From the NCBI GenBank assembly GCA_903878265.1, contig CAIRHD010000439.1:1-39808 (forward strand): a DNA stretch of 39,808 nucleotides, in the 5' to 3' direction. The notes under the pieces were generated by a model. That model ran no database searches. It was not told where the DNA came from and worked only from the letters and a program-made list of their open reading frames with translations. Positions 1 through 39,808 of this stretch are shown here, piece after piece; position 1 is the stretch's first letter, and every line of letters starts with the position of its first letter. The DNA comes from an uncultured Bacteroidales bacterium (GTDB taxonomy: Bacteria; Bacteroidota; Bacteroidia; Bacteroidales; UBA4417). The position numbers were made by a program, and so were the translations under genes.

Positions 1-242
1 ACGTCACAAATTCCATTTCCGAGATGGCAATAGATAGAAAATTGCCAACGGAATCCTCCAAGCAAATTCTATAGTAAATCTTTGTTTGATAAGTGATTAG
101 ATTGTATTGAGTAGATTATTCACCTTCCAATAGAATTTTTGATGAGAAGCATTTAAGATGCTTTTCTCCACCTGACCCTTAGACCATCTAAACTCATAAT
201 CAGTTCGTTCTTATTAAAGCCGTTGTAGTGCCAAATAAAAAC
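1..242. other. Left-edge intergenic stretch without a gene
   Basis: I see no credible coding frame in this AT-rich stretch. It contains an imperfect hairpin around 144-168 (AAGCAT and ATGCTT arms), which may be the terminator of a gene left of the window. The promoter of the first gene begins immediately to its right. Confidence 0.5.
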
Positions 243-273
243 TTTGTAATATGTACGATTGGAAGTAATTTTG
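243..273 (+). promoter_or_regulatory. Bacteroidota-type promoter of the PagL-like gene
   Basis: A TTTG at 243-246 is followed after exactly 19 nt by TAATTTTG at 266-273. This fits the known Bacteroidota housekeeping consensus (TTTG, about 19 nt, TAnnTTTG). Transcription would start near 280, about 40 nt before the ATG at 321, just ahead of a small hairpin. The assignment rests on motif matching only. Confidence 0.65.
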
Positions 274-284
274 CGTTATAAACT

Positions 285-307
285 TGGCCTTCGAGAGGGC
301 CATTTTT
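285..307 (+). promoter_or_regulatory. Short hairpin plus U-tract in the leader of the PagL-like gene
   Basis: TGGCC (285-289) and GGCCA (298-302) form a 5-bp GC-rich stem with an 8-nt loop, followed by five T. It looks like a weak intrinsic terminator but lies between the predicted transcription start (about 280) and the ATG at 321. It could be a 5' stabilising hairpin, an attenuator, or the terminator of an upstream gene. Confidence 0.4.
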
Positions 308-320
308 ATTAAGCGGAAAT

Positions 321-1469
321 ATGTACCTCTTTAGGTTGAAACCATTTGTTTTGCTGTTAGTTATGCTTGTTGCACTTAGTGTACCGGCAAAAGCGCAGCA
401 TAAACTTTGGGGTTCAAACCTACTGCTCGAGGGTCGTATAAACTATGGTTATATGATAAACCACCACCTCGAAATGAAAATTTTCAACGCACATTTCCCT
501 TCTTTCGAGATAAACCTAGGTAAAGAAACGTATGGCCGCGAACGCTGGCAGACAATGTATGATTACCCTTTTATTGGTGTAAGTTACTGGTATTCGCAAC
601 TTGGTGGTTCCGAATTGGTTGGAAGTGCCCACGCGGTTTTTCCTTATGTAAATTATCCTATTATCCGTAATCGGAAAAATGAGCTTAACTTCAGGGTTGG
701 GCTTGGACTGGCTTATTTAACAAAGTGTTTCGACAGGTTAGATAACTATAAATACATTGCGATTGGCTCGCATGTTAACGCTGCCATTAACCTTATGGCC
801 GAATACCGCTGGCGATTTAGCCCAAAGATGAATTTTGCGGTTGGCCTGGCACTGATGCACTTTTCCAACGGCTCGACAAAAACACCGAATTATGGCATCA
901 ACACACCCGCCATCAACTTGGCCTTCGCGTATCGTTTGAGCAAAGAAAACACTTACCTTAGCAAAAAAATAATGCCTAGGCTTTCCCTTTTCGAATTCCC
1001 AGGCACCAAATCCATCGACCTTTCAATTGGTGCAACAGCGGCTTATAAGGATATGGGAAGCGAATATGGGCGTACTTTTATGATTTACAATATGTTTGGT
1101 TCTGTAATGAAACAGTTTTCGTTTAAAAGCAGCGTAGGCTTGGGCTTTGATGCAACTTACGACGAATCTGATTTCTATTTAGCCAAGCTTAATAAGGTTG
1201 AATACCAAAATAGCCGTCAATTAAGAAGATTTGGGGTTGGGCCTGTTTATCAGTTGAATATGTCGAAACTTTCGTACAACTTTGCACTCGGATTATACAT
1301 TAAGGGCAAAATGGTTCCATCGGGTGTATATTTTAAATTTGGTCTGCAATACATGATCACTGAAAAGCTTTTCGCAAACCTTACCTTACGGACTCATTAC
1401 GGGCAAGCCGACTTTGTAGGGATTGGTTTAGGATTTAAACTTCCATGGGTATATAAAGGACGACAATGA
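321..1469 (+). CDS. Acyloxyacyl hydrolase / lipid A 3-O-deacylase (PagL) family outer-membrane protein
   Basis: A 382-residue protein with a signal peptide (hydrophobic residues 9-20, cleavage likely after Ala25) and many alternating aromatic/polar strands typical of a beta-barrel. Residues 177-195 carry the PagL active-site signature: H180, F181, S182, N183, then a Gly/Thr/Asn-rich turn. PagL enzymes remove the 3-O-linked acyl chain of lipid A in the outer membrane, so a role in LPS remodelling is likely. The protein is about twice the length of classical PagL; the extra C-terminal 170 residues also look strand-rich. A promoter at 243-273 fits the ATG at 321. The stop overlaps the next start (ATGA at 1466-1469), indicating translational coupling with the lipoprotein gene. 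Family assignment is fairly secure; substrate is inferred. Confidence 0.75.
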   Translation: MYLFRLKPFVLLLVMLVALSVPAKAQHKLWGSNLLLEGRINYGYMINHHLEMKIFNAHFPSFEINLGKETYGRERWQTMYDYPFIGVSYWYSQLGGSELVGSAHAVFPYVNYPIIRNRKNELNFRVGLGLAYLTKCFDRLDNYKYIAIGSHVNAAINLMAEYRWRFSPKMNFAVGLALMHFSNGSTKTPNYGINTPAINLAFAYRLSKENTYLSKKIMPRLSLFEFPGTKSIDLSIGATAAYKDMGSEYGRTFMIYNMFGSVMKQFSFKSSVGLGFDATYDESDFYLAKLNKVEYQNSRQLRRFGVGPVYQLNMSKLSYNFALGLYIKGKMVPSGVYFKFGLQYMITEKLFANLTLRTHYGQADFVGIGLGFKLPWVYKGRQ

Positions 1470-2254
1470 AAAAAATAATATTTATCCTTTCCGAAATGGC
1501 AAAAACAAAGCAAACAGGATTTGCATTCATCCTGTTTTTTAGCTTCATATTATTGTTGGGTTCCTGTAAGAAAGAGCAGATTTTTGGTTTTACCAAAAGT
1601 ACCGGAAAAATTGTAACTATTTCGAGACCAATTGATAACAATTTTACGAAAATATTTCTGAACGATGATGTTAACCTTATAATAACTCAAAGCAACACAT
1701 ATAGCATCAAGCTCGAAGGCGGCGAAAACCTGTTACCTGGAATTGTTACTTCGATAAGCGACAGCCTTTTGACGATTAAAAATATAAATACTTTTAACTG
1801 GATGCGTTCTTACGATAAGGAAATAACAGCTTATGTTACCCTTCCGCATATTTTCGAAATAGATTACTTAGCCACCAGTAGGGTTACAAATACTGACACC
1901 ATTCGTGAAGATTCATTAACTGTTAAAGCTTCAGGAGGCTCTGGCTATATCGACCTGACCATTAGAACAGGAACCTCCAAACTCAGCATAATAAGTGGTT
2001 CGGTAGATATGAAATTACAGGGAACTACCGGTGTTAACTTTATCTACTCAGGCGGATATGGCCCATTTCGCTGCACCGACCTAAAGTCTGGATTTCTGTT
2101 TATGCGCAATGCCAGCACCAATGATTGTTATGTGAACGTGAATAAGCATTTTGAGTACGAAATTACAAGCCTTGGAAATATCTATTACAGTGGCAACCCT
2201 CCCCAAATTTCAGGCACCGTAACCGGCGTTGGAAATCTTATTAAATACGATTGA
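1466..2254 (+). CDS. Head-GIN (DUF2807-type) domain lipoprotein
   Basis: A 262-residue protein with a lipoprotein signal: a hydrophobic run followed by LLLGSC, with Cys34 as the lipidated residue. The mature part resembles the Bacteroidota putative auto-transporter adhesin head GIN domain, a beta-helix-like fold: short repeated strands, a motif near IDNNFTKIFLNDDVNLIITQ, and Ser/Thr-rich turns. The biological role of the family is unknown. The ATG at 1466 overlaps the upstream stop by 4 nt and follows AAAGGA; an in-frame ATG at 1496 would give a more usual 23-residue signal peptide, so the start is uncertain. The gene is probably cotranscribed with the PagL-like gene and possibly with the membrane protein 39 nt downstream. 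Confidence 0.7.
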   Translation: MKKIIFILSEMAKTKQTGFAFILFFSFILLLGSCKKEQIFGFTKSTGKIVTISRPIDNNFTKIFLNDDVNLIITQSNTYSIKLEGGENLLPGIVTSISDSLLTIKNINTFNWMRSYDKEITAYVTLPHIFEIDYLATSRVTNTDTIREDSLTVKASGGSGYIDLTIRTGTSKLSIISGSVDMKLQGTTGVNFIYSGGYGPFRCTDLKSGFLFMRNASTNDCYVNVNKHFEYEITSLGNIYYSGNPPQISGTVTGVGNLIKYD

Positions 2255-2293
2255 AATGCTTATCCTGACACTAAATCCATCGACTTGCCAAGT

Positions 2294-3622
2294 ATGCTAA
2301 ACCTTAAAACCTTTACTTCCAGACCAATTTCCTGGTTGGCTCTAACACCTTGGCTTATAGTGCTAGTGGTTTTGTGGACGACCATTAACAACACTTTTAA
2401 AAAGGATTATAAAACTGGCATTATCGAATCGGATGCTAAAGGATATTACGCTTACTTGCCTGCCATTTTTATTTACCATGACCTGAATTTCAGGTTTTTT
2501 TACCAAATTGAGCGCGTTGAATACTATAATCCAACGCTATATTACCAATTCCTCAGGGTCGAGAACAATAAAACTATAAATAAGTATTATGCTGGAACGG
2601 CTCTCTGTTTGATTCCTTTTTTTCTGGCCGGGCATGTGCTAACATTGCTAAAAGGATTTCCAGCAGATGGTTACAGTTATTATTATACCATGATGACCCA
2701 TTTGGGGGCATTGTTTTACCTTATGTTCGCCATGCTTGGTTTGCGAAAATTGTTACGAAGTTATGATATAGGCGAAAAGGAAATCGCCATCATACTTTTA
2801 GCTATTGTTTTTGGCACAAACCTGTTTTATTATGTAGTAACTGAGTTTGCCATGTCGCATGTATATTCGTTTGCGGCTATTGTTTGGTTTTGTTATGCAA
2901 TGAGAAAATATCTAACTAATTACAATGGCAAATATTTGGTTTGCAGCGCATTTCTATTAGGAATCATAGCTTTGATCCGGCCTGTAAATTTACTTGTTGT
3001 ATTAGCAATTCCATTTTTGGCTGGCAACCCAAATCAGTTGCTTGATGGCTTAAAAAGTCTGTTTAATAAACCATGGATTGTACTGTTATGCATTTTCAGT
3101 TTTATCTTTTCAGTTTCGATTCAATTTATAATTTACAAACTATCGACTGGCAATTTCTTTGTATATTCTTACCAACAGGAAGGCTTCAATTTTTTAAATC
3201 CGCAGATTTCTAATTTCCTTTTTAGTTACCGAAAAGGCATGTTTGTTTATACCCCAATGTTATTTTTAAGCCTGATAGGCTTCGTTTTTCTATTCCGCTC
3301 AAGCCGTTTTCAGTTTTATACTTTGATAAGTTTCTTATTCATAATTGTTTATGTATTTTCGTCCTGGCACATGTGGTTTTATGGCGGCAGTTTTTCGCAA
3401 CGCCCAATGATCGAATTTTATGCCTTTTTTTCAATCCCACTTGGAATTGCATTGCAAAAGTTAAGAACCAGCAAAATGCGAAAAGTATTTCTCAGTATTT
3501 TGTTGCTGCTAATCATTGTTTGCCAGATACAAACCTATCAATACCGACGTGCTCAAATTCATTGGTCTGATATGAACGAGGAAAAATACTGGGACGCGTT
3601 TTTGAGGGTGGATAGGTTTTAG
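2294..3622 (+). CDS. Polytopic membrane protein, possible GT-C-like glycosyltransferase
   Basis: A 442-residue protein with about 10-11 hydrophobic segments across its length. After the first membrane segment comes an acidic loop, GIIESDAKGYYAYLPA (about residues 43-58), in the position where GT-C glycosyltransferases and ArnT-like enzymes carry a catalytic acidic motif. Long aromatic loops and a WHMWFYGGSFSQRP segment near residue 366 are conserved-looking. I do not recognise a characterised family, so a lipid-linked sugar transferase role is only suggested. I chose the ATG at 2294; a TTG at 2285 is an in-frame alternative three codons upstream. The last of three co-directional envelope genes, it is followed by low-complexity DNA and the groEL terminator. 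Confidence 0.65.
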   Translation: MLNLKTFTSRPISWLALTPWLIVLVVLWTTINNTFKKDYKTGIIESDAKGYYAYLPAIFIYHDLNFRFFYQIERVEYYNPTLYYQFLRVENNKTINKYYAGTALCLIPFFLAGHVLTLLKGFPADGYSYYYTMMTHLGALFYLMFAMLGLRKLLRSYDIGEKEIAIILLAIVFGTNLFYYVVTEFAMSHVYSFAAIVWFCYAMRKYLTNYNGKYLVCSAFLLGIIALIRPVNLLVVLAIPFLAGNPNQLLDGLKSLFNKPWIVLLCIFSFIFSVSIQFIIYKLSTGNFFVYSYQQEGFNFLNPQISNFLFSYRKGMFVYTPMLFLSLIGFVFLFRSSRFQFYTLISFLFIIVYVFSSWHMWFYGGSFSQRPMIEFYAFFSIPLGIALQKLRTSKMRKVFLSILLLLIIVCQIQTYQYRRAQIHWSDMNEEKYWDAFLRVDRF

Positions 3623-3635
3623 GAAGCAGTTGGGG

Positions 3636-3735
3636 ATTGGGGATTAGGTTTTGGGGATTCCCATATTCGACTCTTCTCCTTTGACCTTTTCCCTCTGACC
3701 TTTTCCTTTTGACTTTTTCCCTTTGACCTTCCCTA
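3636..3735. repeat. Low-complexity short tandem repeats
   Basis: Two simple repeats adjoin: a GGGGATT motif iterated at about 3635-3660, then an imperfect pyrimidine-rich unit of about 14 nt (CTTTGACCTTTTCC and variants) iterated four to five times at about 3678-3730. No coding potential is seen. The repeats sit just after the stop of the membrane protein gene, between convergent genes. Confidence 0.7.
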
Positions 3736-3743
3736 TAAACGCC

Positions 3744-3767
3744 AAAGCCCCACCGAAGCAGGGCTTT
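3744..3767. terminator. Hairpin between convergent genes, likely groEL terminator
   Basis: AAAGCCC (3744-3750) and GGGCTTT (3761-3767) form a 7-bp stem with a 10-nt loop, 32 nt past the groEL stop on the minus strand. The stem itself ends in T on either strand, so it could serve both directions. The tract after the hairpin is only modestly T-rich. Confidence 0.55.
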
Positions 3768-3798
3768 GAACAAAAATATAATCGGGGCAAACATTATT

Positions 3799-5436
3799 TT
3801 AGTACATTCCACCCATTCCGCCCATGCCTGGATTTGGCATTGCAGGTTCCTTATCGTCTTTGCTTTCGAAAATAACACACTCTGTGGTAAGTAACATTCC
3901 AGCAATGGAAGCTGCATTTTCCAAGGCAACGCGAGCAACTTTTGTAGGATCGATTACACCTGAAGAATAGAGGTTCTCATAAACTTCGGTACGTGCATTG
4001 AAACCAAAATCATCCTTGCCATCTTTCACTTTCTGAACAATGATAGAGCCTTCAAGACCAGCATTTGCTACAATCTGACGGAGTGGTTCTTCAAGAGCGC
4101 GTTTCACGATTTTGATACCAAGTTCTTCGTCTTGATTGTCGGTTATTACATTCTCCAATACTGATATTGCACGGATATAAGCAACACCGCCACCAGGAAT
4201 TGTACCTTCTTCAATTGCAGCGCGGGTAGCATGTAAAGCATCATCGAAACGGTCTTTTTTCTCTTTCATTTCAATTTCGCTGGCTGCACCTACATAGATA
4301 ACTGCAACACCACCACTTAATTTTGCAAGGCGCTCTTGAAGTTTTTCACGATCGTAATCGGAAGTGGTAGTTTCAATTTGAGCTTTTATCTGGCTAACGC
4401 GGGCAACTATACCTTCTTTGGTGCCTTTTCCGCTAACAATGGTAGTGTTATCTTTGTCAACGTTTATTTTTTCGGCTTGACCTAAATAACTCAGGTCAGC
4501 ATCTTCCAAACGGTAACCTTGTTCTTCCGAAATAACGGTTCCTCCTGTAAGTATTGCGATATCTTGTAACATTTCCTTGCGGCGATCGCCAAAACCTGGA
4601 GCTTTAACGGCTGCAATTTTGAGTGAGCCACGGATTTTGTTTACAACCAAAGTTGCAAGTGCTTCCCCATCAACATCTTCGGCAATTATAAGCAAAGGAC
4701 GGCCTGTTTGAACCACTTTTTCCAGTACTGGAAGCAAATCCTTCATGCTGCTCACTTTTTTATCGTGGATCAGGATGAATGGGTTTTCGTAAACAACTTC
4801 CATTTTTTCGGCGTCTGTTACAAAATATGGCGAAATATATCCGCGGTCGAATTGCATACCTTCAACAACCTTAACAGTTGTTTCTATGCCTTTAGCTTCT
4901 TCAATGGTGATTACGCCTTCTTTGGAAACGGCTTTCATGGCTTCAGCCAAAAGTTTGCCAATAGTTTGATCGTTGTTAGCCGAAACTGTAGCAACTTGCT
5001 GGATTTTCTCGATGCTATCGCCAACTTCTTTGGATTGTTTTTTCAAATCAGCAACCACAAGGGCAACTGCTTTCTCGATACCACGTTTTAAATCCATTGG
5101 ATTTGCACCGGCGGTAACATTTTTCAATCCTGTTGTGATAATAGACTGAGCCAAAACGGTAGCTGTAGTTGTGCCATCACCTGCAACATCTGCGGTTTTC
5201 GAAGCAACTTCTTTTACCATTTGTGCGCCCATGTTTTCAACGGCATCTTTCATCTCAACTTCTTTGGCAACAGTAACACCGTCCTTGGTGATCTGAGGTG
5301 CGCCATAAGTTTTTTCGATAATAACATTGCGGCCTTTAGGGCCTAAAGTTACTTTTACAGCATTTGCCAAGGCATCAACGCCTTTTTTCATGCGGTCGCG
5401 AGCTTCGCTTTCAAAAATTATTTCTTTCCCTTTCAT
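3799..5436 (-). CDS. groEL: Chaperonin GroEL (Hsp60)
   Basis: A 545-residue protein, the usual length, recognisable from end to end. It assembles into the double-ring cytosolic chaperonin that folds proteins with ATP and the GroES lid. The nucleotide-binding motif GDGTTT includes Asp87; the equatorial LGPKGRNV segment lies at about 31-38, and the C-terminus is the flexible Gly-Gly-Met tail. The ATG lies 24 nt after the groES stop, so the two form the classical operon. No CIRCE-type operator was found upstream of groES. Nothing is odd in the sequence. Confidence 0.98.
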
Positions 5437-5460
5437 GTATGAAGTTTTTTTAGGTTAAAA

Positions 5461-5739
5461 TTAAATTACAGCCAAAATATCGCTTTCGCGCATAATCAGA
5501 TAATCCTTACCATCGAAATTGATTTCGGTTCCGGAGTATTTGCCATACAATACCTGATCGCCAACTTTTACTGTGAGAGGCTCATCTTTTTTACCATTTC
5601 CTATGGCAACTACGATGCCTTTTTGTGGTTTTTCTTTAGCGGTGTCGGGGATAATAATACCACCTGCTGTTTTTTGTTCGGCTGCTGCCGGCTCAACCAG
5701 TACTCGGTCGGCCAAAGGTTTTACATTTACCTGTGCCAT
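5461..5739 (-). CDS. groES: Co-chaperonin GroES (Hsp10)
   Basis: A 92-residue protein with the N-terminal [11 protein letters not shown] strand, the mobile loop [15 protein letters not shown] (about 24-38) that contacts GroEL, and the roof/GKYSGTEI segment. It caps the GroEL ring as a heptamer. It is the first gene of the groES-groEL operon. The upstream DNA to the secG terminator (5740-5928) must hold the promoter; I see no clear housekeeping promoter there, which would fit stress-type regulation. Confidence 0.98.
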
Positions 5740-5780
5740 GTTTGTATTTGATTTTTATGTTAAGTGATTAATTAATTTCT

Positions 5781-5796
5781 ACAATGCCGTCATTGT
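5781..5796. promoter_or_regulatory. Inverted repeat upstream of groES
   Basis: ACAATG (5781-5786), a 4-nt spacer and CATTGT (5791-5796) form a perfect dyad 41 nt upstream of the groES start codon. It does not match CIRCE. It could be an operator for heat-shock control or a leader hairpin; this is inference from position alone. Confidence 0.3.
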
Positions 5797-5928
5797 CATA
5801 TTTCATGCCAAACTGAAAATAGCGAAGTATAAGCCATCCTATACTATAGTCTTAATATATTAATAATGAATCGTTTAAAAATTATATCCAATTTTAGAGA
5901 AGCAAATTTGAGCAGGTTGATACCTGAC

Positions 5929-5970
5929 AAAAAAAAAGAATGTCAGAATGTGTGCGACATTCTGACATTC
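5929..5970 (-). terminator. Strong intrinsic terminator after secG
   Basis: A perfect 14-bp stem (5938-5951 with 5957-5970, 5-nt loop) is followed, reading on the minus strand, by nine T (A-run at 5929-5937). It lies 22 nt beyond the secG stop and separates the secG transcript from groES-groEL. Confidence 0.92.
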
Positions 5971-5992
5971 ATAATGTTTTTTCGATGAGGAT

Positions 5993-6325
5993 CTATTTGC
6001 CGTCTTTAGGTGCAGATTGAAAATCCTGAACAGGTTGTGCATTTTCATCAATATTCTGACGAAGTTCGGTATCACCAGATCCTTTTGTTCCACCACCACG
6101 TGGGATAACAACTATGGAGAGAAGGCAAAGAACCAATAAGGCAACAGCCAATCCCCAAGTAAATTTTTCAAGAAAATCGGCAGTCTTCCGAACGCCCATA
6201 TACTGATTTGAAGATGAGAAGTTTGAAGCCAAACCACCACCCTTTGAATTTTGAACTAAAACGACCAAGATCATCAACACACAAGCAATGAGGATCAAAA
6301 CCGATACAAAAATAAAAGCATTCAT
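5993..6325 (-). CDS. secG: Preprotein translocase subunit SecG
   Basis: A 110-residue inner-membrane protein with two hydrophobic segments (about 3-22 and 55-73) joined by the SecG hallmark loop: VLVQNSKGGGLAS followed by FLEKFTW. SecG is the small accessory subunit of the SecYEG channel. The C-terminal 35 residues are polar and variable, as is common in this phylum. It lies 32 nt after the preceding gene on the same strand and is followed by a strong terminator, so it is the last gene of the sigma-54 activator-lptE-hypothetical-secG cluster. Confidence 0.93.
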   Translation of the reverse strand: MNAFIFVSVLILIACVLMILVVLVQNSKGGGLASNFSSSNQYMGVRKTADFLEKFTWGLAVALLVLCLLSIVVIPRGGGTKGSGDTELRQNIDENAQPVQDFQSAPKDGK

Positions 6326-6357
6326 AGTCTCTTGTTTTTTATGTATTTATAAATGTG

Positions 6358-7314
6358 TTACTTACGCTTATTCTCTATTTCTTTAATTCGGGCTGCAAAG
6401 TAACTACTTTTTTCGGGAATACGCAACACCAGTTTTTCATAAATTTTTATTGCCATTGTATTAAGACCTTGATTTTCGTAAATCACGGCCAAAGTCTCGC
6501 TTACCAAATCATCGGGAAGGCTCGCGCTTTGCCGTGCATTATCTTCGGGGTTGAAGAACTCGCGCTTCGGGGTACTGATACGTGGATCTTCACGTATAAA
6601 CCTATCAACCAAATCATTGTGTGTTGAAAGCTTTTCCTTTTTTACAAATTGGTTGCCAATTTCCAACTCTGGTTCATTAAGGTTTTCAAGCTCAGGCTCA
6701 AAAATTTCCACCTCGCTCAAACGCAGAAAAATGTTATCAATCAGTCTGTTTCCTAATGTTGGAAGGGGGTTATTTTTAAATATTTCGTTACGGATTTCTT
6801 CAATTAATTCTGTATCTGTTGCAATTCCGCCTTCGTGCTCGTTTGGTTTATTCGTTTTTTCCTCGAAATCAACTTTAATTACCTCAAGGGCATAAATTTC
6901 GAATTCACTTTCAAATGCTTGGTTGCTTTCGATAATGTTTTCAGATGCTTGTTTTACATCCATTTCATCCTCGACCGAATTTTCAATTGGTAGTGGGGTA
7001 TCCAAATAAGTCGGCAATTCGGGAAGTTCGGCAAGTTGATCCTGTTTTGTTTTGTCTTCAGGCTTTTCCGCTGCTCCAATGATTCCCCCTTCAACCAGAG
7101 CTTTCAATTTGCCTCTATCACCGGCATAAGCTGCTGCCAAATAAAGCGATGGCAAGTAATTTTCATGACCAATATTATATAAGTTCCTGGCAAGCATCAT
7201 GCAGGCAACCTGAAAATATGGATATTCAGAAACCAGCATCGACAGCTCATCTAATGTGCTGTTATCCAAAAGCGATGGACTTTTTAAATACCGGTAAAAA
7301 GTTTCAGGAGACAT
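6358..7314 (-). CDS. Conserved hypothetical protein with TPR-like C-terminus
   Basis: A 318-residue soluble protein of unknown function. It has no signal peptide or membrane segment. The N-terminal 80 residues are helical (starting MSPETFYRYL, with a LARNLYNIGHENYL segment); the middle (about 85-250) is acidic, rich in Glu and Asn, and probably disordered; the last 50 residues resemble one or two TPR-like helical hairpins (TLAVIYENQGLNTMAIKIYE). Its place between lptE and secG suggests a role in envelope or secretion assembly, but that is inference. Its start codon lies only 7 nt from a 280-nt tandem repeat array that fills its upstream region. Confidence 0.75.
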   Translation of the reverse strand: MSPETFYRYLKSPSLLDNSTLDELSMLVSEYPYFQVACMMLARNLYNIGHENYLPSLYLAAAYAGDRGKLKALVEGGIIGAAEKPEDKTKQDQLAELPELPTYLDTPLPIENSVEDEMDVKQASENIIESNQAFESEFEIYALEVIKVDFEEKTNKPNEHEGGIATDTELIEEIRNEIFKNNPLPTLGNRLIDNIFLRLSEVEIFEPELENLNEPELEIGNQFVKKEKLSTHNDLVDRFIREDPRISTPKREFFNPEDNARQSASLPDDLVSETLAVIYENQGLNTMAIKIYEKLVLRIPEKSSYFAARIKEIENKRK

Positions 7315-7321
7315 TAGAGTG

Positions 7322-7600
7322 ATTCGGTGGTTTATTCGGTGGTTTATTCGGTTGTCATTCGGTTGTCATTCGGTTGTCATTCGGTTGTCATTCGGTGGTC
7401 ATTCGGTGGTTGATTCAGTGGTCATTCGGTTATCATTCAGTGGTTTATACGGTGGTTGATTCAGTGGTCATTCGGTTATCATTCAGTGGTTTGTTCGGTG
7501 GTTGATTCAGTTGTCATTCGGTTGTCATTCAGTGGTTTATTCGATTGTCATTCGGTTGTCATTCTGTTGTTTATTCGGTGGTTATTCGCTTGTCATCCTG
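7322..7600. repeat. Imperfect 11-12-nt tandem repeat array
   Basis: About 25 copies of ATTCGGTTGTC and variants (ATTCGGTGGTTT, ATTCAGTGGTC and others) stand head to tail with an 11- or 12-nt period: unit starts are seen at 7322, 7334, 7346, 7357, 7368 and 7379. The core ATTCRGTKGT is kept while the last bases vary. The 11-nt period rules out a coding repeat. The array lies directly upstream of the start of the minus-strand gene at 7314 and would form its 5' leader if it is cotranscribed with lptE. Confidence 0.9.
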
Positions 7601-7664
7601 TTGTTGTGCCGCGATTGTTGATACTAAATAAAAATTCTACTTTTTGCCATTAGTTTCATTTTCA

Positions 7665-7765
7665 AATCCTCTCATTTTCAAATTTTCGCATTTTCAAATT
7701 TTCGCATTGCCACATTGCCACATTACCGCATTGCCGCATTGCCACATTACCGCATTATCACATTA
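7665..7765. repeat. Short tandem repeats of CATTTTCAAATTTTCG and CATTGCCA/CATTACCG type
   Basis: Copies of CATTTTCAAATTTTCG are followed by about eight units of CATTGCCA/CATTACCG/CATTATCA. The same family, read on the opposite strand (AATGTGG, AATGCGATAATG), recurs at 30663-30748. The array abuts the lptE stop codon. No coding function is seen. Confidence 0.8.
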
Positions 7766-7768
7766 ACT

Positions 7769-8323
7769 TTACCAATTCACAACCGATTTATTAAAAATAT
7801 CCTGTGCCAATTCTTCGTTAATCAGATCAATCAATGTTTCTTCTACATCTGCCAACCTTTTTTGGGCATCATAATCGTAAAAACGCGAAAAACTGGTTTC
7901 AAAATCTTGTTTTGAATCCTGCGTGTTTGTAAACCTGATATTCACCGTAATTTTCAGGCGCTGCAACTGCGATTGTTGTTCTCCCGAAATAGCAACAGGT
8001 TCGGTGGTATAACCAGTAATTTCACCCTCAATATTAAGGTCGCCTTTTGAACTTACAAGCGAAAGGTTTGATTGGTTGGTAAATTTATCCCTGATTGCTT
8101 CGGTTAATTTACGGCTTAGCGTAGGTTGCACCAGTAGCGCATTATTGGGCAAGTAACTAATAGATATTGACTTAACGCTTGGCGAAATGCTTGCTCCGGT
8201 GAACGAATAACTGCATCCTTGAAAAATGAAAATCACTGAAAATGCAGCAAGCAAACCGAGCAAGATTGATGCTCGTTTAACTATTGGCAATGTGGTTCGC
8301 TGCTGATCAACCTTTGATTCCAT
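7769..8323 (-). CDS. lptE: LPS assembly lipoprotein LptE family
   Basis: A 184-residue lipoprotein. The signal peptide ends in IFIFQGC, with Cys37 lipidated. The mature part has the LptE pattern: GCSYSFTGASI, a strand motif KSISISYLPNNA, then a helix (LSRKLTEAIRDKFTNQSNLSLV) and a G-DLNIEGEITGY strand. LptE is the plug/partner of LptD in outer-membrane LPS insertion. I set the start at the ATG at 8321-8323, which overlaps the upstream activator gene by 17 nt; the open frame runs 65 codons further upstream, but that part is out of frame with, and inside, the activator gene and has no LptE character. Overlap implies coupled translation. Confidence 0.85.
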   Translation of the reverse strand: MESKVDQQRTTLPIVKRASILLGLLAAFSVIFIFQGCSYSFTGASISPSVKSISISYLPNNALLVQPTLSRKLTEAIRDKFTNQSNLSLVSSKGDLNIEGEITGYTTEPVAISGEQQSQLQRLKITVNIRFTNTQDSKQDFETSFSRFYDYDAQKRLADVEETLIDLINEELAQDIFNKSVVNW

Positions 8324-9533
8324 ATTCCTTAATCTTACGGTACAATGTGCGTTCCGAAATCCCAAGTTCCCTTGCCGCATTGCGACGACGGCCTTCATGT
8401 TTCTCGAGTGCACGGCGTATAATTTCAAGCTCCCGTTCTTGCAACGAAAGCGATTCCTCCATAATTTCACCATGAACAAAGGACTCTTCATCAATAGGTT
8501 GGCCTCTATCTTGCACAAAAACCCTGTTCACTTCCTGCCGCTGAGGCTCACCTGAATAATGGTCTGGAATATGCGTTGATGAATCATTGAAATGAGTTGA
8601 AACTTCATCATGCCCAATTATTTCGCCGACCAATTTTTTCAAATCGGTAATATCGCGCCGCATATCGAAAAGCACTTTATAAAGCAATTCCCTCTCTGTC
8701 ATTTCGTTGCCTTTATTGGCATCTTTAAACAGGACAGGCAAATCGCGCCGAGTAGTTTCCGGAAGGTAACGTTGCAAAGTATCAGCAGAAACATTTCTGT
8801 TTCGCTCAATTATGGAAATCTGCTCGGTGAAATTTTTTAGTTGCCTGATATTTCCGGTCCAGCGGTAATTCATTAGCAACTGCTTGGCTTCCTCGTCAAG
8901 TTCGAGGACGGGCATCCTGTATTTTTCGGCAAAATCGGATGCAAACTTCCTGAACAACAGGAATATATCTTCTTTTCTTTCGCGCAAAGCAGGCACTGCA
9001 ATAGGTACAGAACTTAACCTATAAAACAAATCCTGACGAAATTTTCCTTGATCTACAGCAACTGGAACATCAACATTTGTTGCAGCCACAACACGAACAT
9101 CAGTTTTCTGGCTCTTTGACGATCCAACTTTAAAAAACTCTCCCGATTCGAGTACACGAAGCAATCGGACCTGAGTTGACAATGGCAATTCGGCGACTTC
9201 GTCCAAAAAAATCGTACCTCCGTTTGCAACTTCAAAATAGCCTTTACGGGCTTCGTGGGCACCGGTAAACGATCCTTTTTCGTGGCCAAAAAGTTCAGAA
9301 TCTATAGTGCCTTCGGGGATTGCCCCACAATTGACCGCAATATACGAACCATGTTTGCGGGCACTCAGGTGGTGGATAATCTGTGGGAAAATTTCCTTTC
9401 CTACGCCACTTTCACCGGTAATCAAAACACTCAAATCGGTAGGCGCTACCTGCCTGGCAATATCTATTGCCCTATCGAGCAATGGCGAGTTGCCAATAAT
9501 ACCAAAACGTTGCTTTACAGAAATTATATCCAT
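8307..9533 (-). CDS. Sigma-54-interacting transcriptional activator without a receiver domain
   Basis: A 408-residue protein that starts directly in the AAA+ ATPase domain: Walker A GESGVGKE at 40-47, sigma-54-contacting loop GSFTGA at 87-92 (Ser in place of the usual Ala), Walker B GGTIFLDE at 105-112, AATN at 150-153, arginine-finger region YRLSSVPIAVPALRERKEDI at 171-190. A poorly conserved linker of about 130 residues precedes a Fis-type helix-turn-helix (RRNAARELGISERTLYRKIK near the C-terminus). With no N-terminal sensory domain it resembles PspF in architecture. It is the first gene of the operon with lptE, which hints at envelope-stress control, but its targets are unknown. Confidence 0.9.
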   Translation of the reverse strand: MDIISVKQRFGIIGNSPLLDRAIDIARQVAPTDLSVLITGESGVGKEIFPQIIHHLSARKHGSYIAVNCGAIPEGTIDSELFGHEKGSFTGAHEARKGYFEVANGGTIFLDEVAELPLSTQVRLLRVLESGEFFKVGSSKSQKTDVRVVAATNVDVPVAVDQGKFRQDLFYRLSSVPIAVPALRERKEDIFLLFRKFASDFAEKYRMPVLELDEEAKQLLMNYRWTGNIRQLKNFTEQISIIERNRNVSADTLQRYLPETTRRDLPVLFKDANKGNEMTERELLYKVLFDMRRDITDLKKLVGEIIGHDEVSTHFNDSSTHIPDHYSGEPQRQEVNRVFVQDRGQPIDEESFVHGEIMEESLSLQERELEIIRRALEKHEGRRRNAARELGISERTLYRKIKEYGIKG

Positions 9534-9565
9534 AGTAAAATTGAGCCTTTAAAGCTATTAAAATG

Positions 9566-9598
9566 CAAAGTTAATGCTATTATTGACAAGTATTTCAA
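9566..9598 (-). promoter_or_regulatory. Probable promoter of the activator-lptE-secG operon
   Basis: On the minus strand a TTG (9596-9598) is followed after 22 nt by TAACTTTG (9566-9573), a match to the Bacteroidota -7 element. It lies 33 nt upstream of the ATG of the activator gene. The spacer is slightly long. Confidence 0.5.
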
Positions 9599-9670
9599 CT
9601 CATTAACGATTTTTGGCAGTATTGCTGACAAAATGACAAAGCAGATGCATACAGGGGAGGATCCATCTCG

Positions 9671-9705
9671 CAAAAACAAAAAAACCGGAACGAAATCCGG
9701 CTTTT
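9671..9705 (-). terminator. Intrinsic terminator of pheT
   Basis: CCGGA (9685-9689) and TCCGG (9696-9700) pair with a 6-nt loop, extended by a G-T and several A-T pairs. On the minus strand a run of about eight T follows (A-rich 9671-9684). It lies 22 nt after the pheT stop. Confidence 0.85.
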
Positions 9706-9727
9706 ATCTCTTGTAAGGTAGTATAAA

Positions 9728-12196
9728 TTATTTTCTGATTACAGCCCCTAATTCTTTTTCAAAAACGTCGGATAAGCGTTTCATCAATTTTTCTATATCG
9801 TTGTCGGTCAATGTTTTTTGATCGTCTTGCATAGTAAAACTTACTGCGTAGGATTTTTTTCCTGCTTCAATCTTTTCACCTTCATACACATCGAACAGGT
9901 TTACCGAACGTAAAATCCCTTTACCATTGCGGTTAGCAAGTGCAGCGATTTCAGAGAATTTTACATTCTTGTCCAACAAAAGCGCAAGGTCGCGGCGCAC
10001 TTCAGGGTAACGCGAAATTTCAACAAATTTCACACTGTCGGGCTTAACTTCGCGCAGTAAATTGGTCCAGTCAATTTCCGCATAAAAAACTTCTTGCTTG
10101 ATGTCAAACTGTTTAAGAATAGCGCTATTCAGCCGTCCTAAACTAAAAAGCGGTTTACCGTTAAGTACAAAAGCTTCGCCCATGGCAAACAACCTTACGT
10201 CAATTTCAGAGGCAGCAAGTTTTTGTATGTTGATTCCTGTCTTGCGCAGAGTTGCAAAAACAAGTGATTTAAGAAAATGATAATCAGATTTTTGCGAAGG
10301 CATATACCAACTTTCGTTTTGTTGGCTGCCAGTTACAAAAATGGATATTTTTTTCTTTTCCGAATATTTGCGGGTAACATCCTTGCTTTCGGAATGCGCT
10401 GGAAGATAATTATATACATTGCCAAACTCGAAAAATTTAAGATCGGGCATGCGCCGGTTTAAATTATAGGAAATGCTTTCGAGGCCACTAAAAAGCAGAG
10501 TCTGCCGCATAACCCCAAGTTCGCTGCTTAATGGGTTTAGGATTTTAACACATTCATCAAAATTAAACACTTCTGATTTTTCGTAATAGGCTGAACTACT
10601 GAGCGAATTGGTAAGTATTTCGTTAAACCCGTTACTGCTTAAAAAATCAGCCAATTTTTGCTGAAGTCTTTCCGGATCAGGTTTGCGGCTGTAAGAAAGG
10701 GAAGAGTGCAATGAATCGCTAAGGTCAATATTGTTATAGCCATAAATGCGAAGGATTTCTTCAACCACATCAGCTTCGCGGGTTACATCAACCTTAAATG
10801 GTGGGATTGAAAGCTGCAAACCTACCTCATTTTCCGAAATTATTTCTATTTCAAGTGAAGTAAGGATATTTTTAACGGTTTCATTATCAATTTTTTGCCC
10901 TATCAATGTATTGATGCGTTGGTACGAAACATCAACCTTGAAATTTTCAACAGGTTTTGGATATACATCCACAATTTCGGAAGAAATAGTTCCTCCGGCA
11001 ATTTCCTTGATAAGCATTGCTGCACGTTTCAACGCATAAATTGTGATATTAGGATCGGCACCTCGCTCGAAACGGAACGAAGCATCCGTTTTCAATCCAT
11101 GCAACTTGGAAGTTTTACGCACATGAGTACCATCGAAATAAGCACTTTCTAAAAAAACGGATGTGGTTTTGTTGCTTACTCCTGATTTAGCTCCACCAAA
11201 AACACCAGCGATACACATAGGCTCGTTTTCGTTACAAATCATAAGGTCATCGGCGCCCAAGCTTCGTTCTACATCATCAAGGGTAACAAATTTCGAACCT
11301 ACAGGCATTTTTCTTACAACAACTTTATTACCAGTTATTTGAGCAGTATCGAACGCATGGAGCGGTTGGCCGGTTTCCATAAGAACAAAATTGGTAACAT
11401 CAACAATGTTGTTGATTGGGCGCAAACCAACAGCTTTTAACCTATTGCACAACCATTCGGGTGATTCTCTGACGATTATATCGCTTAAGGAAATTCCTGA
11501 ATAGCGCAAGCAGGCTTCAGCATTTTTAATTTCAACTGAAATCGGTAGGGAATTATTATCAATTTTAAACCCATCAACCGAAGGACGAGAAAAGGAGACA
11601 GAGTTGTGCTGTTTTTCGCGATTATTGATGGCTGCTACCAAGTCACGGGCCACACCTATATGCGAAGTTGCATCAGCGCGGTTTGGTGTAATTGCAACCT
11701 CTAAAACAATGTCGGAATCAACACCAAAATATTCTGCTGCTGAAGATCCAACAAGCGCATTGCTATCAAGCACCATTATACCAGCATGAGAATTGCCCAG
11801 GCCGAGTTCATCCTCGGCACATATCATACCATCGCTGGGTTCACCGCGGAGCTTGCCTGCTTTAATGGCAAACGACTCATCGCCTTTATACAAAACTGCT
11901 CCAATAGTTGCAACAGGAACCCGTTGCCCGGCGGCAACATTGGGCGCACCACAAACAATATCAAGCACTTTGCCTTCGCCAACATCAACTTTGCAACAGG
12001 TAAGCTTATCAGCATTTGGATGCTGCCGGGTGGAGAGCACTTCGCCGACCACTATCCCTTTTAAACCGCCTTTAACCGATTCAAATTCTTCAATGCCTTC
12101 AACTTCGAGGCCACAATCAGTTAATATCCGGGCAACTTCAACCGGTGGAAGGCTGACATTTGCATACTCTTTCAGCCATTTATAGGAAATTTTCAT
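9728..12196 (-). CDS. pheT: Phenylalanyl-tRNA synthetase beta subunit
   Basis: An 822-residue protein of normal length for the bacterial beta subunit. Domains in order: N-terminal MKISYKWLKEY motif; an EMAP-type tRNA-binding domain (about 40-150, with TRQHPNADKLTCCKVDVGEG); the B3/B4 editing domain that hydrolyses Tyr-tRNA(Phe) (about 210-390, with NNIVDVTNFVLMETGQPLHAFD); the B5 domain (about 400-475); the synthetase-like core; and the C-terminal ferredoxin-fold anticodon-binding domain (about 725-822, with SRYPEVRRDLALLL). It works with PheS, which is not in the window. The ATG at 12194-12196 is chosen because the further 34 codons upstream lack family similarity. Confidence 0.97.
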   Translation of the reverse strand: MKISYKWLKEYANVSLPPVEVARILTDCGLEVEGIEEFESVKGGLKGIVVGEVLSTRQHPNADKLTCCKVDVGEGKVLDIVCGAPNVAAGQRVPVATIGAVLYKGDESFAIKAGKLRGEPSDGMICAEDELGLGNSHAGIMVLDSNALVGSSAAEYFGVDSDIVLEVAITPNRADATSHIGVARDLVAAINNREKQHNSVSFSRPSVDGFKIDNNSLPISVEIKNAEACLRYSGISLSDIIVRESPEWLCNRLKAVGLRPINNIVDVTNFVLMETGQPLHAFDTAQITGNKVVVRKMPVGSKFVTLDDVERSLGADDLMICNENEPMCIAGVFGGAKSGVSNKTTSVFLESAYFDGTHVRKTSKLHGLKTDASFRFERGADPNITIYALKRAAMLIKEIAGGTISSEIVDVYPKPVENFKVDVSYQRINTLIGQKIDNETVKNILTSLEIEIISENEVGLQLSIPPFKVDVTREADVVEEILRIYGYNNIDLSDSLHSSLSYSRKPDPERLQQKLADFLSSNGFNEILTNSLSSSAYYEKSEVFNFDECVKILNPLSSELGVMRQTLLFSGLESISYNLNRRMPDLKFFEFGNVYNYLPAHSESKDVTRKYSEKKKISIFVTGSQQNESWYMPSQKSDYHFLKSLVFATLRKTGINIQKLAASEIDVRLFAMGEAFVLNGKPLFSLGRLNSAILKQFDIKQEVFYAEIDWTNLLREVKPDSVKFVEISRYPEVRRDLALLLDKNVKFSEIAALANRNGKGILRSVNLFDVYEGEKIEAGKKSYAVSFTMQDDQKTLTDNDIEKLMKRLSDVFEKELGAVIRK

Positions 12197-12217
12197 CTCA
12201 AAATCTTTATGAAGGCG

Positions 12218-12225
12218 CAAAATTA
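12218..12225 (-). promoter_or_regulatory. Candidate -7 element of pheT promoter
   Basis: The minus strand reads TAATTTTGC here, an exact TAnnTTTG match ending 21 nt upstream of the chosen pheT ATG. The matching TTTG box upstream is not clear. The position supports the internal ATG at 12196 over the longer open frame. Confidence 0.45.
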
Positions 12226-12346
12226 GGGATAATTTGCTTCGAAACTGCTTTAAAGTAAGGAAAGAAGCAAAAGCTTGAATTGCAGCTTTTGAACACATTC
12301 CGAAATGTCTTTTTGAGAATTTCTAGTGGCAATGTAATTTTTGTAA

Positions 12347-12382
12347 TTTTGAGATATACAAATTGATAAAAGTGTATTTTTG
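12347..12382 (+). promoter_or_regulatory. Candidate promoter of the secreted zinc enzyme gene
   Basis: TTTTG (12347-12351), a 23-nt spacer and TATTTTTG (12375-12382) resemble the Bacteroidota promoter. Transcription would start near 12389, downstream of the TTG at 12363 and upstream of the TTG at 12414, which favours the latter as the start codon. Confidence 0.4.
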
Positions 12383-12413
12383 CCAACTTTCTCACTTTAT
12401 TAAAACCTTCCTT

Positions 12414-13532
12414 TTGAAAAAAACCTTCTTTTCCAGTTTCCTCCTTCTCGCACTCTCAGTATTTTTAATAAGTTGGGGCGCAACCGGCCATAGTAAAATC
12501 AGTGAATCTTCATCGCTTTCCTTTAATTCGCAAATGCAGGATTTTCTGGCTTGGGTTGATTTTCTGCGCGACCATGCCTCAGATGCCGACTACCGAAAAG
12601 ATTCGGATCCAACCGAAGGAATGAAGCATTATATTGATATTGACAGTTATCCAGAGTTCGTTGCTACCGGAACCATACCACAAACTTTGGATTCGGCTAT
12701 TGCGCTGCATGGGATCGCCTTTGTTGAAGACAATGGTATTTTGCCATGGGCAATTGAACGCACATTCGATTCGCTTCGGAATAGTATGCAACGCCATGAT
12801 TTTACAAAAGCACAGTTTTTTGCCGCCGATTTAGGTCATTATGTCGCTGACGGCCACATGCCATTGCATATTACCAAAAACTATAACGGCCAGCTATCAG
12901 GGAATACCGGCATACATTCACGTTATGAATCGACCATGATCAACGGCCATATTGGCGAAATCATATATACAGGTGAAGATGCGACCGAAATTATAAATGT
13001 GAACCAATATATTTTCGATTATTTGTACGCGAATTTTATTTATTGCGATTCGGTGATAGCTGCCGACAATTACGCCAAAACACAATCATCCAGCTACTCT
13101 TCGGCTGCTTACAAAAATGCGCTTTGGGCAAAAAGCAAAAGTTTCACCGTCCCGTTATATGAAAGAGCTTCACATGCCTTGGCAGCATTGATATACACTG
13201 CTTGGTTGCAGGCGGGAAGCCCTTCGTTACTCGAATCCGGAATTACGGACCCTTTAAGTATCAGCAATGCATTTTTGGAGCAAAACCAACCAAATCCATT
13301 TTCGGCCTCGACCCATATTAGTTTTACACTCAAAGAAAACGCTAAGGTGTTGTTGCAAGTCCGTGATATCAATGGTTCTACCGTAGCAACATTGATTAAC
13401 AAAACACTTCCGGCAGGAAACCAAAGTTGTGAATGGGTTCCTGATACCGTTGCATCCGGTTTGTACTATTTGGTGCTGAACACCGGGAAATACATTCAAG
13501 TGAAAAAGATGGTTTATTCGGGTGGGCGGTAA
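12414..13532 (+). CDS. Secreted zinc-dependent phospholipase C / S1-P1 nuclease superfamily protein with T9SS sorting domain
   Basis: From the TTG at 12414 the product is 372 residues: a clean signal peptide (KKTFFSSFLLLALSVFLIS) and a mature N-terminus beginning with Trp21, as in this superfamily, where the terminal Trp binds zinc. Visible metal ligands are W21, H26, H72, H142, D146, H152, H168 and E172. Glu at the last site is the phospholipase C pattern, where S1/P1 nucleases have Asp. The C-terminal 85 residues form a type A sorting domain (QNQPNPFSASTHISF; SGLYYLVL; a basic end), so the enzyme is a likely cargo of the T9SS encoded from 15979 to 22225. Substrate (phospholipid or nucleic acid) cannot be settled from sequence. 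A longer start at TTG 12363 is possible but spoils the signal peptide. Confidence 0.8.
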   Translation: MKKTFFSSFLLLALSVFLISWGATGHSKISESSSLSFNSQMQDFLAWVDFLRDHASDADYRKDSDPTEGMKHYIDIDSYPEFVATGTIPQTLDSAIALHGIAFVEDNGILPWAIERTFDSLRNSMQRHDFTKAQFFAADLGHYVADGHMPLHITKNYNGQLSGNTGIHSRYESTMINGHIGEIIYTGEDATEIINVNQYIFDYLYANFIYCDSVIAADNYAKTQSSSYSSAAYKNALWAKSKSFTVPLYERASHALAALIYTAWLQAGSPSLLESGITDPLSISNAFLEQNQPNPFSASTHISFTLKENAKVLLQVRDINGSTVATLINKTLPAGNQSCEWVPDTVASGLYYLVLNTGKYIQVKKMVYSGGR

Positions 13533-13625
13533 ATATATGGGCGGAAAATGCAAGAGCTTGTCAAGCTGACCGAGCTGCTTTTACAGGTTTTTAGCGAATA
13601 AGGATAATTTAGAACATAATGGATT

Positions 13626-13667
13626 CATTTTAGAAAAGACGCAACTTCTTGCGTCTTTTCTAAAATG
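13626..13667. terminator. Bidirectional terminator, 19-bp perfect stem
   Basis: The two arms, 13626-13644 and 13649-13667, are perfectly complementary over 19 bp around a CTTC loop, with a GC core (GACGCAA/TTGCGTC) flanked by A and T tracts. It lies between the convergent zinc enzyme gene and recG, 31 nt from the recG stop, and can end both transcripts. Confidence 0.92.
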
Positions 13668-13698
13668 GTAATTTGAGATTCTGCAATGCTTTGCGTTT

Positions 13699-15804
13699 TT
13701 AACTTATCATTGCCCAATCGGATTTTTTGCTGCTCAGATATTCCAAATATCGAATAATCCTTTGGTTTTCTGCTTTTTCGAGTTTCGGATCGTCGCTTAA
13801 TAGCTTTTGCGCCACATTTCGAGCAATTCGCAGCAGTTGTTCATCTTTCACAATATCAGCGAGTTTCAGGTCGAGTACGCCACTTTGTTTTGTGCCTTCA
13901 AGATCGCCTGGCCCACGAAGCTTCAGGTCAACATCCGATATTTCGAATCCATCTGTTGTACGTACCATGGTTTCAATACGTGTGCGGCCATCTGCTGTAA
14001 GTTTAAAACCGGTCATTAATATGCAATGCGATTGATCGCCACCTCGCCCAACCCTTCCCCTGAGTTGATGCAATTGCGACAATCCAAACCTTTCGGAATT
14101 TTCTATTACCATCACCGATGCATTTGGAATGTCAACACCCACTTCAATTACGGTAGTTGCAACAAGGATTTGGGTTTCACCATTTTTAAACCTGGCCATT
14201 CCTGCATCCTTTTCATCAGCCTTCATGCGGCCATGAACCATGCTTAAAGAGTATTGTGGCGAACGAAAAACCTGCTCCAAATGCTCAAATCCTTCGGTCA
14301 AATTTTTAAGGTCAAGTGTCTCCGATTCATCAATCAAAGGGTAAACAACATATATTTGCCTACCCAGGGCAATCTGTTGCTGCATGAAATTATATACTTT
14401 CTCGCGACCCGATTCATAAAAATGGTAGGTTTTTATAGCCTTACGGCCTGGCGGCATTTCATCAATTATCGAAACATCGAGGTCGCCATATACGGTCATG
14501 GCAAGAGTGCGGGGAATAGGTGTTGCGGTCATCACCAATACATGAGGAGGAATTTCACTTTTGCTCCACATTTTTGCCCGCTGTGCCACACCAAAACGAT
14601 GTTGTTCATCTACAACCACTAAACCCAGGTTTTTGAATTTTACGGTATCTTCGATGAGTGCATGTGTTCCAATAATAATATGCATTTCCCCCGATTGGAG
14701 CATGGGGTGGATTTCCTTCCTTCTCGCCTTTTTTGTACTGCCAGTCAACAAATCAACTTTTACATCCATTCCATTTAACAATTTTGAAATGGTTGCATAA
14801 TGCTGGTTGGCAAGGATTTCGGTAGGTGCCATCAGGCAAGCCTGAAATCCGTTATCAAGCGCAATCAACATGCACATCAAAGCGACTAAAGTTTTGCCGC
14901 TTCCCACATCGCCTTGCAATAAACGGTTCATTTGTTTACCCGAACCCATGTCTATGCGTATTTCGCGGATAACCCTTTTCTGTGCATTAGTAAGCTCAAA
15001 TGGCAGGAATTGTTTGTAAAACCTGTTAAAATAATCGCCTATATATGCAAAAATGTTTCCCCGAACTGTTTGTTCCCTGTTGTTTTTATACCTCAGCAAA
15101 CGGAGCTGTATAAAAAAAAGCTCGTCAAATTTAAGCCGCGCTCTGGCTTTCTCCAATGTTTCGACATCAGTTGGGAAATGAATATTTATCAACGCGTCCT
15201 CACGCCCAACAAATTTGAATTCGTTTAAAATATTGTTACTTAGGGTTTCGGGAATAACTCCTTTTATTTGTGAAATTAAAGTTCGGGTAACTTTCGATAA
15301 AGCACGGGTAGCCAACCCATTGAGCTTCATTTTTTCGGATGAATTGTATATTGGATGAAGCGGGTCCGAAGGTTGAGCTATAAATTCGGCTATTGTTTCA
15401 GTTTCGGGATGCGAAATATTATATCTGCCATTAAACAAAGTGGGTTTACCAAAGATAACCCATTCACTTCCAATGCTAAATTTATCTTTGACCCAGCTTA
15501 TCCCTTGAAACCAGATTAAATCAATTGACCCAGAATTGTCGCTAACTGTAACTACCAAGCGCGAAGCCCTTCCTTGTCCAAGTAATTGAAAATCAACAAC
15601 TTTTCCCCGGATTTGTAAATAAATATTTTCTGAATTGATTTCAGCAATGGGCGAAAAACGGCTGCGGTCCACATGCCGGAAGGGATAATAGGTAAGCATA
15701 TCGTAATATGTGCTCACACCGGCATCTTTGCGAAGCAGTTCTCCCCGCTTGGGGCCAATCCCTTTAAGGAATTCAATAGGTGTTTGCAACAAATCAACAG
15801 ACAT
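13699..15804 (-). CDS. recG: ATP-dependent DNA helicase RecG
   Basis: A 701-residue protein with the full RecG order: an N-terminal helical part with LKGIGPKRGELL (about 13-24), the OB-fold wedge domain (about 60-150) that splits the fork, then helicase motifs including Walker A GDVGSGKT at 298-305, DEQH at 399-402, and the motor end with HQLRGRVGRG and the LRGPGDLEGTKQSG loop. RecG remodels stalled replication forks and Holliday junctions. The ATG at 15802-15804 is preferred over the open frame's first codon, 13 codons upstream, because the family starts at about this point. The gene is separated from gldN by a terminator. Confidence 0.97.
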   Translation of the reverse strand: MSVDLLQTPIEFLKGIGPKRGELLRKDAGVSTYYDMLTYYPFRHVDRSRFSPIAEINSENIYLQIRGKVVDFQLLGQGRASRLVVTVSDNSGSIDLIWFQGISWVKDKFSIGSEWVIFGKPTLFNGRYNISHPETETIAEFIAQPSDPLHPIYNSSEKMKLNGLATRALSKVTRTLISQIKGVIPETLSNNILNEFKFVGREDALINIHFPTDVETLEKARARLKFDELFFIQLRLLRYKNNREQTVRGNIFAYIGDYFNRFYKQFLPFELTNAQKRVIREIRIDMGSGKQMNRLLQGDVGSGKTLVALMCMLIALDNGFQACLMAPTEILANQHYATISKLLNGMDVKVDLLTGSTKKARRKEIHPMLQSGEMHIIIGTHALIEDTVKFKNLGLVVVDEQHRFGVAQRAKMWSKSEIPPHVLVMTATPIPRTLAMTVYGDLDVSIIDEMPPGRKAIKTYHFYESGREKVYNFMQQQIALGRQIYVVYPLIDESETLDLKNLTEGFEHLEQVFRSPQYSLSMVHGRMKADEKDAGMARFKNGETQILVATTVIEVGVDIPNASVMVIENSERFGLSQLHQLRGRVGRGGDQSHCILMTGFKLTADGRTRIETMVRTTDGFEISDVDLKLRGPGDLEGTKQSGVLDLKLADIVKDEQLLRIARNVAQKLLSDDPKLEKAENQRIIRYLEYLSSKKSDWAMIS

Positions 15805-15883
15805 GATCAGTATTTCAGTGGTTTTATAGATTAATAATGCCAAAATCGAAAAGTCCCCTCGATTGCATCACCAATACAAAAGT

Positions 15884-15921
15884 ATAAAAACAAAAGCAAC
15901 TCTCCATGTTTGAAGAGTTGC
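15884..15921 (-). terminator. Intrinsic terminator of the T9SS operon (after gldN)
   Basis: GCAACTCT (15896-15903) and AGAGTTGC (15914-15921) pair over 8 bp with a 10-nt loop. On the minus strand the stem is followed by TTTTGTTTTTA. It lies 57 nt beyond the gldN stop and upstream of recG. Confidence 0.85.
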
Positions 15922-15978
15922 CTGTAAATTAAATGGTTATTAACCGCAGGTTCTACGAAATAGAACTGACTTACACCC

Positions 15979-16830
15979 CTAATACTCCCAAAGCTGTTGC
16001 TCGAAATTGAAGAGATCTTCTTTTATTCGCTCCGATTCAAGAATAGCATCCATACCATCAGCATATTGGCTAATTCTTCTATCATATTGGTTATCAACCT
16101 TGTAAATGTAACTACTGAACATCCTTTTCCAAAACAAATCATCATAAGTAAGTTTCGCAGCACCATTAAACCTGTTGAATACATCGGCCTTAACTAATAT
16201 TGGTCTAATTTCTGGAAAATAAATCCAGAAAAGTGAATTTGCACTTACAGATCCATCAATGTTAACCACATCTATAACAGGACAAATTCCTATTATACGC
16301 ACTTCAAGCATTGAACGCTGTTTGTCAAAAAACCAATCTTCTTTAATTTTGAATTTTTTTATCTCTTTGATATCAAATGTTTTAGCTACAGGAGTAGGCA
16401 CAAGGTCATAAGGAGGTAAAGTACTCGGTAACATAACGGTATCTATCCTATTGTAGCTATCCATGAACTCTTTGTAGCTAATAGGTAAAATAAATTCATC
16501 GGTTGGTGATTTTGCATCATAAGCTGTAATAGTGGTTTCTTTATAAGAATCCATAATTATAGTCATCAAACTACGCCAGTTATTATGAGGTCTTTCTGGG
16601 TAATACATAGCTTGATTCATTTTCTCGCGCATGTCGATATAACGCCAAACACGTTTCTCCCAGATATAATCTGCATTTCTAATCCATGGATAGGGTATAG
16701 GTTTTTTATCAACCCTTTCAGTCCTATCAACTACACCATCACGGGGCGAAGTACTAGTTACTGGTTGTGCCTTGCTGACAAATGCAATTACCAACAATAG
16801 TAAACATAAAATCAGAATGTTCTTTTTCAT
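15979..16830 (-). CDS. gldN: Type IX secretion system protein GldN/PorN
   Basis: A 283-residue periplasmic protein with a signal peptide (residues 1-21, cleavage before QPV). It carries the GldN features: the RNADYIWEKRVWRYIDMREKMN block at about 53-74, a YKE...TAYD segment, a WFFDKQRSMLEVRIIGICP core, and a WIYFPEIRP motif. GldN/PorN binds GldK/PorK, and the pair forms the large periplasmic ring attached to the outer membrane in the T9SS. It is the last gene of the porP-gldK-gldL-gldM-gldN cluster, after a 134-nt gap downstream of gldM, and is followed by a terminator. Length and motifs are normal. Confidence 0.95.
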   Translation of the reverse strand: MKKNILILCLLLLVIAFVSKAQPVTSTSPRDGVVDRTERVDKKPIPYPWIRNADYIWEKRVWRYIDMREKMNQAMYYPERPHNNWRSLMTIIMDSYKETTITAYDAKSPTDEFILPISYKEFMDSYNRIDTVMLPSTLPPYDLVPTPVAKTFDIKEIKKFKIKEDWFFDKQRSMLEVRIIGICPVIDVVNIDGSVSANSLFWIYFPEIRPILVKADVFNRFNGAAKLTYDDLFWKRMFSSYIYKVDNQYDRRISQYADGMDAILESERIKEDLFNFEQQLWEY

Positions 16831-16964
16831 CTGTTACTAATTTTAATTCCAACTTATAAAAATTCATACTACGGTTAAGTGCAGATCTAAATAATTATTG
16901 CCATAAAATTCAATCGGTATTATCCAATCAATTGGCTACTAAATTTAGTCTAAGGCTATTTGAT

Positions 16965-18527
16965 CTATATAAGCGTTAGTACTATTGCACTTAGTTTGCG
17001 TGGTTTGCCGTCAGGGATTTTGGCATAAATGTCATCGAGTATTATTTTATCTCCACGGCGAGCATTACGTATAAAGTCCTTCATCTGAGGTGTTAAATTA
17101 CCATTACTACTAGTAAGGTTTTGGTATTCTCCTTTACTATTAACTATAAAACTAAATGAAGTAATTGTGAAATAAAGACTAAACTGAAAGTCATCAGGCA
17201 TGCGTGGAATAATTCCACCTGCTGCTATTAAAAGATCCCTGCTAACAGGGCCACCTTTCACATTAGCAATATATGATTCAGGGTTTGGCACTTCTTTTAC
17301 ACGAAATTCAATTGGAGGCCCCATACTTTTTGAGCGATCGCCTAATTTCGCATTAACTGATATTAAAGCTTTGCCTCGCGTTTCAGGTCTTACTATCCAT
17401 CCACTACCGCTGCGTTTAATATTACCATTATTAATACTAACATTAATTTGGTCAGGGGAAACACCACCAGCAGAAATACTAACTGGGTTATCAACACCTA
17501 TATAAAATACATTCATTTGGGTAGCAGACACAGCTAACGATGGAGGAGCCACAATGTACTCGAATTTTACAGGCTCTGCCGACATACTCCCATCTGGTTT
17601 TTTTACATTTACAATACCGCTTACAGTTTGAAGTCCTGTCCTTGTAGCAGGTATGCTGATTTTGATTACACCATCCTGACTTGTTCGAAAAGAACCTCCA
17701 ATATTTGCAGTAAAGCTCTGTTTGCTATCCGTTGCAGTAACAAACACTTCAGCTTCATAGTTTTCTCCCTGAAAAACATATTGGCTTTTCGGAACCACTG
17801 TTGCACCAACATCATCAATTTTAAAATCCGATTCCCCAATTTTACCCCTAAGAAGTGCCACTACATCCAATTCGGCATTTTGCACTTCGTTTACCAGTTT
17901 ATTGAGGATTGTAACATTGGCAGCTAAAATGGTATGATAAAAATTATACATCTGCCAATTTAACTTTTTGCGGGAGGAATTATAAAAAGGGCCTTCCAGA
18001 TCAAGGCCGAGCTTCACTTTTTCACGATCAGCTGGGTCAAGCAAATTTAACAGATCTGTTTTATATTTTGTAATCTTATCTCTCATTTCTTTTGCCTTGC
18101 CGTTTGAACCATCTTCAGGTTTGGCAATGAAATATTTGGTCGTTTCGTTGTATTTGTCCTTGCTCTTCATCTTGTAAAGCGGACGTACTTTAGCCGAATC
18201 AATCGAAATGCGTTCGGACGCAGCTACTGCCTCGTACTTAACAGTGATCAGGTAAGTTTTCAATTCGTCTGAAAGCTTACGGGCGGCCTTTGCTTTTTCC
18301 CAATATGGGCCAACTTTTACTGGATCCTTGGTAAATGCCGACTCAAAGCGCGAATAGTATTCATCTATTTTACTGCTGTAGGTTCTGTTAGTGGTTTCCA
18401 TACCATCGTTTACTACCATAAAGGCATTCAGAATCTCAACAGACACATTGAGTGCCAACAAGGCAGTTAGCACCAGGTACATCATCCCGATCATTTTTTG
18501 CCTCGGTGTCTCTTTATAACCAGCCAT
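16965..18527 (-). CDS. gldM: Type IX secretion system motor protein GldM/PorM
   Basis: A 520-residue inner-membrane protein. The first residues MAGYKETPRQKMIGMMYLVL lead into a single transmembrane helix (about 14-35), followed by a helical D1 domain and then several beta-sandwich domains (from about residue 225: YEAEVFVTATDS, then VSISAGGVSP, ending in KIPDGKPRKLSAIVL). GldM dimers join with GldL to form the proton-driven motor; the periplasmic domains reach the GldK/GldN ring. It follows gldL by 48 nt. All expected regions are present. Confidence 0.97.
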   Translation of the reverse strand: MAGYKETPRQKMIGMMYLVLTALLALNVSVEILNAFMVVNDGMETTNRTYSSKIDEYYSRFESAFTKDPVKVGPYWEKAKAARKLSDELKTYLITVKYEAVAASERISIDSAKVRPLYKMKSKDKYNETTKYFIAKPEDGSNGKAKEMRDKITKYKTDLLNLLDPADREKVKLGLDLEGPFYNSSRKKLNWQMYNFYHTILAANVTILNKLVNEVQNAELDVVALLRGKIGESDFKIDDVGATVVPKSQYVFQGENYEAEVFVTATDSKQSFTANIGGSFRTSQDGVIKISIPATRTGLQTVSGIVNVKKPDGSMSAEPVKFEYIVAPPSLAVSATQMNVFYIGVDNPVSISAGGVSPDQINVSINNGNIKRSGSGWIVRPETRGKALISVNAKLGDRSKSMGPPIEFRVKEVPNPESYIANVKGGPVSRDLLIAAGGIIPRMPDDFQFSLYFTITSFSFIVNSKGEYQNLTSSNGNLTPQMKDFIRNARRGDKIILDDIYAKIPDGKPRKLSAIVLTLI

Positions 18528-18575
18528 AATTTAGCGTTTTCAGTGTTGGTTTAAGTAATAAGTGTTGAATTTCTG

Positions 18576-19622
18576 CTATTTGTTAACATTAACATTCATA
18601 GCAGTAAGCATATTGCCATAAACCTGGTTGAGGGCACTTACACGCTTGGTAAGCTGGTCAATTTCCTGTTGGTATTTGATCATGTTGGTGGAAGATTCGT
18701 TCATGCTTGCAACGAATGAACCAACTGTTGATTTTAGCTTGCCTGAAGCTTCAACCTGTTCATTCGAACTTTTCAATTGAACTTCATAAATTGTATTTAA
18801 AGCTGCCAAGTTATTGGATATTTTCTGTAACTGATCGCTGTAAGCTTTGTTGTCAAGTGCGCTGAAATTTAACTTTTCAGCCGATTTACTCAACAGTTCT
18901 GCAGAAGCATTGTATTTTTCGGCTAACCTATTGGCTGATTCAGTTGCTTTCGACATGCTGTTGGAGAAGGTTTCGGTAGCGCTCATTTCTCTTCTGATAG
19001 CTGAGGAAACATCGTTATAAACATTGGCCAAAGTACCTGCCGAAACTGCTGCGGATTTAACGCTCGAAGAAAATTCGCCAACCGTAGTTGCGTCCTGCTG
19101 AAGCACATCGCTCACCCTTTTATAAGAAGTTGATAATTCGCCTGCAGATTTACCTGCATCCTTAATATTCTTGACAAAATCGTCGGCAGCAATACCCGTA
19201 CTGGCAACATTCGACATTTTGCTTACGTTATCGCTCATTTTACGCATCCCATCACCAAGGCTTTCAATAAGTTCGGGATCTATTTTTGCTTTTGTGAACA
19301 TATCGTCAAGTTCACGGGTAACAGAAGTGCCCTTTCCCGTTTTGTGGATCGAACCTGGTGTACCTGGTTTTCCATCGTGTGCCATGCCTGTAAGTTCAGG
19401 ATATACCAATGTCCAATCTGGTTCCATGTGAATAGGCTCTAAAGCCGAAAAGAAGAAAATAATTGCTTCAGTTGAGAGTCCTACGATAAGGAATTCGTCT
19501 GCATAAGGATAATGGTTAATTTTGAAAAGCGCACCGATAATTACAATAGAAGCTCCCCACCCGTAGAGTTTCGACATTATAACTTTGTATTTTTTACTGC
19601 TGGTGAAACTTGCTAATCCCAT
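18576..19622 (-). CDS. gldL: Type IX secretion system motor protein GldL/PorL
   Basis: A 348-residue inner-membrane protein. Two transmembrane helices lie at about 17-33 and 43-60; the second, in the segment ADEFLIVGLSTEAIIFFFSAL, contains the membrane-embedded Glu known to be needed for proton coupling in the family. The remaining 280 residues are cytoplasmic, mostly coiled coil with repeated SAG/AxxY patterns. GldL forms a pentamer around the GldM dimer and is the stator-like half of the motor. It is longer than the shortest GldL proteins because of the coiled coil, which is common in this phylum. Confidence 0.96.
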   Translation of the reverse strand: MGLASFTSSKKYKVIMSKLYGWGASIVIIGALFKINHYPYADEFLIVGLSTEAIIFFFSALEPIHMEPDWTLVYPELTGMAHDGKPGTPGSIHKTGKGTSVTRELDDMFTKAKIDPELIESLGDGMRKMSDNVSKMSNVASTGIAADDFVKNIKDAGKSAGELSTSYKRVSDVLQQDATTVGEFSSSVKSAAVSAGTLANVYNDVSSAIRREMSATETFSNSMSKATESANRLAEKYNASAELLSKSAEKLNFSALDNKAYSDQLQKISNNLAALNTIYEVQLKSSNEQVEASGKLKSTVGSFVASMNESSTNMIKYQQEIDQLTKRVSALNQVYGNMLTAMNVNVNK

Positions 19623-19697
19623 GGTTTGATTTTTTTATTGGTTAGTTATTTGTTATTGCTTATTGATTTTCTAAAAAAATTAAGATAAAACTGGCCT

Positions 19698-21053
19698 CTA
19701 ATTATAGATTCTGGAGGCTCTTGCAGGATTGTCATCCTTTTGGCGGCCCATGAAATCCTGTACACAGCGGAAACCGATATAACATTTGGAAGAATCCTGG
19801 TATTCGTAAGCCCGTGTAGAAACTTGTATATAGTAGGCAATATCTTTCCAGGAACCTCCACGGATTACTTTTTGTTTCAACAACGGGACATCGTCTTCTT
19901 TCGCATTGTAAAGGTAGGTAGGGTTCATGTCCCAGGTAAACTGGGCTGCCGATTCGTTGTAAGCATCTGCACACCATTCAGCCACGTTGCCCGACATATC
20001 GTAAAGCCCAAAATCATTCGCCGGGTAATGGGCTACAATAACCGAACGTGCGCCACCATCATCGGCATAGTTTCCACGTAGCGGTTTAAAATTGGCTAAG
20101 AAACAACCTTTGTCGTTGCGGGTATAAGGGCCGCCCCAAGGATATGGGCTGAAAGTATTGCCACCGCGTGCTGCCCATTCCCATTCAGCTTCTGTAGGAA
20201 GCCTGAATTCGTTGGCAATCGATGTTTTCTTTTTCCCAAGAAATGTTTCGAGCAAACGGCTGCGCCAAATACAAAATGCGGTTGCTTGTTTCCAGTTTAC
20301 GCCAACTACTGGATAATTATCATAAGCAGGGTGCCAAAAATAGCGTTGGGTAACAGGATCGTTGTAACTATAAGCATAATCATGAATCCAGGACAAAGTG
20401 TCTGGATAAACGCTTATTACCTCCTTACGGATAAAATCGTAGCGTTTTTTGCTCTGTGGGCGATTTGCAAAACTTGCATCTTTGGAAGCGCCAGGTTGAG
20501 TGTAATCTTTTCTGGAGGCAGCTTGAAGGTCGATATAATAGTATTCGTAAAATAAATTTCGTGTATCGATTTCCTTTTTCCTATAATACCTGTCATTAAT
20601 AGGAAGGAACATGGGTTCCAGTGCATCACGGTTTTCTTCGGCGTTCCATTTTATTTCTGTTTCCCAGTTCAAATATGGAGGATCATATACTTCACCGGTC
20701 TTTTTATTTTCCGAAATCAGGAACTGTTCAGCATTTATGGCACCCAGCATGGTGCGGGCAATCGAATCTTTTACCCAATCAACGAATTGGCGGTACTCAT
20801 TGTTGGTGATTTCGGTGGCATCCATATAAAATGCTGTAACCGTGATGGTTCGTGGGTTATTAATATGTGCATAAGGCACGTCCTGATCGCCTGAACCCAT
20901 CGTATAACTGCCCATTGGCACATAAGTCATCCCAAATGGATCGGGCTGATAAAACCTCTCCCTGTTTTGAACACCAATTAATTCTCCATTTCCGGTATTC
21001 CGGCAACTGGCAAAAAGTAATGCAACCAGAGAAATGCAAAGCAGTTTTTTCAT
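19698..21053 (-). CDS. gldK: Type IX secretion system lipoprotein GldK/PorK
   Basis: A 451-residue lipoprotein with a lipobox (LLFASC, Cys17). Most of the rest (about 35-440) is a formylglycine-generating-enzyme/sulfatase-modifying-factor fold: YVPMGSYTMGSGDQD near the start, PVVGVNWKQATAFCIWR, EFRLPTEAEWEWAARGG, NDFGLYDMSGNVAEWCAD, and VIRGGSWKD. GldK uses this fold structurally and not as an enzyme; with GldN it makes the outer-membrane-anchored ring. It is preceded by porP across a 227-nt gap that may hold a secondary promoter, and followed by gldL after 75 nt. Confidence 0.96.
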   Translation of the reverse strand: MKKLLCISLVALLFASCRNTGNGELIGVQNRERFYQPDPFGMTYVPMGSYTMGSGDQDVPYAHINNPRTITVTAFYMDATEITNNEYRQFVDWVKDSIARTMLGAINAEQFLISENKKTGEVYDPPYLNWETEIKWNAEENRDALEPMFLPINDRYYRKKEIDTRNLFYEYYYIDLQAASRKDYTQPGASKDASFANRPQSKKRYDFIRKEVISVYPDTLSWIHDYAYSYNDPVTQRYFWHPAYDNYPVVGVNWKQATAFCIWRSRLLETFLGKKKTSIANEFRLPTEAEWEWAARGGNTFSPYPWGGPYTRNDKGCFLANFKPLRGNYADDGGARSVIVAHYPANDFGLYDMSGNVAEWCADAYNESAAQFTWDMNPTYLYNAKEDDVPLLKQKVIRGGSWKDIAYYIQVSTRAYEYQDSSKCYIGFRCVQDFMGRQKDDNPARASRIYN

Positions 21054-21280
21054 TGCTGTATTTTTAGTTTTGAGTCAACTCCGGACTTATAAATTGTTAA
21101 TTTCAATATTTTTTCGTATTCAACAATATGGCACGATACCATCAACACTTATTGAATAATGAAGCTTTAGCCTTTGCCGACACCATTTAGGTATGCAATT
21201 AACGACAAGTTGCTTTCTTTATTATCCATGTTCATATTTTTTTTAGGCAAGGGCCAGATTGTTACTGTTTTCAAGATTAA

Positions 21281-22225
21281 TTACAAATATCGGGTATTTC
21301 GGTATCCTGTCCGTGTTTTGTCACGCTCTATTTTGAACCTGTATCGTGCCATAATTTCATGGCTTCCGGTTGCAGCGATCCTGCTGGTAGGAATATCGTA
21401 GGAATAACCAATTTCCAAGTCTTTGTAAGCCATGCCAACCAGTAAGGAAATTGCATCGTTATACCGATACGATACCCCGCCCCAAATTTTATTGTTGTAC
21501 TTGGCAATTATATTAAGGTCTGCTTGGATTACATTCCCATCCGATTCGATAAAGACTGAAGGTGTGAATACATATCCCTGATATGCAGGGAGAATTATGT
21601 CGTGCCCACCTGTAAGATAATAATGGCGGCGGTTTTTGTAATAATTGAGACCATCGTTGGTGCTTGATTGTTTAGCTGTTTCGAAAATCTGGGTGGAAGA
21701 AAAAGCAATATAATACCGCGGTTTTTGCAAAAATGCACCAATAGACAAATCACTTATCATAACACCATCGGTAGGAAGGCCTGTAATTACAGGATCTCCT
21801 TCATCAACAGCATTAAGTTTCTCTGTATTGATAGTTTTGTTGTTAAAATTACCATTTATTCCAATGCCCAATATGCCGCTGCCGAGATTGGCATGGTAGG
21901 AGTAGCCTAATTTTACGAGCATGTTTTTTATTTGCCCTTCCTTGTCTTGGGCAATCCCAAAACCGACCCCGCCATGTAGGAAACGCAAAGGCGCATCGGC
22001 ATTTACCAAAAAAGTTTCGGGAGATACTTTATCGCCCTGATCATCCTTAAAACCAAGCCATTGCTCACGGAATATCCCAGTAAGAGTTATGCCATCGCTC
22101 ATCCCATACGAACCAGGATTTACAAATTGGTGGTTATACATATTATGCGTAAATTGTGGCCCTTGCTGCGCCCTTAACCCAATGGAAAAGACCGAGATCA
22201 GAAATACAAAAAAAGCAGTACGCAT
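21281..22225 (-). CDS. porP: Type IX secretion system membrane protein, PorP/SprF family
   Basis: A 314-residue outer-membrane beta-barrel protein. From the ATG at 22225 it has a good signal peptide (RTAFFVFLISVFSIGLRAQ); an ATG six codons upstream is also in frame but weaker. The mature N-terminus QGPQFTHNMYNHQFVNPGSYG is the family hallmark, followed by REQWLGF and strand-rich repeats ending in a basic RYRFKIERDK segment. PorP is needed for T9SS cargo secretion in Porphyromonas, and SprF is its homologue that exports SprB in Flavobacterium. As first gene of the gldKLMN operon it is in the PorP position. Confidence 0.92.
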   Translation of the reverse strand: MRTAFFVFLISVFSIGLRAQQGPQFTHNMYNHQFVNPGSYGMSDGITLTGIFREQWLGFKDDQGDKVSPETFLVNADAPLRFLHGGVGFGIAQDKEGQIKNMLVKLGYSYHANLGSGILGIGINGNFNNKTINTEKLNAVDEGDPVITGLPTDGVMISDLSIGAFLQKPRYYIAFSSTQIFETAKQSSTNDGLNYYKNRRHYYLTGGHDIILPAYQGYVFTPSVFIESDGNVIQADLNIIAKYNNKIWGGVSYRYNDAISLLVGMAYKDLEIGYSYDIPTSRIAATGSHEIMARYRFKIERDKTRTGYRNTRYL

Positions 22226-22614
22226 AAACAAAAAAGGCTGCATAAGTAATGTTCAAAAAGTGCGCTAAAGTAATAATAAATTAGGTTTGGCAAATAATTA
22301 TCGTTGCAATAGGTTCATTTTGTTGTAGCGACAAGTTTACCTTTGCTATTTTAGGTGAAGCAATAACGGCAGTAATGTTCGTTTATTGCTATACCGCTAT
22401 TGTTGAAATAAGGGATTTTGCAATGAATACAATAGGAGTAGTTCTTTTTAGAAGTTCGAAGATTGATGATGATAGCTTGATAAAAGTATCGTGAAAACAA
22501 CAGAATTATTTATTCTTTTTCATTAGTAACCGACAAACTTTTTAAATGAACAAGTCGGTCAACCGAGGCTGACCAACTTGTATCTTTACTGTGTAAACTT
22601 CCAATTTATACAGC
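22226..22614. other. Intergenic region between porP and the IS4 transposase
   Basis: No gene is seen. The stretch must hold the T9SS operon promoter (minus strand) and the left flank of the insertion element. Two mutually exclusive hairpins can form: AGCAATAA (22359-22366) with TTATTGCT (22383-22390), or CAATAACGG (22361-22369) with CCGCTATTG (22394-22402, one mismatch). I could not find a terminal inverted repeat or target duplication marking the element's left end. Confidence 0.5.
22551..22580. promoter_or_regulatory. Imperfect palindrome upstream of the transposase gene
   Basis: The arms 22551-22561 (CAAGTCGGTCA) and 22570-22580 (TGACCAACTTG) are complementary except for one position and are separated by 8 nt. 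The palindrome ends 34 nt before the transposase ATG. It may be a leader hairpin limiting expression of the transposase, or part of the element's end. Confidence 0.4.
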
Positions 22615-23853
22615 ATGAGCGAAAATACAAATAAAAATTTAGTCGGCCAGCCGATCTTAACACAAGTTTTAGCCTTAGTTATCAGGAATAAGTTCAACGG
22701 ATTAGTAACCAAGCACAAATCAGACAGATACTATAAAAAGTTTTATACATGGACACACTTTGTAAGTATGATGTTTGGTATTTATATCCGCTTTGACTCA
22801 GTTACCGAAATAGTCGAAGTTATGATAGGTTGTGTTGGTAAAATAGGTCATTTTGGTCTGTCAGAAGTGCCACCCAAAAGCACAATAAATGATGGTAACC
22901 GCGAGCGTGACAACAAGTTCTTTGAATCGCTATACTTTAGTTTAGTGAATCGCTACTCAAGTTTTTTGTCGTCCAGCCGAACCATTGGGCTCAATATTAA
23001 AGAACTGTTTATTGTCGGTTCCACGACTATTCAGCTTTTTAGCAGTCTTGTTTTTAAAGGTGTGGGACGCAACCCCAAAGGTGTGGGCAAGAAAAAAGGG
23101 GGTATAAAAGTTCATATGCTTATTGATGCTTTTCAGGATGTAGGCAAATTTGTAAAAGTAACAGCAGCTAAAGTTCATGACAGCAAATTTTTGAACGACT
23201 TGACACTTAACCCCTTTAGCATGGTAGTGTTTGGTAAAGCTTACAATCATTACAAACTCTTTGCCAAGTGGACGGAAAAACAAATATGGTTTGTTACCCG
23301 CATGAAGGACAACGCAGTATATGAAGTTGTACAGATCATACATGAAACCATCATACCAGAAGGTAAAGCAGGCGTATTGAAAGAAGAAAAGATAAACCCG
23401 TGTTATAAAGAAAGCGCGAAAAGCAAAGATGTTAAGACATTGTTATTGCGAAGAATAACTTATCGGGATGATAAAGGACGTTTGTATGTATTTATCACGA
23501 ATAATATGGCGCTCACAGATCAAGATATTGCTGATATCTACAAACAACGCTGGCAGATAGAGTTGTTGTTCAAAAAGATGAAGCAAAACTTTCAGTTGCA
23601 TTGCTTTTATGGTGAAAGCGAAAATGCTATTCGCCTTCAGATTTGGTGCACGCTTATCGCCCAACTGTTATTGACCGTATTACAACGTAAAACAAAAACT
23701 AAAAAAGTATTTTTTACTGTTGCTTGTATAGTAAGGCAACATCTGTTGAGTTACTTGAATTTGGAAGAACTGCTCCTTAACTCAAAGCGATTCTATGATA
23801 AGTATCACATATCTGTTGATTACAGTGATAGTTTGTTCCCTTTAACAGGATAA
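22615..23853 (+). CDS. IS4-family transposase, full length but lacking both catalytic aspartates
   Basis: A 412-residue protein of the IS4 family subgroup with the DUF4372-type N-terminus (GQPILTQVLALV; HKSDRYYKKF; PPKSTINDGNRER). The C-terminal signature Y-(2)-R-(3)-E-(6)-K is intact (Y309, R312, E316, K323). The two expected aspartates are not: the usual VDSTTI reads VGSTTI with G135 (GGT, 23017-23019), and the usual VFDKxY reads VFGKAY with G207 (GGT, 23233-23235). Each needs one A-to-G change from GAT. The frame is otherwise complete, with no stop or frameshift. As read, the product should bind DNA but not cut it. Terminal repeats were not recognised. It separates the T9SS operon from the MFS/porW genes. 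Confidence 0.9.
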   Translation: MSENTNKNLVGQPILTQVLALVIRNKFNGLVTKHKSDRYYKKFYTWTHFVSMMFGIYIRFDSVTEIVEVMIGCVGKIGHFGLSEVPPKSTINDGNRERDNKFFESLYFSLVNRYSSFLSSSRTIGLNIKELFIVGSTTIQLFSSLVFKGVGRNPKGVGKKKGGIKVHMLIDAFQDVGKFVKVTAAKVHDSKFLNDLTLNPFSMVVFGKAYNHYKLFAKWTEKQIWFVTRMKDNAVYEVVQIIHETIIPEGKAGVLKEEKINPCYKESAKSKDVKTLLLRRITYRDDKGRLYVFITNNMALTDQDIADIYKQRWQIELLFKKMKQNFQLHCFYGESENAIRLQIWCTLIAQLLLTVLQRKTKTKKVFFTVACIVRQHLLSYLNLEELLLNSKRFYDKYHISVDYSDSLFPLTG

Positions 23854-23860
23854 AAATAGG
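22615..23860 (+). mobile_element. IS4-family insertion sequence, ends not determined
   Basis: The element is defined only by its transposase gene. No terminal inverted repeats or short direct target repeats were found in the flanks (22226-22614 and 23854-23997), so the true limits are unknown and the element may be decayed at its ends. Confidence 0.55.
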
Positions 23861-23997
23861 GGGGCTGCTTTTTGCAATTAAATTTTTAAGACTGAATATC
23901 AATATGATATAAACAGAATATGCCAACTCTTGAGTTTAGTCGCTAAAAAATGAAAAACAATAACATATAATCGAGCATCATCAGTATAAAAATATTG

Positions 23998-25179
23998 CTA
24001 TATGTTGTTTTTTACTAACATCCTTTGGTAATGTGGCAGCGAGAAGAACAGGAAATACAGTAAGGCAATAATATTTAGAAAACCATAAATAAGGTATGTA
24101 TGCGGCAAGCCTATACCGTGGGCGAGAAAGCCGGTGAGCAACATTCCAAGGCCAATTCCAAGATCAAGCCCAGAGAAAAGGGTCGAGTTGGCAGCTCCGC
24201 GCCGTTGTGGGGTTACAAGGTTATTGACCATCGCCTGAAAGGTAGGAAAAACCACGCCACTGCCCAGCCCAATCAGGCAAGCTGTTAACATAAACGCCGT
24301 AGTGTTTATAAAAAAACCAAGTATCAGATGTCCAACAGCAAGTAAAATCAGGCCAATAATGGCAAGTACTTTAGGCCCATGTCGGTCGAATATTTTTCCC
24401 ATATAAATCCGGGCCACTGCAATGCCAGCAGCAAAAACAATAAAAAACAAACCTGTATTTCCAACCCCTGTTTTTATCGAATATAGGGACACAAACGAAA
24501 CCAATCCACCATAACTGATATTAATAAGCAATAAATTAAAAGTAACCGGTAAAGAACTTGATTCCAAAAGGTTGCGCCATGAAAATGACTGTTTTGAAGC
24601 CTTTGACACTTCTGGGTAGCGTATCCACAGCGTAAGCGAAAAACCGGCAAGGGCAAGTACTCCTGCAAACAGGAACATGAGCGTATAGTCTTGATGTGCG
24701 GTAAGTTGCAACCCAAGAAAAGGGCCAATTGCCATTGGTATTGTCATGGCAAGCCCATAAAGACCAATGCCTTCACCCCTTCGTTCGGGCGGTATTATAT
24801 CAACGATTAGTGTACTTCCTGTGGTTGTTGTTACGCCCCAAACCAAACCATGCAAAAACCGCACTGTCAGTATCATCACAAAGGCACCAGCCAAAGGGTA
24901 TAAGCCAAATATGAGTGCAAAAATAAGGAACGCTGTAATGTAAAAATATTTCCGGCCATGCCTGTCGATCATATATCCTGTAAAAGGCCTTACAAGCAGT
25001 GCTGCCAAGGTATATATTGCAAGCACAAGCCCTATTTGCCCTTCTTCAATTTTTAAATCCCGATTCAGGAAAATCGGTAGTGTAGGTAGCAGTATGTAAA
25101 ATGCCGTGAACATCAGCAAACTGGCAAAAAACACCAAGGTAAAATCTCCCCGGAAAATCGATCCATTTGTTTTTGTCAT
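23998..25179 (-). CDS. Major facilitator superfamily transporter
   Basis: A 393-residue inner-membrane protein with about 12 hydrophobic helices. The motif A loop GYMIDRHGRKYF (68-79) between helices 2 and 3 and its half-repeat GKIFDRHGPKVLA in the second half are clear MFS signatures. The first half also has RFLHGLVWGVTTTTGS, similar to motif B/C regions of drug/proton antiporters of the DHA1 type. The substrate cannot be told from sequence. It lies between the transposase and porW on the minus strand, 306 nt after porW, so cotranscription is doubtful. Confidence 0.88.
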   Translation of the reverse strand: MTKTNGSIFRGDFTLVFFASLLMFTAFYILLPTLPIFLNRDLKIEEGQIGLVLAIYTLAALLVRPFTGYMIDRHGRKYFYITAFLIFALIFGLYPLAGAFVMILTVRFLHGLVWGVTTTTGSTLIVDIIPPERRGEGIGLYGLAMTIPMAIGPFLGLQLTAHQDYTLMFLFAGVLALAGFSLTLWIRYPEVSKASKQSFSWRNLLESSSLPVTFNLLLINISYGGLVSFVSLYSIKTGVGNTGLFFIVFAAGIAVARIYMGKIFDRHGPKVLAIIGLILLAVGHLILGFFINTTAFMLTACLIGLGSGVVFPTFQAMVNNLVTPQRRGAANSTLFSGLDLGIGLGMLLTGFLAHGIGLPHTYLIYGFLNIIALLYFLFFSLPHYQRMLVKNNI

Positions 25180-25485
25180 CAGAAGATTTTATTGTAATAT
25201 TGGGTTAGGTTTTTTTTTCCGGTAGTTTTTTGTCAGAATGGCAGGATGTTACAAGTAGCGAAAAGAGGAACGCGAAGTAAATATTGGCTGCCAATAAACA
25301 AAGTGATAAGAATCAAACTAATGCAATCAATTTTCACTCAATCAGTATTTTGTTTCTTCTGTTTTCATGATTTGAATAAAAATTTGATTTTCTGCAACAA
25401 AAAATGTCGCTGCCACACTTAAAAGCAATTTTCCAATTAGGCGGAAGGTGATATTGGTTAATTAACCGGATCAGACGAATCTGAT
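25180..25485. other. Intergenic region between porW and the MFS gene
   Basis: No gene is seen. Just after the porW stop, ATCAGA (25470-25475) and TCTGAT (25480-25485) pair around a 4-nt loop that reads UUCG on the transcribed strand, a very stable tetraloop. GGTTAATTAACC (25456-25467) is a further palindrome. The hairpin may be a weak or non-canonical terminator, as no U-tract follows. Confidence 0.5.
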
Positions 25486-28206
25486 TTATTCAAGGTAATA
25501 TTTCTTAAAATAATTCAAATAACCGTTGTATTTCTTCTCCCTATAAAATATGGGGTAATTATCCATAGAAATAACCATCTGTTCAAAATCGTTTTTGTTC
25601 AACGGGTTTAAAACGTATTCGTTCTGTCCGATAGTGAGATAAAAATCCATGGCAGCCTGACTATTGCGGAAACTACTTATCGAAATCATCTGCCATCCTC
25701 CATCAAGCACTATTGCGTTTACCGAAAGGTTGGCATTGTTGAAATTTTTCGAGATAAAATCAGAAATCCGTATCTTGGTGGCATTTACATTCACATTATT
25801 GCCATTCACCATCATAATATAAAAATGGTTTTGGTTCAAGTTAAGTTTGTAAATATCAGGAACGGCGGTATCGCTGGTTTGCTTAAAAGGATCGGATACC
25901 GAAATTTTTGCTTGATTTGTTGAGTCGCCAGGTTTGGAACTTCCGGTAATTGCTGGTTGGGTTACCGGCGGAAGGCTCTTGTCATATTTCAATAGGATTT
26001 CCTTTGCCAAAGGTGTGATTGGATGCACTGGATAGCTAAGAACCAACTTGTTAAGTGCAACCACCATTGTATCGACATTGGTGGTTTTAGCAAGTGAAAG
26101 GGCACGAAGATATTCGAAACGTGGAATCAGGTCTTTGTCCTTATAATCAGCAATTGCTTGGTTGCTATAAAGCAGAACCATCCTGTATTGGCCGCGCTTG
26201 TATGCCTGATAGGTTTCTTCATAAAGCGTCGAAACCCGATTTTTGCGTGCCAGTACTTCTTTGTTAAAGTCGGGATCCCTGATTAACTGTGCATAATCCG
26301 ATTCGCCATAATTTTCTAAGATAATATCGCTATATTTTTTTGCCAGCACTTCATCCGGGATTTCTTTGCCGATCAAATACAACTGATAGTAAATACGGAT
26401 AATCTCCTTCATGTCAGAGAAACGTGTAACGAGTTGCTCAAATGCTTCTACCGAATGTGGGAAATCTTTAAGGCCATCTTTATAAATATATCCCAGGTTT
26501 ACCAATGCAGCGGCTATCTGTTTGTTAGAAGCTGCAAGGGCTTCAGGCGTTTTAGGCAGTTGGGCGATATAAGTCTCTGGTTTTAATGGGTCAGTAGAAG
26601 ATTTTTTATCTCCCGATGCCGATTTCGCAGTGGTTGAATCGGCAGGTTTGGTTGGGTCAAGTACAACATCGTCGAGCTGGATAACGGCGCGTTTGTTGCT
26701 GAGCCTCCAATTGTCTTCCAATTTTCGCCGCCCCCATTTACGCGTGAACTCACTGAAACCGAAACTTATTGACGATGGATTATAAAAGTACCATCCACCG
26801 CCGCCAACGCTTGCCATATTTTCGTTGCGCATATTGGGCATATTGTTCAACATGTTGGCTTCGTTAGCCTGTTGCGCTTCCAGTTCCTTTTGTTTTTCGT
26901 CCTCTTCAATTACCTTATCAATTATTTTTTTGATGACCGCTGCTAATTCGGCATCAGGTAATTTGGCAAGTTTCTGCAAACTGTCTTCGTATTGAACAAC
27001 GCGCAGGTTTTTTACTAATTCTGTAAGCGTGAGCGTTTTAGAGTTGATTGCCAGATAATCGGGATGTTCGAGTGGGAGGGTTTGTATGGTTGTGTCGTAA
27101 TAGGGCGCAGCCATTTCATAATTCTGCCTTTGAAAATACATATCGGCAAGCTGCAACGATGACGACGACTTTTGATAATTGTTCTTGGTACTTGTGGCTA
27201 CAGAAAGTTTCAGGTAGTGAATCACCAGTGTATCGTTGTTGTCGAGGGTAGCAAGTTCAGCTAATGCATAATAAACCTGATCGAAATATTCCTTGTTTTT
27301 AATATCCTTCAGCATCCGTTTTAACTGCTTTTCCAGGCCGACTTTATCGCCAGTATAAATATCGAATGATTTGGCCAAATTGATCTGGGCGTTGAAAACC
27401 ATTTCGAATGGTGCTGGGCTTTTTATCACTTTGGTGTAATATTCGGTAGCCTCTGAGAAATTTTTCTCTTTTTGTGCAATTTGCCCAAGTATAAAATACA
27501 TCCTTGCCTTCAACTTGCGATCCGATGCAAGGGCAATACCTTGTTTCAAGTTCGTTTTTGCCGATTCCAAATTGCCCGTAAGCAGATAAAAATCAGCATA
27601 AAGGATTGGTATTTCGCGCCGTATTTTGTAAGGGACTTTTTGTTTCGACAATCTAACTTCGAGTTGTTCAATCTGTGAAACTACATCCTCGTAACGTTTC
27701 TGCTGCATCGTAGTCCAAGTGTACCATAATGAAGCTTCGAGTTCGGTTTGGGTTCCTGCATATTGTTTCATCAAATACTCCATGGTCCGCTTCGAATTGG
27801 CATAGTCCTGCTTATAAAACTGGGCTTTCCCAATAAGCATGTAACAATCGTCGATCCATTTGTTATACTCTTTGTCTTTGATATATATCGAATGGCGTGG
27901 AATGGCGATCCCAGCTTTTTCAATTGCCCGATCCATGCTCGAATACGTTTTGCGGGCTTCATCGGGCGAACCGAAATTATAAACTTTTAAGATGGTGTTA
28001 TAATTGTCTATTGCACTTTCTTTCAGCGCATTGCGCCCCGACTTTAAGCTTTCGTTCCCGTTCCAATATACATTATAATGCGTGGTAATGCCATGAAAAG
28101 TTCGCCGGGTAAAAGTGTTCTTCTTGGTGGAACACGAAAAAAGCAAAACAATACTGGTAAGCATTGCAAGGAATAGGGAAAACTTCGAAAATATTTTCAA
28201 TTTCAA
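25486..28206 (-). CDS. porW: Type IX secretion system lipoprotein PorW/SprE, TPR-rich
   Basis: A 906-residue outer-membrane lipoprotein: signal peptide with lipobox LLFSC (Cys25), then the family's opening CSTKKNTFTRRTFHGITTHY and YNVYWNGNESL. Two blocks of TPR-like helical repeats follow (about 110-420 and 565-740), separated by a charged Gln/Glu-rich linker, a WYFYNPSSISFGFSEFTRKWG motif (about 470-490) and a Thr/Ser/Lys-rich stretch. A beta-rich domain closes the protein. PorW/SprE is required for T9SS secretion and gliding and is thought to link the translocon to the PorK/N ring. Its place 3.3 kb upstream of porP on the same strand supports the call. It has its own promoter (28270-28305). 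Confidence 0.87.
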   Translation of the reverse strand: MKLKIFSKFSLFLAMLTSIVLLFSCSTKKNTFTRRTFHGITTHYNVYWNGNESLKSGRNALKESAIDNYNTILKVYNFGSPDEARKTYSSMDRAIEKAGIAIPRHSIYIKDKEYNKWIDDCYMLIGKAQFYKQDYANSKRTMEYLMKQYAGTQTELEASLWYTWTTMQQKRYEDVVSQIEQLEVRLSKQKVPYKIRREIPILYADFYLLTGNLESAKTNLKQGIALASDRKLKARMYFILGQIAQKEKNFSEATEYYTKVIKSPAPFEMVFNAQINLAKSFDIYTGDKVGLEKQLKRMLKDIKNKEYFDQVYYALAELATLDNNDTLVIHYLKLSVATSTKNNYQKSSSSLQLADMYFQRQNYEMAAPYYDTTIQTLPLEHPDYLAINSKTLTLTELVKNLRVVQYEDSLQKLAKLPDAELAAVIKKIIDKVIEEDEKQKELEAQQANEANMLNNMPNMRNENMASVGGGGWYFYNPSSISFGFSEFTRKWGRRKLEDNWRLSNKRAVIQLDDVVLDPTKPADSTTAKSASGDKKSSTDPLKPETYIAQLPKTPEALAASNKQIAAALVNLGYIYKDGLKDFPHSVEAFEQLVTRFSDMKEIIRIYYQLYLIGKEIPDEVLAKKYSDIILENYGESDYAQLIRDPDFNKEVLARKNRVSTLYEETYQAYKRGQYRMVLLYSNQAIADYKDKDLIPRFEYLRALSLAKTTNVDTMVVALNKLVLSYPVHPITPLAKEILLKYDKSLPPVTQPAITGSSKPGDSTNQAKISVSDPFKQTSDTAVPDIYKLNLNQNHFYIMMVNGNNVNVNATKIRISDFISKNFNNANLSVNAIVLDGGWQMISISSFRNSQAAMDFYLTIGQNEYVLNPLNKNDFEQMVISMDNYPIFYREKKYNGYLNYFKKYYLE

Positions 28207-28269
28207 TGAGGAAGTCGTGTTTGGATACTTGGTTGCCGTTCTTTTGATATGCTATTAACTCAAAGAGTG

Positions 28270-28305
28270 CAAAAATATTTCATTTTTTCCGATTTCCAGC
28301 CAAAA
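28270..28305 (-). promoter_or_regulatory. Probable porW promoter
   Basis: On the minus strand TTTTG (28301-28305) is followed after 23 nt by TATTTTTG (28270-28277). It lies 63 nt upstream of the porW ATG. It is back to back with the promoter of the M23 peptidase gene. Confidence 0.5.
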
Positions 28306-28430
28306 GTAGCGCTTTGTTGGAATTTAATTCAGATGATAGCTTTTTTAGTGGCAGTTGACGGTGGGCAATTTTAATTAGATTGAAGCATTGTTTTAATTTT
28401 ATGTACTTTTATGAAATATTATTCAAAGGT

Positions 28431-28464
28431 TTTGTGCCGAATTTTCTTATTTTCGGTAGGTTTG
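28431..28464 (+). promoter_or_regulatory. Probable promoter of the M23 peptidase gene
   Basis: TTTG (28431-28434) and TAGGTTTG (28457-28464) are separated by 22 nt. Transcription would start near 28471, about 23 nt before the ATG at 28494. Confidence 0.55.
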
Positions 28465-28493
28465 CAAAATAATTCGCCCTGTTTCAAAAAAAT

Positions 28494-29384
28494 ATGGACA
28501 TTAAATCGGAAAGAAAAAAAATCTGGAAGCTTTTGTTGCGTCGTATCCGCGACCAGTATAGGCTTGTGCTCCTGAATGAGGAAACCCTCGAGGAGAGGAT
28601 TTCATTCAAGCTTTCGCGGCTCAATGTATTTGTTGCCATTGGTTTGATGTCAATTATCCTTGTTTTCATCACAACCTATATTATCGCTTTTACGCCTTTA
28701 AAGGAATACATTCCTGGCTATACCGATGTTACGTTGCAACGCAGGATTTACGAATTGCAGCTCCGTTCCGATTCTGTTGCTTTCGCGATGCGCACGCAGG
28801 AACGCTACCTCAACGACCTGAAAAAAGTGCTTGGTGGCGAACTGCCCAACGAACGTGAAATGGCTCCGACAGATACAAGCAAGACAGGCAATTACAGGAA
28901 TATAAAAGACAAACATTCGCCAGAGGATTCGATTCTCAGATCCGAATATGAAAATGCTAATAAATACAAGCTTTTTAAGTCCGACAAAACCACTGGCTCT
29001 GGCTCTTCTATGCGCAACCTTACGTTTTTTTCGCCTCTAAAAGGCATGGTCACAAACGAGTTCAACCCTTTACGCAAACATTTTGGTATTGATGTTGTAG
29101 CTGCCCGCGACGAAGTTATTAAATCCGTTCAGGATGGCACCGTTATTTTTTCGGGTTGGACGGTTGAAACCGGATATGTGATTGCCGTTCAGCATCCTGG
29201 CAATGTAGTTTCTATTTACAAACACAATTCGGTGCTGCTCAAAAAGGAAGGCAATATTGTCCTTGCCGGAGAAACCGTGGCTATTATCGGCGAAACCGGT
29301 GAGTTGTCAACCGGGCCACATTTGCACCTCGAATTGTGGATAAACGGTATCCCGGTAAACCCAAAAGACTATATCGTTTTTTAA
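28494..29384 (+). CDS. Membrane-anchored M23-family peptidase (LytM domain)
   Basis: A 296-residue protein with a basic cytoplasmic N-terminus, one transmembrane helix (about 44-66), a short coiled coil (about 80-115), a polar linker, and a C-terminal LytM/M23 domain (about 178-296). The zinc and catalytic residues are all present: H196 and D200 (HFGID), H244 (YKH), and H276/H278 (GPHLHLE). M23 enzymes cut peptide crosslinks in peptidoglycan; the anchored form with an intact site suggests a cell-wall hydrolase for growth or division. It is divergent from porW and 88 nt upstream of dxr. Confidence 0.9.
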   Translation: MDIKSERKKIWKLLLRRIRDQYRLVLLNEETLEERISFKLSRLNVFVAIGLMSIILVFITTYIIAFTPLKEYIPGYTDVTLQRRIYELQLRSDSVAFAMRTQERYLNDLKKVLGGELPNEREMAPTDTSKTGNYRNIKDKHSPEDSILRSEYENANKYKLFKSDKTTGSGSSMRNLTFFSPLKGMVTNEFNPLRKHFGIDVVAARDEVIKSVQDGTVIFSGWTVETGYVIAVQHPGNVVSIYKHNSVLLKKEGNIVLAGETVAIIGETGELSTGPHLHLELWINGIPVNPKDYIVF

Positions 29385-29472
29385 AAGGATGTTCTATCTT
29401 TTTGATTTGCATTAAATTAAAATTAAGGATATTCCTGTTTAAAGGAAAAATTCACTAATCCCAGCCCTCAAT

Positions 29473-30636
29473 TTGAAACGACGTATAGCCATATTGGGAT
29501 CAACAGGCTCTATTGGCACCCAAGCACTCGAAGTTGTAAAACAGCATCCCGACAAACTTGATGTTGAGGTTCTTACTGCTCATTCCAATGCTCCGCTGCT
29601 TATTAGGCAGGCACTTGAATTTATGCCCAACGCCGTGGTAATTGCCAAAGAAAGCATGTACGAGCGCGTTTTCGAAGCATTGGATCCTTACGATATAAAA
29701 GTGTATCGCGGCTCGGCATCCATCGAACAGATTGTTGAAATGGACAGCATTGATATGGTGCTCGTAGCTTTGGTGGGTTGGAGCGGGTTGAAACCAACTC
29801 TGCGCGCAATCGAAGCTGGTAAAACTATCGCACTCGCAAACAAAGAAACCTTGGTTGTTGCTGGCGAACTGGTTACAAAACTGGCGCGCGACAAAGGCGT
29901 GAATATTTATCCTGTGGACTCAGAACATTCGGCAATATTTCAGTGCCTTGCCGGCGAGTTCCATAATCCGGTCGAGAAAATAATACTTACAGCCTCTGGC
30001 GGTCCTTTCAGGGGGAAAAACCACGAAGAACTGCTTCATGTTACCAAAGCCCAGGCCTTAAAGCACCCAAACTGGAACATGGGCTGTAAAGTTACCATCG
30101 ACTCCGCTACCCTTATGAACAAAGGGCTGGAAGTGATCGAAGCGAAGTGGCTCTTTAATTTGGAAATTCCACAAATAGAAGTTGTTGTACATCCGCAAAG
30201 TATAATCCATTCTATGGTACAGTTTGCCGATGGGTCGATAAAAGCGCAAATGGGGTTGCCCGATATGCGCCTGCCAATCCAATATGCCCTTACTTATCCA
30301 ACCCGTTTGCCCTCGCAATTCCCAAAATTCAGTTTTGATGATTGCCTGCAATTTACTTTTGAAAAACCTGACAAGGAAAACTTTAAATGCCTCAATATAG
30401 CCTACGAAGCAATCCGCCTTGGGGGCAACATGCCTTGCATTATGAATGCTGCCGACGAAGTGGCCGTACATGCTTTTTTGCGCGAAGAAATCACTTTTTT
30501 GCAAATCCCCGAGCTTATTGAGCGATGTATGAGTAAGAGCAGTTTTGTTAAATGCCCTTCGCTTAACGATTACGAAGCTTCCGATATTGAATCGCGCAGC
30601 ATTGCAACCGAACTGATTGGTAGGTTTAGGAAGTGA
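29473..30636 (+). CDS. dxr: 1-deoxy-D-xylulose-5-phosphate reductoisomerase
   Basis: A 387-residue cytosolic enzyme that converts DXP to 2-C-methyl-D-erythritol 4-phosphate with NADPH, the first committed step of the MEP isoprenoid pathway. NADPH-binding motif GSTGSIG at 9-15; LANKETLV at 121-128; metal ligands D149 and E151 in VDSEHSAIFQ; LTASGGPFR at 172-180; the IDSATLMNKGLEVIEA block follows. The start is a TTG at 29473 because the conserved KRRIAILGSTG begins immediately after it and no ATG precedes it in frame at a suitable place. In many Bacteroidota dxr is followed by rseP; here repeats and a pseudogene follow. Confidence 0.96.
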   Translation: MKRRIAILGSTGSIGTQALEVVKQHPDKLDVEVLTAHSNAPLLIRQALEFMPNAVVIAKESMYERVFEALDPYDIKVYRGSASIEQIVEMDSIDMVLVALVGWSGLKPTLRAIEAGKTIALANKETLVVAGELVTKLARDKGVNIYPVDSEHSAIFQCLAGEFHNPVEKIILTASGGPFRGKNHEELLHVTKAQALKHPNWNMGCKVTIDSATLMNKGLEVIEAKWLFNLEIPQIEVVVHPQSIIHSMVQFADGSIKAQMGLPDMRLPIQYALTYPTRLPSQFPKFSFDDCLQFTFEKPDKENFKCLNIAYEAIRLGGNMPCIMNAADEVAVHAFLREEITFLQIPELIERCMSKSSFVKCPSLNDYEASDIESRSIATELIGRFRK

Positions 30637-30662
30637 GCTATTATTTTAATTTGAAATTTTGA

Positions 30663-30748
30663 AGATGTGGGAATGCGATAATGAGTTAATGTGGGAATGC
30701 GATAATGAGTTAATGTGGTGGTGAGTTAATGTGGGAATGCGATAATTT
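30663..30748. repeat. 24-nt tandem repeat, AATGTGGGAATGCGATAATG type
   Basis: The 24-nt unit beginning ATGTGGGAATGCGATAATG and ending AGTTA occurs twice perfectly, then once with an 8-nt loss, then partly. On the other strand it matches the CATTGCCACATTACCG family at 7665-7765; a single related fragment also occurs at about 30829-30836. It begins about 25 nt after the dxr stop. Confidence 0.85.
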
Positions 30749-31025
30749 TGCTATTCGAATAAGTGTAATTGAAGTGAACTTCTCAAGTGATTTTAGGTAA
30801 CACTCAAAGCGGTTATTTTGAATTTGAAAATGTGGCAATGAGATTCAATGTAGTCAAAGCGTGCCCTTCGCACAAGTATTCCGACCCTTTGCACAAGTAT
30901 TTGCCACTTAAATCTTGCCGGGATGATAGAAAAAGTCGCCACTACACTTATTTTTAAAACAAAAAAGCTGGGATTCAGCATATCGCCAAACCCCGACTTT
31001 TTACTTTCAATTTGCAATAAAACCC
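30749..31025. other. Intergenic stretch between repeat and pseudogene
   Basis: I see no convincing gene. An 84-codon open frame on the minus strand (30793-31047) continues in the pseudogene's frame but has no recognisable domain and is most likely chance readthrough beyond the original gene end. Confidence 0.45.
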
Positions 31026-32052
31026 TCACGGATTTATCGTAATCCACTTTGTTGCCGTTGTTGAGCAGCCTATGGTTGGGTTACGTTACTGCAACATAGC
31101 CGGGGTTTATTATGCTGCAAGGGAAATCCCAGGTGAGTGTAAGGCAGTTGCGGTTGGGGAAACAGATTTCGGGGTTGCCATGGCTGGCATTCCATGTATA
31201 AGCGTTGAAAGCGTTGTATGGCGTGGAGTAGGTTACAACTTGGCCTTGGGTTACGGGTTTATCGCCTGTAAGTACTGTTGAGGAACCGGCTTCTACGGTT
31301 ACATCCATTACGCTTGGGTCGGCGGCCGCACAGAACGGCGAGGTGTTTTCGGTGTATTTTATACCAACCGTTTGCATACCCGACGACTTCCATAAAACTG
31401 TAACCGTGTTGTCGGTTGAGGTTCCTCCGGCGGTGATGGATCCGCATGCTGAAACAACCCAGACATAATTGCACTTGCCAACCACTGCTGAATAAAGGTT
31501 GGCCGTACTCTGGCAAGGTGTAGTTTCGCTAACGGGAACTACAGGCTACAACTGGGCAGGCTGTGTGAGGGCAAAACTGGATGTGGCGGTACAGGAATGG
31601 GCATCGGTTACAGTAACCCAATAAGTGCCATAAGCAAGTCCGGTAGCAGTTGGCCCTGTTTGCACCAGGCTGGTTGGCCAAGAATAGGAATAGGCCGAAG
31701 TCCCCCCACTGACCGTAACCGTTACGGAGTCGTTGGAATTCCCGTTACAATTTACGTTAGTCAGCACCGAAGCAATAGCCGATAGGGCTACTGGCTCTGT
31801 TACCGTGATGCTGGAAGTTGAAGCAAGGGAAGTTGCATCGGTTACAGTAACCGTGTAGGCACCTGCCGACAGACCCGAAATTGTTTCGTTTGTCTGCACC
31901 GGGTTGGTTGACCATGCGTATGAATATGGAGTTGTGCCACCAAAGGTCGAAACCGTAAGCGAACCTTAGGAACCTCCGTGGCAGTTGATATTGGTGATGA
32001 CCGAGGCGGTTGCCATAGGGCTGAAGCAATAAAAAGGTTGAAATTTCGACAT
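31026..32052 (-). pseudogene. Broken SprB-repeat / PKD-like surface protein remnant
   Basis: The minus strand carries one reading frame with two in-frame stops, TAA at 31966-31968 and TAG at 31543-31545. It encodes two SprB-type repeats (NINCHGGS, stop, then VSTFGGTTPYSYAWSTNP and GLSAGAYTVTVTDA; next NVNCNGNS, SYSWPTS, GTYWVTVTDAHSCTATSSF), then a Cys-containing PKD-like domain (QSTANLYSAVVGKCNYVWVV; PVTQGQVVTYSTPYN). Near 31081 a further stop is met, while the other frame continues sensibly to WITINP and a stop at 31026-31028, indicating a frameshift. The 5' part and any signal peptide are missing. Intact relatives are large T9SS-exported adhesins, often with a C-terminal sorting domain, so this is probably the remnant of one. 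Confidence 0.8.
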
Positions 32053-32212
32053 AAGCCTTTTTTAAGGAAGAAAAGTGTCTCGCCGGATAACTATTTGCTT
32101 TTTGAATTGAATCTCACCAAGAGATGACTCGAAAGATCGAAAACAATAAAACAGCTATAAATATTTCCCGGTTTACACGAAAATATAATCAAAATTCCTA
32201 CGGCAAAAGTCA

Positions 32213-32463
32213 GTTCCAACGTTCCAACACACTACCAAACAATAATAATAAATAACAAATATTCAACAATTTAACTACTCATGAATCCTGTTGGAACGTG
32301 TTGTAACGCATTACTAAAATTTTTTACATAGCGTTTCTTTTTGTTGAAACGTGAAAACCCCAAAAACATGTTGGAATGTTCTAACAAAACGATATTTCAT
32401 TGTTTTTCAACTATCTAAATCCGAAAAAACTGCTTTTGTTAGAACGGTGGAACTGCGGAACGA
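32213..32463. repeat. Cluster of GTTGGAAC/GTTCCAAC-like motifs
   Basis: GTTCCAAC occurs in direct tandem at 32213-32220 and 32221-32228; its complement TGTTGGAAC is at 32289-32297, followed at once by a GTGTTGTAACG variant; TGTTGGAATGTTCTAACA is at 32369-32386; TGTTAGAAC is at 32437-32445, followed by GTGGAAC. The motifs occur in both orientations within 250 nt. They might be binding sites, transposon-end remnants or repeat debris. Confidence 0.5.
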
Positions 32464-32961
32464 AAAACAGCCCCCACCATAAACAAAAATTTTTTTTCAA
32501 GCAGTTCTACAAAAGCAGCTCGATTGTCGATAAATGCAAGGCCTAATAAAAACGAAATGTTATACTATTCCTCGAACTGGAAGTTTTTACTGAATGAAAT
32601 TCCAAGGCTCAGGAATTGAATAAATCTGTGGGCAATCCCAGGTTTCTTGTTTCTGGCTTGTTAGAGGCCATCGGCTCAGATAGGCACAAAAGATTAGATA
32701 TAGCTGCCTTCCCTACAGGTTTTATTATCTGCCTTTTACAAACTGAATCAATAAGTTGGGAGAACGGAATGGAAGAAGGTTTAATTCCTAAGAATAACTC
32801 AAGGGTTTAACAAAGGAATCCGAAAGCGAACACAACTATTCGCTTCTAACAACAAAAGATAAGTCCTTTACGACATTAGAAACTCAAAAATGGGTTTTAA
32901 TCCTGTGTTAAAACATCTGGCTTTCTCTGAAAGAGATATTCCGTACAAAAGAAATATAATG

Positions 32962-32969
32962 TAACTTTG
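32962..32969 (+). promoter_or_regulatory. Candidate -7 element of the sensor kinase promoter
   Basis: TAACTTTG, followed by C, matches the TAnnTTTG element 59 nt before the ATG at 33029. No clear TTTG box stands 19-23 nt upstream, so activity may need an activator. Confidence 0.45.
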
Positions 32970-33028
32970 CGAGAGATTCATCGATTCGTGCAGAAATAAC
33001 TTCCAAAACAATTAACCTTTACAGATTT

Positions 33029-36000
33029 ATGCATCCTTTACCAAATATTCTCATTGTTGATGATGTGCCCGGGAATCTTTCCCTGATAGAAATGTTTATC
33101 GATAAGAATGAAGCAAATCCAATTTTGGCTCTTTCGGGCGCTGAGGCCTTGCAGAAAACGAAAGGAGTTGAGCTGGCCTTGGCAATAATTGATATAAATA
33201 TGCCCGAAATGGATGGCTTCGAACTTGCTACTTTATTGAACGAAAGCAGATTAGAAGATAAAGTGTCAATTATTTTAATTACTGGGGAAAATGCGGATGA
33301 AAACCAGATAATTGCAGGATACAATGCAGGAGCACTCGATTTAATTTTTAAACCGGTAGATGTTAAGATATTGCAGACCAAAATCAAAGTCTATCTTGAT
33401 ATCTTCTGCCAGAAAAGGGCACTTTTAAGAGAAACTGAGACTATCTTTGAATTGAACCAGATTGCAGAGATATTAAAAAATAATGGGGAGAAGTACCTTG
33501 GGTACTTTGAAAATGCCCCTAATGGCGTTTTAGTTCTGGATGAAAAAGGCAAGTGTTTAGAGGTTAACAAAGCTGCTTGCATACTCACCGGGTTTTCGGA
33601 GGCTGAATTACTGCAAATGTCGTTTTCGGATCTGCTGCCAGCAGAATCCATTGATACCGGAATGGCTCATGTCAGGAATGTGCCAAAACCAATGGCGTTG
33701 AAAGGGGACATGTTGTACAAGCATAAAAGCGGAACTGTAAGATGGTGGACGGTTGAATCTGTCAGGATTTCCGAAACACGTTTCCTGAGTTTTGTTATCG
33801 ATATCACACATCGTATCGAACTGGAGGAATCGTTTAGAATACATCAGTGGGAGTTGGAAATGCAGAATGAAGAACTTATTGATGCAAGAAACGTTGCGGA
33901 TGAAGCCGCCAAAAAATTTTCTGACTTGTACGACTTTGCCCCGATTGGTTTTTTTACCCTTTCTAAGGAAACAGTTATCAAGCAATTAAACCTGAGTGCT
34001 GCGCAATTATTGGGCAACGAACGGACAGAATTGTTAAACTGCAATTTCGACTTTTTTGTCTCCAATGATTCAAAACCTGTTTTCAATGATTTCATTAAAA
34101 GGGTATTCAAAAACAAATGCAAAGAAACAGTTGAGGTAAAACTTGATATTGGCAAATCGGATTACTTGAATGTTTTGCTTGTTGGCACAACAATCGACTA
34201 TGGTATAAACTGCTTGTTAAATGTTACTGATATAAGCATTCAAAAACGTGCCGAAGAAATTATCAGGGCGGATGAAGTCAGAAAGTCTGCTGCCGAAGCA
34301 AGACGTTTGGCCGAAAAAAAACTTCAGGACAGCGAACAAATATTGCTGCAGGCACAAAAAATATCCCGGATTGGGTACTATATTACCGATATCAAAACTG
34401 AAAACTGGATAAGCTCGCCCATGCTGGATGAGATTTTTGGTATTGACGAGTCATTTGTAAGGAATATTGCGAATTGGTCAAAATTGGTTGCACCAGATTA
34501 CAGGGAAAAATTAGTGAAATATTTCTATGAATCTATTGAGAATAGGCGCGGTTTCGAAATGGATTATAAAGTGATTAGGCCTAAAGATGGGAGGGAAGTC
34601 TGGGTTTCGGCAATTGGCGAATTCGATTTTGATACTGAAGGCAAGCCCTTGCGATTGCTAGGCGCAATACAAGATATCACTGAGCGAAAACGGAGCGAAG
34701 AAGCTATAGCGGAAACCATTTCGGAACTGGAGAAAAGTCAGGCTATCGCTCAACTCGGCAATTGGAAAATGCACATTGGGTCAAACAGCATTATATCATC
34801 AAAAGAAAACCTCAGAATATTTGGTTTTCCTGCTGGCAGCACCTGCACCTATCAGGAAATCCTTGATTGTATCCTTCCCGAATACCATGAGCTTCTAAAT
34901 AAGTCGGTTACCGATGCTTTGCTTAGTAAGAGGCAGTATGCCACTGAGATAAAGATAAACAAAAAGGACACCGGCGAACTGAGGGTTATATATTCAGTGA
35001 TAGCTTTCAGTTACGACACCAATGGCAAACCTGTTTCACTGTTTGGCACAAATCGGGATATTACCTTACAGAAACAAGTAGAAGAAGCGCTGAAACAAAG
35101 TACGGATAGGATGGAGCTGGCAACCCATGCCGGTGGTATAGGTATCTGGAACGTGGATATATTAACAGATACCCTCATTTGGGACGATCAGATGTTTGTG
35201 CTTTATGGAATTGATAGGAACAATAATAAATTAAACTATGAATCCTGGCAGTCAACTATTCATCCCGATGACCAGGAAAAGTGTTATAACGAATGGCAAC
35301 AGACTTTTTTTCATAACAAAGACTATGATACCGAGTTCCGTGTTTGTTGGCCAGATGGCTCTATACACATGATCAGGGCGGTAGCCAACATACAGCGTGA
35401 TGCCAATGGTAAACCATTAGGTATGATTGGTGTTAATTGGGATATTACAAAGCAAAGGCAACTCGAAGAAAAATTAAAATCGAGCGAAGCCAACTTCCGT
35501 GAATTTTTCGAATCTGTTCCCGATATAATATTAGTTGGAAACGAACTAGGAGAAGTAGTTTTTGCCAACCGTACAGCCCAACTCCAACTTGGCTTTTCGG
35601 TTGGAAACCCTGGTTTGGTTCAACTTTGGGATTTCTTCCCCGGTTCTGCACAGGGCGAATCAAAAGCAATAATCATGGCAAGCCTTTCTCGTTTACAAAA
35701 CAACTGCAACTTGCTTATACAAAAAAGCGATAGTACACTTAAACCAGTAGAAGCCCATTTTTGGCTTGGGAAATGGAATGGTGAAAATTGCATTTTCGGA
35801 CTTTGTAAGGACCAAAGCGAAATACAAGCTTCGTTGAGGAAATTCAATAAGTTCTTTTACAACAATCCTGCATTGCTTGCAATTTCCACCAATGGGGTTT
35901 TTACAGAGGTAAATGATAAATTCCTGCTTACTACCGAATATTTGGAACACGAAGTATTGGGAAAAACTTCTGAAGAATTAAATCTTTTTGTTAATCCTGG

Positions 36001-38158
36001 AAAACAAAAGAAAGCACAGTTCGAATTGTTGGATAAAGGCACGGTTCAAAACTTCGAATTGCAGATCAGGACAAAATCGGGCAAGGTACTTGATGGCCTT
36101 TTTTCTGCCGAAGTAATCGAGAACCATGAGAACAAGAGCTTTCTGACAGTAATGCTCGATATTACCACGAAGCGGGAGGTAGAGGATAAGCTTCAAAAAA
36201 AGGAACAGCTATACCAATCGTTGATAGAAACTGCCAGTGAAGGCATTGTAGTTGTTCAGGATCATAAAATAAAGTATGCGAACCCTAAAATGTTCAGTAT
36301 TACAGGTTATGGTAATGATGAACTGATAACAACACCATTTATTGAGTTTGTACATCCTGAAGATAAGGAAATTGTGGCGAAAAATCATATCAAGAGGCTT
36401 AAAGGCGAGGCAGTCCCTTCCAGATATCAGCTGAGGGTGTTCCATAAAGACCAGCGTGTAATGTGGATTGAAATGAGCGGTGTAAAAATAGAATGGGATG
36501 GGCAGCCTGCCACAATGAATTTCCTTATGGATATTACAGACCGAAAGCGTGATGAAGCGCACCGCGACCAACAATTTGAATATGTTACAGCTTTGAATAA
36601 AATTGCCGAAATTATTATCTCAGATATGAATCCCGAATCTGTTTTAGAGAAAGCCAACGGCATTATTGGTAAAGTGCTTAACTTAGATCGGGCATTGATC
36701 TATCACGTCTCAATCGAAAAGAACCGGATTACTTCTTTATGCGAATGGTTGAAAAACGATAATCCACTTATTGCTCCTACAAAGGGGAGTTATACTTCTT
36801 TGGAAATGTTTTTAAATGGGTTAACCGAAATTTGGAGGACACACAAATACCTTACGAGTTATTCTGATGAGGTTAATGAGTTTTTTAACAAAGACAATTC
36901 AGCGAAAATTCTTCACGATGATTTAAAAATCAAGAGTTTGATTTGGTATCCCTTTGCTTTTGACCAACAGGGTTACTATTTGTTCACCTTAAACCAAATA
37001 ATAGAGCATAGAAGGTGGACACCGGAGGAAATTCGTTTTCTTGATTCAATTGCAAAGCAAGTAAACCTGGCATTGCTCAAATTGGAGCTGATTGAACAAT
37101 CGAGGCAAGCAGAAAAATCCTTGCGCGAGAACGAATCAAAACTTTTGGCGTCTCAGCGGATTGCACATATTGGCAGTTGGGAGTTAGACGATACGACCCA
37201 CGAATTGTGGTGGTCTGACGAAACTTATCGCATTTTCGGGTATCAACCATTTTCAGTTCTTCCAACAATGGAGCTGTTTTCCCTTAGTGTCCATCCAGAG
37301 GATAGGCAATTTTTGAACGAAACAATTGTTTCCTGTGGGAATTTGCACACCTCAATGAATCTGGAACATCGTATAATTCTGCAAAACGGGGAAGAAAGAA
37401 CTGTTCAAGAGCAAGCTGAAATCAAGTACAACAAAGCCGGTTTGCCGGTTAAATGGGTGGGCACAATACAGGATATTACCATAAAAAAGAAAATTGAACA
37501 AGAATTGAAAAATTCATTCGAGCAGTTGCGCAATTTAACCCAACATATAGAGAGCGTGAGAGAAAGCGAAAGGGTTTCTATTTCGCGCGAACTGCACGAC
37601 GACCTTGGGCAGTCACTTACGGCAATTAAAATAGATTTGAACCTGATCAAAAAAAATGTAGCTGAAAAAGAAACCGTGGTGAAAATCGATAAAGTTTCCA
37701 ATCTTGTAGGCGATACGATAAAAACCGTGCAGCGGCTTACTTCTCAATTGAGGCCGGATATTATTGACGACCTTGGCCTGGAAGCAGCCCTTGAATGGTA
37801 CACAAACGAATTTGCTCAACGGTATGGCATCGATTTATTGCTAAATGTTGAAGCATTCCCGGAGTTCTCCTCTACTGCTTCCCTTAACATTTTCAGGGTA
37901 GTACAGGAAGCCTTAACCAATATTGCCAGGCATTCGAAGGCGACTCGCGTTGAAATAGGATTTGCCGAAACCGATAATTCTTTTATTCTCACCATCTCTG
38001 ATAACGGAATCGGCATAACAGAAAAGGAGAAGACATCCAGAAGCTCTTTTGGCCTCCAAAGCATGAAGGAGAGGGCAATTTCGCTTGGTGGGAATATTGA
38101 AATTTCCGGAAAAAGTGGCACAGGTACAGTTATTAAACTCAGGTTGCCGTTGATTTAA
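33029..38158 (+). CDS. Receiver-first, multi-PAS/GAF hybrid histidine kinase (HisKA_3 type)
   Basis: A 1709-residue protein with no signal peptide or membrane helix, so probably cytosolic. Order: receiver domain (1-125; acidic D11/D12, phospho-acceptor D55 in IIDINMPEMDG, K108); about nine PAS/PAC domains (roughly 155-265, 297-405, 443-555, 573-682, 695-808, 820-930, 938-1050, 1060-1172 and 1365-1490), most ending in a DIT motif; a GAF domain (about 1190-1345) between the last two; and a NarL-class kinase core with phospho-acceptor His1523 in SRELHDDLGQSL and an ATPase domain (EALTNIARHSKA, DNGIGI, GLQSMKERA, GTGTVIKLRLP). It should phosphorylate the LuxR-type regulator 182 nt downstream. The N-terminal receiver suggests input from another kinase. 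Signals sensed are unknown. Confidence 0.93.
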   Translation: MHPLPNILIVDDVPGNLSLIEMFIDKNEANPILALSGAEALQKTKGVELALAIIDINMPEMDGFELATLLNESRLEDKVSIILITGENADENQIIAGYNAGALDLIFKPVDVKILQTKIKVYLDIFCQKRALLRETETIFELNQIAEILKNNGEKYLGYFENAPNGVLVLDEKGKCLEVNKAACILTGFSEAELLQMSFSDLLPAESIDTGMAHVRNVPKPMALKGDMLYKHKSGTVRWWTVESVRISETRFLSFVIDITHRIELEESFRIHQWELEMQNEELIDARNVADEAAKKFSDLYDFAPIGFFTLSKETVIKQLNLSAAQLLGNERTELLNCNFDFFVSNDSKPVFNDFIKRVFKNKCKETVEVKLDIGKSDYLNVLLVGTTIDYGINCLLNVTDISIQKRAEEIIRADEVRKSAAEARRLAEKKLQDSEQILLQAQKISRIGYYITDIKTENWISSPMLDEIFGIDESFVRNIANWSKLVAPDYREKLVKYFYESIENRRGFEMDYKVIRPKDGREVWVSAIGEFDFDTEGKPLRLLGAIQDITERKRSEEAIAETISELEKSQAIAQLGNWKMHIGSNSIISSKENLRIFGFPAGSTCTYQEILDCILPEYHELLNKSVTDALLSKRQYATEIKINKKDTGELRVIYSVIAFSYDTNGKPVSLFGTNRDITLQKQVEEALKQSTDRMELATHAGGIGIWNVDILTDTLIWDDQMFVLYGIDRNNNKLNYESWQSTIHPDDQEKCYNEWQQTFFHNKDYDTEFRVCWPDGSIHMIRAVANIQRDANGKPLGMIGVNWDITKQRQLEEKLKSSEANFREFFESVPDIILVGNELGEVVFANRTAQLQLGFSVGNPGLVQLWDFFPGSAQGESKAIIMASLSRLQNNCNLLIQKSDSTLKPVEAHFWLGKWNGENCIFGLCKDQSEIQASLRKFNKFFYNNPALLAISTNGVFTEVNDKFLLTTEYLEHEVLGKTSEELNLFVNPGKQKKAQFELLDKGTVQNFELQIRTKSGKVLDGLFSAEVIENHENKSFLTVMLDITTKREVEDKLQKKEQLYQSLIETASEGIVVVQDHKIKYANPKMFSITGYGNDELITTPFIEFVHPEDKEIVAKNHIKRLKGEAVPSRYQLRVFHKDQRVMWIEMSGVKIEWDGQPATMNFLMDITDRKRDEAHRDQQFEYVTALNKIAEIIISDMNPESVLEKANGIIGKVLNLDRALIYHVSIEKNRITSLCEWLKNDNPLIAPTKGSYTSLEMFLNGLTEIWRTHKYLTSYSDEVNEFFNKDNSAKILHDDLKIKSLIWYPFAFDQQGYYLFTLNQIIEHRRWTPEEIRFLDSIAKQVNLALLKLELIEQSRQAEKSLRENESKLLASQRIAHIGSWELDDTTHELWWSDETYRIFGYQPFSVLPTMELFSLSVHPEDRQFLNETIVSCGNLHTSMNLEHRIILQNGEERTVQEQAEIKYNKAGLPVKWVGTIQDITIKKKIEQELKNSFEQLRNLTQHIESVRESERVSISRELHDDLGQSLTAIKIDLNLIKKNVAEKETVVKIDKVSNLVGDTIKTVQRLTSQLRPDIIDDLGLEAALEWYTNEFAQRYGIDLLLNVEAFPEFSSTASLNIFRVVQEALTNIARHSKATRVEIGFAETDNSFILTISDNGIGITEKEKTSRSSFGLQSMKERAISLGGNIEISGKSGTGTVIKLRLPLI

Positions 38159-38171
38159 ATAAAATTGTGTA

Positions 38172-38187
38172 TTTTGCGGACGCAAAA
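38172..38187. promoter_or_regulatory. Inverted repeat between kinase and response regulator genes
   Basis: TTTTGCG and CGCAAAA are separated by GA, giving a dyad that can also fold as a 6-bp stem with a GGAC loop. It begins 14 nt after the kinase stop. It could be an operator or a weak terminator. Confidence 0.4.
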
Positions 38188-38250
38188 CGCAAACACAATA
38201 AAGGGCTTATTCAACAAGGATTGGAGCAACTAATCGGATTTGAAAATATG

Positions 38251-38322
38251 ACCCAATCCCTGATGGGGCGAAATTAACGATGGGAGGCAGTTCTTCGAGA
38301 ACCCATTCCCTGAAAGGGCGAA
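38251..38322 (+). repeat. Two 22-nt direct repeats with hairpins in the response regulator leader
   Basis: The copies 38251-38272 (ACCCAATCCCTGATGGGGCG and AA) and 38301-38322 (ACCCATTCCCTGAAAGGGCG and AA) agree at 19 of 22 positions and start exactly 50 nt apart. Each contains a small CCC/GGG hairpin. Between them GTTCT (38290-38294) pairs with AGAAC (38298-38302), and ATGGG (38280-38284) can pair with CCCAT (38302-38306), competing with the second copy's own hairpin. The second copy ends 18 nt before the ATG. Confidence 0.65.
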
Positions 38323-38340
38323 CAAACAAATCAACTTCTT

Positions 38341-38967
38341 ATGAAAATCCTTATTTGTGATGACCATAAAATTGTGCGCGACGGCCTAAGGCGGATCCTT
38401 CAGCAGCAGCAAGAAACTACATTTATTAGCGAAGCTGCAAATGGGGATGAAGCAATAAGCCTGTTAAAAACCGAATTGTTCGATATAGTTTTATTGGATA
38501 TTACCCTTCCTGGAAGGAGCGGGTTAGAAGTGCTGCAATCGGTAAAGCAAAAATGGCCATCAACAAACGTATTGATGTTGAGCATGCACCCACAGGAACA
38601 GTATGCCATACGTGCGTTAAAACTTGGGGCTTCAGGCTATCTTACTAAAGATGCAGCTTCCGAAGAGTTGCTTGAGGCTGTGCAAAAAGTAGCGAAAGGT
38701 GGAAAATATATTTCACATTCACTTGCCGAAAATCTCGCACTGCATGTTGGCAGCGATGAATATCAACAAAAACATGATATACTTTCTGTTCGCGAATTTG
38801 AAATTTTAATAAAACTTGCCAATGGAAAATCGCTGCAAGAAATTGGAAACGAGCTTTTTATATCCATCAAAACAGTGAGCACCTACCGAAGCCGCATTAT
38901 GGAAAAAATGGAATTGAGCAAAAATACCGACCTTACAAAATATTGCATCGAAAACAAATTGATATAA
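38341..38967 (+). CDS. NarL/FixJ-family response regulator
   Basis: A 208-residue DNA-binding regulator. The receiver domain spans about 1-120 with acidic D7/D8, phospho-acceptor D53 (DIVLLDITLPGRSG) and the LTKDAA segment with the conserved Lys. A LuxR-type helix-turn-helix fills about 144-206 (LSVREFEILIKLANGKSLQE; ELFISIKTVSTYRSRIMEKM). It is the expected partner of the HisKA_3 kinase just upstream, since that kinase class pairs with NarL-type regulators. The 182-nt gap between them holds dyads and a direct repeat, so its expression may be controlled separately from the kinase. Target genes are not evident. Confidence 0.95.
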   Translation: MKILICDDHKIVRDGLRRILQQQQETTFISEAANGDEAISLLKTELFDIVLLDITLPGRSGLEVLQSVKQKWPSTNVLMLSMHPQEQYAIRALKLGASGYLTKDAASEELLEAVQKVAKGGKYISHSLAENLALHVGSDEYQQKHDILSVREFEILIKLANGKSLQEIGNELFISIKTVSTYRSRIMEKMELSKNTDLTKYCIENKLI

Positions 38968-39212
38968 GCCCATTGTTTTTTACTGATTATCCATTATTGA
39001 CAAGTTGAAGAAAAGTTATAAAACATATATCCTTTTTTTATCTTGCAACTTTCGCCCTATTATAATTTAATTGTTTTGAATTCGTACATCTTAGTGAAAC
39101 TATCTAAATAACTTCCCCGAAACAAAAATCGGAATCTCCTTATTAATATGTATAAAACTCCACTTATGGATGTGTCGTTTATCAAACATAACGTCCCTGA
39201 CGGGCATATGCG

Positions 39213-39808
39213 TCAACTTAATTCTGTTTCGTTCATCAATTGTTGGATAAAATTAGTCCGGGAACGAATATCATACGAGCAGTATTTTACAAGGTTTGTT
39301 TTTGCAATTTCAATATCAGCACTGTTGTTAGGCAGGTCTAATGCAAATGCAATCATGATGGTTAAAAAATCCAGGTTTTGGGTTAAAAAGTTGAAGAGTT
39401 TCAACAAACTTAAATCCCTTTGATGTTCTTTCCTTATTTTGTTAAAACTTGGGCTATATACACAATGCACGTAAATAACGATCATGATAAGCCTTGCGAT
39501 CAACAATGTCCTTAATTGGGATTCAGAAACATCATGGCATTTTGCAAACCCGGCATGGCTTTTCCAGGCTTTAAAAATGATTTCAATCCGCCACCGCAGA
39601 GAATATAGTTTATAAATTTGTTGGAAACTGGCAGATTCTTTCGGGATGGTGGTTAAAAAAATTGTCCAACCCATTAAATCCAGCACATCCTTAGAAGGAT
39701 TATGGCCACATGCATCCCTTTTAGCTTTGGCTCTCCTTCGGCTGGCAATCTCCTGGTTCACAGGGACTGCGACAATCCTTACTTTGGTGCGCAGTTCGTT
39801 GTTTAAAC
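39213..39808 (-). CDS. IS4-family transposase, C-terminal part, cut by window edge
   Basis: The reading frame is open to the right edge (198 codons visible), so the gene begins outside the window. The visible part starts with LNNELRTKVRIVAVPVNQEI, contains a basic ASRRRAKAKRDACGHNPSKD segment, LMGWTIFLTTIP, and the IS4 C-terminal signature Y-(2)-R-(3)-E-(6)-K in YSLRWRIEIIFKAWK. It belongs to a different IS4 subgroup from the transposase at 22615. The catalytic aspartates lie outside or near the edge and cannot be judged. The plus-strand open frame over the same DNA (39148-39423) is a shadow. Confidence 0.85.
   Translation of the reverse strand, partial: LNNELRTKVRIVAVPVNQEIASRRRAKAKRDACGHNPSKDVLDLMGWTIFLTTIPKESASFQQIYKLYSLRWRIEIIFKAWKSHAGFAKCHDVSESQLRTLLIARLIMIVIYVHCVYSPSFNKIRKEHQRDLSLLKLFNFLTQNLDFLTIMIAFALDLPNNSADIEIAKTNLVKYCSYDIRSRTNFIQQLMNETELS

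Follow-up and report, generated by a model that had tools for sequence, protein, structure and literature searches.

An open reading frame in the window, the 39,808-nucleotide stretch of an uncultured Bacteroidales genome analysed here, encodes a full-length transposase that has glycines in place of two catalytic aspartates. It raises the question of whether an intact frame with a disabled active site belongs to a protein that has taken on a new role or to an insertion sequence (IS) that has died. The answer that we favour, with a probability of about 0.86, is a catalytically dead, decaying copy of an IS4-family element, located at the join of two insertions, and not a repurposed gene. The loss of catalytic activity would follow from the loss of the residues.

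The open reading frame (22,615–23,853, forward strand) starts with ATG and continues for 412 codons without an internal stop or frameshift, as the original prediction had stated. Its product matches the IS4 family transposase model NF033592 (transpos_IS4_1) with 197.4 bits, against a cut-off of 115, and the Pfam domains DDE_Tnp_1 (PF01609, residues 130–351) and DUF4372 (PF14294, residues 11–82) are both above their gathering scores. An AlphaFold model, built from 21 sequences, has a mean pLDDT of 73 and a pTM of 0.72. The best structural match of the model is the Tn5 transposase (1mm8_A; Z 18.6, rmsd 4.4, 319 residues), and the Tn5 inhibitor (1b7e) matches with a Z of 14.0, while a sequence search of the PDB with the protein returned nothing at E up to 1. 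The IS4 family is described as marked by the signature Y-(2)-R-(3)-E-(6)-K and by a transposase encoded in one ORF without a programmed frameshift (PMC2266710). The 412-codon ORF has both features, including the exact spacing of Tyr309, Arg312, Glu316, and Lys323, and lacks the complete D-D-E triad, which reads Gly135, Gly207, and Glu316. The ORF and its element are probably best regarded as a dead member of the IS4 family, placed there by ancestry and not by function. Carriage by a phage was considered and rejected, since a phage collection contained no match to the transposase and its sole relative on a viral contig is 54% identical. The plasmid relatives comprise 347 records, all below 60% identity.

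Both substitutions are at catalytic positions. In the family alignment, Gly135 (GGT, 23,017–23,019, forward strand) and Gly207 (GGT, 23,233–23,235, forward strand) align with the aspartates of the DSTTI and FDKAY motifs, respectively, whereas Glu316 of the YREK signature (GAG, 23,560–23,562, forward strand) is kept; these assignments agree with the original prediction. In the model, residue 135 is part of beta strand 130–140, residue 207 of strand 202–208, and Glu316 of helix 313–328, an order that we take to be the one expected for a DDE triad. The match to the Tn5 triad is one of strand and helix order, not of residue-by-residue alignment. A catalytic site elsewhere in the protein was ruled out by the family alignment, the exact YREK spacing, and the Tn5-like model. 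Alignment with the closest relatives, which had been proposed as a check, gave the same result: L024, the nearest full-length relative (83%), and L026, the nearest partial one (80%), have GAT at both sites. A third GAT-to-GGT change on the window branch, found by branch comparison, produced Gly156 (23,080–23,082, forward strand), which is outside the triad and sits between the other two. The three codons prompted us to consider targeted A-to-G mutation, which was rejected because A-to-G changes make up 18 of 91 on the window branch versus 20 of 80 on the L024 branch.

The loss of both aspartates is unique in the sampled relatives, whereas single losses recur. We compared 46 distinct relatives, each with 40% identity or more, an open frame of 370 codons or more, and an alignment spanning 360 residues or more; other loci were excluded. 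The triad is D/D/E in 44 of them, G/D/E in L055, and D/A/E in L100. A wider count covered 98 distinct loci (107 given, nine duplicates dropped) from outside the window's own genome. The first site is readable in 81 of these, with 78 Asp, two Gly, and one Met, the last from the poorly aligned L011; the second is readable in 86, with 81 Asp, two Asn, two Tyr, and one Ala. Non-aspartate residues thus occur in 3/81 and 5/86 loci. Position 316 is Glu in 93 loci; L100 is gapped there, although the alignment of the 46 relatives gives it a Glu. The D135G/D207G pair, which was to be sought in other genomes, did not turn up: none of the 80 distinct loci readable at both sites has lost both aspartates. 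The argument that decay should bring stops and frameshifts first proved weak, as L055, L100, and L020 combine open frames with single catalytic losses, and a sister copy in the window's genome, on contig C361, has frameshifts together with a deletion. The open-frame IS4-family copies L055 (2001–3194, in a Prolixibacteraceae MAG) and L020 (G009:C147) each have Gly at the first catalytic aspartate and are distinct from the window copy.

The original prediction also held that exactly the two metal-binding residues had been lost and everything else kept, which the conserved positions contradict. The 46 relatives share 137 positions at a conservation of 95% or more, and the window protein departs at 12 of them: K3E, L53M, S58I, C60F, G69V, L77I, D135G, D207G, Q215L, E303Q, A365V, and S367F. 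Four of these (K3E, L53M, Q215L, and E303Q) are common to the window protein and L024, and the remaining eight are absent from L024, the triad of which is intact. In a leave-one-out comparison among the 46 relatives, the sole one to depart more often than the window protein is the divergent L137 (43/141), followed by L100 (11/133), and the other 44 have at most nine departures. S58I, C60F, and G69V are also present in a second copy in the same genome, on contig C468, and therefore predate the split of the window and C468 copies; they need not reflect decay. A365V and S367F are younger than the divergence of the window copy from the C361 sister. The chance that eight random changes on the 137 constrained positions strike both aspartates is about 0.3% (28/9316). 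This figure is small but post hoc, and a single catalytic loss is already one route to the death of an element.

The pattern of substitutions is consistent with relaxed constraint in the catalytic part of the gene. Over codons 129–412, with changes polarised by L026 and with a rough classification inside multi-change codons, the 91 changes on the window branch divide into 55 synonymous and 36 nonsynonymous, and the 80 on the L024 branch into 63 and 17 (Fisher p 0.013). Since the split from C361 (23,273–23,853), the window copy has gained five synonymous and six nonsynonymous changes, and C361 one and nine. For a neutral nonsynonymous share of 0.73–0.80, six or fewer of 11 has a probability of 0.13 at 0.74, which is not distinguishable from neutral; the changes after the C361 split would fit relaxed constraint but fall short of proof. 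In the first 124 codons, the window branch has 18 synonymous and eight nonsynonymous changes, the L024 branch 24 and 15, and the broken copy in the genus relative G008 nine and nine, so that this part of the window branch is no more relaxed than that of L024.

Copies with D/D/E were also to be looked for in the same genome. The window's own assembly comprises 5.78 Mb in 629 contigs, and the search found two further copies, on C361 and C468, and none with D/D/E. The C361 sister is 93–94% identical, has about 650 bp deleted, including both aspartate codons, and carries E316K and three single-base indels in its coding part. The C468 sister is 98% identical from the left end of the element, with an intact N-terminal frame (97% over residues 1–70), and its contig ends 305 bases into the element, before the catalytic region; the final 136 of these bases are identical to the window copy. 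Codons 135 and 207 are outside the coverage of both contigs, so the D-to-G changes could not be timed. The 15 other genomes of the genus contain no full-length match above 56% identity, and the one at 56% retains both aspartates; the search at the rank of family covered the same 16 genomes as that of the genus. Among 393 genomes of the order, ten matched at E up to 1e-100, including the window's own, and the other nine are 43–58% identical.

The genus relative G008 and locus L085 are represented by the same contig. A locus of G008, L126 (G008:C119:10000–15500), contains on the reverse strand a left-hand remnant of the element, 476 bp long and 87% similar to window positions 22,513–22,988. The remnant is joined directly to a stretch (window 38,339–38,977) that is 71% similar to the window gene at 38,341–38,967, which leaves the element in L126 cut short next to a relative of a different window gene.

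The element containing the ORF is 1432 bp long (22,521–23,952, forward strand), as delimited by its inverted repeats and by comparison with L024, L026, C468, and C361. The left inverted repeat is CATTAGTAACCGACAAA, and the right one, read on the reverse strand, is CATTTTTTAGCGACTAAA, which is degraded relative to CATTGTTAACCGACTAAA in L024. The ends are also backed by target duplications, mostly of 9 bp, beside similar ends in relatives: in 25 relatives, counted without a shuffled control, there were eight exact 9-bp duplications, one of 9 bp with one mismatch, one repeat of 11–13 bp, two weaker matches, and 13 cases with none. Terminal inverted repeats and a target duplication of about 10 bp would be expected of an IS4-family element. 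The window element has the inverted repeats but no target duplication of its own, as the nine bases to its left (22,512–22,520, ATTCTTTTT) and the nine to its right (23,953–23,961, forward strand, AAAAACAAT) agree at 2/9 positions. The right nine instead agree at 8/9 positions with ACAAACAAT, immediately left of the C468 copy, which would make them the right copy of a duplication whose partner is beside the element on contig C468. Matches of 8/9 to ACAAACAAT occur at 31 of 39,800 window positions, this one included, and at one of 838 in an intergenic sample.

The flanking genes show the same mismatch. The left neighbour (21,281–22,243, reverse strand, 320 aa), presumably a PorP-like protein, is conserved in the genus. 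The right neighbour (23,998–25,179, reverse strand, 393 aa), which we take to be an MFS-type transporter, adjoins a tRNA-Ser(GGA) gene in all five relatives examined (G009, G010, G011, G013, and G015), and its protein is matched in 12 of the 16 genus genomes, the window's own included. Beyond the left neighbour, none of the four relatives read for at least 12 kb (G010, G011, G013, and G015) has a window-like MFS gene. C468 has the sole full match in the assembly to its tRNA-Ser(GGA) gene, approximately 165 bases from the element. When joined, the left flank of C468 and the right flank of the window align across the junction with a site that is uninterrupted in G015 (514 columns, 71%) and G011 (519 columns, 68%). 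Both sides align in separate pieces in G010 and G013, and in G009 the alignment is limited to the tRNA and a part of the MFS gene. None of the five relatives has an element between the tRNA-Ser and MFS genes. From the match of the C468 and window flanks and the uninterrupted tRNA-Ser-to-MFS site, we infer that the window element joins halves of two insertions. Its right half would belong by descent with the left half of C468, and its left half, beside the gene at 21,281–22,243, would come from another insertion.

The join may have arisen either from IS–IS recombination between two inverted copies, which would invert the DNA between them, or from misassembly across a repeat, two routes that sequencing reads would be needed to distinguish. 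The order of the wider region suggests that one true inversion would give the window arrangement. In G011 and G013, the block at 25.5–30.6 kb of the window is found in inverted order about 4 kb past the left neighbour gene; in G010, a part of the block (29.5–30.6 kb) has the same inverted order about 11.5 kb beyond that gene. In G015, the block is contiguous with the MFS gene and tRNA-Ser and is absent from the 12 kb beyond the left neighbour. No single relative examined has the whole ancestral order. Repeats of about 100 bp at window positions 7656–7765 and 30,646–30,748 are shared with an array in G015 (L169 7474–7862, spacing of about 104 bp). A dispersed repeat of up to about 150–200 bp (L168 8193–8414, G015:C195), near a relative of the left-neighbour gene, has matches of 66–84% on 13 contigs of the window's genome, some of the matches being only 45–60 bp long.

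By recombination or misassembly alike, the sequence at 22,690–23,952 is not assignable with confidence to one copy, and both glycines may therefore not be on one molecule. We regard it as possible, though clearly the lesser prospect, that the double mutant is a mosaic of at least two copies, each perhaps with one change, or that one base is a consensus error. The join of two different insertions, the fragmentation of the assembly, and the end of C468 inside the element, as can occur at a repeat junction, would be compatible with such a mosaic. On the other hand, neither base has a direct sign of error, the frame is intact throughout, and A-to-G changes are not over-represented. The mosaic overlaps with the dead-copy explanation, because at least one of the copies would still be dead.

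A dead, decaying copy is supported by the eight departures that are absent from L024, the nonsynonymous share of 36/91 versus 17/80, the recurrent catalytic losses in relatives, the mismatched flanks, the degraded right inverted repeat, and the dead C361 sister. The first 124 codons, with no sign of relaxation, the frame free of stops and frameshifts, and the age of S58I, C60F, and G69V count against it. An active ancestor would have spread a few copies in the genome, and catalytic loss would have removed purifying constraint from the window copy, after which further conserved residues may have been lost. The left half of one insertion would then have been joined to the right half of another, by inversion through homologous recombination or by misassembly. 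Selective loss of the two aspartates is not supported. Among the three options originally offered, chance or sequencing changes fit best, whereas domestication is without support and a repressor of sister elements without positive evidence.

It is improbable that the protein acts in trans as an inhibitor, by still binding inverted repeats and dimerising with active subunits, similar in effect to the Tn5 inhibitor. The full-length frame, the fold retained in the AlphaFold model, the mostly synonymous N-terminal changes, and the presence in the genome of one or more other copies whose N-terminal frame is intact (C468) would be compatible with such a role. However, no D/D/E sister was found in the assembly, C361 is dead, and conserved residues outside the active site differ too (S58I, C60F, G69V, L77I, A365V, and S367F). 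Any dead copy might inhibit passively, and there is no sign of selection for inhibition. The narrower proposal that the transposase is a natural dominant-negative silencing the near-identical C468 copy, with the D-to-G pair retained for that effect, is slightly more doubtful still. Least credible of all is a domesticated DNA-binding protein serving the host, which the intact frame and start codon would allow but which is at odds with an ORF still inside recognisable inverted repeats at the join of two insertion sites, a tRNA-Ser/MFS site that is empty in the five relatives, the absence of double aspartate loss from the 80 loci, and a best match in the genus of only 56% with both aspartates, so that conservation at one place was not found.

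The dead copy itself is biologically minor, as dead IS copies are common. It carries two cautions: a transposase that has lost catalytic residues should not be taken as domesticated because its frame is intact, and, where an assembly is fragmented, an IS in the interior of a contig can be a join of two copies, the mutations of which need not share one molecule.

TnpA-REP proteins are described as domesticated prokaryotic transposases kept outside the IS life cycle and fundamentally different from classical transposases (PMC8266576). In contrast, the window ORF still lies between the ends of its element, and its conservation was not found. The Tn5 inhibitor and the Tn5 transposase are encoded by one gene, the inhibitor being the shorter product. 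The window protein resembles the Tn5 (IS50) transposase and inhibitor in fold, and the notion that an inactive transposase may block active ones is shared, whereas the window ORF has point changes in a decaying copy, without evidence of function. Compared with the IS4 family, the window copy differs in having Gly for two of the three catalytic residues, no target duplication of its own, and a degraded right inverted repeat. Like the family, it has one unshifted ORF, the YREK signature, inverted repeats that begin with CA, and a length of 1432 bp, and its relatives have duplications of mostly 9 bp where these were found.
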